Source of the DNA: Buttiauxella gaviniae
Lineage (GTDB): Bacteria > Pseudomonadota > Gammaproteobacteria > Enterobacterales > Enterobacteriaceae
Direction: 5' to 3'
Length of the DNA: 64,000 nucleotides
NCBI RefSeq assembly: GCF_040786275.1
Contig: NZ_JBFMVT010000002.1
Span: 4,340,001-4,404,000, forward strand
Shown here: positions 1-64,000 of the stretch, in pieces
How the letters are laid out: every line of letters starts with the position of its first letter
Position numbering within the stretch: position 1 is the stretch's first letter
Position numbers and translations under genes: made by a program
Notes under the pieces: generated by a model
Database searches by the model: none
Seen by the model: the letters and a program-made list of their open reading frames with translations, nothing else
Told to the model about the DNA's origin: nothing

Positions 1-3000
1 GCTCGCCCTGCTTCACCGTCTGGCCCGCTTCGACGAGGATCTTCCAGATATTGCCGTTAAGATCCGCACTCACCAGTTGGCCTTCCTGCTCTTCACAAAC
101 GTCCAGCGCATCGGTCATCGCGCTCTCAACGGCGGCATTATCCTGCTCTTTCCAGTTCGCCACTTCGCGTTCAAACGCCGTTTTCTGGCGGCTGCGGAAA
201 TCGGAAATATCATCGGCGTTATCAGCCAGGAAATGGGTGTACCCGGCGAAATCAAACTCCACCTCTTCTACGCGAACCTGCGCTCGCCCCTCACGGAAGT
301 CTGCGCGGAAAGCCGTCAACTCCTCTTCTGTCACCGGATAGAAACGCACCTGATCGAAGAATTTCAGCAGCCAGGGTTCATTGCCAAACTGGTCGTTCTT
401 CAGGAATTTGTTCCAGATAGGCACTGTGCGCCCCACCAGTTGGTATCCACCCGGTGAATCCATGCCGTAGATACACATATACATACCGCCAATGCCCACG
501 GTGCCTTCCGCAGTCCAGGTGCGAGCGGGGTTATATTTCGAACTAAGCAAGCGGTGGCGCGGGTCAAGAGGAACCGCGCAAGGTGCGCCGAGATAGACAT
601 CCCCGAGGCCAAGAATGAGATAGCTGGCATCAAAGAGGATCTTTTTCACCTCATCACGATGGGCCAGGCCATTGGTGCGCTGAATGAAATCAACGTTATT
701 GGGCAGCCAGGGCGCATCGGCCCGCACCGTCTCTTGATAGCGCTCTACCGCCGCCAGCGTGGCGCTGTCCTCAAATGCCATCGGCAGATGCACAATGCGT
801 GACGGGATTTTCAGCCGGGTCACATCCCCAAGCTGTTTTTCCAGGCTCAGCAGCATCGTCAGCAGTTGCGACTGAGAAATATGCTGGCTGTCGTAGCGCA
901 CCTGGAGTGAACGCACGCCAGGGGAAAGCTCCTCAATACCGGAAATATCAGCCTGCCTGATGGCTTTCATCAGCAGATAAATTCGCAGACGCAGGGCCAG
1001 ATCCAGCACGTTGTCGCCGTATTCAATCAGCAGGTAATTATCCCCCGCCTGGCGATACACAACGGCAGGTAAACCGCTCTGCGCCTCTAGTTCTGCCAGA
1101 ATCGCAGCGCTTGAGGTGGTGGTTGGCGTAATCGGCGGATGCAAATCCGGCAGCGTCTGAACATGCAACAGATTAGTGACCGCCACCTCCTGGGCTATCT
1201 CCAGAGATTGCGCATGTTCAAAGGTAATGGCGTGGAAGCGAATACGGTCTCCGGGTTTCACCTGCCCAACTTTCCACAATTCCGCTTTGGCAATCGTTAC
1301 GGGGCAGACAAACCCGCCGAGACTCGGGCCATCACGCGTCAGGATCACCGGGAAATCGCCGGTGAAATTCACCGCGCCAATCGCATATTCGCAATCATGA
1401 ACGTTAGAGGGATGAAGCCCCGCCTCGCCGCCGTCGGCTCGCGTCCATTCCGGTTTCGGGCCAACAAGGCGCACACCCAGTCGGTTGGAGTTGTAGTGCA
1501 CCTGCCATTCGGCATCAAAGAACGTCTGCATCGATTCAGGCGTAAAGAAATCCGGCGCACCGTGCGGGCCATACAGCACGCCAATTTCCCAGACATCGCC
1601 GTACTGCGGAATCACAGAGGGTTCCGGCGTTTGCGGGAGCGAAATCGGTGCGGGCGTGGTACACGCGGGTAAACACGGCTGGGAGATCGCCAGCACATCT
1701 GCTACGCGCAGCGTACGCCCGGCATGGCCGCCGAACTGCCCAAGTGCGAACGTCGAACGGCTGCCGAGATAGACCGGAACATCAAAGCCGTTGCGCACCG
1801 CAAGGTAGGTACGGCAGCCGGAGGTGGCGCGCCCCAGTTTCAGGGTTTGCCCCGCTTTGACAATCAGCGGCTGCCAGTACGGCACGGCTTCGCCATCAAG
1901 GGTTGCCGGGCAATCGGCTCCGGTTAATGCGATGGTCGCATCGCAGTGAAAACGAAGCGTCGGCCCCTGCAATGTAAACTCAAGCCCGGCGGCAGACGGA
2001 TGGTTACCGACAATGCGGTTTGCCAGACGAAACGCAAAATCATCCATCGGGCCGGACGGCGGGACGCCAATATCCCAGTAACCCAGGCGGCCTGGGGAGT
2101 CCTGCACGCTGCTCCAGGTTCCGGGCTCCAGCACTTCCACGGCATGCGCCCGGTAAACCACGCTATCGAGCAGGCGTGTCCACATCATTCCGGCTTTAAA
2201 TTCTGCCAGTTGGACGATTTGGCGCAGGTAATCCAGGTTTGTGGCGATACCGTGTAAACGCGTAGCGGCAAGGGCGGAGTTCAGTTTACTTAACGCCTGC
2301 TGACGATCTTCCCCGTGAACGATCACTTTGGCGATCATCGGATCGTAAAAAGCACTGACTTCGCTTCCTGTGCTGACCCAACCGTCGACGCGAACATCGC
2401 TCGGGAATTCAACATCGGTTAGTACGCCAGGGGATGGCAGAAAGTTTTTCAGCGCGTCTTCAGCATAAATTCGCACTTCAATGGCTGCCCCTTTCGGCGG
2501 CTGCGCCATACGCGCCAAGTCGAGCGTGACGCCTGCGGCGATGTTTATCATGCACTCGATGAGATCCAGCCCGGTGACCATTTCCGTTACCGGATGCTCA
2601 ACCTGCAAACGGGTATTTACTTCAAGGAAGTAAAACGCATCCCGGGCGGCATCATAGATAAACTCTACGGTGCCCGCGCTGCGGTAATTCACCGACTCGC
2701 CCAGAGCCACCGCCGCGGCATGAATCGCTTCGCGTGTGGCCTGCGGCAGATTGGGGGCTGGCGTTTCTTCAACGACTTTTTGATTGCGGCGCTGCAAAGA
2801 GCAGTCGCGCTCGCCTAAGGCAACCACGGTGCCATTCCCGTCGCCAAAAATTTGTACTTCAAGGTGACGGGCGCGATCGACAAAACGTTCAATAAACACG
2901 CCGTCGTCGCTGAAAAACTGCTGCCCCATGCGCTTGACGCTCGCCCAGGCTTCAATCAAACCGGCTTCATCTTCGCAGCGCGTGAGCCCTATCCCCCCGC

Positions 3001-3484
3001 CGCCTGCGGTGGTTTTCAGCATCACCGGATAACCAATTTCAGCCGCTGCCAGTTGCGCCTCTTTGAGCGTCACCAGCAGGCCGGTTCCCGGCGTCATCGG
3101 TACATTAGCTTTAAATGCCAGTTCGCGAGCCCGATGTTTCAGGCCAAAATCACGGATTTGGCTGGCGGTCGGGCCGATAAAAACCAGATCCGCATCTGCG
3201 CAGGCTTGCGCAAACTCCGCGCGCTCGGACAAAAAACCGTAGCCGGGAAAAATCGCCTGCGCACCGCTGGCTTTCGCTGCCGCAATAATTTTCCCCATAT
3301 CGAGATAACTGTCTGCGGCTTTTTCTCCCCCGAGCGCAATAGACATATCGGCGTCTACCACATGCTGCGCGTTAGCGTCGGGCTCGGAGTAAACCGCAAC
3401 ACTCGTAATGCCCATTTTTTTCAGCGTTTTAATGGCACGAACGGCTATTTCACCGCGGTTTGCTACTAATACAGAGCGAAACAT
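1..3484 (-). CDS. uca: Urea carboxylase, 3' end outside the window
   Basis: Biotin- and ATP-dependent carboxylation of urea to allophanate, the first step of the urea amidolyase route. 1161 codons are present; about 40 C-terminal residues, including the biotinyl-lysine of the lipoyl domain, lie beyond the left edge. Order seen: biotin carboxylase domain (about 1-450) with GYGFLSE at 81-87, the ATP-grasp glycine loop GGGGIG at 161-166 and EVNTRLQVEHPVTE near 285; then an AHS2/KipA-type half (about 480-780), an AHS1/KipI-type half (about 800-1020), and the start of the lipoyl domain. The start ATG follows AGGAGG by 7 bases, and the stop of the allophanate hydrolase gene lies 9 bases upstream, so the two are co-transcribed and probably translationally linked. 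Some members of this family are guanidine carboxylases; no guanidine riboswitch or deiminase gene is visible here, so urea is preferred but not proven. Confidence 0.93.
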   Translation of the reverse strand, partial: MFRSVLVANRGEIAVRAIKTLKKMGITSVAVYSEPDANAQHVVDADMSIALGGEKAADSYLDMGKIIAAAKASGAQAIFPGYGFLSERAEFAQACADADLVFIGPTASQIRDFGLKHRARELAFKANVPMTPGTGLLVTLKEAQLAAAEIGYPVMLKTTAGGGGIGLTRCEDEAGLIEAWASVKRMGQQFFSDDGVFIERFVDRARHLEVQIFGDGNGTVVALGERDCSLQRRNQKVVEETPAPNLPQATREAIHAAAVALGESVNYRSAGTVEFIYDAARDAFYFLEVNTRLQVEHPVTEMVTGLDLIECMINIAAGVTLDLARMAQPPKGAAIEVRIYAEDALKNFLPSPGVLTDVEFPSDVRVDGWVSTGSEVSAFYDPMIAKVIVHGEDRQQALSKLNSALAATRLHGIATNLDYLRQIVQLAEFKAGMMWTRLLDSVVYRAHAVEVLEPGTWSSVQDSPGRLGYWDIGVPPSGPMDDFAFRLANRIVGNHPSAAGLEFTLQGPTLRFHCDATIALTGADCPATLDGEAVPYWQPLIVKAGQTLKLGRATSGCRTYLAVRNGFDVPVYLGSRSTFALGQFGGHAGRTLRVADVLAISQPCLPACTTPAPISLPQTPEPSVIPQYGDVWEIGVLYGPHGAPDFFTPESMQTFFDAEWQVHYNSNRLGVRLVGPKPEWTRADGGEAGLHPSNVHDCEYAIGAVNFTGDFPVILTRDGPSLGGFVCPVTIAKAELWKVGQVKPGDRIRFHAITFEHAQSLEIAQEVAVTNLLHVQTLPDLHPPITPTTTSSAAILAELEAQSGLPAVVYRQAGDNYLLIEYGDNVLDLALRLRIYLLMKAIRQADISGIEELSPGVRSLQVRYDSQHISQSQLLTMLLSLEKQLGDVTRLKIPSRIVHLPMAFEDSATLAAVERYQETVRADAPWLPNNVDFIQRTNGLAHRDEVKKILFDASYLILGLGDVYLGAPCAVPLDPRHRLLSSKYNPARTWTAEGTVGIGGMYMCIYGMDSPGGYQLVGRTVPIWNKFLKNDQFGNEPWLLKFFDQVRFYPVTEEELTAFRADFREGRAQVRVEEVEFDFAGYTHFLADNADDISDFRSRQKTAFEREVANWKEQDNAAVESAMTDALDVCEEQEGQLVSADLNGNIWKILVEAGQTVKQGE

Positions 3485-3493
3485 AATCCCTCC

Positions 3494-5290
3494 TCAGGCG
3501 CTATGGTGACGGGCAAGCCAGGCTTTCCAGCCGCCCCATGCGGTGATGTCCGTGGCGTCGCTTAATGCGGCGGGTTCGCAAATAAAGCCCTTCACGCTCT
3601 CCCCGTTTTCAAGCGTCAAAGTGCCAATGCCGAGAGGCGCAGGAATCTCCGCAACGAACTCACCAAAACGCGCCAGGGGAATGTCCCAAAGTTCAACCGC
3701 AATCGGCTGCCCTTCATGGCTTCGGGCCAGCCCTGGTTTTGGCGGTTGGGTGTTGGCTAAGGCGTAAAGTCGGTAATGGGCGGCGGTGCGCGATTCTTCG
3801 ATAAACACCGCATTTCGCGTGGTGAGCTGGTGGTTCAGCGGCATTCCCCGCAGATGCGCACCGACAACGGCCACGCGAACGTGATTGACGGAAGGTTTTG
3901 CGGCAGCGCTCGCAGGAAGCGTTTTATTCGTTGCGCCCAACGGTAAATTCAGCGCCTGCTGCCAGGCGATTCCAAAGTGGCTTAACGCGTTGTCGTGCCA
4001 TGCGGGAGCAATCAGCGTGATGCCCGCCGGTAAGCCGTCTGCGCGGAAATCCCCCGGCAGCGCAAGAGCACACAGATCGGCCAGATTGGTGAAGTTGGTG
4101 TAGGTGCCAAACTGCGAGTTAAAGCGCACCGGCTCCTGCGCCATCTCAGCAATTGTGCGGATAGTGGGCGATGTGGGCACCACCAGTGCGTCATATTCGC
4201 TTAACTGTGCGTTAATTTTCCGGGCCAGTTCGGCGCGGGTGTATTCCGCCTGCCAGGCATCGCACGCGCTGTAATTCAGGCCGTTCGCTACGATGCCACG
4301 CACGGTGGGGTCCATCGCATCTGGCTGGGTATTAAATATCGCCCCTACCGCCATGGTGCGCTCCGCAACCCATGCGGCCTGGTAAAGCTGTTCGGCAAGT
4401 TGGCTAAACGCGCTGAAATCTATCGGTACGAGTTCCGCGCCTGACAGCTCTAAACGTGCAAGCGTTCTGGCAAAAGCTGCTTCGCTACAGGCGTCACCAA
4501 AAAATTCCAGTTTGTCGGGAATGGCAAAGCGCAATTTTTCACGAAAACGAGCCGGGGCCGTTTGCGGATTCGCGCGAGAGTACGGATCTTGCGGATCGTA
4601 GCCACCGGCAATGGCGGCCACGGTTTGGGCGTCTTCAACGGTCAGGGCGAAAATCGACACGCAGTCGTTGAGACGGCAAGCGGGCACCACGCCTGCGGTA
4701 GAAAGCCAGCCTTTGGTCGGTTTCAGGCCCACAATATTATTAAAACCGGCAGGCACGCGCCCGGAGCCTGCGGTATCTGTCCCCAGCGAAAAACAGACCA
4801 GCCCACGCGCCACGACCGATGCCGAACCTGAACTTGATCCGCCGCTAACATATTCCGGATTAAAGCTGTTTTTGACCGCGCCAAATGGGGAGCGCGTGCC
4901 CACAAGCCCAGTGGCAAACTGGTCGAGGTTAGTTTTGCCCACCACAATCGCCCCAGCGGCTTTCAGGCGAGCAATAACCGTGGCATCTTTTTCAGGTGTA
5001 TAAGTAAAAGCCGGGCAACCGGCACTGGTCGGCATTCCTGCGACATCAATATTATCTTTGACGGCAAAAGGCACGCCTAATAAAGCAAAGTCAGCAGCTT
5101 GTTTTTCACCAGAATTAATTGTGTGAAAAATTGTGGTTAATTGAGCATAGATTTCATCCTGCGTTGCAATATATATCCACGCATTATCATCGTGGGATAA
5201 ATCCCCATGAATTTGCTGATATGCCGCCGCAAGCTGCTGCGGGTGCTGGCGGTAACTCGCGACCCATTCAGACAAAGTGGCTACTGACAT
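3494..5290 (-). CDS. atzF: Allophanate hydrolase
   Basis: Hydrolyses allophanate, the product of urea carboxylase, to two ammonia and two CO2 in the cytosol. The 598-residue protein has an N-terminal amidase-signature domain with the Ser-cisSer-Lys triad: Lys78 in PFAVKDNIDVAG, the GGSSSGSA loop near 150-157 and nucleophile Ser176 in GTDTAGSGR. The C-terminal 130 residues form the small AtzF-type domain (around HVRVAVVGAHLRG). I chose the ATG at 5290 because a GGGA stands 9 bases before it; an in-frame ATG 15 bases further upstream has no ribosome binding site. It is the first gene of the operon with urea carboxylase. Transcription should start near 5320 from the sigma-54 promoter described separately. 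Confidence 0.93.
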   Translation of the reverse strand: MSVATLSEWVASYRQHPQQLAAAYQQIHGDLSHDDNAWIYIATQDEIYAQLTTIFHTINSGEKQAADFALLGVPFAVKDNIDVAGMPTSAGCPAFTYTPEKDATVIARLKAAGAIVVGKTNLDQFATGLVGTRSPFGAVKNSFNPEYVSGGSSSGSASVVARGLVCFSLGTDTAGSGRVPAGFNNIVGLKPTKGWLSTAGVVPACRLNDCVSIFALTVEDAQTVAAIAGGYDPQDPYSRANPQTAPARFREKLRFAIPDKLEFFGDACSEAAFARTLARLELSGAELVPIDFSAFSQLAEQLYQAAWVAERTMAVGAIFNTQPDAMDPTVRGIVANGLNYSACDAWQAEYTRAELARKINAQLSEYDALVVPTSPTIRTIAEMAQEPVRFNSQFGTYTNFTNLADLCALALPGDFRADGLPAGITLIAPAWHDNALSHFGIAWQQALNLPLGATNKTLPASAAAKPSVNHVRVAVVGAHLRGMPLNHQLTTRNAVFIEESRTAAHYRLYALANTQPPKPGLARSHEGQPIAVELWDIPLARFGEFVAEIPAPLGIGTLTLENGESVKGFICEPAALSDATDITAWGGWKAWLARHHSA

Positions 5291-5330
5291 AAACTGGAAT
5301 CCCATCTGGTATACAAGATGAGAGGAATAA

Positions 5331-5346
5331 AGCAGTTATCGTGCCA
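5331..5346 (-). promoter_or_regulatory. Sigma-54 promoter for allophanate hydrolase / urea carboxylase
   Basis: On the minus strand the sequence TGGCACGATAACTGCT has the invariant GG and GC separated by exactly 10 bases, as required for RpoN (-24/-12) promoters, and the -24 box TGGCAC is perfect. The expected start of transcription is near 5320, leaving a leader of about 30 bases, too short for a riboswitch. Sigma-54 promoters need an enhancer-binding activator, and two NtrC-like sites lie upstream. Confidence 0.82.
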
Positions 5347-5409
5347 TGTTTAAATTTTGTTTTATTTTCAAGGGGTAATAATAAGAATAGTTTTTACTTA
5401 TATTTATTT

Positions 5410-5426
5410 CGCACCATTGCAGCGCG
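5410..5426 (-). promoter_or_regulatory. NtrC-like enhancer site, promoter-proximal
   Basis: Minus-strand CGCGCTGCAATGGTGCG. The right half TGGTGC fits the NtrC consensus (TGCACCA-N3-TGGTGCA) fully, the left half only partly. Its centre lies about 98 bp upstream of the expected transcription start. Confidence 0.55.
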
Positions 5427-5441
5427 TTATTTCTCATTATT

Positions 5442-5458
5442 TGTGGGATAGTGGTGCA
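5442..5458 (-). promoter_or_regulatory. NtrC-like enhancer site, promoter-distal
   Basis: Minus-strand TGCACCACTATCCCACA. The left half TGCACCA is a perfect NtrC half-site, the right half is degenerate. Its centre is 32 bp from the proximal site, three helical turns, the same spacing as the two strong NtrC sites of the E. coli glnA enhancer. Confidence 0.55.
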
Positions 5459-5471
5459 ATTATTAATGGGC

Positions 5472-5492
5472 TTCCCGCCATAAAGGCGGGAA
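5472..5492 (-). terminator. Hairpin after ydcY
   Basis: Perfect inverted repeat TTCCCGCC / GGCGGGAA with a five-base loop, 11 bases past the ydcY stop in the direction of its transcription. There is no clear T-run after it, so it may act as an RNA-stabilising end or as a weak terminator. Confidence 0.5.
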
Positions 5493-5503
5493 ACAGGGAT
5501 GAA

Positions 5504-5737
5504 TTAAATAATCGTCCCGCCTTTAGTTAACTCTTCGCGGCGCTGTTCCGCCTCCGCTCTCTGGTGATGGCCTTTTTGCGCGATCGCCGTGCGTAAACGC
5601 TGCTGCTGGGTATAACGATCTTCGCGAGTCAATTCTGTATCGTCGCTTAGCTCAATCAGCAACACGTTCATGTGCTCGATAACATTCTCAGCAATCGTCG
5701 CGTCTACGCGAGCCGTTACGTCTTCAAGATGGGCCAT
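5504..5737 (-). CDS. ydcY: YdcY family protein (DUF2526)
   Basis: The 77-residue protein matches E. coli YdcY in length and along its whole sequence as I remember it, especially EDRYTQQQRLRTAIA in the middle and LTKGGTI at the end. No function is established for this family. The protein is charged and probably helical and soluble, with no signal peptide or membrane segment. A GGAGAAAA ribosome binding site precedes the ATG. It lies 10 bases after the stop of the alpha/beta hydrolase gene on the same strand, so the two may share a transcript, which ends at the hairpin at 5472-5492. Confidence 0.9.
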   Translation of the reverse strand: MAHLEDVTARVDATIAENVIEHMNVLLIELSDDTELTREDRYTQQQRLRTAIAQKGHHQRAEAEQRREELTKGGTII

Positions 5738-5747
5738 AATTTTCTCC

Positions 5748-6494
5748 TTATTTGCAAAATGATTCTAAAACTTTGGCTAACGCTGATGGGTTTTCCCATG
5801 ACATGGAATGCCCACAATCAGGTAAAACTTCAGTCGTAATGTTCATGATTTTAATCTGCTCGAAGTCACTATCAGGTAGCGATTTTTCGCCAAATATCAG
5901 CGCTTTCGGCTTGGTTAAATCAGCAAACATGTTTATCCATTTATTGCCTTTTATCAGGCTATCAGCCCCTCGCCAGACAGCCCAGGGCGCCGCAACTGAC
6001 AAACTTCCGGCCCACGGACCACTTTCATCGCTAACCATTGAATGATGGATCGTTGAGACATAACCCGCTTCGCTGGTGCTGCAAATTTGTTGGCTAAAGA
6101 ATCCGCCGCCTGGGTGAAAATTGGGTTCCGACACCACCAGCCCGCACAAACTCTCGCCCAGCAATTGCGCCGCCTCGATACTGATACTTCCCCCCATGCT
6201 GTGGCCGTAGAGAAAGAACTTCTCTAATTTCAGATGAGAGATAAGCTCGGCAACCACCTGCGCCTGTTCGGTTATCGAATAGCTATAATCCTTTGGTTTT
6301 TCACTGTATCCGTAACCTGGAAGGTCGATAAGTATGGATCTTCTTCCGGCAAAATTCTTATCAGCGACGACTCGTGGATATTCGTAGGACGACGCGCAAC
6401 CAAGTCCATGCACAAAGACTAAAGGCGTGCCGGTCCCGGGCAAATCCAGCCAGCGGACTCGGCAGTTTGCTACAGCGGAGAAAAACGAATCCAT
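5748..6494 (-). CDS. Alpha/beta hydrolase
   Basis: A 248-residue serine hydrolase of the alpha/beta-fold superfamily. Visible are the oxyanion-hole HG motif (VFVHGLG, about 27-32), the nucleophile elbow YGHSMGG with Ser99, and the catalytic His229 in DCGHSMSWE. There is no signal peptide, so a cytosolic enzyme is expected; the substrate cannot be read from sequence. The open frame continues 49 codons upstream, but those codons come from a GC-rich inverted repeat; the ATG at 6494 has AAGGA eight bases before it and begins the family-like sequence, so I take it as the start. The gene lies between a DppA-like binding protein and ydcY on the same strand, with the repeat separating it from the former. 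Confidence 0.85.
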   Translation of the reverse strand: MDSFFSAVANCRVRWLDLPGTGTPLVFVHGLGCASSYEYPRVVADKNFAGRRSILIDLPGYGYSEKPKDYSYSITEQAQVVAELISHLKLEKFFLYGHSMGGSISIEAAQLLGESLCGLVVSEPNFHPGGGFFSQQICSTSEAGYVSTIHHSMVSDESGPWAGSLSVAAPWAVWRGADSLIKGNKWINMFADLTKPKALIFGEKSLPDSDFEQIKIMNITTEVLPDCGHSMSWENPSALAKVLESFCK

Positions 6495-6526
6495 TTCATT
6501 AATCCTTAGATATTGAACCAGGTTCA

Positions 6527-6641
6527 GACCCCACCCCAACCCTCCCCTTGCCAGGAGAGGGAGCTTAAACACCTCCTCCTTGTCAGGGAAGGGAGCAGTT
6601 AGCTCCTCCCCCTGGCAAGGGGGAGGCTGGGTGGGGGTCAA
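6527..6641. repeat. GC-rich nested inverted repeat
   Basis: A 115-bp block fills the gap between the binding-protein gene and the hydrolase gene. Its two outer arms (about 42 bases each) are imperfect reverse complements, each containing CCCC(A)CCC..., CCTCCCC and TTGCCAGG. Inner sub-hairpins of the type CTCCC-TTGCCAGG-GGGAG repeat. It starts a few bases after the upstream stop codon and ends before the hydrolase ribosome binding site, so the transcript would fold into a strong structure. It resembles the GC-rich intergenic repeats seen in many copies in enterobacterial genomes. Confidence 0.7.
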
Positions 6642-8240
6642 TTAATTCAATTTCGCTTTCGAGAAATCACTGCCGTTCAGGCTGACGCTATAACCCGTTA
6701 CATTGCTGCGCGTGGCGTAGAAAGTTTTCCCGTTAGCAAGCGCAATCCACGGGGCTTGCTCGTAGAACACCTCTTGCGCCTGTTGGTAAAGTTTCGCGCG
6801 CGCCGCAGGGTCGCTGGTCAGTTTGGCTTTTTGGGTCAGCGCATCGTATTGCTTATCGCACCAGCGTGCCGCGTTAGAACCGCTTTTGATACTGCCGCAA
6901 CCGAGCAGCGTGTCCGCGAAGTTATCCGGGTCACCGTTGTCGCTCATCCAGCCATACAGGGCCGATGAATGCTCGCCTTTGCGGATGCCGGAAAGGTACT
7001 CACCCCACTCGAAGGTGACAATTTTCGCCTTCACGCCCACTTTCGCCCAGTCCTGCTGAATCATCTCAGCGATGCGGCGTGAATTAGGGTTGTACGGGCG
7101 CTGAACCGGCATAGACCACAAATCCGTTTCAAAACCCTTCTCGAGGCCTGCCTGTTTGAGCAACGCTTTGGCTTTTTCAGGATCGTAGGCGCGGTCTTTC
7201 AGGTCTTTATCAAAGCCCATCATATTTGGCGGAATCGGAGATTTAGCCACCGTGCCGGACCCCATAAACACCGCATTAATAATCGCCTGTTTATCCACGG
7301 CGTAGTTCAGCGCCTGGCGAACCAGGGCGTTATCAAACGGTTTTTTGGTGGTGTTAAACGCCAGATAGCCGACGTTCAGCCCATCAATGCTGTGTAACGC
7401 CAGGTCTTTATTGGCTTTGATGGCATCAAACTGCACCGGTGCCGGAGCCGGGATTATCTGGCATTCGTTCTTCTGCAATTTCGCCATACGCGTCTGCACA
7501 TTTGGCGTAATCGAGAAGATAAGGTGTTTGGTCGGCACTTCGCCGTTCCAGTAATTTGGGTTCGCCACATAGCGAATCAGGGAGTCGATTTTATACTCCT
7601 GCAACGCATACGGGCCGGTGCCGATCGGTGCGGTATCCACCTTCTCCGGCGTGCCTGCTTTTAGCATGGCATCGGCGTATTCAGCCGAAAGAATCGAGGC
7701 GAAATCCATTCCCCAGTCAGCGAGGAATGCGGCGTTCGGTTCGCTCAGCGTGAACTGGACATGGTAGTCATCAATTTTTTTAACGTCGGTAATCAGCTTA
7801 TCCAGGCCCACGTCATTGAAATATTCGTAATTGGCCTGCGACACGTTGTGGTAAGGGTGTTTCGGGTCTTTCTGGCGCATGACCGAGAAAACAACGTCGT
7901 CGGCATTGAAATCGCGCGTCGGTTTAAACTCTTTATTGCTGTTGAATTTCACCCCTTTACGCAGCGTAAAGGTATAGGTTTTGCCATCCGGGCTGATTTT
8001 CCACTCGGTGGCCAGGGATGGCACCGGCAGGTTATCGCTTGGGCGGAACTCCACCAGGCGGTTATAAAGCGTTTGTGAGCTGGCAACAAACGTTGGCCCG
8101 GAGCTGGCAATTTGCGGGTTGAATGATTCAGGTGAGGCTTCGGAGCAGTAAACCAGCGTGTTATTTGCCGCAGCTAATGCGGCGCTGGCAGGTAATAAGC
8201 TGCTAAGCAGCAGAGCGAGAAGCGTTTTCCCTGTCGACAT
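6642..8240 (-). CDS. DppA-like peptide ABC transporter binding protein (copy 1)
   Basis: A 532-residue periplasmic solute-binding protein of SBP_bac_5 family, clearly related to E. coli DppA (dipeptide and haem binding): LVYCSEASPESFNPQ at the mature N-terminus, [24 protein letters not shown] and [11 protein letters not shown]-type segments are diagnostic. A signal peptide occupies residues 1-24 (hydrophobic core LLALLLSSLLPASAALA). The ATG has GAAGGT eight bases upstream. No permease or ATPase genes stand beside it, so it probably feeds the housekeeping dipeptide transporter. It is a paralogue of the protein encoded at 29931-31535. Ligand preference is unknown. Confidence 0.9.
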   Translation of the reverse strand: MSTGKTLLALLLSSLLPASAALAAANNTLVYCSEASPESFNPQIASSGPTFVASSQTLYNRLVEFRPSDNLPVPSLATEWKISPDGKTYTFTLRKGVKFNSNKEFKPTRDFNADDVVFSVMRQKDPKHPYHNVSQANYEYFNDVGLDKLITDVKKIDDYHVQFTLSEPNAAFLADWGMDFASILSAEYADAMLKAGTPEKVDTAPIGTGPYALQEYKIDSLIRYVANPNYWNGEVPTKHLIFSITPNVQTRMAKLQKNECQIIPAPAPVQFDAIKANKDLALHSIDGLNVGYLAFNTTKKPFDNALVRQALNYAVDKQAIINAVFMGSGTVAKSPIPPNMMGFDKDLKDRAYDPEKAKALLKQAGLEKGFETDLWSMPVQRPYNPNSRRIAEMIQQDWAKVGVKAKIVTFEWGEYLSGIRKGEHSSALYGWMSDNGDPDNFADTLLGCGSIKSGSNAARWCDKQYDALTQKAKLTSDPAARAKLYQQAQEVFYEQAPWIALANGKTFYATRSNVTGYSVSLNGSDFSKAKLN

Positions 8241-8412
8241 GATTTTACCTTCTATGTGCTTGCCAAATGAAAAATGAACTTATTTTTTTAAGTATCAATA
8301 ACACCATAGCCTGCCGTCTGTGACAAATAACAAAAGGCTCTCAGGTTATTCAATAACAGCGAGATTTGTGCAGTTTTACGCCATTACCAGCACAATATCC
8401 CGCCGCCACCGT

Positions 8413-9126
8413 TCACAATAACGCAACAAACCGTTGAAGAATGGAACGTGCCTCCGGCGTATCTTCATTTCGCGCCAACAGGGCATCGAGATTTTTACCT
8501 TTCAAGGCGGCTCTTTCGCTGCGGCTGTTGATCATGGTGTTCATCACCGTGGTGCTAAATTCCGGATGGAACTGCACCGAAAATGCGGTCGGGGAATAGC
8601 GCACAATTTGATGCGGATCGTGGCTGGATGCGGCTAGCACCACACCACCCGCAGGCAAGGTGAGTACGCTTTGTTCATGGCTAAGATTGGTATAAAACAT
8701 TTCCGGCAGGCCGCTGAGTAACGCATCTTCTTTACCCGCCGTATTGAGCGTGACGGCAATTTGCCCAAACTCACTGCCTTGCGGATGGTAATCCACCACG
8801 CCGCCCAGGGCATGCGCCATCAACTGGTGCCCGTAACAGACGCCCAAAACCGGAACACCCGCCTGGATAATTTCACGCAGCCACTCGGCGGTGCGCTCGC
8901 TCCACGCTTCTCGATCGGTGACCATCGCCCATGACCCGGTGACGATCGCCCCGCTAAACGTCCCTTTAACGGGCAGCGGCTCGCCCTCAAAAGGAGACAC
9001 CACCCAAACCGGGCCAACATCCCCTATGGCTTCGTTAAACCACTGCGGCTGCTCACCCACGGCGTTGCGAATATCCGCAGGGGGATGGCCCATTTGAACC
9101 AGTAATAACGGCAATTTTTCTGTCAT
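8413..9126 (-). CDS. Class I glutamine amidotransferase (GMP synthase-like, YfeJ-type)
   Basis: A 237-residue free-standing class I glutamine amidotransferase domain. The nucleophile Cys97 sits in VLGVCYGHQ and the His187-x-Glu189 pair in VQFHPEFS, so the triad is intact. There is no synthetase partner domain, as in the Salmonella YfeJ group. The acceptor of the ammonia is unknown; related single-domain proteins hydrolyse gamma-glutamyl compounds instead. The start ATG at 9126 has AAGGA about 11 bases before it. The gene is separated by 172 bases from the DppA-like gene downstream and is divergent from srfABC. Confidence 0.87.
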   Translation of the reverse strand: MTEKLPLLLVQMGHPPADIRNAVGEQPQWFNEAIGDVGPVWVVSPFEGEPLPVKGTFSGAIVTGSWAMVTDREAWSERTAEWLREIIQAGVPVLGVCYGHQLMAHALGGVVDYHPQGSEFGQIAVTLNTAGKEDALLSGLPEMFYTNLSHEQSVLTLPAGGVVLAASSHDPHQIVRYSPTAFSVQFHPEFSTTVMNTMINSRSERAALKGKNLDALLARNEDTPEARSILQRFVALL

Positions 9127-9189
9127 TTATTGAACATCCTTCGCGCTTCAGAGATGAATAATCAGTAGCACAAAAGCGGGCCTCCCCCC

Positions 9190-9216
9190 AATGACTTAAC
9201 CGCAATCGCCCGATAA
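9190..9216 (+). promoter_or_regulatory. Possible sigma-28 promoter of srfABC
   Basis: CCCGATAA at 9209-9216 matches seven of eight bases of the FliA -10 element GCCGATAA. The -35 position 11 bases upstream (AATGACTT) is a poor match to TAAAGTTT. SrfABC of Salmonella is reported to be under flagellar regulator control, which is why this weak hit is listed. Confidence 0.35.
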
Positions 9217-9322
9217 TTCGAAAAAAGTGCCGCCTCTTCCGCCGTTTACCTGCGGATGGAATCCGTAAAATGGAAAGCGTGAAGATGGCTCATGCTGAGT
9301 CGTAAACAGCAGGATTGATGAC

Positions 9323-10636
9323 GTGGCAAAAACATTATTGCGCAGCGGATGCCTTGATGACTTCCTTTCGCTTGGCGAAAACGGGCAGACGGTGTTCGAC
9401 TCAGCGCTACAAATTCGCGAAACGTTGCGGTTACGCAAACAGCAGGCGGTGGTCGATAGCCTTGCGATTCCCCAGCCAAACGACGATGGCGATAGAGTCG
9501 ACTGGTACGCGCCCGTAGAAGGCACGGTGGTCAGTTGGGCGGCGGCAAACGATGAGCAACGTAAAAAAGCGCTGCGTTATCTCGATAACTGCCAGGCTAA
9601 CGTTGCCTCATTAATTCAGCGCTGCCAGCAGGCAGAAAAAACCGCCATTCAACTTTTCGGGTCGTTACTCGCCAACGCATTGCAGTTTCCGGGCAGCCAA
9701 CATGTTTATCTGGTTGACGGCAAACCGGTGCTGACCTTTTGGGGCTTTGTGAACCTTAATAGCTGCGCCCGCGCCGATGTGCTGGATTGCCTGCGCATCA
9801 CCGAAGAGCACGAGCCGGTGATTGAATTTCTTCCCGAACCGCCGCCTGCAGTACCGCCTGTCGTGGTGCTCAGTGAGCCGGACGAACCGCTTTATACGGT
9901 AGCGACGCCCGTCGTTGCCGCGCCGCAAACAGAGGCTCCGCTCCCGGAGATTGCACCCGAAGCGGTACCGGCTAAGAAACCTAAGCGCTGGTTACTCCCG
10001 GCTGCAGCCGCGGTTATCGCCTGCATCGCCGCCCCGCTCTCTTATTATCTGGTATCGGCTCCCCACGCCGAACCGTTAGCCCAGCCGGTAGCCGCTGTAA
10101 AACCGCAGCCGATTGCGCAGGCGGCCCTTCAGGCAGAGCCGGTGGTGCATGTTTCCACGCTGCCCGTAAGCCAGGTGGCGGTGGTTGAACCGCCCGCCCC
10201 ACAGCCAGAACCTGCGGCTGTCATCACCCCACCACCGCCTGCGGATATACCGAAAGGCACACTGATTTTACCGGCTGATTCGCTAAAAATCGGCTCGACC
10301 AAATTCCTCAACGGCACCTGGCGCGTTGCCATCAACGTTAAAGATTCCATCACCGGCAAGCCGCCTACGCTGCGCTACCAGATAGCCAATAACAAAGGGA
10401 GCGTGCGTCTGGTGCATGGCGACAGCATCGTCTGTAAAGCGGAAGTTTTCTCAGGGCTGATGCAGTCCGGCACGCTGATGGTTAAAACTCGCGGCAATGC
10501 GCGGTGTAGCGACGGTTCGCGTTATCCGCTGCCGGAGATTTCATGCAAGCCCGGCGAGAACGATGTGGCCGAATGCAGTGGTAAATACGCGAGTGACACC
10601 GTGGTTCCCGTGACGTTTAAAAAAGTGAGTGATTAA
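9323..10636 (+). CDS. srfA: SrfA, membrane-anchored protein of the srfABC operon
   Basis: First gene of a three-gene operon annotated in enterobacteria as putative virulence factors. The 437-residue protein has a cytosolic N-terminal part (about 1-175), a Pro/Glu-rich stretch, a single transmembrane segment at about 221-243 (WLLPAAAAVIACIAAPLSYYL), a Pro/Ala-rich linker, and a C-terminal domain (about 315-437) with paired cysteines (CKAEVF, ARCSDG, SCKPGENDVAEC) that would sit in the periplasm and could form disulfides. The start is a GTG with AGGA nine bases upstream. srfB begins three bases after the stop. Biochemical function is unknown; a membrane tether for SrfB/SrfC is my inference from topology. 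Confidence 0.85.
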   Translation: MAKTLLRSGCLDDFLSLGENGQTVFDSALQIRETLRLRKQQAVVDSLAIPQPNDDGDRVDWYAPVEGTVVSWAAANDEQRKKALRYLDNCQANVASLIQRCQQAEKTAIQLFGSLLANALQFPGSQHVYLVDGKPVLTFWGFVNLNSCARADVLDCLRITEEHEPVIEFLPEPPPAVPPVVVLSEPDEPLYTVATPVVAAPQTEAPLPEIAPEAVPAKKPKRWLLPAAAAVIACIAAPLSYYLVSAPHAEPLAQPVAAVKPQPIAQAALQAEPVVHVSTLPVSQVAVVEPPAPQPEPAAVITPPPPADIPKGTLILPADSLKIGSTKFLNGTWRVAINVKDSITGKPPTLRYQIANNKGSVRLVHGDSIVCKAEVFSGLMQSGTLMVKTRGNARCSDGSRYPLPEISCKPGENDVAECSGKYASDTVVPVTFKKVSD

Positions 10637-10639
10637 GCC

Positions 10640-13612
10640 ATGTTTGCCACCCTGTACCCTTACAAACCGAGCGTGACGCTCATTAAAGACAGCGGCATTC
10701 AGTTTCTGGATTTCGGCCTTGCTCCGCAGCCCAACGCCCCGCATACCGGGCGCTTCGTGCGTAAAACGGCGAACGGCCCACTATTGCGCCTTGATTACGA
10801 TGTGGTACCGGGCAAATTTACCCTGCCGGGCACTCAGGGCTCGGCTCCCGAAGTGGTTAAACCGGAAAGCACCATTACGCTTGGCCATTCCCTGAAAGTG
10901 CTGGATAAAACCTGGCTGCCGCTGCCGTTCCTGCGCTTTAACCCGCCGCGCACTTTCGTTGGCGGCCCGGATAACTGGGCTCGCGTGCAGATCCGCTGCC
11001 TTGAAACGCCTGATTCCGCCGGGAACACCGTGCGAGTTACCCTCGCACTGGATACGAAAATCCTGGCCGATGACAATCCTGCGGCGCATCTCGCCCCCAC
11101 GCAGAACGACGTACGCAACGGGGCACGTTTTGCCCTCGCCTGGCAAAACGAGGAAATTAACGATTTTATCGATCAGACCTGGGTTGATGGCTGGCTGCGC
11201 GAAGTCTTTACACAATTTGCCACCCGCCATGAATCCCGCAGCGAACGCGAAATCAGCAATGCGCTGAAAACCTTCGAGTATCAGGCGCACTATCTCAATA
11301 TTATCGAAATGCTCGGCGCACAGCTTGCGGTACCGGAAGTAAAAATTGTTACCGCCACGCTGCAAGCCCCGGCGATCCCCGTCGATCTGGTGCTTGATGT
11401 GGGCAACACCCACACCTGCGGCGTGTTGATTGAAGATCACGGTGAAGCCAACGACGGTCTGCGCCAGACCGCCGAGCTGCAAATTCGCTCACTCAGCGAA
11501 CCGCAAACCATCAACGAGGCGATGTTTACCAGCCGCCTCGAGTTTTCCGAAGCCAAATTCGGCAAGCAGCATTTCTCGGTAGAAAGCGGGCGTGATGACG
11601 CGTTTGTCTGGCCGTCCATCGCTCGCGTGGGTGATGAAGCCCGCCGCATGGCCTCCGCGCGTTTAGGCACCGACGGGGCGAGCGGTATTTCCAGCCCACG
11701 CCGTTATCTGTGGGATGAAACGCCTGCCAGCCAGGACTGGCGTTTTAGCCAGATGGGGCTGAAAACCCAGCGCGAACCGCTGGCGACCGCATTCCCACTG
11801 ATGAACCTGATGAACGACGACGGGCAGCCGCTCTATTCGCTCCCCCTGGAAGACCGGCTGCCGGTGTTTTCCCCGCAGTACAGCCGCAGCGCGTTAATGA
11901 CCTTAATGCTGTGCGAATTACTGGCCCAGGCGCTGATGCAAATCAACAGCGTAGGGTCGCGCCAGAGCATGGGGCATCTCAACGCCCCTCGTCAGCTCCG
12001 CCATCTGATCCTCACCCTGCCTTCTGCCATGCCAAAACAGGAGCGCGAAATTTTCCGCCAGCGCATGCAGGAGGCGGTGGGTCTGGTGTGGAAAGCAATG
12101 GAATGGCACCCCACCGATGAAGGCTTTACCAACGAACGCGATTTCCAGAAAAGCGTGGTGCCGGTGCCCGATGTGCAGATGGAATGGGACGAAGCAACGT
12201 GCGGGCAACTGGTGTGGCTGTATAACGAAGCGCTGGTTAATTACGCCGGGCAAAGCGGCAATTTCTTCCAGAGCCTCGCCCGCCCGGATCGCCAACTCAC
12301 CGCCGACGAACCGCCGGGGAAAACGCTGCGCGTCGCGTCGATTGACATCGGTGGCGGCACCACCGATATGGCGATCACGCAATATCAGCTCGACGATGGG
12401 GTCGGCAGCAATGTGAAAATTGCCCCGCGCCTGCTGTTCCGCGAAGGTTTTAAAGTCGCGGGGGATGACATTTTGCTGGATGTTATCCAGCGATGCGTGC
12501 TCCCCGCGCTTCAGGCGCAAATTCACCAGGCGGGCGTGGTGGATACCGCAGGGCTGATGACCACGCTGTTTGGCGAGTCCGGGCGCATGGATACTCGCGG
12601 CACGCTGCGCCAGCAAACTGCCCTGCAACTGTTTATCCCCCTCGGCCACGCGGTACTGTCGTGCTGGGAAAATAGCGATCCTGACGATCGCCACGCGTCA
12701 CTCGACGCAACGTTTGGGGAACTGTTAACGCAGCGCCCTACGGATAACGTCATCAATTATGTTCAACAAGCGGTGCAGCATGCCCTTCCCGCCGATGCCC
12801 CCGCGTTTGATCTATTCAGCGTGCCGCTGCAGGTGGAAATGCGCGCATTGCAGGACGCGATGCTCGCCGGGCAATTTACGCTGACCGCCCCGCTTCAGGC
12901 GCTGTGCGAAGTGATCGGCCATTATTGCTGCGATGTGCTGCTGGTTACCGGACGCCCGGCCTGCCTGCCCGGCGTGCAGGCGATGCTTCGTTACCAGCAG
13001 CCGGTGCCGGTGAACCGCATCGTCTGGCTGGATAACTATCAGACGCATGAATGGTACCCGTTCAGCCAGCAGGGGCGCATCGGCAACCCAAAATCAACGG
13101 CCGCCGTTGGCGCGATGCTGTGCAGCCTGGCGATGGATTTGCGTCTGCCTGGGTTTAACTTCAAAGCCTCGGATATTCAGGCTTATTCCACGGTGCGCTA
13201 TCTGGGCATGCTCGACGGGAATAATACCCTTACCGAGAAAAACGTCTGGTATCGGGAGATCGATCTCGACGATCCCAAATCGACGCTCGACACGCGTCTG
13301 CATTTTCCGCTGCGTGGCAACGCGTGCCTCGGATTCCGCCAGCTTGATGACGCCCGCTGGCCCGCCACGCCGCTCTACACGCTGGCGATTAACTCCCCGC
13401 AGTTAGCCAAAGAGATTGCCGGAGAAGGCGTCCTGAACGTGCGGCTGCAACAAACCCGCGACGCCGACGCCTTTGTGCTGGCGGAAGCCTGGCTACAGGA
13501 CGGCAGCAAAGTGCCGCTCAGCCAGCTCAGTTTTAAATTAAACACCCTGGCAGGAAGCTATAGCGGTGCCAGCCATTACTGGATTGACAGCGGGAGCGTA
13601 TACCAAAAATGA
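10640..13612 (+). CDS. srfB: SrfB, actin/Hsp70-fold protein
   Basis: The 990-residue protein contains the sequence signature of an actin/Hsp70-type ATPase: phosphate-1 loop LDVGNTHTCGVLIED at about 251-265, phosphate-2 loop SIDIGGGTTDMAIT at about 567-580, and an adenosine-type motif LLVTGRPACLPGVQ at about 765-778. The N-terminal 245 residues and the long insert between the two phosphate loops are family specific. There is no signal peptide, so it is cytosolic. Its stop overlaps the srfC start (ATGA), and srfA ends three bases upstream, so the three are made together. In Salmonella the operon was named for SsrB regulation and is also linked to the flagellar regulon; the molecular job is not known. 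Confidence 0.88.
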   Translation: MFATLYPYKPSVTLIKDSGIQFLDFGLAPQPNAPHTGRFVRKTANGPLLRLDYDVVPGKFTLPGTQGSAPEVVKPESTITLGHSLKVLDKTWLPLPFLRFNPPRTFVGGPDNWARVQIRCLETPDSAGNTVRVTLALDTKILADDNPAAHLAPTQNDVRNGARFALAWQNEEINDFIDQTWVDGWLREVFTQFATRHESRSEREISNALKTFEYQAHYLNIIEMLGAQLAVPEVKIVTATLQAPAIPVDLVLDVGNTHTCGVLIEDHGEANDGLRQTAELQIRSLSEPQTINEAMFTSRLEFSEAKFGKQHFSVESGRDDAFVWPSIARVGDEARRMASARLGTDGASGISSPRRYLWDETPASQDWRFSQMGLKTQREPLATAFPLMNLMNDDGQPLYSLPLEDRLPVFSPQYSRSALMTLMLCELLAQALMQINSVGSRQSMGHLNAPRQLRHLILTLPSAMPKQEREIFRQRMQEAVGLVWKAMEWHPTDEGFTNERDFQKSVVPVPDVQMEWDEATCGQLVWLYNEALVNYAGQSGNFFQSLARPDRQLTADEPPGKTLRVASIDIGGGTTDMAITQYQLDDGVGSNVKIAPRLLFREGFKVAGDDILLDVIQRCVLPALQAQIHQAGVVDTAGLMTTLFGESGRMDTRGTLRQQTALQLFIPLGHAVLSCWENSDPDDRHASLDATFGELLTQRPTDNVINYVQQAVQHALPADAPAFDLFSVPLQVEMRALQDAMLAGQFTLTAPLQALCEVIGHYCCDVLLVTGRPACLPGVQAMLRYQQPVPVNRIVWLDNYQTHEWYPFSQQGRIGNPKSTAAVGAMLCSLAMDLRLPGFNFKASDIQAYSTVRYLGMLDGNNTLTEKNVWYREIDLDDPKSTLDTRLHFPLRGNACLGFRQLDDARWPATPLYTLAINSPQLAKEIAGEGVLNVRLQQTRDADAFVLAEAWLQDGSKVPLSQLSFKLNTLAGSYSGASHYWIDSGSVYQK

Positions 13613-15741
13613 ATCCAATAACCTCAACGCCGCACCCTCTGGTGGAGTGGGTTCAACAGACCCGATTGACGGCCCCGCTGGTTGAAAATGAAGCCGATAG
13701 CCTGCTGCAAAAATTAGCCGCTTTCCAACAGCGCCAGCATTTTATTGACTTACAGGCGGAGCAACCACTAACACTTGGCTTGTATGGGCACTCCGTGGCG
13801 GGTAAACATCATCTGCTCACCACACTGCTTGGGGATCACCACGAACGCATTGACGTCTCCCTTGGCGGAAAAGTTCTGGATTATCTGACGCACATTAATC
13901 CAGGCCAGGCGCCCGCCGTTGCGGTGCGTTTTACGCGTCGTGAACTGCCGATGGCAGAACATTATCCGCTGCTGATTACGCTCTGGAGTGCTGCAACGCT
14001 CGCCCAGCGTATGATCCGCCAGTATCACGCCACGGCGACTCCCCGTCTGGCGCAACCGGAAGTCATTAGCGCAAAACTTAAAGAGCTTCAGGCGAGACGC
14101 CAGGCGCAACCGACGCCGGGAATGGAACCTGGGCCGCTTTCAGAAATCGCGCAGACTTACCACCAGGTGGTGCGTCGCCAGCATCATCTGGATAACGCCC
14201 TCTGGCAGCAAATAACCCATCTGCTGCCGTGGCTCAGTTGCGCCGATCAAGCCGCGTTGCTGGCCCCGTTATGGGGCGATAATTCGGCCTTTACCGCGCG
14301 CTGGCAACATCTTGCCGAAACGCTGAACCATCTGGGGCATGCAACGCAGGTATTAGCCCCTTCCAGCCTGCTGGTGGATACGTTCCTGCTCCCGGTTGAA
14401 GGTTTTTTAATTGCGACCACGCCAGACGAACCCGAAATCAACGCCGATGTGATGGTTTGCCCGCTCGCCGGGCAGCAGACCGGCAGCCAGGTGAGCCTGG
14501 CGCAAACGGATTTACAGCAACTGAGCGCTGAAATCACCCTTTCGCTTAACCATCAGCCGCGACTGGCGCAGGTAGACGTGGTGGATATTCCGCTCGATGG
14601 GCTCGATGATTACGCCCAGTCTCTACAACCGGATAAATTGCTGGTCTGCAATGCCGCAGCCGGGCGCCAGAGCGTGAATGCCGCAGGGAAAATGCTCGCC
14701 CGTTGGGTGGATAAAACCCAGGCCAGCAACGCCACCACGCCGGGGCTGATTTGGGCCATTACCCCACGGGATGCCCGATTTAGCGGGATTAATCTCGATG
14801 AAGGCGTGCAGCGCATTATCGGCCTGCCGGGAAAACGCTGGGGCACGCTGCAAGCCCTCGACAGTCGTAATATGCACCGTTTGCTGGAATGGATGGCTGA
14901 TGCCCTGGTTCCGGCGCAACGGGCGCTGCGCATCGGGATGCTGCAAAAGGCGTTACACAGTGAGATCCGCGCCCTATTCAGCGCCATTCTGGACGGTGAA
15001 AACCTGACGCCAGAACGCGCCCGCTCGCAGGCGGAAGAGCTGGTGCGGGCTTTGCAATCTCACGCCACGCTTCACGGCGAACTGCTCGCAAGCCTTCTGC
15101 CTGAGCGCCACGCCTTGCAGCACTGTTGGGTAAACCATCAGCAATTGCATAACCAACAGCCTGCGGGTTTCAGCCTGGATATTGACCTGTTCGCGGAAGA
15201 AAGTCGCGATACGTCGCCAGGGCCTGGGGAGAATAACTTCGCCAGCGCCGTGCATCTGCTGTGGGTTAACCATCTGCGCCAGTTGGCAACGCGCCGTGAA
15301 ATGGCGCATCTTTCAGGCCTGGATAACACGCAGCGCCAGGCGCTTTGTCAGTTGCTGATTATCACCAGTTACCGCCTGAAATTACCTGAGCAACTGGCGT
15401 CTGCTTTGCGCAATGGCGACGGCAGCATGGCGCAAGAGATCACCTGCGTGAGCGCGGTGTTAGGCGATTTTATAAGCTGGTTAGGGTACGCGCAGAGTGA
15501 GCCGTCGCAACGCCCGGCAAGCCGCGTGAATAAAGGCTCACCAGTCTTCGCCCCCCTTAAACAGGCCACCGCCGACAAACGCCTGGTGCGTTTAGGTGAG
15601 CAGCCCGTTCGCGGGAATACGCTGTATGTCTACGACTGGCTGGTTGCGCTCTACACCCGCGCGGTGGAAAACATCGGCTATCGCCATCCGCAGGATGTGA
15701 CAGATGTACAGCGTGCGCGGCTGCGGGGGATCGTGGAATAA
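13609..15741 (+). CDS. srfC: SrfC, GTPase-like protein
   Basis: The 710-residue third member of the operon. Near the N-terminus, GLYGHSVAGKHH (about 57-68) looks like a P-loop (GxxxxGK[ST]) in which the final Ser/Thr is His. Further motifs are consistent with a large P-loop GTPase fold: hydrophobic strand then DIPLDG (326-331) in the place of DxxG, followed by LLVCNAA and WAITPRDARF. More than 200 residues separate the first and the third motif, so this would be a GTPase with a large insert. The remaining C-terminal half is helical. ATGA overlap with srfB implies coupled translation. Whether it binds nucleotide is doubtful given the P-loop change. Confidence 0.85.
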   Translation: MNPITSTPHPLVEWVQQTRLTAPLVENEADSLLQKLAAFQQRQHFIDLQAEQPLTLGLYGHSVAGKHHLLTTLLGDHHERIDVSLGGKVLDYLTHINPGQAPAVAVRFTRRELPMAEHYPLLITLWSAATLAQRMIRQYHATATPRLAQPEVISAKLKELQARRQAQPTPGMEPGPLSEIAQTYHQVVRRQHHLDNALWQQITHLLPWLSCADQAALLAPLWGDNSAFTARWQHLAETLNHLGHATQVLAPSSLLVDTFLLPVEGFLIATTPDEPEINADVMVCPLAGQQTGSQVSLAQTDLQQLSAEITLSLNHQPRLAQVDVVDIPLDGLDDYAQSLQPDKLLVCNAAAGRQSVNAAGKMLARWVDKTQASNATTPGLIWAITPRDARFSGINLDEGVQRIIGLPGKRWGTLQALDSRNMHRLLEWMADALVPAQRALRIGMLQKALHSEIRALFSAILDGENLTPERARSQAEELVRALQSHATLHGELLASLLPERHALQHCWVNHQQLHNQQPAGFSLDIDLFAEESRDTSPGPGENNFASAVHLLWVNHLRQLATRREMAHLSGLDNTQRQALCQLLIITSYRLKLPEQLASALRNGDGSMAQEITCVSAVLGDFISWLGYAQSEPSQRPASRVNKGSPVFAPLKQATADKRLVRLGEQPVRGNTLYVYDWLVALYTRAVENIGYRHPQDVTDVQRARLRGIVE

Positions 15742-15747
15742 CGGAGG

Positions 15748-15769
15748 CTCTCAGCCCTACGGCTGAGAG
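15748..15769 (+). terminator. Hairpin after srfC
   Basis: Perfect stem CTCTCAGCC / GGCTGAGAG with loop CTAC begins seven bases after the srfC stop codon. No T-run follows, so termination may depend on other factors. Confidence 0.55.
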
Positions 15770-15863
15770 GCTAATCCCGCCGATTGCTGGAAAACTCGCC
15801 AATCCTCACTACACTCGTTGGCACCTTGATATTAATAATTTCTTTAAATAAAAGAGGTGCCCT

Positions 15864-17330
15864 ATGCAGAACCCATCCCCTGTCTCTATTTCTATGTTAA
15901 TCAATGGACTGTCCGTTGACGCTCAAAACCATGCGATCTTTGAGCGCCGCAATCCGCTCGACGAGCACGTTGCCACGATTGCCCCAGCGGCAAGCGTTAA
16001 TGACGCCCGCTCAGCGGTTGAAGCCGCAGGCAAAGCATTTGTAAGTTGGTCACAAACCGGGCCAAATCAGCGCCGTGATTTGCTTCTCAAAGCCGCTCAC
16101 GCCCTGGAAGCCAGACAGGCCAAATTTGTGGCAGCAATGGCCGCAGAAACCGGCGCGTCGGCGCAGTGGGCAGAATTTAATGTTCATTTGGGAGCCGGAA
16201 TATTACGTGAAGCCGCAGCCCTCACCTCACAAATTAACGGTGAAGTGATCCCTTCTGATGTACCGGGTAATCTGGCAATGGCTGTTCGCCAGCCCGCAGG
16301 CGTAGTGCTGGGAATGGCGCCGTGGAATGCGCCGGTGATACTGGGTGTACGAGCTATCGCAACGCCTCTGGCATGCGGAAACTGTGTGGTGTTAAAAGGA
16401 TCGGAGATCTCACCTGCCACCCATGGCCTGATTATTGATGCCCTGTGCGAAGCTGGTTTCCCCGCGGGCGTAGTCAATTTCATCACCAACGCCCCGCAAG
16501 ATGCTCCGGCCGTGGTGGAGGCCATGATTGCCCATCCGGCGGTGCGCCGCGTGAATTTTACCGGTTCAACGCATGTCGGGCGAATCATCGCGCAAACCTG
16601 TGCCCGTTACCTCAAACCGGTGGTGCTGGAGCTGGGCGGCAAAGCGCCGCTGCTGGTTCTGCATGACGCAGATATTGAGCTGGCTGTGAATTGTGCCGCG
16701 TTCGGGGCTTTTGCTAACTCAGGGCAAATTTGCATGTCTACCGAGCGCATTGTGGTCGATAAAACTATTGCCGATGAATTTGCCGCAAAATTTGCCGCAA
16801 AAGCGGCCAGTTTGCCCTGCCGCGACCCACGTCTTGGCCCAACCGTTTTGGGAGCCGTGATTGATGTGCAGACGGTTTCCCGCTGCAATGATTTGATTGA
16901 TGACGCGCTGGCTAAAGGAGCAAAAATTATTGCCGGTGGCAAAGCGGATTCAACCCTGATGCCCGCCACTGTGCTGGATTTTGTCACCAGGGAAATGCGT
17001 ATTTATCATGAAGAATCTTTTGGGCCGGTGAAAAGTATTATCCGCGCACAAAACGACGATCACGCGGTCGCTATCGCCAATGACAATGAACTGGGGTTAT
17101 CTGCCGCCGTGTTTAGCCGCGATGTCGCTCGCGCATGGAATATCGCCAGCCGCATTCAAAGCGGGATCTGCCATATCAACAGCCCGACAGTGCATGATGA
17201 AGCACAAATGCCCTTTGGCGGCGTCAAAGATTCAGGTTACGGCCGTTTTGGCGGACTTGCGGGCGTCCATGAATTTACCGAGTTACGCTGGATAACCCTG
17301 CAAACGCAGCCGCGCCCTTTACCTTTCTGA
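15864..17330 (+). CDS. NAD(P)-dependent aldehyde dehydrogenase (aromatic aldehyde type)
   Basis: A 488-residue aldehyde dehydrogenase with the catalytic cysteine in ANSGQICMSTERI (near 287), the general-base glutamate in LELGGKAPL (near 253) and the NAD-fold Gly motif NFTGSTHVG. The segment GMAPWNAPVILGVRAIATPL is typical of the salicylaldehyde/vanillin/benzaldehyde dehydrogenase branch, so an aromatic aldehyde is the best guess for substrate. The start ATG follows AAAAGAGGTGCCCT. No aromatic ring-cleavage genes stand nearby. The neighbouring AraC-type gene is convergent, not divergent, so it is not an obvious regulator. Confidence 0.88.
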   Translation: MQNPSPVSISMLINGLSVDAQNHAIFERRNPLDEHVATIAPAASVNDARSAVEAAGKAFVSWSQTGPNQRRDLLLKAAHALEARQAKFVAAMAAETGASAQWAEFNVHLGAGILREAAALTSQINGEVIPSDVPGNLAMAVRQPAGVVLGMAPWNAPVILGVRAIATPLACGNCVVLKGSEISPATHGLIIDALCEAGFPAGVVNFITNAPQDAPAVVEAMIAHPAVRRVNFTGSTHVGRIIAQTCARYLKPVVLELGGKAPLLVLHDADIELAVNCAAFGAFANSGQICMSTERIVVDKTIADEFAAKFAAKAASLPCRDPRLGPTVLGAVIDVQTVSRCNDLIDDALAKGAKIIAGGKADSTLMPATVLDFVTREMRIYHEESFGPVKSIIRAQNDDHAVAIANDNELGLSAAVFSRDVARAWNIASRIQSGICHINSPTVHDEAQMPFGGVKDSGYGRFGGLAGVHEFTELRWITLQTQPRPLPF

Positions 17331-17340
17331 TATTGATTAA

Positions 17341-17365
17341 TGTACGCAGCCACGGCTAGCGTACA
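17341..17365. terminator. Bidirectional terminator between convergent genes
   Basis: Stem TGTACGC / GCGTACA with an 11-base loop, followed by TTTTT on the plus strand. It lies ten bases past the aldehyde dehydrogenase stop and overlaps the last codon of the convergent AraC-type gene. Confidence 0.65.
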
Positions 17366-18144
17366 TTTTTCGGCAAACACCCATAATGCTGGCGAAAGCG
17401 GGCGGTAAATCGCGAGCTTGAAAGATACCCGCTGCGCGCGGCAATCTCGCCGATGGGCAAGGCCGTGGTTTGTAACTGAGATAATGCGTAGGACATACGC
17501 ACCTCTTCAATAATTTGCCGATAGCTCTGGGACTCCTGTTGCAGCCGCCTGCGAAGCGTCGAAGTACCCAGTGAGAGATGCCCGGCAATCTCTTGCGCCG
17601 TCCACACTTTTGCCGGTGACATCATTATTATCTGGCGCACTTGCTCCGTCAGAGTGTACCGCCGTTCAATCAGAAGCGGCCCTGCCAGGCCGTCATGATA
17701 CAGCGCGAGTAATAAGCCTAAAGCCTGATGCTCTTGCAATTTCGCGGGTAATTTTTGACGGACGGCGTCGAGCAAATTATCCCACATAAACGCCATCCCC
17801 CGGCTCATTGGGGCACATAACGAAGTGAGCCGCGCGGCGGGATAATCCTGAATATAATGCGTTTTAAATACCGTTAATAATTCAGGGGAGAGCAGCAATA
17901 AGTCTGATCGAAATAAACCCTGCGCAGGTTGGTTAACAATCTCTAATTCGGTATTGGCCGGAATAATAATCAGCTCCTCGGGCGTGGCGACCAGCCGGTT
18001 TTCACTCTGGATAACGATTTTGCTGCCCTGGGTAATATGGCAGATGGCGGGCGAAAAAAGCTTAACACGATGCAAACGGTGCTTCTGGCTGGAGTAAACT
18101 TCCGCCGTGGTCAAATGGTTATGCTGAAAATGTAAATCCTGCAC
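17356..18144 (-). CDS. AraC-family transcriptional regulator
   Basis: A 262-residue regulator with an N-terminal cupin-like half and a C-terminal two-helix-turn-helix domain (about 160-258: TAQEIAGHLSLGTSTLRRRL, then PIGEIAARSGYLSSSRFTAR with the family ending FRQHYGCLP). The N-terminal layout resembles the E. coli AppY/GadX/YdeO group. The start is a GTG with AAGGCGG eight bases upstream, placed only 15 bases after the stop of the YbcL-like gene, so both genes are one transcript. Target genes are unknown. Confidence 0.85.
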   Translation of the reverse strand: MQDLHFQHNHLTTAEVYSSQKHRLHRVKLFSPAICHITQGSKIVIQSENRLVATPEELIIIPANTELEIVNQPAQGLFRSDLLLLSPELLTVFKTHYIQDYPAARLTSLCAPMSRGMAFMWDNLLDAVRQKLPAKLQEHQALGLLLALYHDGLAGPLLIERRYTLTEQVRQIIMMSPAKVWTAQEIAGHLSLGTSTLRRRLQQESQSYRQIIEEVRMSYALSQLQTTALPIGEIAARSGYLSSSRFTARFRQHYGCLPKNVR

Positions 18145-18159
18145 CGTGTTAGCCGCCTT

Positions 18160-18717
18160 TTATCGTCCGTATGTTGCTGTTAATTGTGTTTTGGCAATCA
18201 CATTGCTGTTCAGCATAAAGCCGACCAACGCCCCGCTCGCATTCATGTCTATTGGCAGTTTATCGGCACTCAGCGCCCAAACGGTAAACTGATAGCGATG
18301 CGCTTTAGCGCCCGCCGGAGGGCATGCGCCGCCGAATCCAGCATACCCAAAATCATTGCGCCCCTGAACCGCGCCAGCAGGCAATTTAGGTTTTGCTGCA
18401 TCACCCGCTCCGGCAGGAATGGTACGGGTTTCAGCCGGGATATTCACCACCGTCCAGTGCCACCAGCCGCTGCCGCTTGGCGCATCCGGATCATAAACCG
18501 TGACCGCAAAACTTTTTGTACCTGCCGGGGGATTCTTCCAGGCCAGTTGCGGCGAAATATTGCTCCCGCTACAGCCAAAGCCCTGGAAAACCTGAGTCTC
18601 GGTTAAGGGTTTATCCTGCGAAATATCACTGCTGCTGACGGTGAAAGCTGACGCCGCCGAAACGCTAAAACTCAATGTAGCCAAAATACTAGCAGACAAG
18701 ATTGCGACTCTTTTCAT
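18160..18717 (-). CDS. YbcL-like periplasmic protein (PEBP/Raf kinase inhibitor-like family)
   Basis: A 185-residue member of the YbhB/YbcL phosphatidylethanolamine-binding-protein family. It carries the family core YDPDAPSGSGWWHWTVVNIP (about 76-95) and GRNDFGYAGFGGACPP (about 119-134) and has a Sec signal peptide at residues 1-24 ending near SAASA. The overall sequence follows E. coli YbcL closely. The family binds small anionic ligands; a YbcL variant of uropathogenic E. coli is reported to dampen neutrophil migration, but nothing in this sequence shows that function. It precedes the AraC-type regulator in one operon. Confidence 0.87.
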   Translation of the reverse strand: MKRVAILSASILATLSFSVSAASAFTVSSSDISQDKPLTETQVFQGFGCSGSNISPQLAWKNPPAGTKSFAVTVYDPDAPSGSGWWHWTVVNIPAETRTIPAGAGDAAKPKLPAGAVQGRNDFGYAGFGGACPPAGAKAHRYQFTVWALSADKLPIDMNASGALVGFMLNSNVIAKTQLTATYGR

Positions 18718-18896
18718 TGTTTTTCCTCGATTTGGGTAAGAGTCACCAATGTAAAGTGCGCCGCAATCGCATGTTGTGCCTGTATGATTTTATTTTGTGC
18801 CGAAACGCTCAGGGAAGAAATCGGTAGCTGGAATTTAGTGATCTTTTCTGCCAGGATTTCCGCACCTATAAACTAACTGAATATAAGGAGGATCCC

Positions 18897-18980
18897 ATGC
18901 TGTTTTGTGAAATGTTGTTTATTTCGCAGACTTTTGGCGATCGTCATAGCTCAAGCGTTATCGATATCGCCCTGCGATAA
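18897..18980 (+). CDS. 27-residue upstream ORF, likely leader peptide of the ABC-F gene
   Basis: ATG with a near-ideal AAGGAGG six bases upstream opens a 27-codon frame (starts MLFCEMLFISQTF, ends SSVIDIALR) that stops with TAA at 18978. This Shine-Dalgarno is far better than that of the ABC-F gene, which starts 110 bases further on. The last ten codons lie inside a long hairpin arm, so ribosome position would control folding. No similarity to a known peptide is recognised. The hydrophobic start could also mean a tiny membrane protein. Confidence 0.6.
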   Translation: MLFCEMLFISQTFGDRHSSSVIDIALR

Positions 18981-19037
18981 TCCGGCTTGAGCGAAGCAAA
19001 CCACTAAATCCCTTCCCTCGGGCTTACCGGGTTATCG
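18949..19037 (+). promoter_or_regulatory. Attenuator-like alternative hairpins in the ABC-F leader
   Basis: Hairpin I pairs GCTCAAGC and TTATCG (18949-18963) with CGATAA and GCTTGAGC (18975-18992). Hairpin II pairs the same 3' arm, CGATAATCCGG (18975-18985), with CCGGGTTATCG (19027-19037), 11 pairs with one G-U. The two structures exclude each other. The 5' arm of hairpin I is within the upstream ORF, so a ribosome there would favour hairpin II. In addition CTCAAG (18950-18955) could pair with CTTGAG (19076-19081) just before the ABC-F start. A further short stem AGGCGTT/AACGCCT lies at 19054-19069. Confidence 0.6.
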
Positions 19038-19090
19038 TCAGCCATATTTGACGAGGCGTTTTAACGCCTGTAACTCTTGAGTAAGCAACA

Positions 19091-20824
19091 ATGAGCACAT
19101 TATTAACCGCACAATCTCTTAGCCTTGATACCGCATTCGGCCCTCTGCTGGCAGACATTACCTTTACCCTGAAAAAAGGCGATCGCCTGGGTTTAATCGG
19201 CCACAACGGCTGTGGGAAAAGTACCCTCCTGAAATTGCTTGATGGCACGCTTTCGCCCAATAGTGGCAACGTGACGCGGGCGCATCACTGCCTTCTCGCG
19301 CGTGTCGAACAGCATCTCCCTGAAGATTTGCATTCACTGACCCTGCTTGACGCGGTGATGGCAAAATTAAGCGTGGCACAACAGCATACCGATGGCTGGC
19401 GAGCGCAGGCGCTTCTTGCCAGCATGGGTTTTGATGAATCCGCATGCCAGCTCACCGCCGGAACGTTAAGCGGCGGGCAGCACACGCGATTATTACTGGC
19501 GCGCGCGTTGATTACCGAACCCGATCTTCTGCTATTAGACGAGCCGAGTAACCACCTCGATTTGCCGACTTTGCTGTGGCTTGAGCAGTTTTTACGTAAC
19601 TGGAACGGCAGCTTTGTGCTGGTTTCCCACGATCAACATCTGTTGGATAACGTCACCAACGGAACGTGGATTTTACGCGACCGCGGGCTAAGTTTCTTCC
19701 AGTTGCCCTGCTCTGCGGCACGCGCTGCGTTAGTTGAACGTGACCGAACGGATGCCCATCGCCACCAGGCGGAGCAAAAGGAAATTGACCGCATTGCCGC
19801 CAGCGCCAAACGGCTGGCGATTTGGGGCCGCGTTTACGATAACGAAGACCTCGCCCGCAAAGCCAAGCAGATGGAAAAGCGCGTAGACAAGTTAAAAGAC
19901 AGCCAAACCGAGCTGAGTGCTGCAAATCAGTGGCAACTGATTCTGAAAGGTGAAGCGTTACCCGCAGACAGATTGCTGGAGATGGAAAACCTTGCCGTCA
20001 GGCCTGCACCAGATTGCCCGCCGCTGTTTACCTTACCGCTGAACCGCGTGAAAAGTGGCGATCGGGTGGCGATCATTGGGCGTAACGGGTGTGGAAAATC
20101 GTCTCTGCTACGTTTGCTGTGGCAGCACTATCGGCAGCCGCAGGATGAAAAGGCGATTCGCCTGCATGGACGCGTCAATATGGGGTATTACGACCAGACG
20201 CTACACCAGTTACGCGATGGCGACACGCTGCTCGAAGCGCTCGAACCTTTCGCCGCGTTGACCGAGCGTGACCGCAAAATGGCGTTAATCAGCGCCGGAT
20301 TTGCATGGCTGCGTCACGGGCAAAAGGTGAGTACGTTAAGCGGCGGCGAGCGCTCCAGGCTGCTTTTCGTTGGGCTGACGCTTGCCCGTTATTCTCTGTT
20401 ATTGCTGGATGAGCCGACCAACCATCTGGATATGGAAGGCAAAGAGGCGCTGGCGGAAACGCTGCAAAGTTACGAAGGCGGCGTGTTATTGGTGACGCAT
20501 GACCGAACGTTAATCGCGAAAAGCTGCAACCGCTTCTGGCTGATTGATAACGGCGAGCTGAGCGAATGGCACTCTCTGGAGGGCCTTTATGCGCGGCTGA
20601 TTACGGATAACACAGGCGATGCGTTACCGCCTTCGCAACAGACTCAAGCCATTGCGCAATCAACCACGCATAGCGAAATGGAGACCTGGCTGGAACGGCT
20701 GGTGGATCTTGAGGAAAAACTTGCCCAGGATTTAGCCCGTAAACAAAGCCACCAAAAACCCGCTTTACAGCAGCAGTGGCGTGAAGAGATTGAGATGCTG
20801 AATCTGCGGCTGGAAGAGGAGTAA
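19091..20824 (+). CDS. ABC-F family ATPase (ribosome-associated type)
   Basis: A 577-residue protein with two ABC ATPase domains and no transmembrane segment, the ABC-F architecture of translation factors (EttA, Uup, YbiT, YheS) and of antibiotic target-protection proteins. Domain 1 has Walker A GHNGCGKST (38-46), signature LSGGQHTRL and Walker B LLLLDEPSNHL; domain 2 has GRNGCGKSS (about 328), LSGGERSRL and LLLLDEPTNHL. The inter-domain linker (about 215-290) is charged and helical as expected for the P-site tRNA interaction motif, and the C-terminus ends in a Glu-rich helix. It is none of the four standard E. coli ABC-F proteins that I can match. The weak ribosome binding site and attenuator-like leader suggest expression induced by translational stress. 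Confidence 0.88.
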   Translation: MSTLLTAQSLSLDTAFGPLLADITFTLKKGDRLGLIGHNGCGKSTLLKLLDGTLSPNSGNVTRAHHCLLARVEQHLPEDLHSLTLLDAVMAKLSVAQQHTDGWRAQALLASMGFDESACQLTAGTLSGGQHTRLLLARALITEPDLLLLDEPSNHLDLPTLLWLEQFLRNWNGSFVLVSHDQHLLDNVTNGTWILRDRGLSFFQLPCSAARAALVERDRTDAHRHQAEQKEIDRIAASAKRLAIWGRVYDNEDLARKAKQMEKRVDKLKDSQTELSAANQWQLILKGEALPADRLLEMENLAVRPAPDCPPLFTLPLNRVKSGDRVAIIGRNGCGKSSLLRLLWQHYRQPQDEKAIRLHGRVNMGYYDQTLHQLRDGDTLLEALEPFAALTERDRKMALISAGFAWLRHGQKVSTLSGGERSRLLFVGLTLARYSLLLLDEPTNHLDMEGKEALAETLQSYEGGVLLVTHDRTLIAKSCNRFWLIDNGELSEWHSLEGLYARLITDNTGDALPPSQQTQAIAQSTTHSEMETWLERLVDLEEKLAQDLARKQSHQKPALQQQWREEIEMLNLRLEEE

Positions 20825-20831
20825 AACCTCA

Positions 20832-20864
20832 CCCGTTACACTGTTAACGTTACAGTGTAACGGG
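20832..20864. terminator. Bidirectional terminator between ABC-F and apeE
   Basis: A 13-bp perfect stem, CCCGTTACACTGT / ACAGTGTAACGGG, with a seven-base loop, lies between the two convergent stop codons and is followed by TGTATTTA on the plus strand. Confidence 0.75.
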
Positions 20865-20875
20865 TGTATTTAAAC

Positions 20876-22852
20876 TCAGAACGTCGCGCTGAGCCCCACG
20901 TTATAGCTGGTTTGGTTGCCGTCACTCAGACCGCCGGTTTGCGCGACGGCGGCAAAAGCAGACACGGTACTGGAAAGCGGCATATCAGCCCCGACGGCGA
21001 AATCTACCCAGTTTTTATCCTGCGTTTCTCCCGCACGACTGAAGGTAAGCGCCGTCGATTTCAGGCCGCCATTGGCGCCGTAAACATCATCCCCAAATTG
21101 ATGGCGATAATTCACCTGCACCCACGGATTGACGATGCCCAGATTGGTATCCAATCGCCAGCCTGCGCTGCCAATTTGTGAATGACCATTCTGATCGCCA
21201 AAACGCATGGCGGTTGTGCTGTTGCCCGTTTCGCTATAACCATCAACATGGCTGTAATCCCAGGCGTATTGCAGCATTGGCCCGGTGGTCAGCCAGTTGG
21301 TCACCGGGAAATCGTAGCCTACGGTCATGCGAGCGCCCCACAATTTACCGTTTGTATCCCCCTCTTCGGTGCGCGTTAGCTGCCCGAGCGTGATTTTGCG
21401 CTGAATGTTATCAAAATCGGCCGTCAGGTAATGAACGTCGCTATCCAGCCATGCCTGCCCGAATCGCAAATGGCTGAATAAAGCGGCCTGGAAACCTTTC
21501 GCATCATAGCGATAATTATCATCCGGGCGCTGTTTATCGAGCGAGCCCGCAATCAGCCCGCCCACCAGAAGGTAGTCATTTAGCTGATAATCCACACCAA
21601 GCGCCAGATTATTGGTATTCCCGTTGCCATCCCCCGAAGTGTGATTGCCATCAAAACGCTGATACCCGCCGCTATAGCCGCCAAAAACGCCTGTTGAACC
21701 GACCGCGTTATCGCCGTGGCGAAGCTGCTGATAGCGGCCATCAAGCGTGGCGCGACTTCCGCGAATCATCGCCTGGGTCCCCTGATTCAGGTACGACACC
21801 TGCACAGGGGCGTTAACGATCGCTTCAATATATTGCGCGATGATGGTATGCACCTGCGGGCCAGGATGGAGATGGTCGGCAAAGAGATATTCCTGGGCGG
21901 AGCTGAAACCTGGCGTTGAGGAAGAACATTCATTCGCCCCCACGCCCGGCGGGCAAGCCATACCCACGGTGTTGGTCAGGCCGTACGCCTGCGGATTTGC
22001 CAGAATGTCCTGGAAGATACCGTTGATGTCCGCCCGCGCAATATTCCCGCCATGCTGCAGGAGCGCACTCTCTTCCGTATTGTTGTAGTACGTTGTGAGT
22101 GCGGAGGCCTGCTGCGCGGCGGTATCGTAGGCGGCTATCAGTTGAGCGGCGATGCCCTGCTGAATCAACGGATTACTGCTGACCACCGATGCGGCGGCGG
22201 TTAACGCCTGATGAATCGCCTGTTGGCGGCGGGCGAGATCCGTTGGCTGCGCTGCATTAAGCGACGCGAAAGCCGCCTGTATCGCCGGCGTCGCGGCAGC
22301 GCCAAGCCCTACCGTCAGCACGGATTCCAGCAGCAAAGGTGTTGCGCTGATGTCTGGCACATTCGGCACCACAACCAGCCCCGCCCCCGCATCCAGGAGT
22401 CTACCCACCTGCGCACCGGCATTGGTGGCGCTGTTAGCGGCAATGGACTGCGCAAGCGCTGGCTGAATCGCGGCGGCGGCAAGATCGTTACCCCCAATCC
22501 AGTGGATATACAGACCATTTGCATCGGCTTTACCGCCTGTCTGGCTGAACCATTGCGCGAGCTGATCTTGCGTATTATCAGCCGGATTAAGAAGCGGCAC
22601 GGCTGTTGCGCCCCCTGCGGCATAATTGCTGCCGCCCGCCCGGGAAGGCGTTAGCTGCAATCCGTAACGGTCAGCAAGTTGCTCATCGTAGAGTTTGTTT
22701 TGCGCGCTGTTCCACGTCCAGCGCCCGTTATTTCCGGTATCGCTCAGGCTGTCGCCAAATACCGTCAATGAATCGAATGCGCAAACCGGCGCGGCTAACC
22801 CTACAGCCACGGCCAGAGAGCTTAATTTGAGTAACGTGTGTTTGCAGGTCAT
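20876..22852 (-). CDS. apeE: ApeE, outer-membrane autotransporter esterase (GDSL family)
   Basis: A 658-residue type Va autotransporter whose passenger is a GDSL-type esterase hydrolysing short acyl esters at the cell surface. Seen: signal peptide 1-25, block I FGDSLSDTGN with nucleophile Ser35, block III GGNDLAAA, and block V ADHLHPGPQ with the catalytic Asp and His. From about residue 380 the protein is a beta-barrel translocator that ends in the outer-membrane signature phenylalanine (GLSATF). It follows Salmonella ApeE along the full length. I chose the ATG at 22852, which has AAGGA seven bases upstream; a longer frame starting at 22879 would take its first codons from the ERIC-like element and lacks a ribosome binding site. 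Confidence 0.93.
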   Translation of the reverse strand: MTCKHTLLKLSSLAVAVGLAAPVCAFDSLTVFGDSLSDTGNNGRWTWNSAQNKLYDEQLADRYGLQLTPSRAGGSNYAAGGATAVPLLNPADNTQDQLAQWFSQTGGKADANGLYIHWIGGNDLAAAAIQPALAQSIAANSATNAGAQVGRLLDAGAGLVVVPNVPDISATPLLLESVLTVGLGAAATPAIQAAFASLNAAQPTDLARRQQAIHQALTAAASVVSSNPLIQQGIAAQLIAAYDTAAQQASALTTYYNNTEESALLQHGGNIARADINGIFQDILANPQAYGLTNTVGMACPPGVGANECSSSTPGFSSAQEYLFADHLHPGPQVHTIIAQYIEAIVNAPVQVSYLNQGTQAMIRGSRATLDGRYQQLRHGDNAVGSTGVFGGYSGGYQRFDGNHTSGDGNGNTNNLALGVDYQLNDYLLVGGLIAGSLDKQRPDDNYRYDAKGFQAALFSHLRFGQAWLDSDVHYLTADFDNIQRKITLGQLTRTEEGDTNGKLWGARMTVGYDFPVTNWLTTGPMLQYAWDYSHVDGYSETGNSTTAMRFGDQNGHSQIGSAGWRLDTNLGIVNPWVQVNYRHQFGDDVYGANGGLKSTALTFSRAGETQDKNWVDFAVGADMPLSSTVSAFAAVAQTGGLSDGNQTSYNVGLSATF

Positions 22853-22868
22853 TACATTTTCCTTGTAA

Positions 22869-22945
22869 ATACCCTTCATACTTCACGTTGCTGATGCGTT
22901 GGCTACGCTAGTTCGCATTCCCGCAACTCGAATTATTGTGGGTAT
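22869..22945. repeat. Shortened ERIC-like (IRU) element upstream of apeE
   Basis: The 77-bp block starts with ATACCCTTCATACTTCA and GTTGC, continues with GCGTTGGCTACGC, and ends with GCAACTCGAATTATT and GGGTAT. These are the conserved outer parts of enterobacterial ERIC/IRU sequences, while the central palindrome is missing. The ends are inverted (ATACCC / GGGTAT). It lies directly upstream of the apeE ribosome binding site, so it is part of its leader or promoter. Confidence 0.6.
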
Positions 22946-22993
22946 CAGTTATTTTTATGGGTCCACAAAAAGCGTAGCCAATACAACAGGAAA

Positions 22994-23012
22994 ATGGCGA
23001 GTAAAAAGCCAT
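22994..23012 (-). terminator. Terminator of the chemoreceptor gene
   Basis: Stem ATGGC / GCCAT begins just after the chemoreceptor stop and is followed on the minus strand by TTTTCC. The stem is short, so efficiency is uncertain. Confidence 0.5.
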
Positions 23013-23014
23013 AC

Positions 23015-24694
23015 TTAGAACGAAGCCCAACTCGTGTCCTCGTCTAAAGCAACGCGGGTTTTCTTAGGTACCACCGCTTTTTTCACGGCACTGTGTTGCG
23101 GCTGGTTTAAACGGAAAATACCCACAGCCGCAGTTAGCCGCGCCGCCTGCTCTTCTAGCGATGTCGCCGCCGCTGAGGCTTCCTCAACGAGGGAGGCGTT
23201 TTGTTGCGTGACGTTATCCATCTCGTTTATCGCAAGCCCTACCTGCTGAATGCCACGGCTTTGCTCGTCTGAAGCCGCTGCAATCTCCTGCATAATATCG
23301 GTCACGCGCCTTACTGCGCCGACGATATCTGTCATGGTATCCCCGGCGTGCGCCACCTCTTTAGAGCCGTTATCAATCAGCGATACGGACTCGCTGATAA
23401 GCCCTTCGATCTCTTTTGCCGCCTGGGCGCTGCGTTGTGCAAGCGTGCGGACTTCGCTGGCTACCACCGCAAAACCACGGCCTTGCTCCCCCGCCCGCGC
23501 CGCCTCTACCGCCGCATTGAGCGCCAGAATATTCGTCTGGAAAGCAATGCTATTGATGACCGCCGTGATCTCAGAGATTTTCTTCGAACTTGCCGAAATA
23601 TCATTCATGGTGCTCACCACACCGGAGACAATGCGCCCGCCGTCGCTGGCTTTATGCGAGGCTTCTTGTGCAAGTTTGGTGGCGTGATGGGCGTTATCGG
23701 CATTCTGTTTCACCGTCGCGGTTAGCTGTTCCATGCTGGCGGCGGTTTGCTCGATAGCCGCCGCTTGCTGCTCGGTGCGCGATGATAGATCGGTATTTCC
23801 GGCGGAGATCTCACTGGTTCCCTGATAAATCGCCTCCGCGCCCTGGCGTACTTCCCCGACGGTATTCACCAGCGACGCCTGCATATCCTGCAAGTTCTGG
23901 TTCAGTCTGCCGATCTCACTGTTGCCGAAAACGTCCGGTGCAAGGGTGAGATCCCCCTGGGCGATATGTTCGATGCGCGTGGCGGCCTGTCGTAGCGGGT
24001 GGATCACCACGCGGCGCAGCACGATAAAGGTAAACAGCGTCAGGAGCAGTGCCACGGCAAAAGCCCCCGCCATGACCATCACGCTTACATGCGTTCGCGC
24101 CTGAGCCTGCTCTTTTAAGGCAATCGCACGGTCGCTGCGTATCTGCGCCGCCTGAATTAACACTTTGCTGTACTCGGCATCCAGCTTGCGTGCTTCTTCA
24201 TTTTCATGATTGATGATCGCTTCAAACATGCCGTTTTTGGCATATTTCATCATCGGCGCCATGCCTTTTTCCAGGTACTCGGTGAAGCGAGCGCGCAACT
24301 GGGTATCCAGCGCGTCCCCTTCAGCCACTTTATCTGCTCGCGCCATATAAATATCGAAGCTGGTCTGGGCCTGCTTAATGAGCCTGTCGGCTTCGGCGAT
24401 ATTAAATTTCATATCATCCATGTCCGCCACGCGGCCTGCCGCCCCGGCATGAATAATGTTCAGACGGGCACTGCGCAGGTTGGTTGAGCTTTCCGACAGC
24501 CCGATACGCACCTGAATTTCATTGGTGACGTTTTGCAGCGCTTTGTCGCTCTGGATTAAAAAATAGCCCGCCAGACCAACGCATAAAGCAAACAGAACTA
24601 AGATCCCAACCAAAATGGAAGTAAACAGCGGCACCAGCCGAATGTGGTGCCAGAAACGTATAGCCCCTTGCGGGGAATTTTTTGCAGTAGCCAT
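23015..24694 (-). CDS. Methyl-accepting chemotaxis protein
   Basis: A 559-residue transmembrane chemoreceptor of the Tsr/Tar class. It has an N-terminal membrane segment (about 22-46), a periplasmic four-helix ligand domain (to about 195), a second membrane segment (about 200-222), a HAMP domain, methylation helices, and the hyper-conserved hairpin tip with [20 protein letters not shown] (about 380-400). The last residues, SWASF, fit the xWxxF pentapeptide that tethers CheR and CheB, so it is a high-abundance-type receptor able to support its own methylation. The ligand is not readable from the sequence. A sigma-28-type promoter stands 45 bases upstream. Confidence 0.93.
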
Positions 24695-24738
24695 GTCCTT
24701 GGATTCTCTTTATGTGTAGGGATATTGCCGTAGGTTTT

Positions 24739-24765
24739 TCATCGGCCTGGAGAGATAAAAGGTTG
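24739..24765 (-). promoter_or_regulatory. Sigma-28 (FliA) promoter of the chemoreceptor gene
   Basis: Minus-strand CAACCTTT, an 11-base spacer, then GCCGATGA. The -10 element matches seven of eight bases of GCCGATAA, the -35 five of eight of TAAAGTTT, and the spacer has the consensus length. This places the gene in flagellar class 3. Confidence 0.75.
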
Positions 24766-24940
24766 AGTGGCGCTTTGCGGTTTTGTGGCTTGGGTAACAA
24801 ATTATTGGTGAAGAGTTATACAGATCACATTTATCCATATAATCACTAAGGCTTACATCAATGTTAAACAGGAGTAAACTTACTGTAATGACACATGGCG
24901 TAACCGCGTGCGGTCGCCTCTAAGGACACGACTTCTGTTT

Positions 24941-27234
24941 ATGAAATTTAAATCTGCCATCAAACCCTATCACGCTGCGGCTGGCGGCTGGGGTTCTCTT
25001 GAAGCCACAACCCGTTTTGTTATCGACAGTAAACATGCCCTCAAAAACCTGCGTAATTTAATGCGCATGAATAAAGCCAAAGGGTTTGACTGCCCAGGCT
25101 GCGCATGGGGCGATGACAATAAAAGTACCTTTAGTTTCTGCGAAAACGGCGCAAAAGCGGTGACGTGGGAAGCCACGCGCCGCTTTATCGATCGCGAATT
25201 TTTTGCTCAACACAGCGTGAGCCAACTCTACCAGCAAAGCGATTATTTCCTTGAATATCAAGGGCGACTAGTAGAGCCGCTGAGCTATAACCCGCAGACA
25301 GACCATTACGAAGCGATAAGCTGGGACGATGCGCTAACGTTGGTCGCCCAACACATTCAGGCGATGGATAATCCAGACCAGATGGAGCTGTATACCTCGG
25401 GTCGCGCCAGCAACGAAGCCTCTTATCTGTATCAACTTTTTGGCCGCATGGTCGGGACGAACAACTTCCCTGATTGCTCGAATATGTGCCACGAAGCCAG
25501 CGGCAGCGGCCTCAAGCGCAGCATTGGCGTCGGGAAAGGCACCATTCACCTGAATGATTTTGAGAAAGCCGACGCCATTTTGTGTTTGGCCAGAACCCCG
25601 GCACCAATCACCCGCGTATGCTGCATAGCCTGCGCCACGCCGCAGAAAACGGCGCGCAAATCGTCACCTTCAATACTTTGCGCGAGCGCGGCCTTGAGCG
25701 TTTTGCCGATCCGCAAAAACCGCTCGAAGTCGTCACTCCGCTGGCGGGCACCATCAGCACCTGTTATTACCAGCCGAATTTGGGCGGCGATATGGCCGCT
25801 ATCCGCGGGATGGCTAAAGCGCTGCTTGAAACGCATCGCAAGCGACAAGCCCTTGGCGAAAAAGGCATTTTTGATGAACAGTTTATCGCCGGGCATACCC
25901 ACGGCGTGGATGCGTGGTTTGCCGAAATCGACACCACCACCTGGGCGCACATTACGCATCAGTCGGGTTTAAGCGAACAGCAATTACGTGATGCCGCCGC
26001 CATTTGGCAGCAGGCCGAACGTGTGATTTGCACCTGGGCAATGGGCATTACGCAGCATAAGCATTCGCTCAATACGGTGCGCGAGATCGTCAACCTGCAA
26101 TTGTTGGGCGGCCATCTCGGCAAACCCGGCGCGGGGCTGTGCCCGGTTCGCGGGCACAGTAATGTGCAGGGCAACCGCACCATGGGTATCGATGAAAAAC
26201 CCACGGCGGCGTTACTGGATAGCCTCGCGGCGCATTTCGATTTTGAACCGCCTCGCACGCGTGGGCATAACACCGTTGAAGCCCTCGCGGCCATGCGGCG
26301 CGATGAAGTTAAGGTGTTGATTGCACTCGGTGGAAACCTTGCGGCGGCGGCACCGGACACCCCACGCACCGAAGAAGCCCTGCAACGTTGCGGCCTGACG
26401 GTGCATATCAGCACCAAACTTAACCGCAGCCACCTGGTGCCGGGTAAAGCCGCGCTCATTCTGCCAACCCTACGCACCGAAGAGGATTTGCAGGCCAGCG
26501 GACGGCAGTTTATCACCGTGGAAGACTCGTTCAGCATGGTGCACGCCTCGGAAGGCGTCGGCAAACCGATTGCTAAGACGCAGCGTTCGGAAACGGCCAT
26601 TGTTGCCGGGATTGCCCATGCGGTACTGGGCAGTGAAAAGCTGGATTGGCTGGCGCTCGCCGATGATTACAACCTGATCCGCGACCATATTGCCGCCACG
26701 GTGCCAGGCTTTGCTGATTTTAATCAGCAGTGTGAAAAACCCGGCGGATTTTATCTGGGAAATGCGGCGGCGCAACTGCGGTTTAACACGCCAAGTGGCA
26801 AAGCCGAGTTCAGTTCAGCCCCGCTCCCTGCCTCTCTTTTTGGGGATCTGGATGCGCCGTTTACCCTGCAAACGTTGCGCTCTCATGACCAATATAACAC
26901 CACAATTTATGGCCTGGATGACCGCTATCGCGGGGTTTACGGGCAGCGTGAAGTGCTGTTTATTAATCCAGACGATCTGGCGGCGTTGGCCCTTCAAGAC
27001 GGCGATTTAGTCGATATTGAAACCGTCTGGAATGATGGCATTACGCGCAAAGTCAGCGGCTTTAAAGTCGTTTCTTATCACATTCCACGGGGTAATCTCG
27101 CGGCTTATTACCCGGAAACGAACCCATTGGTTCCTCTGGCGAGTGTCGGAGATGGAACGGGCACGCCGACGTCCAAATCCGTTCCAGTGAAGGTTAGCCG
27201 TAGTATGGCTCCCGATAACAAACGCATCGCCTAG
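24941..27234 (+). pseudogene. YdeP/FdhF-type molybdopterin oxidoreductase, frameshifted
   Basis: Two overlapping frames together give one protein of about 760 residues, the length of E. coli YdeP (acid-resistance-associated formate-dehydrogenase-like protein). Part 1 (24941 to about 25587) has GFDCPGCAW, YTSGRASNEA and NFPDCSNMCHEASG, ending at KADAILC; part 2 resumes at FGQNPGTNHPRML and continues with GMGITQH-like, GHSNVQGNRT, ATKLNRSH-like and RSHDQYNTTIYG-type family segments to the stop at 27234. One extra T in the TTT at 25585-25587 would restore reading (ILCFGQNPG). No other damage is seen, so this is either a recent loss or a sequence error. Molybdopterin would be the cofactor. Regulation not visible. 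Confidence 0.85.
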
Positions 27235-27259
27235 ATACACCGCTATTCAACCAGCCCTT

Positions 27260-27284
27260 GTCGGGTAGCAGACGCTTACCCGAC
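27260..27284. repeat. REP-type palindrome
   Basis: GTCGGGTA / TTACCCGAC arms around GCAGACGC, 25 bases past the end of the YdeP-like gene. It has the same core (TCGGGT...ACCCGA) as the other REP-like units of this window and may end that transcript. Confidence 0.65.
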
Positions 27285-27450
27285 CTCCCTCCGCGTCTCT
27301 GTTACTCATTTGCAATAAATGCGAGATTTCTCATTAACAACTTTGCAATACCATAACTGAAGATTATGATAAGCCCATTATTAACCATTTGGTTCGTTAT
27401 CGGGTTTTATCATAAAGAAGTAAAGGAACACGCTTCGACAGGAGAAAGTT

Positions 27451-29841
27451 ATGGCAAGTTACACACCCCCACGCGGCCTGGCATTAGGGCTGCTGTGGGT
27501 TCTCGGCGGACTAATGGCACTGATTGGCCTCGCAATAGGTATTGGCGGGGCCTATTTAGTCGCGCTCGGCGGCTCAGGTTATTTCCTGGTGATGGGCATT
27601 GTGATGCTTATCAGCGCGGTTTTGATTTTGAAAAAGAGCACGGCGGGGCTGGTGCTTTATGGTCTGGCATTCATCGGTTCAATAATTTGGGCGATCAGCG
27701 ATGCCGGTTGGGATTTCTGGCCGCTCTTCTCGCGCCTGTTTACCTTCGCCGTGCTGGCGTTTCTCGCCGCTATTGCCTGGCCTGTTTTACGTGCCACGAA
27801 GCGTTCAGCGCCGGTAAACAAAGCGCCAGCATATGGCATTGCCGCCCTGCTCGCAGTCTGCATGCTGGTGAGCACAGGCTGGATGTTTGTGCCGCAGGTT
27901 CAGGTCACCGCCAGCGAAGAGGTGCCGGTAAAACCTGTCGCACCGGGTGACGCGCAAAAAGACTGGAAGCACTGGGGAAATACCACCCACGGCGACCGTT
28001 TTGCGGCCCTGGATCAAATCAACAAAGGCAATGTGTCTGACCTTAAAGTTGCCTGGGTGGCGCATACCGGTGATATTCCCCAGAGCAACGGCTCCGGCGC
28101 GGAAGATCAGAACACGCCGTTACAAGTTGGCGACACCTTATTCGTCTGCACGCCGTATAGCAAAGTGCTGGCGCTGGACGTGGATTCCGGTAAAGAGAAA
28201 TGGCGCTTTGATAGCCACGCAACCGCGCCAAACTGGCAGCGCTGCCGCGGCTTAGGCTATTTCGAAGAGACGACTCAACAGGCCGCTGCCTCCCTTGCCG
28301 CACCGGCTCAGCCGATGGCTTGCCCTCGCCGCCTGTTCCTGCCCACTACTGATGCGCGCCTGCTGGCGATTAACGCCGATAACGGCAAGCTGTGCGAAGA
28401 CTTTGGCGATCGCGGTACGGTCGATCTCAAAGCGGGTATGGGCGAAGTGAAACCGGGTTATTACCAGCAAACGTCTACTCCGCTGATCGCCGGTAATGTG
28501 GTTGTAGTGGGTGGCCGCGTGGCGGATAACTTCTCCACCGGCGAGCCTCCGGGCGTGGTTCGCGCCTACGATGTGCACACCGGTAAACTGGCATGGGCGT
28601 GGGATCCGGGTAACCCGGCGATTACCGGCTTGCCGCCTGAAGGCCAGACTTACACACGCGGTACGCCTAACGTTTGGTCAGCCATGTCTTATGACGCTAA
28701 ACTGGGGCTGATTTACCTGCCAACCGGCAACGCCACGCCAGATTTCTTCGGCGGAACACGTACTGCGCAAGACGATAAATACAGCTCTTCTATTGTGGCT
28801 GTAGACGCGGCAACCGGCCAGGTTCGCTGGCATTTCCAGACCACTCACCACGATCTCTGGGACTTCGATCTACCGTCGCAGCCGCTGCTGTACGATTTGC
28901 CCGATGGCAAAGGCACCACCACGCCGGTCATCGTGCAGACCTCCAAGCAGGGCATGATTTTCATGCTCAACCGCGAAACGGGCGAGCCCGTGGCGAAAGT
29001 GGAGGAACGCCCTGTTCCGCAAGGCAATGTTGAAGGCGAACGCTATTCGAAAACCCAGCCGTACTCTGTCGGTATGCCAATGATTGGCAACGAAACGCTT
29101 AAAGAGTCGGATATGTGGGGCGCAACGCCAATCGACCTGCTGATTTGCCGCATCGAGTTTAAAGGAATGCGCCACGAAGGTGTTTATACGCCACCGGGCC
29201 TCGATCGCTCGTTGCAGTATCCTGGCTCGCTCGGCGGCATGAACTGGGGCAGCGTTTCCGTTGACCCGAATAACAGCCTGATGTTTGTTAACGATATGCG
29301 TCTGGGGCTTGCGAACTACATGGTGCCTCGCGCCAATGTGGCGAAAAATGCCAGCGGTATCGAGATGGGTATTGTTCCGATGGACGGCACGCCGTATGGC
29401 GCGATGCGCGAGCGTTTCCTATCGCCGCTCGGCATTCCGTGCCAGAAACCACCGTTTGGCACCATGTCGGCGATTGACCTGAAATCAGGGAAAGTTGTCT
29501 GGCAGGTACCGGTTGGTACAGTGCAAGACACCGGCCCGCTGGGTATTCGTATGCATCTGCCGATCCCTATCGGGATGCCTACGCTCGGTGCGTCGCTGTC
29601 TACGCAATCCGGCCTGCTGTTCTTCGCCGGTACCCAGGATTTTTATCTGCGCGCGTTTGATACCGCCAACGGTAAAGAAATCTGGAAATCCCGTCTGCCG
29701 GTGGGCAGCCAGTCCGGCCCAATGACCTATGTGTCACCGAAAACAGGCAAACAGTATATTGTGATCAATGCCGGGGGCGCACGTCAGTCTCCTGACCGCG
29801 GCGATTACATTATTGCGTACGCATTGCCAGACGCGAAATAA
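27451..29841 (+). CDS. Membrane-bound PQQ-dependent dehydrogenase (glucose/quinate/shikimate family)
   Basis: A 796-residue quinoprotein related to E. coli Gcd. The N-terminal 150 residues hold about five membrane helices, which carry the ubiquinone site in this family; the rest is an eight-bladed propeller in the periplasm. Visible are the PQQ-domain segments KDWKHWGNTTHGDRF, TTHHDLWDFDLPSQP with the catalytic aspartate, DMWGATPIDLLICR and the C-terminal DYIIAYALPD. Where E. coli Gcd has AGGH (His775, near PQQ and linked to glucose specificity) this protein has AGGAR, and the loop is shorter, so quinate, shikimate or another polyol is as likely as glucose. No pqq genes lie in the window. Start ATG has AGGAGA five bases before it. 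Confidence 0.87.
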   Translation: MASYTPPRGLALGLLWVLGGLMALIGLAIGIGGAYLVALGGSGYFLVMGIVMLISAVLILKKSTAGLVLYGLAFIGSIIWAISDAGWDFWPLFSRLFTFAVLAFLAAIAWPVLRATKRSAPVNKAPAYGIAALLAVCMLVSTGWMFVPQVQVTASEEVPVKPVAPGDAQKDWKHWGNTTHGDRFAALDQINKGNVSDLKVAWVAHTGDIPQSNGSGAEDQNTPLQVGDTLFVCTPYSKVLALDVDSGKEKWRFDSHATAPNWQRCRGLGYFEETTQQAAASLAAPAQPMACPRRLFLPTTDARLLAINADNGKLCEDFGDRGTVDLKAGMGEVKPGYYQQTSTPLIAGNVVVVGGRVADNFSTGEPPGVVRAYDVHTGKLAWAWDPGNPAITGLPPEGQTYTRGTPNVWSAMSYDAKLGLIYLPTGNATPDFFGGTRTAQDDKYSSSIVAVDAATGQVRWHFQTTHHDLWDFDLPSQPLLYDLPDGKGTTTPVIVQTSKQGMIFMLNRETGEPVAKVEERPVPQGNVEGERYSKTQPYSVGMPMIGNETLKESDMWGATPIDLLICRIEFKGMRHEGVYTPPGLDRSLQYPGSLGGMNWGSVSVDPNNSLMFVNDMRLGLANYMVPRANVAKNASGIEMGIVPMDGTPYGAMRERFLSPLGIPCQKPPFGTMSAIDLKSGKVVWQVPVGTVQDTGPLGIRMHLPIPIGMPTLGASLSTQSGLLFFAGTQDFYLRAFDTANGKEIWKSRLPVGSQSGPMTYVSPKTGKQYIVINAGGARQSPDRGDYIIAYALPDAK

Positions 29842-29850
29842 GCCAAAAAA

Positions 29851-29874
29851 AACGGGTGCTAAGTGGCACCCGTT
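29851..29874. terminator. Bidirectional terminator after the PQQ dehydrogenase
   Basis: Nine-bp perfect stem AACGGGTGC / GCACCCGTT with a six-base loop, preceded by eight A and followed by TTTCAT, so it can act for both converging genes. Confidence 0.8.
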
Positions 29875-29883
29875 TCATATTAA

Positions 29884-29916
29884 CGTCGGGTGGCGCTCAC
29901 GCTTACCCGACCTACG
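29884..29916. repeat. REP-type palindrome
   Basis: CGTCGGGTGGCG-type left arm and GCTTACCCGACCTACG right arm, the standard REP-like unit of this genome, in the gap between two converging genes. Confidence 0.75.
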
Positions 29917-29930
29917 GCCCTCACATTCAG

Positions 29931-31535
29931 TTACTTCACATCTACCTGATAGAAAATGTGCTTACCAAACGGATCGACTTCATAGCCGGTCACCTCTTTA
30001 CGCACCGGTTCGAAAATCGTCGAATGCGCGATCATCACCGCAGGCATTTGGTCATGCATCATTTGCTGCGCTTCTTTATACAGCGCCACACGTTTTTCAT
30101 GATCGCTTGAGGTGCGTGCCTCCAGAATCAGCTTATCAAACGGCTGATAACACCATTTTGCCGAGTTGGAACCGCCATCTGCTGAACGGCAGGTGAACAG
30201 CGGGCCGAAGAAGTTATCCGGATCGCCCGTTGCGGTGGTCCAGCCCATCAGCGCCGCCTGGTGTTCCCCGCTTTTTACGCGTTTTAAATATTCGCCCCAT
30301 TCGTAAGTGACGACTTTTGCCGTCACGCCAATTTTCGCCCAGTCGGCCTGAATCATCTCAGCCATGCGTTTGGCGTTCGGATTGTACGGGCGCTGAACCG
30401 GCATGGCCCAGAGATCGATTGTCAGGCCATCCGCAAAACCCGCCTCTTTTAGCAGCGCTTTGGCTTTCTCCGGGTCGTATTCGTAATCTTTTAGCGTATC
30501 GTCGGCGCTCCATACGCCCGGCGGGAGCAGGTTTTTCGCCGCTGTACCGGTGCCGCGGAATACCGCTTCAATAATCGCCGGTTTATTAATCGCCATCGCC
30601 AGCGCCTGGCGTACTTTCACATTATCTGTCGGGGCTTTTTGGGTATTAAACGCCAGGAACCCGGTGTTGAGCCCCGCTTTTTGCATCAGCGTAATATCGG
30701 CGTTTTCCTTCATACGCGGCAGATCCGCCGGATTGGGGAAAGGCATTACCTGACACTCGTTTTTCTCAAGTTTTGCGAAGCGAACTGACGCATCAGGGGT
30801 AATGGAGAAGACCAGTTTGTCGATTTTGGCTTTGCCCTGCCAGTATTCCGGGAACGCGGTAAACAGAATGCGCGAATCTTTTTGGTATTGCGCAAGGCGG
30901 AACGGCCCGGTACCAATCGGGTCCATATCGACGCGCTCTGGCGTGCCCGCTTTGAGCATGGCATCCGCATATTCAGCGGAAAGAATCGAAGCGAAATACC
31001 ATCCCAAATCGGCAATAAAGGGGGCTTCTGGGTGAGTTAAGGTAAAGCGAACCGTATTATCGTCCACTTTATCAATCGCGGTAATTAATTTGCCAAATTC
31101 GAGACTTTCAAAATTGGAATAGTTTCCGTTGGAAACATTATGGTAAGGATGTTTCGGATCTTTCTGTCGCATAAACGAAAAAATCACATCGTCAGCGTTA
31201 AAATCACGGGTTGGCTTAAAATATTTATTGCTCTGGAATTTCACCCCTTTGCGCAGATGAAAAGTATACGTTTTACCATCGTCGCTTACGTCCCAGCTTT
31301 CTGCGAGGCTTGGCTGTAACTCAGTGGTGCCCACTTTGAAATCCACCAGACGGTTATAAACCGGCACGGCGCTGGCATCTACGCTTGTGCCTGAAGTATA
31401 TAACTGCGGGTTAAAGTTTTCCGGCGAACCTTCGGAACAATAAACCAGAGTTTTTGCCGCGACAGTGGAACTGACTGTCAGCGCGGCTATTATCAATGCG
31501 AGCTTTGTGGTTTTCGTTGTGATGGAAGTTTTCAT
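29931..31535 (-). CDS. DppA-like peptide ABC transporter binding protein (copy 2)
   Basis: A 534-residue periplasmic binding protein of the SBP_bac_5 family, closer to E. coli DppA than the copy at 6642-8240: mature start [50 protein letters not shown] and [16 protein letters not shown]. Signal peptide at residues 1-27 (ends TVAA before KTLVY). The ATG at 31535 has AAGGG seven bases before it; the frame extends nine codons further without a better site. It diverges from the PepT-like gene across 114 bases, suggesting a shared regulatory region and a joint role in peptide uptake and breakdown. No transporter permease genes are adjacent. Confidence 0.9.
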
Positions 31536-31649
31536 GCCTGCCCTTTTATTTATAATTTTCACCCAGAATAATGCTTGTATAACGCAGCTTAATAAATAAC
31601 ATTAAATGTCGATTACAAACAAACGAATATATCCAGCCAAGGGGTAATA

Positions 31650-32879
31650 ATGTCATCGCAACTTGCAAGCCAATTAACGCAGCGCTTCTTCCGTTATCTG
31701 GCCATCACTAGCCAAAGCCAGGCTGGAGCCACCACATTGCCAAGTACCCCCGGCCAGCATGAAATGGCGCAACTACTGGCACAAGAGTTGCGCGAGCTGG
31801 GGCTGGATGATGTGGTGATTGACGACCACGCCACCGTCACCGCGGTCAAAAAAGGCAATGTCGTCGGTGCGCCACGCGTTGGGTTTATCACGCATATTGA
31901 TACCGTCGATGTCGGCCTTTCGCCGGATATTTACCCGCAGGTGCTGCGCTTTAACGGCGAGGATGTGTGCCTTAATCAGGAAAAAGACATTTGGCTGCGC
32001 ACCGCCGAACATCCGGAAATTCTCGCTTATCCGAACGAGGATATTATTTTTAGCGACGGTACCAGCGTGCTGGGCGCAGATAATAAAGCGGCAGTGACCG
32101 TGGTAATGACGCTGCTGGAAAACCTGACGCCTGACATGAAGCATGGCGATATTGTTGTGGCGTTTGTGCCGGACGAAGAAATTGGTTTGTGTGGCGCAAA
32201 AGCGCTCGACCTTGCACGGTTTGATGTCGATTTCGCCTGGACTATCGACTGTTGCGAATTAGGCGAAGTGGTCTACGAAAACTTTAATGCCGCTCATGCA
32301 GAAATTCGTTTTACAGGCGTAACGGCGCACCCAATGTCTGCCAAAGGTGTATTAGTTAATCCGTTATTAATGGCGCACGATTTCATCAGCCATTTCGACA
32401 GAAACCAAACGCCGGAAAACACCGAAGGCCGCGAAGGTTATATCTGGTTTAACGGGATGCATACCACGCAAAATGAAGCGATATTAAAAGCTAATATCCG
32501 TGATTTTGATTCGCAGATGTTTGAGCAGCGTAAACAACACATTCGCGATGTCGCGGCTAAAATTGCTTCACAGCATCCTACCGCGAAAGTCGATATTTTC
32601 ATCAGCGACACTTACAGCAATATCAGTAATGCGATCAAAGATGACCGCCGGGCTATTGATTTAATTTTTGACGCGATGAAAGAGTTGAATATTGAACCTA
32701 AGATCATCCCTATGCGCGGCGGCACTGACGGGGCAGCATTATCAGCAAAAGGGTTATTAACCCCGAACTTCTTCACCGGTGCGCATAATTTCCATTCTAA
32801 GTTTGAATTTTTACCGCTGCGGGCGTTTGAAGCCTCTTATAATGTGGCGTTAAAACTGTGTCTGTTGGCAGCTAAATAG
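31650..32879 (+). CDS. Peptidase T-like tripeptidase (M20B metallopeptidase)
   Basis: A 409-residue zinc aminopeptidase of the PepT family, expected to release the N-terminal residue of tripeptides in the cytosol. The metal and catalytic motifs are present: THIDTVD (His and catalytic Asp), SDGTSVLGADNKAA (bridging Asp), PDEEIG (catalytic and metal Glu pair), and TGAHNFHSKFEF (His ligand near the C-terminus), plus MRGGTDGAALS. Similarity to E. coli PepT is clear but not orthologue-level, and E. coli pepT sits elsewhere, so it may be a second copy. The ATG has AAGGGG nine bases before it. Divergent from the DppA-like gene. Confidence 0.88.
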   Translation: MSSQLASQLTQRFFRYLAITSQSQAGATTLPSTPGQHEMAQLLAQELRELGLDDVVIDDHATVTAVKKGNVVGAPRVGFITHIDTVDVGLSPDIYPQVLRFNGEDVCLNQEKDIWLRTAEHPEILAYPNEDIIFSDGTSVLGADNKAAVTVVMTLLENLTPDMKHGDIVVAFVPDEEIGLCGAKALDLARFDVDFAWTIDCCELGEVVYENFNAAHAEIRFTGVTAHPMSAKGVLVNPLLMAHDFISHFDRNQTPENTEGREGYIWFNGMHTTQNEAILKANIRDFDSQMFEQRKQHIRDVAAKIASQHPTAKVDIFISDTYSNISNAIKDDRRAIDLIFDAMKELNIEPKIIPMRGGTDGAALSAKGLLTPNFFTGAHNFHSKFEFLPLRAFEASYNVALKLCLLAAK

Positions 32880-32888
32880 AAAACTTGA

Positions 32889-32915
32889 GGCGGGTGGCAA
32901 TCGCACTTACCCGCC
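32889..32915. repeat. REP-type palindrome
   Basis: GGCGGGT / ACCCGCC arms with a REP-like middle (GGCAATCGCACTT), between the converging PepT-like and SDR genes. Confidence 0.6.
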
Positions 32916-32941
32916 CAGGACTCACTTCACAGGGAAACGGG

Positions 32942-33706
32942 CTATGCTCCGTTAATTGAAACGCCGCCATCGACCAAAGAGGCGGTGCCGGTCACAAACG
33001 AGGCTTCATCCGAGGCCAGCCACAATACTGCGTAAGCGATCTCTTCAGGCCTGGCAACACGTTTAAGGGCATGCAGCCCGGCCATATACACCTGTGCTTC
33101 CTCGCTGGCATTTTTATCGCGATACATATCGGTATCCACCGCCCCCGGCAATACGGAATTGACGCGGATATTCTGCGGGCCGTATTCGGAGGCTAACGCT
33201 TGCGTGAGGCCGATTAATCCGGCTTTGCTGGCAGCGTAGGAGGCGACCTGCGGAAAAGCGAAGGTGTAGCCGACAAAAGTTGAGGTAAAGATAACCGACC
33301 CGCCGCCGTGCTTGAGCATTTCGGCTATCTGGTGCTTCGCACCGAGAAATGCGCCGGTCAGGTTGATAGCCAGCGCATCGGCAAACCCTTCTGCGGAAAC
33401 GTCGGTGCTCGGGCCGTTTTCGCCTAGCGTACCGGCGTTGTTAAACGCAATATCCAGACGCCCCCATGTTTCCACCGCTTTCGCCACCAGCGCTCGGGCA
33501 TAGGTTTCTTCGCGCACATCACCGGTAACCGCGACGGCGTCGCCTCCGGCAGCCTTAATTTCCTCAACCAATTGTGCAAGTTCGGTTTCGCGCCTTGCAC
33601 CCACGACCACTTTCGCCCCTTCCGAAGCGAAGAGTTTGGCGGTGACATACCCGATGCCTGAGCTGGCTCCGGTGACAATGGCAACTTTATTAGCTAGTCG
33701 TTTCAT
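32942..33706 (-). CDS. Short-chain dehydrogenase/reductase
   Basis: A 254-residue classical SDR with the cofactor motif TGASSGIGYVTAKLF (12-26), NNAGTLG, catalytic Ser in FTSTFVGY, and YAASKAG with the catalytic Tyr and Lys. The C-terminal ITEP-like region VTGTASLVDGGVSINGA is typical of this fold. An arginine at the end of the second strand (VVVGARRET) favours NADPH. The substrate is unknown and no pathway genes adjoin it. It is flanked by REP elements on both sides, so it is probably transcribed alone. Confidence 0.88.
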   Translation of the reverse strand: MKRLANKVAIVTGASSGIGYVTAKLFASEGAKVVVGARRETELAQLVEEIKAAGGDAVAVTGDVREETYARALVAKAVETWGRLDIAFNNAGTLGENGPSTDVSAEGFADALAINLTGAFLGAKHQIAEMLKHGGGSVIFTSTFVGYTFAFPQVASYAASKAGLIGLTQALASEYGPQNIRVNSVLPGAVDTDMYRDKNASEEAQVYMAGLHALKRVARPEEIAYAVLWLASDEASFVTGTASLVDGGVSINGA

Positions 33707-33790
33707 GAGAACACCTCAGTGAAGCGGTCAGAAATTGACCGCTCAAGGAGTATGGTATTCGGTGAGGATTAAGGAAAGTTGAAGGGGCAA

Positions 33791-33876
33791 CGTCGGGTGG
33801 CGCTTACGCTTACCCGATCGACAAAACCGTTAATGACCGGGAATTTGTAGGGCGGATAAACGTAGTGCCATCCGCC
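33791..33876. repeat. REP pair (BIME-like)
   Basis: Two REP-like palindromes, one at 33791-33818 (CGTCGGGTGGCG ... TTACCCGAT) and one at 33851-33876 (GGCGGATAAACG ... CCATCCGCC), lie 32 bases apart in opposite orientation between the SDR gene and the hrpA 3' end. Confidence 0.7.
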
Positions 33877-33903
33877 GGAAATGACGGATGGCACGTAATA
33901 GCG

Positions 33904-36900
33904 TTAAGCGGTGATCGCCTCCATCGCCTGCAAAATACGCTTGTCAGAAATCGGATACGGCGTCCCGAGTTGTTGAGCGAAGAAGCTGACGCGCAGCTCT
34001 TCAATCATCCAGCGAATCTCTTGCACGTCGTCGTCAACGCGGCGCGCTGGCGGCAGTTTATTCAGCCACTGCTGCCAGGTTTGCTGAACATGCTCCACTT
34101 TCAGCATTTGCACACGGTCGCGATGGGGATCGACCGCCATTTTCTCGAGGCGTTTCTCAATGGCTTGCAGGTAACGCAGCGTATCACCCAGGCGTTTGTG
34201 ACCATTGCCGGTCACAAACCCGCGATAAACCAGCCCGCTCATTTGCGCTTTTACATCCGACAATCCCAGCGCCATGGTCATATCCACGCGCCCTTTCAGC
34301 CGCTTGTTGATATTGAACACGGCGGTGAGGATTTGTTCGACCTGCTTCGCAATTTCCACCACGGTATCGTTAAGTTCAGCGCGGACTTTTTCATGCAGGG
34401 CTGCGAAGCCCTCCTCGCTCCACACCGGGCCGCCAGCCTGGGCAATCAGCTTATCTACGCCGCATGAGATGCAGTCGTCGATCAAATCCAGCACTTTGCC
34501 GTACGGGTTAAAGTACAGACCGAGCTTGGCTTTGTTCGGCAGTTTTTCATGCAGGTATTTAATCGGCGAGGGAATATTCAGCAGCAGTAATCGGCGCAAA
34601 CCGCGCCACATCGCCTGTTGCTGCTCCAGCGGGTTATCAAACAGTTTGATAGCCACGCTCTCTTTTTCATCCACCAGCGCCGGGAAGGCCTTCATGCGGT
34701 AGTTACCGCGTTTTTGTTCGTAGCTTTCCGGCAGCGAGCCGAAGCTCCAGATATGCAGACCGCTTTGTTCGATACCATCGTCCGCCACCGCCGAGAGCGT
34801 TTGCTGGACTTTATCTTTCAGGCCGCCTTTCAACTCGGTGAGGTCTTTGCCCTCTTTGAGTTTTTTGTTGTGCTCATCGACAATGCGGAAAGTCATTTTC
34901 AGGTGATCGGGCACCTGATCCCAGTGCCAGTCTTCGCGGTCAATGGTGATGCCCGACATGCGGCGGAACTCACGTTCCAGACTTTCCAGCAGCGGCAGTT
35001 CAAGCGGCGTGGCGCGGCCCAGGAATGCTTCTGCGTAGTTGGGTGCCGGCACAAAGTTACGACGCACCGGTTTAGGCAATGACTTAATCAGCGCGATCAC
35101 CAGTTCACGGCGCACGCCGGGAATCTGCCATTCAAAACCGGCCTCTTCGACCTGGTTTAACAGCGGCAGCGGAATGTGCACCGTTACGCCATCGGCGTCT
35201 GCGCCCGGTTCAAACTGATAGGTCAGGCGCAGCTTGAGATTGCCCTGATGCCAGAAGTTCGGATAGTCGAGTTTGCTGACCTGTTCCGCGCCCTCTTTTA
35301 TCAGCATGCTCTTTTCGAAATTGAGCAGATCCGGCGTCTCTTTGCTGGCCTTTTTCCACCAGTTATCAAAGTGACGGGTAGAAATGACGTCGTGAGCGAT
35401 GCGTTGGTCGTAAAACTCAAACAGCGTGTCGTCGTCCACCAGAATGTCGCGGCGGCGGGACTTATGCTCAAGCTCTTCAATTTCATTGCGCAGTTTGAGG
35501 TTGTCGCGGAAGAACGCGTGGCGCGTCTGCCAGTCGCCTTCCACCAGCGCGTGACGGATGAACAGCTCGCGGCATAGCGCCGGGTCAATCTGGCTGTAGT
35601 TAACGCTGCGGGCAGCCACAATCGGCAAACCGTAGAGTGTGACTTTTTCTGTCGCCATCACCGCGCCCTGCGATTTCTCCCAGTGCGGTTCGCTGTACGA
35701 GCGTTTCAGCAAGTGTTGCGCCAGCGGTTCCACCCATTCCGGGTCGATACGCGCCGCAATGCGCCCCCACAGACGGCTGGTTTCCACCAGTTCGGCGACC
35801 ATCGTCCATTTTGGCGGTTTCTTAAATAAGCCGGAGCCTGGGAAGATGGAGAAACGGGCATTACGCGCGCCGGTATACTCCTGTTTATCCGCATCTTTCT
35901 GGCCAATGTGAGAAAGCAAACCGGTCAGCAAGGCGCAATGCACCGAGCGGAAATCAGCCGGTTCACTGTTAATCGCAAGGCCGAGTTCTTTCACCACCTG
36001 ACGCAGTTGGGTGTAAATATCCTGCCATTCACGCACCCGCAGGTAGTTCAGATAGTCGAGTTTGCACTGGCGGCGGAACTGATTAGACGACAGCTCTTTT
36101 TGCTGCTCGCCGAGGTAGTTCCAGAGATTCACAAAGCTCAGGAAGTCAGATTCTTTATCGTGGAAGCGGCGATGTTTTTCGTCGGACGCCTGCTGTTTGT
36201 CCATCGGGCGTTCGCGCGGGTCCTGAATCGACAGGCCAGCGGTAATAATCATCACTTCACGCACACATCCAAATTTCTGCGCCTCCAGCACCATACGCGC
36301 CAGGCGCGGGTCGACCGGTAGCTGTGAAAGCTGGCGGCCAAGCTGCGTGAGTTTATAGACGCTAAGATCGGCTTCGCTGGTGATCGCCCCAAGCTCTTCA
36401 AGCAGGCGTACGCCGTCCTGAATATTGCGTTTGTCCGGCGCTTCAACAAACGGGAACGCGGCGATATCGCCCAGGCCGAGCGCCGTCATCTGCAAAATAA
36501 CGGAGGCCAGGTTGGTGCGCAGAATTTCCGGATCGGTAAATTCCGGACGTGACAGGAAATCGTCTTCGGAATAGAGGCGAATACAGATCCCGTCAGAAAC
36601 GCGGCCACAGCGGCCTTTACGCTGGTTGGCAGAGGCTTGCGAAACCGGTTCAATCGGCAGGCGCTGCACTTTGGTGCGATAACTGTAGCGACTGATACGC
36701 GCGGTACCGGGGTCGATAACGTATTTAATGCCCGGCACCGTCAGCGAGGTTTCAGCGACGTTGGTGGCCAGCACAATGCGACGCCCGACGTGTGACTGGA
36801 AGACGCGGTTTTGCTCGCTATTTGAAAGGCGCGCATACAGCGGCAGCACTTCGGTGTGCGGCAAATTCAGTTTGTTTAACGCATCAGCGGTATCGCGAAT

Positions 36901-37803
36901 TTCGCGCTCGCCGCTCATGAAGATCAGGATGTCTCCGGCACTTTCATGCCCAAGCTCATCGACCGCATCAAAAATCGCCTGCAATTGGTCGCGGTCGGTA
37001 TCGTCGGCATCTTCCACAATCGGGCGATAGCGCACTTCTACCGGATAAGTTCGGCCAGAAACTTCGATGATGGGCGCATTATTGAAATGGCGCGAGAAGC
37101 GTTCCGGGTCGATGGTCGCAGAAGTAATAATAATTTTCAGGTCAGGACGGCGCGGCAAAAGCTCACGCAGGTAACCGAGCAGGAAATCGATGTTCAGACT
37201 GCGTTCGTGCGCTTCATCAATGATGATGGTGTCATATTGCATCAGCAGACGGTCTTGCTGAATCTCAGCAAGCAAAATACCGTCTGTCATCAGTTTGACC
37301 ATGGTGTTTTCGCTGACGTGGTCAGTAAAACGCACTTTATACCCGACGCAACCGCCCGGCTCCGTTTGCAGCTCTTCGGCAATTCGGTTGGCAACGGTTC
37401 GCGCGGCAAGACGGCGCGGCTGCGTGTGGCCAATCAGGCCTTTAATTCCGCGCCCTAACTCCATGCAGATTTTCGGCAACTGCGTGGTTTTCCCCGAGCC
37501 GGTTTCACCCGCGACGATAACCACCTGGTTGTCGCGAATAGCATCGAAAATGTCCTGTTTTTTCTGGCTGACAGGCAGGTTTTCAGGGTAGGTAATGTTC
37601 GGGCGAGACGCTTCACGAAGCAGGACCTTACCGGATGCCGCTTCGATCTCCTGAGACAGAGAATCAAACACGGCCTGCTGCGATTCAGGATTTTTCACCT
37701 TCTTTGCGCCGTGAATGCGACGGGAGAAGCGTTGCTTGTCGCGCAGCATTAGCCCATCTAACTGGGAGAATAATGAGGTGATTGAGGGTTTTGTATTTTG
37801 CAT
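33904..37803 (-). CDS. hrpA: HrpA, DEAH-box ATP-dependent RNA helicase
   Basis: A 1299-residue orthologue of E. coli HrpA (1300 residues), which resolves stalled or collided ribosomes and acts in mRNA processing. In order: N-terminal extension, helicase core with Walker A AGETGSGKTT, DEAH in IIDEAHERSLN, SATIDPERFS, and motif VI QRKGRCGRVSDG, then winged-helix/HA2, OB-like and the long C-terminal DUF3418 region. An in-frame extension to 37908 exists, but the conserved N-terminus begins at the ATG at 37803 and the length then equals that of E. coli. Neither start has a strong ribosome binding site. azoR is divergent, as in E. coli. Confidence 0.95.
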   Translation of the reverse strand: MQNTKPSITSLFSQLDGLMLRDKQRFSRRIHGAKKVKNPESQQAVFDSLSQEIEAASGKVLLREASRPNITYPENLPVSQKKQDIFDAIRDNQVVIVAGETGSGKTTQLPKICMELGRGIKGLIGHTQPRRLAARTVANRIAEELQTEPGGCVGYKVRFTDHVSENTMVKLMTDGILLAEIQQDRLLMQYDTIIIDEAHERSLNIDFLLGYLRELLPRRPDLKIIITSATIDPERFSRHFNNAPIIEVSGRTYPVEVRYRPIVEDADDTDRDQLQAIFDAVDELGHESAGDILIFMSGEREIRDTADALNKLNLPHTEVLPLYARLSNSEQNRVFQSHVGRRIVLATNVAETSLTVPGIKYVIDPGTARISRYSYRTKVQRLPIEPVSQASANQRKGRCGRVSDGICIRLYSEDDFLSRPEFTDPEILRTNLASVILQMTALGLGDIAAFPFVEAPDKRNIQDGVRLLEELGAITSEADLSVYKLTQLGRQLSQLPVDPRLARMVLEAQKFGCVREVMIITAGLSIQDPRERPMDKQQASDEKHRRFHDKESDFLSFVNLWNYLGEQQKELSSNQFRRQCKLDYLNYLRVREWQDIYTQLRQVVKELGLAINSEPADFRSVHCALLTGLLSHIGQKDADKQEYTGARNARFSIFPGSGLFKKPPKWTMVAELVETSRLWGRIAARIDPEWVEPLAQHLLKRSYSEPHWEKSQGAVMATEKVTLYGLPIVAARSVNYSQIDPALCRELFIRHALVEGDWQTRHAFFRDNLKLRNEIEELEHKSRRRDILVDDDTLFEFYDQRIAHDVISTRHFDNWWKKASKETPDLLNFEKSMLIKEGAEQVSKLDYPNFWHQGNLKLRLTYQFEPGADADGVTVHIPLPLLNQVEEAGFEWQIPGVRRELVIALIKSLPKPVRRNFVPAPNYAEAFLGRATPLELPLLESLEREFRRMSGITIDREDWHWDQVPDHLKMTFRIVDEHNKKLKEGKDLTELKGGLKDKVQQTLSAVADDGIEQSGLHIWSFGSLPESYEQKRGNYRMKAFPALVDEKESVAIKLFDNPLEQQQAMWRGLRRLLLLNIPSPIKYLHEKLPNKAKLGLYFNPYGKVLDLIDDCISCGVDKLIAQAGGPVWSEEGFAALHEKVRAELNDTVVEIAKQVEQILTAVFNINKRLKGRVDMTMALGLSDVKAQMSGLVYRGFVTGNGHKRLGDTLRYLQAIEKRLEKMAVDPHRDRVQMLKVEHVQQTWQQWLNKLPPARRVDDDVQEIRWMIEELRVSFFAQQLGTPYPISDKRILQAMEAITA

Positions 37804-37953
37804 AGCGTCATCATCATGGCAGAGCACTGCCGGAAAAGTCTTTTTCGTGAATTGTTCGTAGATTACCACAACACACTCTTCGTCGCCTTGTTCAATAAAA
37901 TCGAACATTGAGTTCGATATATTGCGCTATCTCTGTAAGCGGATTGTGAATAA

Positions 37954-38616
<663 letters not shown>

Positions 38617-38635
38617 TATTTCACGAATTAAATTT

Positions 38636-38665
38636 AAAAACGGCAAACTTAGGTTTGCCGTTTTT
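38636..38665. terminator. Bidirectional terminator after azoR
   Basis: Thirteen-bp stem AAAAACGGCAAAC / GTTTGCCGTTTTT with loop TTAG, ending in a T-run on the plus strand and an A-run before it, so it can serve azoR and the converging small gene. Confidence 0.9.
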
Positions 38666-38669
38666 TATG

Positions 38670-38864
38670 TTACAAAAAAAGAAAGATTAATAAGAAAGAG
38701 GAAATTAAAAACGACAGCCCAAACCATTGGGTATAAAGCAGCGTAAAAGCCAAAAGACAATTCATTGCCCACCACGTAAATACCCGCCTGTGCAGCCTGT
38801 TCCAGTCATACTGTGGATAGCAATATTTCAGAATACAAATCGTTATCGTTGTGAGAATAATCAT
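38670..38864 (-). CDS. Small membrane protein, unknown
   Basis: A 64-residue frame with two probable membrane helices (about 1-11 and 34-62, the latter rich in Leu and Phe) around a short charged turn (YDWNRLHRR). I do not recognise a family. Support: it ends five bases from a bidirectional terminator and its length and hydrophobicity are unlike chance frames. Against: the start has only a weak GGA at nine bases. A neighbouring palindrome at 38901-38921 could be its operator. Confidence 0.45.
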   Translation of the reverse strand: MIILTTITICILKYCYPQYDWNRLHRRVFTWWAMNCLLAFTLLYTQWFGLSFLISSFLLIFLFL

Positions 38865-38900
38865 ATCATTACATCCGTGAAACGCAGGCAGGGCTTAGGG

Positions 38901-38921
38901 TTGAACGGGATTCACGTTCAA
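38901..38921. repeat. Perfect inverted repeat TTGAACG-N7-CGTTCAA
   Basis: Two seven-base arms separated by seven bases, 37 bases upstream of the small membrane protein frame. The dimensions fit a dimeric repressor operator. The remaining sequence to 39116 is AT-rich with no gene that I can support. Confidence 0.45.
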
Positions 38922-39116
38922 TATGCTTTAAGTTAATTTCACGCAATATTAACGATGGAAAAATTCTTTTGCAATTAGTGTGATTAAATAAAAATAAACA
39001 CAATATATCAATAAGTTGCATTAGATAAATATCGAATTGATAATTCTGATGAATGTGAAATTAATTATGTATTGGGAGAGGTTATATTAAGCCAGAGGAA
39101 ATAAAACGGGGGAAAT

Positions 39117-39145
39117 AAAATGGGCGATATAATATCGCCCATTTT
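39117..39145 (-). terminator. Terminator of dat-ddc
   Basis: Thirteen-bp stem AAAATGGGCGATA / TATCGCCCATTTT with a three-base loop, ten bases past the ddc stop, followed by ATTT on the minus strand. Confidence 0.88.
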
Positions 39146-39154
39146 GTTATTAAC

Positions 39155-40627
39155 TTAGTTTGCCAGTAACGGCTGCGCAGTCTTTTCAACCAACGCCAGC
39201 AGGACTTTAATATCCTCAAGCGTTACGGTTGGGTTTAACAACGTCAGCTTCAGGCACGTCACACCGTTATGCTCGGTGACACCGACGTTCGCACGACCAG
39301 AGTCCAGCAACGCATCACCAATTTTCTGGTTCAGCAAAGCAATAGCAGTGTCATTGCTGAAAGCCTGCAATTCAGGGCGGAAGCGGAACAGAACGCTCGC
39401 CAGTTGTGGCTTCATCACCAGCTCAAGAGACGGCTGCTCAGTGACATACTGCGCCACTTCTTGCGCAAGCGTAACCCCATGATCGATGATCGCGGCATAT
39501 TGCTTCTGACCCAACGCTTCCAGGCCCATCCACAGTTTCAGTGCATCGAAACGGCGCGTGGTCTGCAAAGATTTGGACACCAGATTTGGCACGCCCTGCG
39601 CTTCGTCGAACTCAGAGTTCAGGTAAGCCGCCTGGTAGCGCATCAGTTCATAGTGGCGCGCTTCTTTGAGCAAGAAGGCACCGCAACTGATGGTCTGGAA
39701 GTATTGCTTATGGAAGTCCAGAGTAATGGAATCCACTAATTCAATACCGTCCAAATAGTCGCGATATTTCTCGGACATCAGCAATGCACCACCCCACGCC
39801 GCATCGACATGCACCCAAATCTGGTGCTGCGCTGCAAGCGTTGCGATTTCACGCAGTGGGTCGATGGCACCTGCATCGGTCGTACCCGCCGTTGCAACAA
39901 TCGCCAGGATCTGCTCACCGTTTGCCTGAGCCTGCGCCACTTTCTCACGCAGATCGTTAAGATCCATGCGTGCGAATTCGTCGGTTTTCACCAGCGTCAC
40001 AGATTGGTAGCCGAGGCCCATCAAAGCCATGTTCTTTTGCACAGAGAAGTGCGCATTTTCAGAACAGAGTACTTTGATTTTTCTCAGATCGCCGACCAAA
40101 CCATCCTGCTGAATAGAGTGGCCAAGACGCGCGAAGAACGCATCGCGCGCCAGCATCAGACCCATCAGGTTACTTTGGGTCCCGCCGCTAGTGAACACAC
40201 CCGCGTCGCCTGCCTGATAACCCACTTGAGCACGCAGCCATTCAATCAGCTTCATCTCGATGATGGTCGCTGACGGGCTTTGGTCCCAGGAGTCCATGCT
40301 CTGGTTAGTGGCGTTGATCAACACTTCCGCCGCCTGGCTTATCACCAGACTTGGGCAGTGCAAATGCGCGACACACTGTGGGTGATGCACCGACAGGCTA
40401 TCTTTTAAAAAGTATTCGACAGCACGTTCGATGGCAGCCTGGTTACCCAGGCCTTCACGGTTAAAATCCAGTTGAATGCGTTCGCGCAGTTCAGCTACGG
40501 ATTTACCTTGATACATCTCCGGCTGTTGCAGCCACTGCACAACGGCTGCGCTCGTTTGTGCAATTGCCTGCTGATAGGCTTCAGTGCTTTCCGCTGAGCC
40601 TGCCAGAATCGGGTTTAATTCAGACAT
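39155..40627 (-). CDS. ddc: L-2,4-diaminobutyrate decarboxylase
   Basis: A 490-residue PLP-dependent group II decarboxylase that converts L-2,4-diaminobutyrate to 1,3-diaminopropane. Motifs: VHVDAAWGGALL (His/Asp that contact PLP), TLDFHKQYFQ with the Schiff-base lysine near 305, and TSGGTQSNLMGLMLARD. It follows the transaminase gene by 18 bases on the same strand, and the two catalyse consecutive steps. E. coli K-12 lacks this pair; Enterobacter and Acinetobacter have it. 1,3-diaminopropane can serve as a polyamine or siderophore precursor; no siderophore genes are seen here. Confidence 0.93.
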   Translation of the reverse strand: MSELNPILAGSAESTEAYQQAIAQTSAAVVQWLQQPEMYQGKSVAELRERIQLDFNREGLGNQAAIERAVEYFLKDSLSVHHPQCVAHLHCPSLVISQAAEVLINATNQSMDSWDQSPSATIIEMKLIEWLRAQVGYQAGDAGVFTSGGTQSNLMGLMLARDAFFARLGHSIQQDGLVGDLRKIKVLCSENAHFSVQKNMALMGLGYQSVTLVKTDEFARMDLNDLREKVAQAQANGEQILAIVATAGTTDAGAIDPLREIATLAAQHQIWVHVDAAWGGALLMSEKYRDYLDGIELVDSITLDFHKQYFQTISCGAFLLKEARHYELMRYQAAYLNSEFDEAQGVPNLVSKSLQTTRRFDALKLWMGLEALGQKQYAAIIDHGVTLAQEVAQYVTEQPSLELVMKPQLASVLFRFRPELQAFSNDTAIALLNQKIGDALLDSGRANVGVTEHNGVTCLKLTLLNPTVTLEDIKVLLALVEKTAQPLLAN

Positions 40628-40645
40628 CGTGGTTATTCACTCCAC

Positions 40646-42031
40646 TCAAACAGGCTTGATGCCAGCCGCTAACAGCGCCTGCTCAAACTTGTCGAGGAAA
40701 ATAGCCAGCTCATCATTAGTGATAAGCAGAGATGGCAGCAGACGCAGTACCACGCCGTTACGGCCACCGCGCTCCAGAATCAGACCGGCTTTGAAGCAGT
40801 TTTTCTGCAGCAGTGCGGCCAACTCAGGGTCGGATGGGTAGCAACCCATGTGATCTTTGGCTTCGTTTGGTTTAACAATTTCAATACCGATCATTAAGCC
40901 CAGACCACGCACCTGACCGATAACCGGGTAACGTTTTTGCAGGTTAGCCAGTTGGCCTTTCAACCATTCGCCCTGAGCTGCCACTTTCTCAGCGATCTTG
41001 TTTTCAGTCAGATACTTGAGGGTGGTCAGGCCAGTTGCCATCGCCAATTGGTTACCACGGAAGGTACCGGTGTGGTGGCCTGGTGACCATGCATCGAATG
41101 CTTTCTTGATGCCCAGAACGGCCAACGGTAAGCCACCGCCAACGGCTTTAGACATCACGATGATGTCTGGCTCAATACCTGCGTGCTCGTAGGCGAACAG
41201 TTTACCGGTACGGCAGAAACCAGCCTGAACTTCATCGATGATCAGCAGAATGCCGTGTTCTTGGGTCACTTTACGGATGCGCTGCAACCACTCTTTCGGT
41301 GCCGGGTTAACGCCGCCTTCACCCTGAACCGCTTCCAGAATGACCGCCGCAGGTTTGCGCACGCCACTCTCAACGTCGTTGATCAGGTTTTCGAAGTAAT
41401 AGGTTAATGCTTTAACGCCAGCTTCACCGCCAATACCCAGCGGGCAGCGGTACTGATGTGGGTAAGGCATAAACTGCACTTCAGGCATCATACCGTCGAC
41501 GGCTTCTTTCGGAGACAGGTTACCTGTTACGGAAAGTGCGCCGTGGGTCATGCCGTGATAGCCGCCGGAGAAGCTGATAATGCCTGAACGACCGGTCACT
41601 TTCTTAGCCAGTTTCAGTGCAGCTTCAACCGCATCTGCACCGGATGGGCCGGTGAATTGCAGGCAATACTCTTTACCCTGTCCTGGCAATAAAGAGAGAA
41701 GATATTCAGAGAACTGATCTTTCAACGGAGTTGTAAGATCCAGTGTATGTAACGGCAAGCCGCTGGTAATGACATTTTGGATGCTTTGCAGCACGTCAGG
41801 GTGGTTATGCCCAAGAGCAAGCGTACCTGCACCAGCCAGGCAATCAAGATATTGATTATTCTCAACATCAGTGATCCAAACGCCGTTGGCCTGCGCAATT
41901 GCTAAAGGCAATTTACGTGGATAACTCCTAACATTCGATTCAAATTCAGCCTGTCTAGCCAAATAGGTTTCATTGTTACCATTTAATGAATTAGCACCTA
42001 AACTATCAATACGGACTTTATCCGTCATCAT
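40646..42031 (-). CDS. dat: Diaminobutyrate-2-oxoglutarate transaminase
   Basis: A 461-residue class III PLP aminotransferase that makes L-2,4-diaminobutyrate from aspartate semialdehyde with glutamate as donor. Motifs: [48 protein letters not shown] and [15 protein letters not shown] with the PLP lysine near 293. The start has two adjacent ATGs (42031 and 42028) behind GGGAGAG; the second has the better spacing. First gene of the two-gene operon with ddc, transcribed from the sigma-70 promoter at 42117-42145. Confidence 0.94.
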
Positions 42032-42116
42032 ATCTCTCCCACAGCTGCCGGTTCGTTAATTAGGCAGTTGAATTAATGAATGTCGAAAAACTGACCACTA
42101 TGTAAAAAACGCCGTC

Positions 42117-42145
42117 AATATAGGTTCTTTTGACGCGCTACTCAA
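42117..42145 (-). promoter_or_regulatory. Sigma-70 promoter of dat-ddc
   Basis: Minus-strand TTGAGT (four of six), a 17-base spacer and TATATT (five of six), with the expected start about 80 bases before the dat ATG. Confidence 0.65.
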
Positions 42146-42347
42146 TATTTTATTTTGTTAACGTCTGTATGTTGTACGAATGTTTTTATCATGTGCTTAT
42201 TATATGAAAATCAGTACGTTATATAACCAGCAGATTTTAATGCTGATAATGAATATTGAAATAGAGTTAAAAATTGACAAATTAAAGGTATGCAGCAGGA
42301 TAATTCTTAGGCGGATAATCCCTTATAAATTTAAAGAGATATATTTT

Positions 42348-42368
42348 AAACAGCATAATAGCCTGTTT
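42348..42368 (-). terminator. Possible weak terminator of ydbH-ynbE-ydbL
   Basis: Stem AAACAG / CTGTTT with a nine-base loop just past the ydbL stop, followed by TAAAATAT on the minus strand. Only six AT-rich pairs, so weak. Confidence 0.4.
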
Positions 42369-42376
42369 TGGGGATA

Positions 42377-42700
42377 TTATTTACGCATCCATTGACCGTT
42401 AATTCCGCGCACATACTCACCCGGCTGCGCCCGCGCGACCAGTTTTTGCCCTGCCAGTTCAGCAACCTGATTTGCTGAGATATTATTGCTGTCGGCCAGT
42501 TTTTGATAATTTTCTGAACGCGCGTCATTAATACTTTTTACCAGCGCCAGCGTCTCTTTGTCTTGTTTGATGGGCGCAATATAGCCGCTTAACGTCTCCC
42601 CCACGCGCCCTTGCTGGCGGGCTTCATTCAGCGTTAGCGCCAGAACCTGCTGGCTGAACACCATGCTCGCCAGTAACACGCACTTAACGATATTTTTCAT
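42377..42700 (-). CDS. ydbL: YdbL periplasmic protein (DUF1318)
   Basis: A 107-residue secreted protein matching E. coli YdbL (108 residues). Signal peptide 1-22 (VKCVLLASMVFSQQVLA), then the DUF1318 core with LNEARQQGRVGETLSGYI and VKSINDARSENYQKLA. The ATG at 42700 has AGGAG eight bases upstream; a GTG at 42709 overlapping the ynbE stop is a weaker choice. In E. coli YdbL works with YdbH and YnbE, modulating the assembly of their intermembrane bridge. Last gene of the operon. Confidence 0.93.
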   Translation of the reverse strand: MKNIVKCVLLASMVFSQQVLALTLNEARQQGRVGETLSGYIAPIKQDKETLALVKSINDARSENYQKLADSNNISANQVAELAGQKLVARAQPGEYVRGINGQWMRK

Positions 42701-42705
42701 GGTGC

Positions 42706-42906
42706 TCACTCCTGACCGAACAGATCGCTGCGATTTTTAATCAGCGTTTCAACGTCTTTATCCACTTTAATATGAATTTCATGCTCAATTTTCACGTTCA
42801 TATTAATGGTAATGGGATCTTTGGGTGCCGCGACTTCAATACGCGGCGTGCATCCTGTTAATGCCGGAATCCCTGTTAACAGGAGCATAGCGATGACAAT
42901 TCTCAT
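42706..42906 (-). CDS. ynbE: YnbE outer-membrane lipoprotein
   Basis: A 66-residue lipoprotein: signal peptide with lipobox ALTG-C (Cys19), then a short region TPRIEVAAPKDPITINMNVK that forms beta strands. In E. coli YnbE multimerises and binds the C-terminus of YdbH to complete a lipid bridge between the inner and outer membranes. Its ATG overlaps the ydbH stop (ATGA) and has TGAGGA before it, and its stop is six bases before the ydbL start, so the three are translationally linked. Confidence 0.92.
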   Translation of the reverse strand: MRIVIAMLLLTGIPALTGCTPRIEVAAPKDPITINMNVKIEHEIHIKVDKDVETLIKNRSDLFGQE

Positions 42907-45545
42907 TGTGTTTCCTCACAAGTTTTATCGCGCGACTGACATTGCACACCCGGTAATTCGGTATGTTGCTCAAGCCAGGTTTGCAAATTATCCCCAAAAC
43001 GCAGGCTGCGCCAAAGCGTAAAGAGGTTTTCCTGATGGCTGTAATTCAGCCGCACCGCATTCCTTTTCCCTTCGACCTGGCTTGTGCCCTGCACATTCGC
43101 CCGCAACGTTAACATGCCAAGATTATCTAAATTGATAGCGGTCCAGGAATGAGAAATTTCCATATACCTTAACCAGTTAACCGCCACGCCAGCCGCAATA
43201 TTGTTCTTAACGATGGCATCGGCCATGTCTTTATCAAGTCGTAACGTCAGCGGCCCTGGGTTGGTGAGCCAGCCATCTTTAACAATCCATTGCGGGTGGT
43301 TAAGCCACAGAGGTAAAGCCCCGTTCACCCGCCCGGACAGGGTGAACTGCTTAGGATTGACCGCCGTAATCAATTCGCTCGCAGAGATATTTTCTAAGCG
43401 TAGCAAGGCTGCATCGCGTTGTGGCATGCGCAACTGTTGCATGCGCAGTTTGCCGCCGAGAATATCCACGTTGACGTTGCTTAGCATCAGCGGCTGCGAT
43501 TCGCTCCACGGGTACCAGCCTTCTAAATCGGCAGTAATATTGCTTGAGGTGAACTGGTTTTTAACTTCCGCAATGCGCAACGTCACCGGGCCATCGGTGC
43601 CCAGGCGCCAGGTGCTATGGCTGAAACGGAACGGCAACACAAAATCTACGCCGTTAATTTGGTTATCCGGCAACCAGACGCTGCCGTTTTTTACGACGCC
43701 ATGCCCACCGGCTTCAAATCCCTGCCCCACGGCGGCGGAAAAGGCGACTTGTGAATAGAGCGAGCCGCCTTTGAGATCCATTTTCCAGTCGGCTGGTATT
43801 AGCGGCTGGAATACTGTGAGCCCCTGTTGCGGCCACCAGGCGTTGCCGCGCAGACGAACGCCGTCCCAGCGGCCATTCACACGCACAGGGCCAATCTCCC
43901 CCGCGTGCAGCTCTCCTTTATACTGGAAGGATGACGGGTCTTCCCCCGTCACGTTGAACGTGAGCGTTGAAGGCGGAAGCGTGCTGCCCCCGCTAAAGGT
44001 GGTTTCCCCGGCGTTAAGGGCAAAGGCCCCCTCGAATGATGGCGCGATTTCCGAGCGCTGCCAGTGGAGCGGATGAGTCAAGTCGAGACGCGGGGTGGCG
44101 ACTAACATCGAACCATATTCGAGTTTGTCAAAACCCGTAGAGAGTGAAGTGAGTTCAACCACGCTATCGCGCCACTCCCCACGCCCACGCGCATCCCACT
44201 TCGCCTGCATTGGTGTGAATGCCCCGTTACCCCAATACTTCCAGCGCCACAGGCCAGAATCCGGTAGAAAGTCATCCGCTTTGCCGTCGAGATGAAGGAC
44301 AAAATTACCCATTTCATTTTCATGAGCGCGAACAATCGCCTGTAAACGCCCATCGACCCCACGCTGCGTCACGCTCACACCCGCCAGCGGCCAACGAATT
44401 TCATCGACATCCAGCGCGTCAATCACCCGCCCGCGCGAACGCAAAAGCGCTCCAGGGCGGAACAGTAACTGCGGGTCGGCAATGGCCCCGCTGATTTCGC
44501 CGGGCAGCACCGCATAAAACACCATGCCATCCTGTTTGGCTTCACCGGTTAATTGCACCGGCAAAGCGCTGTTGGTCATGCTGAGTTTACCGGGGCCGAT
44601 ATTGAGTACCGCATTGGCTTTCCCGGCACTTCCCTGCGTGACGACGTTCATCCGCCCGCTGATCAAGGCGTTTTCGAGCCCCTGTTTCCAGCCATCAACC
44701 CGCAGCGCTATGCCGCCACGCAGCGGGAAACCCGCATACGGCCAGAACCATTGCCCGCCGTTAACTTCAAAAATGGTATCGCTAATTGTCCAGGGCAGCG
44801 TGACCAGCGCTTCTGCCGCATTGGGTTTAGCCATGCGCAGCACGCCCTGCTCTGCATTCCAGTTCACCGCCACATCGACCAGCTCTGGCTCTTGTGGGAT
44901 CCGCAGTTTAGTCGCGAGATGGCCCTCTTCTGGCAAACCATCAGCAAACGGCGGCAAGGTAATCGTCCCCGCCAGCTCCAGAGGATCCATACCTGCCAGA
45001 GCCTGAACTTTCAGTTTTTCCAGCGTTAGAATCTGGCCGTTGAGTTTCGCCTCAACGCTTAAAGAAGGGCCTTCATAATGCAGCGACTGTTGCTGCGGCG
45101 TGAGAGAAAGACGTAATTCCCCGGTGAATTGTTGAAACGGGGTTATATTGACCTTATCTATAGTAAGTAAGCTTTCAGGAAGTAATGATTGCCACTCAGC
45201 AAGTGAGCGCGGCGCGGCAGGCCCGGACTGGTCGAGGGGGATTTTACTGAGGCAGTCGACGTTAAGATTCAGCTCGTCAATATGTACACGCCAGCGCTGC
45301 GGGTGGCTAAGGGTCGCGTCTTTTAGGGTCGCGAGTTCGCAATCCCCTGCCAGATAGCGCAGGTCCGGCACCACGACTGCCCCTCGAGTAAATCGCGGGC
45401 TGGCTTCCATGGCGATGCGCGTCCCTTGCGGCAGCCAGATCCCTGCAAGCGTAGGCAGCCAATGGGCTATAGTCATCAAGAGCGTTAATGGCAGCAGAAT
45501 GAGTATCAGCCCCAGCGCAATAATGGCTTTATATTTACCCTTCAT
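42903..45545 (-). CDS. ydbH: YdbH, AsmA-like intermembrane lipid transporter
   Basis: An 880-residue protein of the AsmA-like/TamB-like group (E. coli YdbH is 879). One N-terminal membrane helix (about 6-27: ALGLILILLPLTLLMTIA) anchors it in the inner membrane; the remainder is a long periplasmic beta-rich groove of repeated short strands that carries phospholipids toward the outer membrane, redundant with TamB and YhdP in E. coli. First gene of ydbH-ynbE-ydbL, divergent from ldhA as in E. coli. Confidence 0.94.
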   Translation of the reverse strand: MKGKYKAIIALGLILILLPLTLLMTIAHWLPTLAGIWLPQGTRIAMEASPRFTRGAVVVPDLRYLAGDCELATLKDATLSHPQRWRVHIDELNLNVDCLSKIPLDQSGPAAPRSLAEWQSLLPESLLTIDKVNITPFQQFTGELRLSLTPQQQSLHYEGPSLSVEAKLNGQILTLEKLKVQALAGMDPLELAGTITLPPFADGLPEEGHLATKLRIPQEPELVDVAVNWNAEQGVLRMAKPNAAEALVTLPWTISDTIFEVNGGQWFWPYAGFPLRGGIALRVDGWKQGLENALISGRMNVVTQGSAGKANAVLNIGPGKLSMTNSALPVQLTGEAKQDGMVFYAVLPGEISGAIADPQLLFRPGALLRSRGRVIDALDVDEIRWPLAGVSVTQRGVDGRLQAIVRAHENEMGNFVLHLDGKADDFLPDSGLWRWKYWGNGAFTPMQAKWDARGRGEWRDSVVELTSLSTGFDKLEYGSMLVATPRLDLTHPLHWQRSEIAPSFEGAFALNAGETTFSGGSTLPPSTLTFNVTGEDPSSFQYKGELHAGEIGPVRVNGRWDGVRLRGNAWWPQQGLTVFQPLIPADWKMDLKGGSLYSQVAFSAAVGQGFEAGGHGVVKNGSVWLPDNQINGVDFVLPFRFSHSTWRLGTDGPVTLRIAEVKNQFTSSNITADLEGWYPWSESQPLMLSNVNVDILGGKLRMQQLRMPQRDAALLRLENISASELITAVNPKQFTLSGRVNGALPLWLNHPQWIVKDGWLTNPGPLTLRLDKDMADAIVKNNIAAGVAVNWLRYMEISHSWTAINLDNLGMLTLRANVQGTSQVEGKRNAVRLNYSHQENLFTLWRSLRFGDNLQTWLEQHTELPGVQCQSRDKTCEETQ

Positions 45546-45757
45546 GGGCGGTTAATATCCTGATTCAGCGACAGTTTAAGCCGGTGTATGCGATGATTCT
45601 TGCATGATTTGAACCGGGCGTGAAGGCGAAGCCTGGTATAAGCGTAGCTAACCCTGGGCGAGCGGCAGAATTTCATGCTTAAAAATAATTTTTAATCTTT
45701 GTAAGAAAATTTTAAGCATGGTAATTTTAATCTAATATCATTCTGGAGATAAGTCTC

Positions 45758-46747
45758 ATGAAACTGGCAGTGTATAGCACAAAACAGTACGACAAAAAGT
45801 ATCTGGAGCAGGTTAACAATGAATATGGCTTTGATCTTGAATTTTATGACTTCTTGTTGACTGAAAAAACCGCCAAAACCGCTAACGGCTGTGAAGGCGT
45901 GTGTATCTTCGTTAATGACGACGGCAGCCGCCCGGTTTTAGAAGAGCTTAAAAAACAGGGCGTGAAATTTATCGCCTTGCGCTGCGCAGGCTTTAACAAC
46001 GTCGATCTGGACGCCGCGAAAGAATTAGGGTTGCCTGTGGTGCGCGTTCCGGCCTACTCCCCGGAAGCGGTGGCAGAGCATGCGGTAGGGATGATGATGT
46101 GCCTGAACCGTCGTATTCACCGCGCTTATCAACGCACCCGCGATGCAAACTTCTCTCTTGAAGGATTGACCGGTTTTACCATGTTCGGCAAAACGGCGGG
46201 CGTGATTGGCACCGGTAAAATTGGTATCGCGGCGCTCAGAATTCTGAAAGGCTTCGGTATGCGTTTGCTGGCGTTCGATCCGTACCCAAGTGCCGCAGCA
46301 CTTGAGCTTGGCGTGGAATATGTCGATCTACCTACGCTGTTTGCGCAGTCGGATGTTATCTCCCTGCACTGCCCGCTTACGCCGGAAAACTACCATCTGC
46401 TCAACCGTTCCGCATTTGAACAAATGAAAGATGGCGTGATGATTATCAACACCAGCCGTGGGGGATTAATTGATTCACAGGCCGCCATTGATGCCCTGAA
46501 AAATCAAAAAATCGGTGCGTTAGGCATGGACGTGTATGAGAACGAACGCGACCTGTTCTTTGAAGATAAATCTAACGACGTGATTCAGGATGATGTATTC
46601 CGTCGCCTGTCAGCCTGCCATAACGTGCTGTTCACTGGCCACCAGGCGTTCCTGACGGCGGAAGCGTTGATCAGCATTTCTGAAACCACGCTTGAGAATT
46701 TGCGCCAGTTAGAAAACGGCGAGACTTGCGTGAATCAGGTGAGTTAG
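45758..46747 (+). CDS. ldhA: D-lactate dehydrogenase (fermentative)
   Basis: A 329-residue NADH-dependent enzyme that reduces pyruvate to D-lactate, same length as E. coli LdhA. The NAD fold motif GTGKIGIAALRIL and the catalytic residues are visible: Arg in INTSRGGLID (near 235), Glu in DVYENERDLFFED (near 264) and His in FTGHQAFLT (near 296). ATG preceded by GGAGATAAGTCTC. Divergent from ydbH across 212 AT-rich bases. Confidence 0.96.
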   Translation: MKLAVYSTKQYDKKYLEQVNNEYGFDLEFYDFLLTEKTAKTANGCEGVCIFVNDDGSRPVLEELKKQGVKFIALRCAGFNNVDLDAAKELGLPVVRVPAYSPEAVAEHAVGMMMCLNRRIHRAYQRTRDANFSLEGLTGFTMFGKTAGVIGTGKIGIAALRILKGFGMRLLAFDPYPSAAALELGVEYVDLPTLFAQSDVISLHCPLTPENYHLLNRSAFEQMKDGVMIINTSRGGLIDSQAAIDALKNQKIGALGMDVYENERDLFFEDKSNDVIQDDVFRRLSACHNVLFTGHQAFLTAEALISISETTLENLRQLENGETCVNQVS

Positions 46748-46763
46748 TTTTAGTTCGGACGAT

Positions 46764-46784
46764 CCCCTCTCTCCAGGAGAGGGG
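46764..46784 (+). terminator. Hairpin after ldhA
   Basis: Perfect eight-bp stem CCCCTCTC / GAGAGGGG with loop TCCAG, 16 bases after the stop. No T-run. Confidence 0.5.
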
Positions 46785-46795
46785 CTCATCCAGTA

Positions 46796-46825
46796 GTAGG
46801 TCGGATTAGCGTAGCGACATCCGAC
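46796..46825. repeat. REP-type palindrome
   Basis: GTAGGTCGGATTAGCG ... CGACATCCGAC, the REP-like unit found elsewhere in the window, between ldhA and hslJ. Confidence 0.65.
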
Positions 46826-46931
46826 ATATAAATTTCAACTCTGGTTTTAGGATTATCCCTACAAAATCAACGCTCAACTTTGGTATAGTGTCACCGACTC
46901 ATTGACGATATGAATAACTTAGGGAAAAGAG

Positions 46932-47357
46932 ATGAAAAAGTTCGCTTCACTGGCGCTGGCCGCCATGGTACTTGCAGGCTGTGCACAATCTGGCGATAAA
47001 TCCGCCGTCACCGTACAAGATCTGCAACATCACCGCTATGTTCTGCAAACCGTCGACGGCAAACCGCTCACCGGTATTCACCGGATGCCTGAACTGAGCT
47101 TTGGCGAAAACATGCATATTGCGGGCAGCATGTGTAACCGCTTTATGGGCCAGGCGACGCTGGAAGACGATACGTTGAAGGCAAAAGGTCTGGGAATGAC
47201 TATGATGATGTGTGCAGAACCTGAGCTTAACCAGCTCGACCATATGATCAACGATATGCTAACTGCGGGTGCAAAAGTTGCTTTAGCGCCGCAACAGTTA
47301 ACGTTGAAAACCAGCCAGCACACCTTAGTTTATAAACTGGCCGATCTGGTTAACTAA
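46932..47357 (+). CDS. hslJ: HslJ, META-domain lipoprotein
   Basis: A 141-residue outer-membrane lipoprotein with signal peptide and lipobox VLAG-C (Cys17), then a META/HslJ domain (RMPELSFGENMHIAGSMCNRFMG, LGMTMMMCAEPEL in pieces). E. coli HslJ is heat-inducible and is linked to novobiocin resistance. ATG follows AGGGAAAAG. Convergent with ydbJ, with five bases between the stops. Confidence 0.92.
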   Translation: MKKFASLALAAMVLAGCAQSGDKSAVTVQDLQHHRYVLQTVDGKPLTGIHRMPELSFGENMHIAGSMCNRFMGQATLEDDTLKAKGLGMTMMMCAEPELNQLDHMINDMLTAGAKVALAPQQLTLKTSQHTLVYKLADLVN

Positions 47358-47362
47358 TTCGA

Positions 47363-47647
47363 CTAGTACGCTCCACACGTTCCGGCGGCAAGCGCGTTTT
47401 CACTACAGCGTTTGCCGTTCGGCATCGCGCACATGCCGATTGCCGATCCATCCAGTTGACGCGCCACACTCAGCGTTCCGCCCACCATCGCACAACTTGC
47501 CTGCCCCTGATTAGACATTGCCGCACGCATACCCGGCGGTACGTGAGCCGCAGTGGCTTGTTGAGGTGGTTCATTACTACTGCATGCCGATAGCAGTGTT
47601 GTTGATAACAACAGCGCGGCACAACCCGCTAAAAACGCAGTGCGCAT
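47363..47647 (-). CDS. ydbJ: YdbJ-like DUF333 lipoprotein
   Basis: A 94-residue lipoprotein with lipobox LLSA-C (Cys22), a polar linker, and a DUF333 domain with conserved cysteines (GQASCAMVGGTL, GMCAMPNGKRCSENAL). Function unknown. The position between hslJ and the pyruvate:flavodoxin oxidoreductase gene is the same as in E. coli. Confidence 0.9.
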   Translation of the reverse strand: MRTAFLAGCAALLLSTTLLSACSSNEPPQQATAAHVPPGMRAAMSNQGQASCAMVGGTLSVARQLDGSAIGMCAMPNGKRCSENALAAGTCGAY

Positions 47648-47938
47648 TACTCTTCTCCCCCTGAACGTTGCAAAACCTAAGAATCATAAGCGCAGGCGTC
47701 GTGTTACGTCGAGGCCGTAACGTCATAAAAAGTGTGTGATTTTGCAAGGCAGATCACTTTCTTGCACAAAATATCGCCAATCGCTTTTTTCACGACCTCA
47801 ATCAAAGCTCAACGCAGGACACAAAAGCGAAAATCACCTTTTGCGGGGTTTGCTAGAATTAAAGAATTATTCTTCGGCTCGCCGTGGTAATGCGGGCCTT
47901 TTAATTATCATTTTATTGCGCAATGTAAGGGTGTCTTC

Positions 47939-50900
47939 ATGATCACAATCGACGGCAATGGTGCAGTCGCGTCTGTGGCGTTTCGCGCCAGCGAAGTTAT
48001 TGCCATCTACCCGATAACGCCCAGTTCAACCATGGCGGAACTCGCAGATGCCTGGTCCGGGGACAATCGCAAAAACGTCTGGGGCGACACGCCTCGCGTT
48101 GTAGAAATGCAGTCTGAAGCGGGCGCTATTGGCGCGGTTCACGGTGCGCTGCAAACCGGTGCCCTTTCCACGTCCTTTACTTCATCGCAGGGTTTGCTAC
48201 TGATGATCCCGACGCTCTACAAACTTGCCGGGCAGTTAACTCCCTTCGTGTTACACGTTGCAGCACGTACGGTCGCAACGCACGCGCTTTCCATTTTTGG
48301 CGATCATTCGGATGTCATGGCGATTCGCCAGACTGGCTGCGCCATGTTGTGTGCCAGCAGCGTTCAGGAAGCCCAGGACTTCGCGCTGATTTCTCACATC
48401 GCTACCCTTAAAAGCCGCGTGCCGTTTATTCATTTCTTCGATGGTTTCCGCACCTCCCATGAAATCAATAAAATTGCGCCGCTGGCAGACAGCACCATTC
48501 TCGACCTCCTGCCGCAAAAAGAAATTGACGAACACCGCGCCCGGGCGCTGAATCCGGAACATCCGGTGATTCGCGGCACCTCGGCAAACCCGGATACTTA
48601 CTTCCAGTCCCGCGAAGCGACAAACCCGTGGTACAACGCGGTTTACGAACACGTCGAGCAGGCGATGGACAACTTCGCCGCCGCCACAGGCCGCCAGTAT
48701 CGCCCGTTTGAATACTACGGCCATCCACAGGCCGAGCGCGTAATTATCCTGATGGGTTCCGCTATCGGTACCTGTGAAGAAGTGGTCGATGAATTACTGA
48801 CCCATGGCGAAAAAGTGGGCGTGCTGAAAGTTCGCCTGTTCCGCCCTTTCTCCGCCGACCATTTATTAGCCGTCCTGCCGGAATCCGCACGCCAGATTGC
48901 CGTACTCGACCGCACCAAAGAGCCAGGCGCGCTGGCAGAACCGCTCTACCTTGACGTGATGACGTCGCTTGCCGAAGCCTTTAACCGTGGCGAGCGCGAA
49001 ACGCTGCCGCGCGTCATCGGCGGGCGTTACGGTTTGTCTTCCAAAGAGTTTGGCCCAGATTGCGTGCTGGCGGTCTTTAACGAACTGAATCAAGCCAAAC
49101 CGCGCCCGCGCTTCACGGTAGGTATTTACGACGACGTAACCAATTTGTCTCTGCCGTTACCGGAAAACACCCTGCCGAATCGCGCCAAACTCGAAGCGCT
49201 GTTCTACGGTTTGGGCAGTGACGGCAGCGTTTCAGCGACCAAAAACAACATTAAAATCATCGGTAATTCCACGCCGTTCTTCACCCAGGGTTATTTCGTT
49301 TATGACTCCAAAAAAGCAGGCGGCCTGACGGTTTCCCACCTGCGCGTCAGCGAACAACCGATTAACTCAACCTATCTTATCGACCGCGCCGATTTTGTTG
49401 GCTGCCACCAGTTGCAGTTTATCGACAAATATCAGATGGCCGAGCGCCTGAAACTCGGCGGCATCTTCCTGCTTAACACGCCGTATGGCGCGGATGAAGT
49501 GTGGCATCGCCTGCCGCAAGAAGTACAGGCTCTGCTGAACCAGAAAAAAGCACGTTTTTATGTGGTCAACGCGGCGAAAATTGCCCGTGAATGCCAGCTT
49601 GGGGCGCGTATCAACACCGTTATGCAGATGGCGTTCTTCCACCTGACCAACATTCTTCCGGGCGACAGCGCGCTGGCACAATTGCAGGGCGCGATTGCTA
49701 AAAGCTACAGCAGCAAAGGCCAGGAACTGGTGGAACGCAACTGGCAGGCACTGGCGCTTTCCCGCGAACTGTTAGCAGAAGTCACGCTGCAACCGGTCAA
49801 TGAAACCAGCCCGATGCGCCCGCCGGTCGTTTCCGATGCGGCACCAGATTTCGTCAAAACCGTTACCGCCGCCATGCTCGCCGGGCTTGGCGATGCGCTG
49901 CCTGTTTCCGCCCTGCCGCCAGACGGCACCTGGCCGATGGGCACCACACAGTGGGAAAAACGCAATATCGCCGAAGAAATTCCTATCTGGAAACCGGACA
50001 TCTGTACCCAGTGTAACCACTGTGTGGCCGCCTGCCCGCATTCAGCGATTCGCGCCAAAGTCGTGCAGCCAGAAGCGATGGAAAACGCCCCTGCAGCCCT
50101 GCAATCTCTGGATGTAAAATCCCGCGATATGCGTGGGCAGAAATACGTCTTGCAGGTCGCGCCGGAAGATTGCACCGGCTGTAATCTGTGCGTAGAAGTT
50201 TGCCCGGCGAAAGATCGCCAGAATCCGGAAATCAAGGCCATCAATATGATGTCGCGCCTTGAGCACGTTGAAGAAGAGAAAGAGAACTACGATTTCTTCC
50301 TCAGCATGCCGGAGATGGATCGCACCAGCCTCGAGCGCATCGATATTCGTACTTCGCAACTGCTGACGCCGCTGTTTGAATACTCCGGCGCCTGCTCCGG
50401 CTGCGGTGAAACGCCGTATATCAAGCTGCTGACTCAACTGTATGGCGACCGCATGCTGATCGCCAACGCCACCGGGTGTTCATCTATTTACGGTGGTAAC
50501 CTGCCTTCAACGCCGTATACCACCGATGCCAACGGTCGCGGTCCGGCATGGGCGAACTCACTGTTTGAGGATAACGCTGAATTTGGCCTCGGCTTCCGTC
50601 TGACGGTCGATCAGCACCGCGCCCGCGTGATGCGCCTGGTCGGTAAATTTGCCGATAAACTGCCAGCGGAACTTAATGAGCAACTGCACGCAGAAGCGAC
50701 GCCGGAAGTGCGCCGCGAACAGGTTGCGGCCTTGCGCCAGCATCTGGCCAATATCGACGATCCCGACGCGCGTCAGTTAATAACCGACGCTGATGCGATG
50801 GTGGATAAATCTATCTGGCTGATTGGCGGCGACGGTTGGGCGTATGACATTGGTTTTGGCGGCCTGGATCACGTATTAAGCCTGACCGAGAACGTCAATA

Positions 50901-51469
50901 TTCTGGTGCTGGATACGCAGTGTTATTCCAACACCGGCGGCCAGGCATCGAAAGCCACACCGCTCGGGGCAGTGACCAAGTTTGGCGAGCACGGCAAGCG
51001 TAAAGCGCGTAAAGATCTCGGTGTCAGCATGATGATGTACGGGCATGTTTATGTGGCGCAGATTTCACTCGGCGCGCAGCTCAACCAGACGGTGAAAGCG
51101 ATTCAGGAAGCGGAGGCCTACCCTGGCCCGTCATTGATTATCGCCTACAGCCCATGTGAAGAGCACGGCTATGACCTGGCGTTAAGCCACGATCAGATGC
51201 GTCAGCTTACCGCTACCGGTTTCTGGCCGCTGTATCGCTTCGATCCGCGTCGTGCCGATGAAGGTAAATTGCCGCTGGCGCTGGACTCACGTCCACCATC
51301 AGATGCGTTAGCCGATACGTTAATGAAAGAGCAGCGTTTCCGCCGCCTGAATGCGCAGCAGCCTGAAGTCGCGGAACAGTTGTGGAAAGATGCGGCTGCC
51401 GATTTGCAAAAACGTTACGACTTCCTGGCGCAGATGGCGGGTAAAGCGGAAAAGGCGGATAGCGAATAG
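47939..51469 (+). CDS. nifJ: Pyruvate:flavodoxin oxidoreductase
   Basis: A single-chain 1176-residue enzyme (E. coli YdbK/NifJ, 1174) that oxidises pyruvate to acetyl-CoA, reducing flavodoxin or ferredoxin. Domains in order: pyrimidine-binding TPP domain (IAIYPITPSSTMAE near 25), transketolase-like and gamma domains, two [4Fe-4S] clusters (CTQCNHCVAACP near 688 and CTGCNLCVEVCP near 744), and the pyrophosphate-binding TPP domain with GDGWAYDIGFGG near 962, with the further cluster cysteine in YSGACSGCGETPY. The 290 bases upstream hold GCACAAAATATCGCCAAT at 47764-47781, loosely like a SoxS site; E. coli ydbK is SoxS-induced. ATG preceded by TAAGGGTGTCTTC. Confidence 0.96.
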   Translation: MITIDGNGAVASVAFRASEVIAIYPITPSSTMAELADAWSGDNRKNVWGDTPRVVEMQSEAGAIGAVHGALQTGALSTSFTSSQGLLLMIPTLYKLAGQLTPFVLHVAARTVATHALSIFGDHSDVMAIRQTGCAMLCASSVQEAQDFALISHIATLKSRVPFIHFFDGFRTSHEINKIAPLADSTILDLLPQKEIDEHRARALNPEHPVIRGTSANPDTYFQSREATNPWYNAVYEHVEQAMDNFAAATGRQYRPFEYYGHPQAERVIILMGSAIGTCEEVVDELLTHGEKVGVLKVRLFRPFSADHLLAVLPESARQIAVLDRTKEPGALAEPLYLDVMTSLAEAFNRGERETLPRVIGGRYGLSSKEFGPDCVLAVFNELNQAKPRPRFTVGIYDDVTNLSLPLPENTLPNRAKLEALFYGLGSDGSVSATKNNIKIIGNSTPFFTQGYFVYDSKKAGGLTVSHLRVSEQPINSTYLIDRADFVGCHQLQFIDKYQMAERLKLGGIFLLNTPYGADEVWHRLPQEVQALLNQKKARFYVVNAAKIARECQLGARINTVMQMAFFHLTNILPGDSALAQLQGAIAKSYSSKGQELVERNWQALALSRELLAEVTLQPVNETSPMRPPVVSDAAPDFVKTVTAAMLAGLGDALPVSALPPDGTWPMGTTQWEKRNIAEEIPIWKPDICTQCNHCVAACPHSAIRAKVVQPEAMENAPAALQSLDVKSRDMRGQKYVLQVAPEDCTGCNLCVEVCPAKDRQNPEIKAINMMSRLEHVEEEKENYDFFLSMPEMDRTSLERIDIRTSQLLTPLFEYSGACSGCGETPYIKLLTQLYGDRMLIANATGCSSIYGGNLPSTPYTTDANGRGPAWANSLFEDNAEFGLGFRLTVDQHRARVMRLVGKFADKLPAELNEQLHAEATPEVRREQVAALRQHLANIDDPDARQLITDADAMVDKSIWLIGGDGWAYDIGFGGLDHVLSLTENVNILVLDTQCYSNTGGQASKATPLGAVTKFGEHGKRKARKDLGVSMMMYGHVYVAQISLGAQLNQTVKAIQEAEAYPGPSLIIAYSPCEEHGYDLALSHDQMRQLTATGFWPLYRFDPRRADEGKLPLALDSRPPSDALADTLMKEQRFRRLNAQQPEVAEQLWKDAAADLQKRYDFLAQMAGKAEKADSE

Positions 51470-51481
51470 ATTTGGGAAAAT

Positions 51482-51557
51482 GGTGGATGGCGCTTGCGCT
51501 TATCCACCCTACAAAACCGTGGATCGGGTAGGTCGGGTAAGCGCAGCGCCACCCGAC
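51482..51557. repeat. REP pair (BIME-like)
   Basis: Two palindromes in opposite orientation, 51482-51513 (GGTGGATGGCGC ... TTATCCACCC) and 51528-51557 (GTAGGTCGGGTAAGCG ... CCACCCGAC), fill the gap between the converging nifJ and yncE genes. Confidence 0.75.
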
Positions 51558-51571
51558 ATTTTCCTCGAAAC

Positions 51572-52633
51572 TTATTTGAAGCTAATACGCACGATATCAT
51601 CCGGGCGGGTAGGTTCTTTTTCACGGCTGCCAGGCTGTTTCACGCTCACGAATAATTGCTGGCCGTCGGGTGAAAGCGCGAGGCTGTTTGGTAGTGCTGG
51701 CGTGTCAATAGTCTCCAGCACTTTGTAGCTTTTCGCATCAATCACACTGACTTTCCCGGCCTGGCGGTGCGTGACATAGATTTCATTACGCGTCGGGTTA
51801 AACAGCACGGCAAGCCCCAGCGGCACATCCACCTTGTTAATCACTTTGCTGGTTTTGGTATCCACAACCAACAACTGCGGAGATTTAGAATCGGTGATAA
51901 ACGCGCGGTTATTTGCGGTATCAAGCGCAACATTCAGATAGAAATGCTCACCTTCGCTATCCAGTTTGGTGCGAGAGAGAACCTTGTTGGTTTTGCTGTC
52001 GATAACGATAAATTCGTTGTCAGCGTTGGTCATATAAATACGCGAAGATTTTTCGTCAATCGCCAGACCGGTCGCCATTTTTCCCAAATCTTTGATGGTA
52101 TCGCGCAGGGAAAGCGTCGCCCCATCAATCACCCACAACACGCTGGATTCACCCAAACCACCCATATACAGCGTATTGGTCGCTTCGTTTACCACTAACT
52201 GACGCGGAGCCAGCGGGCGCACTTTTTCGGTACGTTTTGTTTCATCCACCACCAGGGACTTAATCACATCCCCTGTTTTGCTGTTAATGGCCGTTACCGC
52301 GCTGCTGATAGTATTGCCGATAAACAACGTGCCCGTCGTTTTGTTAAACGCCACGCCGAACGGCTTCAGATTGTTATGAATCGCCTGAGTCACTTCGAGC
52401 GTTGCCGGGTCAAGGCGATAAACTACCCCGCCTTTATCCATTTTGCGGCTTTGTGATGTCGCAACATACAAAGCGGATTGATCCGCGCTGTAGGCCATCT
52501 CATACGCCCCTTTGCCCACCGGTTTTCTTTCCACGGTGAAAGAGGTGTCAGCAAACAGAGAACTGGAAAACAGCAGGCTGGTGAGCACCAGGGCAGGCAA
52601 AGCGCGTAAGCGGGTTTGTGGTAAAGCAGACAT
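51572..52633 (-). CDS. yncE: YncE, periplasmic beta-propeller protein
   Basis: A 353-residue secreted seven-bladed propeller, same length as E. coli YncE, which binds DNA in vitro and is iron regulated; its role is not settled. Signal peptide at 1-29 (LPALVLTSLLFSSSLFA), then repeated blade motifs such as VTAINSKTGDVIKSL and VSVIDAKSYKVLETI. The ATG at 52633 has AAGGA seven bases upstream; a TTG five codons earlier would overlap that site. Two Fur-like boxes lie 70-120 bases upstream. Confidence 0.94.
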   Translation of the reverse strand: MSALPQTRLRALPALVLTSLLFSSSLFADTSFTVERKPVGKGAYEMAYSADQSALYVATSQSRKMDKGGVVYRLDPATLEVTQAIHNNLKPFGVAFNKTTGTLFIGNTISSAVTAINSKTGDVIKSLVVDETKRTEKVRPLAPRQLVVNEATNTLYMGGLGESSVLWVIDGATLSLRDTIKDLGKMATGLAIDEKSSRIYMTNADNEFIVIDSKTNKVLSRTKLDSEGEHFYLNVALDTANNRAFITDSKSPQLLVVDTKTSKVINKVDVPLGLAVLFNPTRNEIYVTHRQAGKVSVIDAKSYKVLETIDTPALPNSLALSPDGQQLFVSVKQPGSREKEPTRPDDIVRISFK

Positions 52634-52704
52634 AAATATCCTTATCAACAGCAGGTGAATATCTTTATCTAACAGCGCGTTAGCTAAAGAACAGAATTGT
52701 TGTT

Positions 52705-52723
52705 GATATTAATTATCATTTTC
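52705..52723 (-). promoter_or_regulatory. Fur box upstream of yncE
   Basis: GATATTAATTATCATTTTC matches 15 of 19 positions of the consensus GATAATGATAATCATTATC, 72 bases before the yncE start. Confidence 0.78.
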
Positions 52724-52733
52724 GCAGATAAAA

Positions 52734-52752
52734 GTAAATGATTCTCATTTGA
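52734..52752 (-). promoter_or_regulatory. Second Fur-like box upstream of yncE
   Basis: GTAAATGATTCTCATTTGA matches 12 of 19 Fur consensus positions and has the symmetric core AAATGA-TTC-TCATTT. It is 29 bp from the first box, nearly three helical turns. Confidence 0.6.
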
Positions 52753-52830
52753 ATTGTGAGTTTACGAGAGGTCACAATGCGGGCATGAAAAGCCGGGGCT
52801 TACCTGATCTACACAGGTAAGCCCCATGGA

Positions 52831-54270
52831 CTACACCTGCAAATAAACCACCTGGGTTTGCAAATACTCATTCAGGCCGTGGCGACCATCGGCTCCGCCA
52901 ATGCCAGACTTACGCCAGCCCGCATGGAAGCCCTGCATCGCCTCAAAGTTTTCACGGTTAACGTAAGTTTCACCGAACTTTAGGCCTTTAATCGCTTTCA
53001 TGGCGACGTTTAAATCGCGCGTATAAATCGAAGAGGTCAGGCCGTAATCGCTGTCGTTTGCCATTTCAAGCGCCTGCTCAAGCGTCTCAAAGGTGGCAAC
53101 TGGCAGCACCGGGCCGAAAGTTTCATCATGCATAATGGTCATCTCCTGGCGCACATCCACCAGCAGCGTTGGCGGGTAAAAATACCCTTTCCCTTCCGGC
53201 GTTTTGCCACCCAGCACCACGCGCGCCCCTTCGCTTACCGCGCGAGCCACTTTTTGCTCGACGCGTTCAAGAGCTGCGGCGTTGATCAACGGCCCCATTG
53301 AGACATCATTACGCTCGCCGGTATCACCAAAGCTCACCTGTTTAAACGCTTCGCTCAGGCGAGTAATAAACGCGTCGTAAATCCCTTTTTGCACATATAC
53401 GCGCTCGGCGCAGTTGCACACTTGCCCGGTGTTAATCATGCGGGAATCAACAATTGCTTTCACGGCGATGTCCAGATCCGCATCGTCCATAACGATGGCA
53501 GGCGCTTTGCCGCCCAGCTCTAAACAGACTTTAGTGATGTTTTTAGACGCGGCCGCCATGATTTTTTCACCGGCGCCGACGCTGCCGGTCATGCTGACCA
53601 TCGCCACTTTTGGATTTGCCGCAAGCTCCTGGCCGACCGTTTCACCGCGCCCAAGCACCAGGTTAAACACCCCTTTCGGCAGGCCGATATCATGAACAAT
53701 TTCCGCAAACGCTATGGCGTTGTTCGGCGTAAATTCGCTTGGTTTGATGACAATGGTATTGCCGGTAATCAGCGCGGGCGCAAGTTTGCGGGCAATCAGG
53801 AAGAACGGGAAGTTCCACGGCAGAATCCCGGTGGTGACGCCCAGCGCGCGTTTGAACACCAGAATGTTTTCACCCGGCCGGTCGCTTTGCAAAATTTCGC
53901 CTTCATAACGGCGTGCCCACTCAGACATATAGTCGAGATAATCCGCCGTGAACGCCACTTCCACTTCTGCAAGCTGTTGCGTTTTACCCCCTTCCGCCAC
54001 AATCAATGCGGCGATCGCTTTCGCTCGCTCACGAATCCCGGCGGAGATTTTACGCAGCCAGCCAGCACGCTCGATGGCCGGCTGCGCCTCCCAGGCAGGC
54101 TGGGCTTTTGCCGCCGCGTCAATGGCATCGCTGGCCTGCTGCGCGGTTCCATCAGGAATGCGTGAAATTAATGCCTCGGTGGCCGGGTTAATCACATCAA
54201 TCCACTGCTCACCCTGCCATTGAACAAATTGACCATCAATATACATCGGGTGTTGTACAGGTGCTGTCAT
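52831..54270 (-). CDS. aldA: AldA, lactaldehyde/glycolaldehyde dehydrogenase
   Basis: A 479-residue NAD-dependent aldehyde dehydrogenase, same length as E. coli AldA, which oxidises L-lactaldehyde from fucose/rhamnose and glycolaldehyde. Catalytic Cys in NTGQVCNCAERV (near 285), Glu in LELGGKAPAIV (near 251), and MTGSVGAGEKIM in the cofactor site. The end EYLQTQVVYLQV is the AldA signature. The ATG has GGAGACGGTC upstream. The leader contains TTCACA/TGTGA CRP-like half-site at 54317-54333. It is not next to aldA's E. coli neighbours. Confidence 0.95.
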   Translation of the reverse strand: MTAPVQHPMYIDGQFVQWQGEQWIDVINPATEALISRIPDGTAQQASDAIDAAAKAQPAWEAQPAIERAGWLRKISAGIRERAKAIAALIVAEGGKTQQLAEVEVAFTADYLDYMSEWARRYEGEILQSDRPGENILVFKRALGVTTGILPWNFPFFLIARKLAPALITGNTIVIKPSEFTPNNAIAFAEIVHDIGLPKGVFNLVLGRGETVGQELAANPKVAMVSMTGSVGAGEKIMAAASKNITKVCLELGGKAPAIVMDDADLDIAVKAIVDSRMINTGQVCNCAERVYVQKGIYDAFITRLSEAFKQVSFGDTGERNDVSMGPLINAAALERVEQKVARAVSEGARVVLGGKTPEGKGYFYPPTLLVDVRQEMTIMHDETFGPVLPVATFETLEQALEMANDSDYGLTSSIYTRDLNVAMKAIKGLKFGETYVNRENFEAMQGFHAGWRKSGIGGADGRHGLNEYLQTQVVYLQV

Positions 54271-54446
54271 GACCGTCTCCTTTGCGTTTGCTTGTGTTTG
54301 CTGTTTTTGTTTTGTTTGTGTGAAATTTATGTAAACACTTTAGGGTTCAAAAACAGCAATTCGGGCAAAAGGATCATGAACTGTGATGGTTCTCAATAAA
54401 AACGAGGGAAATGAAGCCGTTTCGTTCTTTTGTCGAGAAGTGAAAA

Positions 54447-54481
54447 TGACCGTTTTCAACACGCCGGAGTGAAAACGGTCA
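54447..54481 (-). terminator. Terminator of the SorC-type regulator gene
   Basis: Perfect 12-bp stem TGACCGTTTTCA / TGAAAACGGTCA with an 11-base loop, starting 11 bases past the regulator stop; the minus strand continues TTTTCAC. Confidence 0.75.
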
Positions 54482-54491
54482 ACAGGAGGGA

Positions 54492-55436
54492 TTAGAGGAG
54501 CTGGCGAGCCGTGGGGTAATCCGTGATCAGAACGTCGATGTAGCCTCCTTGCAACGCTCCGCGAATCGCATTGGCTTTGTCATTCCCACCGGCCAGCGCC
54601 ACCACATGCGGGCAGGCACGCACCTGGCTGAGTTCCATGCCAATTACCGGATCTTCTTCTTTGCTCAACACGGGTTCACCCTGAGCATTAAAGTAATGCA
54701 GACAGATATCCCCCACTGCGCCGCGCTCGGCGAGGGTTTTAAGCATTGCTTCGCCGTAATAGTTACCCGAATTTTTTAGCAACTGAGACGGTTCAAGTTC
54801 GCCGATGCCGAGGATGGCCACATCCACTTCAGCAAATTTCTTCACCACTTCGGAGACATCGTCGCTGGCGACCAGCTTTGCACGCTCTTCCACAGAATGT
54901 TCAATGCTTTGCGAGGGCAGCAGCCATGCCGGGCAATCAAGCTGCGCGGCAAGATTTTGCGTCAGAATCGTGGCCTGCACGTTACCGTTTGGCCCCACGC
55001 CGCCAAGCAGTTGGATCACGCCCCGCGCTTTGATGCTCTGCGGATGCAACTCATCGACCATCGCCCGGATAGTGGAACTCCAGGAAGAGATGCCGACTAA
55101 ATCGTTTGGCCGCAAACGGGTTTCGACGTAGTGCGCGGCGGCGCTACCAATCGCATGTTTGATTTGGCTCGCGGGAGCAGATTCGTCGACATCCACCACG
55201 ATCGCCTGGCGTATGGCATATTTCTTCTCCAGCGCCTGTTCGAGCGAAAGGAAAATATTGGGCGGTTGAATAACACTGATTTTTACCACGCCCTCTTTTT
55301 GGCAGCGTGTAATGGCGCGTGAAACAAACGACTGCGAAAGGTGCAGTAACCCGGCGATTTCTGACTGTTTCATGCCGTCAACAAAATAGAGCGTCGCAAT
55401 CTTAACCAACAAACGTTGTTCATCCTGCTTTGACAT
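54492..55436 (-). CDS. SorC/DeoR-type sugar-binding transcriptional regulator
   Basis: A 314-residue regulator with an N-terminal helix-turn-helix (about 22-45: QSEIAGLLHLSQSFVSRAIT) and a C-terminal SorC sugar-phosphate-binding domain (about 60-312, with SAAHYVETRLRPNDLVGISSWSST-like start and the final VLITDYPTARQLL). Relatives such as LsrR and SorC bind the phosphorylated product of the pathway they control. It diverges from the sugar operon that starts at 55647 and is its obvious regulator; candidate operators are listed at 55466-55483, 55618-55633 and 59867-59878. Confidence 0.9.
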   Translation of the reverse strand: MSKQDEQRLLVKIATLYFVDGMKQSEIAGLLHLSQSFVSRAITRCQKEGVVKISVIQPPNIFLSLEQALEKKYAIRQAIVVDVDESAPASQIKHAIGSAAAHYVETRLRPNDLVGISSWSSTIRAMVDELHPQSIKARGVIQLLGGVGPNGNVQATILTQNLAAQLDCPAWLLPSQSIEHSVEERAKLVASDDVSEVVKKFAEVDVAILGIGELEPSQLLKNSGNYYGEAMLKTLAERGAVGDICLHYFNAQGEPVLSKEEDPVIGMELSQVRACPHVVALAGGNDKANAIRGALQGGYIDVLITDYPTARQLL

Positions 55437-55465
55437 AAGCGCCTCCTGATTCTCTCCCTGTATTT

Positions 55466-55483
55466 TTATTCAAGGCTGAATAA
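55466..55483. promoter_or_regulatory. Candidate operator TTATTCA-N4-TGAATAA
   Basis: Perfect seven-base inverted arms, 30 bases before the regulator start. The half-sites TATTC and GAATA recur in the two other candidate operators of this locus. Confidence 0.45.
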
Positions 55484-55610
55484 ATAACAAGACAGCTTTC
55501 TTTTTGCCGGTTAAGCGTACGATTTGTGATCGCTTTCGCCTTTTTATCATTTTGCTCGATTCGACATGGACAGATCTCAGGGTCGGGCATATCGTTACAT
55601 TGAATAATAA

Positions 55611-56588
<978 letters not shown>

Positions 56589-56601
56589 TCCGGGAGGCTG
56601 T

Positions 56602-57204
56602 ATGTCGTTCAAACAATGGGGTATTGGCTTTTTATGCGGCAGTACCCTGTTGCTCACTGCCTGCCGGGTGGTGGATCTGGATGAAAACGGGCAACCGATT
56701 ATTCCTGCCGATCCGAATGCGAAAGCCAGTTTCGCAAACCAGACGCCCGCGCAGATAGCGCAACAAACCTGGAACACCAAAGTGCTTACCCCCGCGCAGT
56801 CCCATGCGCTGGATAGCAGCACCCTGAAAACCCGCGCGGGCAGCGCCAAAAACGAGAGCGTATTCGTCAAGGTGCAGGGAAACATCGACCGCGTTTCTCT
56901 GGATAACGAACGCGAACGCACTGTAACCATTAACGTCAACGGTCAGCCGTTGCAGGTGCAAGTCGGGCCGATGATCCGGGGCAACGCTATTCGGGACGCA
57001 ACCGGCTACAAGTTTGAAGACTTCACGAATCAGGTGCAGTTTGCCCAGCTTTCCAAAGCGTATAACCGCGAGGCGGCAAAACACTTGCCTAAAGTGGATG
57101 ACAGTTGGCAGCAGCAGCCTGTAACGGTGCTGATGGCCGTCACGATGCGCAACGGTGCGCTGAGTGATGCCGCCGCCATTTCACTGGAACGGGAGCAACC
57201 CTAA
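56602..57204 (+). CDS. DUF2291 lipoprotein
   Basis: A 200-residue lipoprotein with lipobox LLTA-C (Cys21) and a DUF2291 domain (NESVFVKVQGNIDRVSLDN, DFTNQVQFAQLSKAYN). This family is found almost only inside sugar ABC transporter operons between the binding protein and the ATPase. Its role is unknown; an accessory function for the periplasmic binding protein is inferred from position. ATG preceded by GGGAGGCTGT. Its stop TAA shares one base with the next ATG. Confidence 0.88.
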   Translation: MSFKQWGIGFLCGSTLLLTACRVVDLDENGQPIIPADPNAKASFANQTPAQIAQQTWNTKVLTPAQSHALDSSTLKTRAGSAKNESVFVKVQGNIDRVSLDNERERTVTINVNGQPLQVQVGPMIRGNAIRDATGYKFEDFTNQVQFAQLSKAYNREAAKHLPKVDDSWQQQPVTVLMAVTMRNGALSDAAAISLEREQP

Positions 57205-58721
57205 TGTCGCAAGATCCTATTATTCTGCGCACCCACGGTATTTCAATGCTGTTCCCCGGCACCGTGGCGCTGGACAACATTGATTACAACGTCTGGCGCG
57301 GCAAAGTGAACGTGATCATCGGTGAAAACGGAGCCGGAAAATCCACCCTGATGAAAATTCTGGCGGGCGTGCAGCAGCCGAGCGTGGGCGAAATACGGCT
57401 CAACGGCGAACTCGTGCAGTTCAGCAGCACGCGCCAGGCGGCGGCGCACGGCATCGGCATGGTGCATCAGGAGCTAAACCTGTTTGAAAACCTGACGGTT
57501 GCCGAAAACATTTTTCTTGGTCGCGAACTGCAACATGGCCTGTCACCGATTGACGAAGCGACCCAACAGGCGCGCAGCGCAGAGTTGCTTAAACGCCTCG
57601 ACCAGCCCATCTCCCCAAAAGAACTGGTTGCCAATCTGAAAGTGGGTCAACAACAACTGGTGGAAATTGCCAAAGCGCTGGCGGAAAACGCCGACATTCT
57701 CATTCTGGATGAACCGACCTCGGCGCTGAGCAAAACCGAAGTGGAGATCCTCTTCCGGGTCATTCGAGAACTCACCCGCCAGGGCGTGACCATCATTTAT
57801 ATTTCTCACCGCCTCGAAGAGCTGATGGCGATTGGCGATGTGATCACCATTCTGCGCGATGGCAAATTCCAGGCCGAAGCGCAGGTCTGCGACATCGACG
57901 TGCCGTGGATTGTGCGCGAAATGTTAGGCAGCGAACCCGTCTCCAGCTTCCTGAAACCAGGGCGTCAATTTGGCCCGGCGATTCTTGAAGCCGAACACAT
58001 CACCTGCGTCAACGCGGCGGGTAATACGGTGGTCGATGACGTCAGTTTTCACGTACGCGCCGGAGAAATCGTCGGAATTTATGGCCTGATGGGGGCCGGT
58101 CGCACCGAGCTGTTTGAATGCCTACTCGGCACGCAGCGTAACTATCTGGGCAAATTATGGCTCGATAGCAAACCGGTGCCGCCACGCCTTGCTACCGCGG
58201 AACGCATCCGCATGGGCATGAGCCTGGTGCCGGAAGATCGCAAACGCACCGGAATTTTCCCGATCTCCTCGGTGGCAAGCAACCTGACCATCGCCAGTCT
58301 CTGGCGGCGTTTACAGCGTGGTTTCGCCATCTCTCAGCCCGATGAAACGGCGGTGGTTGCCAGCACCATCGGCAATTTGTCCATCAAAGTCTCGTCGCCT
58401 GAGGTAGAGATCCAGGCGCTCAGCGGCGGGAATCAGCAAAAGGTGGTGATTGGCCGCTCGCTGCTTACCAATCCGAAACTGTTATTGCTGGATGAACCGA
58501 CGCGCGGAATTGACGTGGGAGCCAAATCTGACGTGTTCCGCATGATGGTTCAGCTCTCTGAACAAGGGATTGCGGTGGTGTTTTCCACCTCAGACCTGAA
58601 AGAGATTATGGCGGTTTCTGACCGCATTCTGGTGATGTCCGGCGGCAAAGTCACCGCAGATATTCCCCGGGAACAAGCCGAAGAGTCGGCGTTGGTTTCC
58701 GCTAGTGCACAAGGGTTCTGA
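57204..58721 (+). CDS. Sugar ABC transporter ATP-binding protein
   Basis: A 505-residue tandem ABC ATPase of the RbsA/MglA/YtfR class. The first domain is complete (Walker A GENGAGKST near 46, signature-region LKVGQQQLVEIAKAL, Walker B ILILDEPTSAL). The second has GLMGAGRTE in place of a standard Walker A, as usual in this family, then LSGGNQQKVVIGR and LLLLDEPTRGIDVG. It starts in the TAATG overlap with the DUF2291 gene and ends one base before the permease ATG. Confidence 0.94.
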   Translation: MSQDPIILRTHGISMLFPGTVALDNIDYNVWRGKVNVIIGENGAGKSTLMKILAGVQQPSVGEIRLNGELVQFSSTRQAAAHGIGMVHQELNLFENLTVAENIFLGRELQHGLSPIDEATQQARSAELLKRLDQPISPKELVANLKVGQQQLVEIAKALAENADILILDEPTSALSKTEVEILFRVIRELTRQGVTIIYISHRLEELMAIGDVITILRDGKFQAEAQVCDIDVPWIVREMLGSEPVSSFLKPGRQFGPAILEAEHITCVNAAGNTVVDDVSFHVRAGEIVGIYGLMGAGRTELFECLLGTQRNYLGKLWLDSKPVPPRLATAERIRMGMSLVPEDRKRTGIFPISSVASNLTIASLWRRLQRGFAISQPDETAVVASTIGNLSIKVSSPEVEIQALSGGNQQKVVIGRSLLTNPKLLLLDEPTRGIDVGAKSDVFRMMVQLSEQGIAVVFSTSDLKEIMAVSDRILVMSGGKVTADIPREQAEESALVSASAQGF

Positions 58722-58722
58722 T

Positions 58723-59823
58723 ATGAAAACGAATGATACTGTCGCGCTCAACGCCAGACCAACCTCACCGTTTAGCTCGCGCGAAAACCTGCTGCTGTTA
58801 CTGCTGAAACTGCGCACCTTTATTGCGCTGTTTTTGATAGTGGGTTTCTTCGCCATCATGGTGCCGGATTTCCTCGCTATGGGCAGTCTGGTCATCATGA
58901 TTAAACACATCGCCATCAACGCCTTCCTGGCGCTCGGCATCACCTTTGTGATTATTACCGCCGGCATCGACTTGTCGATCGGGGCAACACTCGGGCTGTG
59001 CGGCATGATTGCCGGATGGCTGATAACCAAAGGCATTGTGCTGCCGATGTTCGGCATCGCTATCTTCCCAAGCGTCTGGGTGATTGTCCCGCTGGTGCTG
59101 TTAGTTGGCGGGCTGATTGGGGCCACCAACGGCTGGATTATTACCCGCTATAACGTCGCGCCGTTTATCTGCACGCTCGGCACCATGTATGTGCTGCGCG
59201 GAGCCGCCATGCTGACCTCGGGCGGTGAAACCTTCCCCGGCCTTTCCGGCAACCCGCAGCTTGGCAATACGGGTTTTGATCTGATTGGCTCCGGCACGTT
59301 GTTCGGCATTCCGTGGGCAATCTGGATGATGATCGTGCTGGCGCTCGGCATCGCTTATGTCGCCCGCCGCCTGCCGTTTGGTCGCCATGTTTATGCGATT
59401 GGAGATAACGAACGCGCGGCTGAACTTTCCGGCGTCAAAGTCCGCCAGGTCAAAATTTGGGTCTACACGTTATCTGGTTTGTGCGCGGCTATTGCCGGGA
59501 TTGTGGTTTCCGCCCAGTTAGTTGCCAGCCATCCGGCAAACGGCACGGCATTTGAGATGAACGCCATCGCCGCAGTGGTACTCGGCGGAACGTCGCTGGC
59601 AGGCGGGCGCGGCACCATTCTCGGCACGCTAGTCGGCGCGTTCGTGATTGGTTTCCTGGCCGACGGCCTGGTGATGATGGGCGTGAGTGAATTCTGGCAA
59701 ATGGTGATCAAAGGCATTGTGATCATTGTGGCGGTGATTATCGACCAGATGCAGAACCGCATGCAGCAAAAAGCCGCCGTGGTGGCTCAGAAAGCGATGA
59801 TGGAAAGCAGCGGGAAAGTGTAG
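58723..59823 (+). CDS. Sugar ABC transporter permease
   Basis: A 366-residue inner-membrane permease of the RbsC/YjfF family with about ten membrane helices, the conserved ITAGIDLSIGATLGL and the later AVVLGGTSLAGGRGTILGTLVGA and NERAAELSGVKVRQVKIWVY coupling region. The ATG at 58723 follows AAGGG; the frame could start six codons upstream inside the ATPase gene. It presumably works as a homodimer with the ATPase and the binding protein. Confidence 0.93.
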   Translation: MKTNDTVALNARPTSPFSSRENLLLLLLKLRTFIALFLIVGFFAIMVPDFLAMGSLVIMIKHIAINAFLALGITFVIITAGIDLSIGATLGLCGMIAGWLITKGIVLPMFGIAIFPSVWVIVPLVLLVGGLIGATNGWIITRYNVAPFICTLGTMYVLRGAAMLTSGGETFPGLSGNPQLGNTGFDLIGSGTLFGIPWAIWMMIVLALGIAYVARRLPFGRHVYAIGDNERAAELSGVKVRQVKIWVYTLSGLCAAIAGIVVSAQLVASHPANGTAFEMNAIAAVVLGGTSLAGGRGTILGTLVGAFVIGFLADGLVMMGVSEFWQMVIKGIVIIVAVIIDQMQNRMQQKAAVVAQKAMMESSGKV

Positions 59824-59843
59824 CGCTTCCCAAGTCCTGACCG

Positions 59844-59863
59844 GCGGGTATTTTTTTACCCGC
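59844..59863 (+). terminator. Intra-operon hairpin after the permease gene
   Basis: Stem GCGGGTA / TACCCGC with a T-rich six-base loop, in the 86-base gap between transporter and enzyme genes. It may lower expression of downstream genes or protect the transporter mRNA. Confidence 0.45.
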
Positions 59864-59866
59864 ACG

Positions 59867-59878
59867 GAATAAATATTC
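59867..59878. promoter_or_regulatory. Candidate operator GAATA-N2-TATTC before the enzyme genes
   Basis: GAATAAATATTC has the same arms and two-base spacer as the core of the palindrome at 55618-55633. It lies 31 bases before the ATG of the first half-transketolase. Confidence 0.4.
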
Positions 59879-59909
59879 AATTATGATTTTTAATGCAAGA
59901 GGTAACGTT

Positions 59910-60740
59910 ATGAATCCGTTCGCACTCTCAGTTACGGATCTGGAAAAGAAAGCGCGCGCCGTCCGTCGCCGTATCATCCTGCTCAACGCCAATAGCCCGG
60001 CAGGCGGGCACACCGGAGCTGATTTATCGCAGGTGGAAATCTTAACCGCCCTGTACTTCCGGATCCTCAACTGTTCGCCGGCGCTGATAAACAGCGACCA
60101 ACGCGACATTTACATTCAGTCCAAAGGCCATGCGGTTGGCGGTTACTACTGCGTACTCGCGGAAGCCGGTTTTATTCCGGTTGACTGGCTGCCGACCTAT
60201 CAGCACGCCGACTCGCACCTGCCCGGTCATCCGGTAAAACATAAAACGCCGGGGGTGGAACTCAATACTGGCGCTCTCGGCCATGGCCTGCCGGTGGCTG
60301 TGGGGATTGCTCTTGCCGCCAAACGCAACAACAGCCCGCGCCGCGTGTTTGTAGTCACCGGAGACGGGGAACTGGCCGAAGGCAGTAACTGGGAAGCGGC
60401 ACTCGTCGCGGCTCACTACCAGCTCGATAACCTTTTCATTATTAACGACAAAAACAACCTGCAACTGGCGGGCTCAACCAAAGAGATCCTCAACACCGAC
60501 CCGCTGGATGAGAAATGGCGCGCCTTTGGCATGGAGGTCACCGAGTGCAGCGGGAACGACATGGCTGATGTGGTCGCCACGCTTGAGGGGCTGCGTCCAA
60601 ACGGGAAACCGCATGTGGTGATCGCCAATACCACCAAAGGCGCGGGTATCTCCTTTATTCAGGGGCGCGCCGAATGGCACCACCGGATACCCAAAGGCGA
60701 CGAAATCGAACTGGCACTGGAGGAGTTAAAAGATGAGTAA
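59910..60740 (+). CDS. Transketolase-like protein, N-terminal (TPP pyrophosphate) subunit
   Basis: A 276-residue half transketolase with the TPP-binding domain only: GHTGADLSQVEILTALYF, GALGHGLPVAVGIALAAK and the metal/TPP motif VTGDGELAEGSNWEA ending in NDKNNLQL. The partner domain is encoded by the next gene, which overlaps by eight bases, so the enzyme is a two-subunit complex. This split form is the one described as D-apulose-4-phosphate transketolase (AptA/AptB) but also occurs in other sugar operons. ATG at 59910 has AGAGG seven bases before it; nine upstream codons are not used in my reading. Confidence 0.9.
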   Translation: MNPFALSVTDLEKKARAVRRRIILLNANSPAGGHTGADLSQVEILTALYFRILNCSPALINSDQRDIYIQSKGHAVGGYYCVLAEAGFIPVDWLPTYQHADSHLPGHPVKHKTPGVELNTGALGHGLPVAVGIALAAKRNNSPRRVFVVTGDGELAEGSNWEAALVAAHYQLDNLFIINDKNNLQLAGSTKEILNTDPLDEKWRAFGMEVTECSGNDMADVVATLEGLRPNGKPHVVIANTTKGAGISFIQGRAEWHHRIPKGDEIELALEELKDE

Positions 60741-61677
60741 CAGCGAACATCTGGCCACCGTCATGGTGAATGCCTTTATTGATGCCGTTGAGCGCGGGGT
60801 AGATTTGGTGCCGGTGGTTGCCGACTCAACCTCTACGGCAAAAATCGCCCCGTTTATGAAACAGTTTCCTGACCGGCTGGTAAACGTCGGCATTGCCGAG
60901 CAAACGCTGGTGGGAACCGCGGTGGGCCTGTCGATGGGCGGTAAAATTGCCGTCACCTGCAACGCCGCTCCGTTTCTTATCTCACGCGCCAACGAGCAAA
61001 TTAAAGTCGACGTTTGCTATAACAACAGCAACGTAAAATTATTTGGCCTCAATGCCGGAGCCAGCTACGGCCCCCTCGCCAGCACGCACCACAGCATCGA
61101 CGACATCGCGGTGCTGCGCGGGTTTGGCAACATCGAAATCTATGCCCCCTCCTGCCCGATTGAATGCCGTCAGATTATTGACTATGCCCTCGAACACGTT
61201 GGCCCGGTCTACATTCGTCTCGACGGTAAAGCGCTGCCGGAATTACATGATGCCGATTATCGCTTCACGCCAGGGGCGATAAATCAGCTTCGGGAGGGTG
61301 AAGATGTCGCGTTGGTCGCGATGGGTTCCACGGTACACGAAATTGTTACGGCGGCGGCGCAGCTCGCCGATGTCGGGATTAATGCGGCGGTGATCAACGT
61401 TCCGTCTATCCGACCTTGCGATACCGCACAACTTCTCACCATGCTTAAAAATTCGCGCCGCGTGATAACCGTCGAAGAACATAACATCAACGGGGGCGTC
61501 GGCAGCCTGGTCGCTGAAGTACTAGCCCAGGCGGGATCGGGCATTCCCTTGTTGCGCCTGGGGATTGCCGACGGAAGCTATGCCATTGCTGCGGATCGTA
61601 AGGAGATGCGTGCCCATCATGGAATTGATGCCGCAGGAGTCACACAGTCCGCAACACGGTTTTGCAAAGGAGCATAG
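60733..61677 (+). CDS. Transketolase-like protein, C-terminal (pyrimidine) subunit
   Basis: A 314-residue second half with the pyrimidine-binding domain, including the glutamate that activates TPP in VNVGIAEQTLVGTAVGL (near 56), and the C-terminal transketolase domain (VALVAMGSTVHEIV, VITVEEHNINGGVGSLVAE). Translation starts inside the end of the previous gene, and the kinase start is two bases past its stop. Together with its partner it would transfer a two-carbon ketol unit between sugar phosphates. Confidence 0.9.
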   Translation: MSNSEHLATVMVNAFIDAVERGVDLVPVVADSTSTAKIAPFMKQFPDRLVNVGIAEQTLVGTAVGLSMGGKIAVTCNAAPFLISRANEQIKVDVCYNNSNVKLFGLNAGASYGPLASTHHSIDDIAVLRGFGNIEIYAPSCPIECRQIIDYALEHVGPVYIRLDGKALPELHDADYRFTPGAINQLREGEDVALVAMGSTVHEIVTAAAQLADVGINAAVINVPSIRPCDTAQLLTMLKNSRRVITVEEHNINGGVGSLVAEVLAQAGSGIPLLRLGIADGSYAIAADRKEMRAHHGIDAAGVTQSATRFCKGA

Positions 61678-61679
61678 CC

Positions 61680-63170
61680 ATGTCCAGCCCGGTAATTCTG
61701 GCTATTGATGAGGGCACCACCAACGCCAAAGCGGTGGCGGTAGACAGTCGCGGGCACATTTGCGCCCGTTACAGCGTCGGCGTGGCAATGACACATCCGG
61801 CACCCGGGCTTGCCGAACAAGACCCGATCGCCTTGTGGAATGCCGTATGTGAGGCACTCAGCGGTTGCCTGCAGCAAATCGGTTCTGCACCAATCGCAGG
61901 TATTTCCATAAGCAACCAGCGTGAGTCGGTCTTGATCTGGCAGCGTCATGACGGCAAACCGCTAACCCCCGTGGTGAGCTGGCAGGACAGACGCTCCGAG
62001 CTGCGTTGCCAGAGTTTACTGGAGAGCGGCCACGGGGAACTGATCGCCCGCCTCACCGGCCTGCCGGTTGATCCGTTGTTTCCCGCCGCCAAAATCCGTG
62101 CCCTTCTCGATGCTATTCCTGACGGTGTTACGCGGGCTGACAAGGGTGAATTATGCATTGGCACCCTCGACACGTGGCTGAACTGGCAGTTAACTGCCGG
62201 TCGCGCCTTTACGACCGATTTTTCTAATGCCGCGCGGACGCAACTGTTCAATATTTATCAGGGGCAATGGGACGACGCGTTACTGAAACTCTTCGGCATT
62301 CCTCGCAACGCGCTGGCTGAAGTGCGCCCCTCTGCGGCACATCACGGCGAAGTGCAAATCACAAACATTCCAGGGCTTGCCGCCGGTACGCCTGTGCTTG
62401 CGCTGATTGGTGATTCACACGCGGCGCTGTACGCCCAGCGTAGTGTGGGCGGGCATGTGGTGAAAGCCACCTACGGCACGGGGTCGTCGCTGATGCTCTC
62501 GCTGCCACAGCCGCTTATCCACGGGTCTCAACTCAGCACCACCCTTGCCTGGCACGATGGCGAGCTGAACTACGCCCTGGAAGGCAACATCACCCATACC
62601 GGTTCGGGGGCCGCATGGCTTGGCAAAATGCTCGGCGTAAATAACGCAGCCGAACTGACGAACCTTGCGCAATCCACAGAAACCAATCAGGGCGTCTATT
62701 ACGTTCCGGCACTTTCTGGCCTTGGCGCACCCTGGTGGGACTTACACGCACGCGGCATGATTTGCGGCCTGACGGATGCAGCAACGCCTGCGGTGTTAGC
62801 CCGCGCCGCGCTGGAGTCCATCGTCTGGCAAATAGCCGATGTCTTTTTCGCGATGGAACAGGCAACGGGCGAACGTCTCGAATCACTGTGTGTCGATGGC
62901 GCGGCGACCCAAAACCGCTGGCTAATGCAGTTGCAGGCTGACGTGCTGCAACGCCCGTTAATCATTCAACCGGCGGCGGAAATTTCAGCGCTTGGCGCGA
63001 CGTTGCTTGCGGGCAAAACGCTCGGCTGGTGGCAAGACGACACCCCGCTTTCAGCGCTTGCGGGCTGTGGCGAACGTTTACAGCCCAGAGCCGAACAACA
63101 AAAACCGATGCAAGAAAATTATAAACAATGGCTTGAAGCCGTGGCGCGTTGCCGCTTTCAGCCAAATTAA
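61680..63170 (+). CDS. FGGY-family carbohydrate kinase
   Basis: A 496-residue sugar kinase with the two-domain FGGY fold: LAIDEGTTNAKAVAVDSRG near 7-25 (phosphate loop), SWQDRR with the catalytic-region Asp, TYGTGSSLML and EGNITHTGSGAAWLG in the ATP-binding half, and CVDGAATQNRWLMQLQAD near the C-terminus. ATG at 61680 has AAGGAG eight bases upstream. Glycerol kinase-like in appearance but placed with an isomerase and a transketolase, so a keto-pentose type substrate is expected; D-apulose is one candidate. Confidence 0.9.
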   Translation: MSSPVILAIDEGTTNAKAVAVDSRGHICARYSVGVAMTHPAPGLAEQDPIALWNAVCEALSGCLQQIGSAPIAGISISNQRESVLIWQRHDGKPLTPVVSWQDRRSELRCQSLLESGHGELIARLTGLPVDPLFPAAKIRALLDAIPDGVTRADKGELCIGTLDTWLNWQLTAGRAFTTDFSNAARTQLFNIYQGQWDDALLKLFGIPRNALAEVRPSAAHHGEVQITNIPGLAAGTPVLALIGDSHAALYAQRSVGGHVVKATYGTGSSLMLSLPQPLIHGSQLSTTLAWHDGELNYALEGNITHTGSGAAWLGKMLGVNNAAELTNLAQSTETNQGVYYVPALSGLGAPWWDLHARGMICGLTDAATPAVLARAALESIVWQIADVFFAMEQATGERLESLCVDGAATQNRWLMQLQADVLQRPLIIQPAAEISALGATLLAGKTLGWWQDDTPLSALAGCGERLQPRAEQQKPMQENYKQWLEAVARCRFQPN

Positions 63171-63194
63171 CCTTTATTGGAGCGAAGTGAAGCC

Positions 63195-64000
63195 ATGTCC
63201 AGAATCCCAAAACAACTTACTTTCGGCGTCATCATCGGCAATCGCGGTTTCTTCCCGAGCTATTTAGTGGCGCAGGCGCATGAACAGGCCGAAGCGCTGT
63301 TTAGCAAACTGGGTATCAATACCGTGATGTTAAAAGACGGACAAACCCATCTCGGCGGCGTGGAAACGCGCCAGGACGCCAAAGTGTGCGCTGAATTATT
63401 CCGCCAGCATCGTGATGAAATTCATGGCCTGGTCGTGCTGCTGCCCAACTTCGGGGATGAAAAAGCAGTGGCGGAAGCCATTCGTCTTTCCGGCCTGAAA
63501 GTGCCGGTCTTAATCCAGGCCGAAGAAGATAACCTCGACAAAATGGGGCTGGCGACACGCCGGGATAGCTTCTGCGGCAAAATCTCGCTGTGCAATAACC
63601 TGCGCCAGTACAACATCCCTTTCACGCTCACCACGCAGCATGTCTGCGCGTTAAGCGGTGAAGTTTTTGAGCAAGATTTACAGCGTTTTGCGCAAATCTG
63701 CCGGGTAGTCAAATCGATGCAGGGCGTGCGAATCGGGGCAATCGGTGCACGTCCGGCCAGCTTTAACACCGTGCGCTATAGCGAAAAACTGCTTGAGAAA
63801 ATGGGCGTGGCGGTGGAAACGCTCGACCTGTCGGAAATTTTCACGCGCATTAAACACATCAGCGATAGCGATCTGCGCGTGCACGAAAAACGCGGCATCT
63901 TAATTGAAAACGCCGACGCCAGCGGCATTCCGGCAGATAAACTCACCACCATGGCAAAACTGTTCGTGGTGATCAGCGAATGGGTGGTCGCCAACGACAT
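63195..64000 (+). CDS. L-fucose/L-arabinose isomerase-like protein, 3' end outside the window
   Basis: The first 268 residues of a sugar isomerase of the FucI/AraA-like fold: GVIIGNRGFFPSYLVAQA at the N-terminus, VLLPNFGDEKAVAEAIR and RIGAIGARPASFNTVRYSEK in the second domain. The C-terminal domain and most metal ligands lie beyond the right edge. It follows the kinase gene by 24 bases, with GGAG about 12 bases before its ATG. In an isomerase-kinase-transketolase pathway it would make the ketose from the imported aldose. Confidence 0.85.
   Translation, partial: MSRIPKQLTFGVIIGNRGFFPSYLVAQAHEQAEALFSKLGINTVMLKDGQTHLGGVETRQDAKVCAELFRQHRDEIHGLVVLLPNFGDEKAVAEAIRLSGLKVPVLIQAEEDNLDKMGLATRRDSFCGKISLCNNLRQYNIPFTLTTQHVCALSGEVFEQDLQRFAQICRVVKSMQGVRIGAIGARPASFNTVRYSEKLLEKMGVAVETLDLSEIFTRIKHISDSDLRVHEKRGILIENADASGIPADKLTTMAKLFVVISEWVVAND

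What the first reader, a model, noticed from the sequence alone, without database searches (positions are those of the whole stretch)
18897..19090. Attenuator-like leader with an upstream ORF before an ABC-F gene
A 27-codon ORF with an ideal AAGGAGG precedes a poorly started ABC-F ATPase gene. Its last codons form the 5' arm of hairpin I (18949-18963 with 18975-18992). The 3' arm of that hairpin can instead pair with 19027-19037 (11 pairs, one G-U), and CTCAAG inside the ORF can pair with CTTGAG at the ABC-F ribosome binding region. This is the layout of ribosome-controlled attenuation, known for antibiotic-resistance ABC-F genes of Gram-positive bacteria but not, as far as I know, for an enterobacterial ABC-F. 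The arms are seen in the sequence; the induction mechanism is inference.
Basis: partly seen in the sequence, partly recalled or inferred. Interest (0 to 1): 0.75.

Follow-up and report, generated by a model that had tools for sequence, protein, structure and literature searches.

The report
Conserved uORF switch before ABC-F gene
A short reading frame and a set of competing RNA folds sit in front of a ribosome-associated ABC-F gene in many bacteria related to E. coli, and appear to switch that gene on when ribosomes get stuck part-way through the short frame.

Summary
The window is from Buttiauxella. The 27-codon uORF with AAGGAGG has a counterpart before the ABC-F gene in 180 of 181 loci examined by scan and in the last by eye, among them named Citrobacter, Enterobacter, Klebsiella, Serratia, Yersinia, Morganella, Vibrio and Photobacterium; a named Aeromonas record outside the 181 has it too. 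Changes of length inside it come in threes and stop codons are avoided, so it is probably translated. In the model the ABC-F ribosome binding site is locked both by 1:2 + 3:4 and by 2:3 + 1:4, and is released mainly by a ribosome about 14 to 7 codons before the uORF stop. The peptide shows no purifying selection beyond staying open, which argues against an ErmCL-type arrest peptide and for a sensor of ribosome position, like E. coli toiL. The ABC-F is most likely PAF1, a published, untested candidate resistance subfamily; that rests on genus distribution. The inducer is unknown; drug induction is inference.

The parts
18852..18857 (+). putative -10 box (CAGGAT in the window; TACACT, TACAAT or TATAAT in most relatives), 45 bases before the uORF ATG
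   Evidence: 129 of 150 leaders have T A N N N T with at least 4 of 6 matches to TATAAT at -60..-43 from the uORF ATG, shuffled 32.9 +- 4.8; the window has none, its hexamer is placed by eye against relatives
18885..18891 (+). Shine-Dalgarno AAGGAGG of the uORF
   Evidence: sequence; 7 of 7 in 147 and 6 of 7 in 4 of 151 distinct leaders
18897..18980 (+). uORF, 27 codons plus stop
   Evidence: 180 of 181 loci by scan, the remaining one by eye; steps of three in ATG-to-arm-1 spacing; stops avoided, 1 observed against 12.8 +- 3.2 expected
18906..18928 (+). hairpin P0 inside the first half of the uORF (18906-18913 with 18921-18928)
   Evidence: cognate halves fold at -6.28, swapped halves -4.87 +- 0.17; control region -3.59 against -3.54 +- 0.14; 3 of 8 pairs changed on both sides, 85.7% of cells paired
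18949..18963 (+). arm 1, codons -10 to -6 of the uORF; pairs with arm 2 or with arm 4
18974..18996 (+). arm 2, last uORF codon, stop and following bases; pairs with arm 1 or arm 3
19012..19038 (+). arm 3; pairs with arm 2, or through 19022-19028 with arm 4
   Evidence: 2:3 swap test z -11.3, 3:4 z -4.8; 3:4 helix from RNAalifold
19036..19053 (+). small hairpin 19036-19040 / 19049-19053, overlaps the end of arm 3
   Evidence: 98.6% of cells paired in 42 leaders, no pair changed on both sides
19054..19069 (+). small hairpin 19054-19059 / 19064-19069
   Evidence: 3 of 6 pairs changed on both sides, 13 of 42 leaders with A-U to G-C at one pair
19071..19086 (+). arm 4 and ribosome binding region of the ABC-F gene (CTTGAGTAAGC)
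   Evidence: 1:4 swap test z -9.7; 94.9% of cells paired in 42 leaders; arm-1 hexamer fully pairable with a hexamer in the 24 bases before the gene in 125 of 143 leaders
19091..20824 (+). ABC-F ATPase, 577 aa, probably subfamily PAF1
   Evidence: Pfam ABC_tran, 2 stretches; best NCBIfam ribo_prot_ABC_F 334.1 bits, below its cut-off of 380; genus distribution as published for PAF1

Best explanation
The leader is a translational attenuator that reports where a ribosome stands on the uORF. Arm 1 (uORF codons -10 to -6), arm 2 (around the uORF stop), arm 3 (mid-leader) and arm 4 (ABC-F ribosome binding site) can form 1:2, 2:3, 1:4 and 3:4. Without a paused ribosome the leader holds either 2:3 + 1:4 or 1:2 + 3:4; both lock the ABC-F start. 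A ribosome terminating at the uORF stop covers arm 2 and leaves arm 1 free to lock arm 4. A ribosome halted about 14 to 7 codons before the stop covers arm 1 while leaving arm 2 free: 2:3 then forms, neither arm 1 nor arm 3 can reach arm 4, and ABC-F is translated. The likely physiological signal is translation stress such as a ribosome-targeting antibiotic, with the ABC-F as the countermeasure. Shown: anatomy, conservation, co-variation, open-frame selection. Computed only: which ribosome positions release arm 4. Inferred: translation in vivo, the signal, and the gene's role.
For: uORF in 180 of 181 loci by scan, 151 distinct leaders. ATG-to-arm-1 spacing keeps one residue mod 3 in 146 of 149 placed leaders, while the two non-coding spacers take all residues. 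Substitutions creating or removing a stop: 1 observed, 12.8 +- 3.2 expected. Both tests use uORFs that the scan found open; they are informative because 180 of 181 loci passed it. Swap test on 143 leaders, cognate against re-dealt arms: 1:2 -16.4 vs -14.8 (z -8.6), 1:4 -12.0 vs -10.1 (z -9.7), 2:3 -23.0 vs -21.1 (z -11.3), 3:4 -11.9 vs -11.2 (z -4.8); controls 1:3 z -0.5 and 2:4 z +0.3, drawn from the same sequences with the same kinship. In three Rahnella leaders (L088, L094, L101) AAG to AGG in arm 1 goes with CCT, or TCT with a G-U pair, in arm 2 and CCT in arm 4; in Aeromonas-type L171 arm 1 GCTCTTGC faces arm 4 GCAAGAGC. Simulated ribosome masks: mean arm 4 pairing falls from 0.69 to 0.52 at P-site codon -9, but is 0.68 at -18 and 0.71 at the last codon; 66% of 143 leaders release by more than 0.1 at -9, against 10% of 429 shuffles. 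The leader model finds this leader once in each of 31 of 295 genomes, each time abutting the ABC-F gene (against 34).
Against: No expression, ribosome profiling or drug data. In the window's own leader the regulated helices vanish under a mid-uORF ribosome, but other pairings refill arm 4: 0.70 at -9, 0.47 at -14 and -6, 0.68 with no ribosome. 34% of the 143 leaders release by 0.1 or less at -9. In 18 of 143 leaders the arm-1 hexamer has no full partner near the gene start (for example L120 Rouxiella, L142, L174). 3:4 has no pair changed on both sides in the 42-leader alignment, and 2:3 has one among 22. The number of pair types is no higher than in shuffles (24 against 24.3, 39 against 38.2). 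Two leaders depart from the exact stop (L110, L145). The thermodynamic model ignores folding during transcription.
Confidence: 0.72

Rival explanations
1. Sequence-specific arrest peptide: the uORF encodes a nascent chain that stalls the ribosome with a drug or metabolite, as in ErmCL (recalled) or MsrDL.
For: C-terminal (V/A)LR-stop: R in 148 and L in 141 of 151 distinct leaders; Ser at -9 in 148 of 151. Codons 12-17 show a slight synonymous excess, 54 against 46.5 +- 4.8 (P 0.08).
Against: No synonymous excess overall: 122 observed, 132.3 +- 9.0 expected; in the last ten codons the third bases are the most conserved, as pairing would make them. Macrolide motif [RK]x[RK] in 13 of 151. In the model a stall at the stop codon does not open arm 4.
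Confidence: 0.2
2. Same switch, other purpose: a broad translation-stress sensor for a housekeeping ABC-F rather than a drug-resistance gene. Any slow ribosome (starvation, drug, damaged ribosome, or lack of the ABC-F itself) raises ABC-F; possibly autoregulated. Overlaps with the best explanation in mechanism.
For: Peptide sequence is free, which fits sensing by position alone; toiL of E. coli is proposed to work that way with several drug classes; the ABC-F is about as close to YheS as to VmlR/ExpZ; MsrD feeds back on its own leader.
Against: The gene is patchy (110 of 392 genomes of the family, 38 of 154 genera at E 1e-150; no blastn match in the E. coli collection), unusual for a housekeeping factor.
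Confidence: 0.35
3. Amino-acid starvation attenuator reading the serine/cysteine codons in arm 1.
For: Codons -10 to -8 are mostly Cys or Ser, Ser, Ser, just where a halt opens arm 4.
Against: Those bases are fixed by two pairings; -10 and -8 take other residues (R, N, G, H or G, C, R); no run of one codon; no known link of an ABC-F to serine metabolism (recalled).
Confidence: 0.06
4. Structured RNA (riboswitch or protein-binding leader) with an incidental reading frame.
For: RNA-level constraint dominates the second half of the uORF.
Against: AAGGAGG in 147 of 151 leaders, frame-keeping spacing and stop avoidance; no Rfam match up to E 10.
Confidence: 0.04

Closest known systems
toiL uORF of topAI-yjhQ, Escherichia coli (PMC12121999, passages read)
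   Same: uORF sequence pairs with the downstream ribosome binding site; stalled ribosomes are proposed to unmask it; Gram-negative; stalling anywhere in the uORF proposed to suffice
   Different: other target gene (toxin-antitoxin), with Rho-dependent termination as a consequence; here four arms with two locked states, conserved across several families, and model release mainly from codons -14 to -7
MsrDL leader of msrD (PMC10314930, passages read)
   Same: uORF-controlled ABC-F gene
   Different: MsrDL is a six-residue arrest peptide stalling at the stop codon and controls an intrinsic terminator; here mostly 26-28 codons, no terminator-like site, no conserved peptide, stop-codon stall predicted not to induce
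vmlR, vgaA, lmo0919 and lmrC leaders (named in a passage of PMC10314930; the papers themselves not read)
   Same: attenuation before ABC-F resistance genes
   Different: Gram-positive hosts (recalled); described there as mostly transcriptional, though a cited title says vmlR also uses translation attenuation
ErmCL-type leaders (recalled)
   Same: four-arm translational attenuator with a locked downstream ribosome binding site
   Different: methyltransferase gene, conserved arrest peptide; no 1:4 second lock as far as I recall
PAF1 ABC-F subfamily (PMC6723617, passages read)
   Different: predicted resistance factor from phylogeny and patchy distribution; the paper's main text has no hit for 'attenuat' or 'upstream ORF'

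Membership tests
ribosome-mediated attenuator | translated uORF with its own ribosome binding site | tested here: met
   SD, frame-keeping spacing, stop avoidance; translation itself not measured
ribosome-mediated attenuator | competing RNA pairings, at least one locking the gene's ribosome binding site | tested here: met
   swap tests with controls, pair counts
ribosome-mediated attenuator | pausing on the uORF raises expression | not testable with these tools
   only simulated
transcriptional attenuator (MsrDL type) | intrinsic terminator between uORF and gene | tested here: not met
   0 terminator-like sites in window 18650-19150; relatives not scanned
arrest-peptide leader (ErmCL/MsrDL type) | peptide sequence under purifying selection | tested here: not met
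   no synonymous excess; a few residues could still matter
antibiotic-resistance ABC-F (named NCBIfam families) | score above a curated cut-off | tested here: not met
   ribo_prot_ABC_F 334.1 of 380; Msr 228.4 of 680; Vga 225.9 of 725
ABC-F PAF1 | distribution in Vibrio, Enterobacter, Klebsiella, Serratia, Citrobacter, not Escherichia | tested here: met
   orthologues in all five genera; no blastn match in the E. coli collection (reaches about 65-70% DNA identity); publication
ABC-F PAF1 | falls in the published PAF1 clade | not testable with these tools
known Rfam RNA family | match to a covariance model | tested here: not met
   none in the window at gathering score, none in 18750-19150 up to E 10

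The most novel reading that the evidence does not exclude
A native Gram-negative, chromosome-borne drug-response switch: a double-locked leader that reads ribosome position rather than peptide sequence and turns on PAF1, an uncharacterised ribosome-protection ABC-F of Enterobacterales, Vibrio and Aeromonas, when drugs of the peptidyl transferase centre halt ribosomes at the near-invariant serine nine codons before the stop. Phenicols and oxazolidinones, which stall when certain residues sit at a defined place in the nascent chain (abstract of PMC8987054 in the listing; that these are Ala, Ser or Thr next to the P-site is recalled), are candidates: that residue is A, S or T in 150 of 151 leaders, though RNA pairing alone could fix it.
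Probability: 0.3. Interest if true: 0.87.

Novelty: new variant of a known kind. Interest (0 to 1): 0.72.

Why it matters
It would be a deeply conserved antibiotic- or stress-responsive leader in front of an ABC-F gene of many Gram-negative bacteria, including Klebsiella, Enterobacter, Serratia and Citrobacter. It supports, from an independent direction, the untested proposal that PAF1 is a resistance or ribosome-rescue factor, and it gives a direct handle: the leader predicts when the gene is on, so a reporter can identify the natural inducer and thereby the function.

Tried and rejected
Arrest peptide: set aside as the main reading after the substitution test. I first took the conserved IVLR-stop as a stalling motif; the codon entropies and the hairpin around the stop (CGA changing to CGT together with ATC to AAC in Morganella-type leaders such as L112) show that pairing can explain it. 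Transcription terminator: none in the window. Known RNA family: none. Two-state reading (1:2 against 2:3 only): replaced by four arms. In one search I had labelled 3:4 a control; it also co-varied (-16.3 against -15.0 +- 0.19) because that stretch held one side of the 19054 hairpin, so one search repeated it without that part. Leader elsewhere in the genome: the second-best hit in the own genome is noise, E 6.5. The first accessibility measure (17 bases) was blunt and was replaced by arm-specific pairing. Structure prediction of the ABC-F was asked six times and the machine was busy each time; no model was made and no fold search run. Plasmid hits of chromosome size (H3, H39, H34, H35) look like mislabelled chromosomes and were not used as evidence of mobility. 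The RNAalifold structure used for model R1 holds only 12 pairs, so R1 is mostly a sequence model. Passages of PMC12992588 (RAPP arrest peptides) had no bearing on this leader.

Rows dropped: alignment A1 used 42 of 43 references listed (L108 left out, its start was misplaced); A3 used 34 of 37 listed (L094, L135, L141 left out); swap and mask tests used 143 of 151 distinct leaders (uORF of 25-28 codons, C-terminal R, uORF less than 225 bases from the gene), and in 9 of the 143 the arm 2 and arm 3 windows overlap (the windows start 40 bases after the stop and gave the same result for 2:3, -21.2 against -19.8 +- 0.18); the substitution test used 102 distinct 27-codon uORFs and skipped tree edges with more than 12 changes (447 changes inside codons 2-27 kept, of 601 on the whole tree). 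The 181 loci are the window, 39, the best 80 of 577, 21 and 40 fetched from the remaining hits, mostly the more divergent ones; other hits listed were not read, and some loci are the same genome twice. The first, stricter scans missed L095 and L119 and three loci whose uORF is plain by eye (L159, L161, L170); the scan allows a longer spacer. The seeds came from Python's hash and cannot be repeated exactly; its shuffle keeps dinucleotides by local exchanges only.

Full report
What was checked. The leader folds better than all 200 shuffles (z -4.2). No Rfam family and no sigma-70-type or terminator-like pattern was reported there.

Where it lies. Orthologues at 87-90% identity are named Buttiauxella, so the window is from that genus. 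The protein is a 577-residue ABC-F ATPase; its best NCBIfam score is the general ribosomal-protection ABC-F model, below cut-off, and in the PDB it is about equally close to YheS and to ExpZ (that ExpZ is B. subtilis VmlR is recalled). By blastn in 'distant' mode neither the leader nor the gene matches the E. coli collection of 5,426 genomes; this would miss copies below about 65-70% DNA identity. In 369 genomes drawn from the class only the own genome had the protein at E 1e-120, although one search also named Endozoicomonas and Parendozoicomonas. Murina et al. [quoted passage not shown] the distribution found here fits. The identity with PAF1 is therefore an inference from distribution.

Conservation of the uORF. 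A scan for an ORF of 22-36 codons with a good Shine-Dalgarno sequence 150-330 bases before the ABC-F start succeeds in 180 of 181 loci; in the last, L095, the same uORF is visible with a more distant ribosome binding site. There are 151 distinct leaders, the uORF having 24-28 codons in 149 of them and AAGGAGG in 147, one mismatch in 4.

Is it translated? The distance from ATG to arm 1 is 44, 50, 53 or 56 bases in 146 of 149 placed leaders, steps of three, whereas the spacers after the uORF take lengths of every residue mod 3. Among 447 substitutions on a minimum spanning tree, stop codons are created or removed once; 12.8 +- 3.2 would be expected, 8.5 of them in codons 2-11. Both tests look at uORFs already found open by the scan; they carry weight because 180 of 181 loci passed it and only L110 and L145 show a changed end. 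Both say that the frame is kept open. But synonymous changes are not enriched (122 observed, 132.3 +- 9.0 expected), and in the last ten codons third positions are the most conserved. So the frame matters and the peptide sequence largely does not; the second half is held by RNA pairing.

RNA structure. Duplex energies of cognate arms exceed those of arms re-dealt among species for 1:2, 1:4, 2:3 (z -8.6, -9.7, -11.3) and 3:4 (z -4.8), while the two pairings that the model does not contain, 1:3 and 2:4, show none (z -0.5, +0.3; first version). Since the controls use the same sequences with the same kinship, relatedness alone is an unlikely cause. Pair counts on 42 leaders agree: structure A (P0, 1:2, small hairpins) 93.7% paired with 9 pairs changed on both sides against 5.0 in shuffles; structure B (P0, 2:3, 1:4, 19054 hairpin) 93.1% paired, 9 against 5.9. 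In those 42, 2:3 varies almost only on one side, and the number of pair types is not above shuffles. RNAalifold brought up the fourth helix, 19022-19028 with 19079-19086, over the ABC-F ribosome binding site. The hairpin in the first half of the uORF is supported by a chimera test with a negative control. The arm-1 hexamer finds a full partner in the 24 bases before the gene in 125 of 143 leaders.

Model of action. Masking the footprint of a ribosome (14 bases before to 16 after the first base of the P-site codon) at each uORF codon from -20 to the stop and refolding 143 leaders gives this picture of means: without a ribosome, 2:3 with 1:4 (12.0 and 4.6 expected pairs) beside 1:2 with 3:4 (4.6 and 2.3); at codons -14 to -7 mainly 2:3, with 1:4 at most 0.3 and 3:4 at most 1.4; at -5 to -2 2:3 weakens and 3:4 rises to 4-5; at the last codon and the stop 1:4 returns. 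Total pairing of arm 4 falls from 0.69 to 0.52 at -9 and not at -18, -24 or -1; shuffled leaders show no such change. In the window's own leader the ground state is 2:3 + 1:4, with hairpin I almost absent, and the effect on total pairing is uneven (0.47 at -14 and -6, 0.70 at -9, 0.68 with none). The thermodynamic model ignores folding during transcription, so it supports but does not prove the positions.

Transcript. A -10-like hexamer lies 44-50 bases before the uORF start in most leaders (129 of 150 have one at -60..-43; shuffled 32.9 +- 4.8), which places the uORF inside the transcript. The window itself has no hexamer that fits; CAGGAT is placed by eye.

Specificity. A model of the leader from arm 1 to the ABC-F start finds one strong hit in the own genome, and in 295 genomes of the order 31 hits in 31 genomes, each abutting the ABC-F hit by coordinates (which scored only ten candidates per genome with strict filters). 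Some of these leaders were in the model. How many of the 295 carry the gene without a hit is not known. Within these limits the leader belongs to this gene.

Literature. Searches for ABC-F with leader peptide, attenuation, uORF, PAF1 and enterobacterial or Gram-negative terms listed no paper that by title or abstract start concerns this leader (one search listed 15 of 30). PAF1 with ABC-F occurs in one paper, the 2019 survey; PAF1 with ABCF in nine, the other eight on eukaryotic subjects by title. The library lacks most subscription papers, so this is absence from that library only. The nearest mechanism seen is toiL of E. coli (passages), where stalling anywhere in the uORF is proposed to unmask the downstream ribosome binding site; the nearest gene-level parallel is MsrDL (passages).

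Verdict. The reading as a drug-induced arrest peptide is not. What the switch senses is open; drugs acting on the peptidyl transferase centre are a testable guess.

Noticed in passing
L110 and L145, uORF region: Two natural leaders with altered uORF ends: in L110 the frame runs three codons past the usual stop; in L145 a frameshift merges the end into a longer frame. They may be natural tests of how exact the stop must be, or sequencing errors.
   Followed up: no
L009 and L010 (Buttiauxella relatives), between arms 2 and 3: Insertions in the loop between arms 2 and 3 lengthen the distance from uORF to gene to 239 and 311 bases while the arms stay by eye, as expected if only the arms matter.
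   Followed up: no
L204 (Morganella morganii plasmid p48659_1, 50.6 kb): A copy of the ABC-F gene with its leader lies on a plasmid record from a urine isolate, among chromosome-like genes; PLSDB calls the plasmid non-mobilizable.
   Followed up: partly
G001 against ten other genomes of the genus: One genome of the genus has no match at E 1e-150 while the ten others searched have one; presence is also patchy across the family (110 of 392 genomes).
   Followed up: no
window 20876-22879, minus strand: GDSL esterase with an autotransporter barrel next to the ABC-F gene; far below the EstP cut-off (153.7 of 1000 bits).
   Followed up: no
window 18160-18717, minus strand: YbhB/YbcL-like phosphatidylethanolamine-binding protein gene divergent from the leader; it shares the intergenic region.
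   Followed up: no
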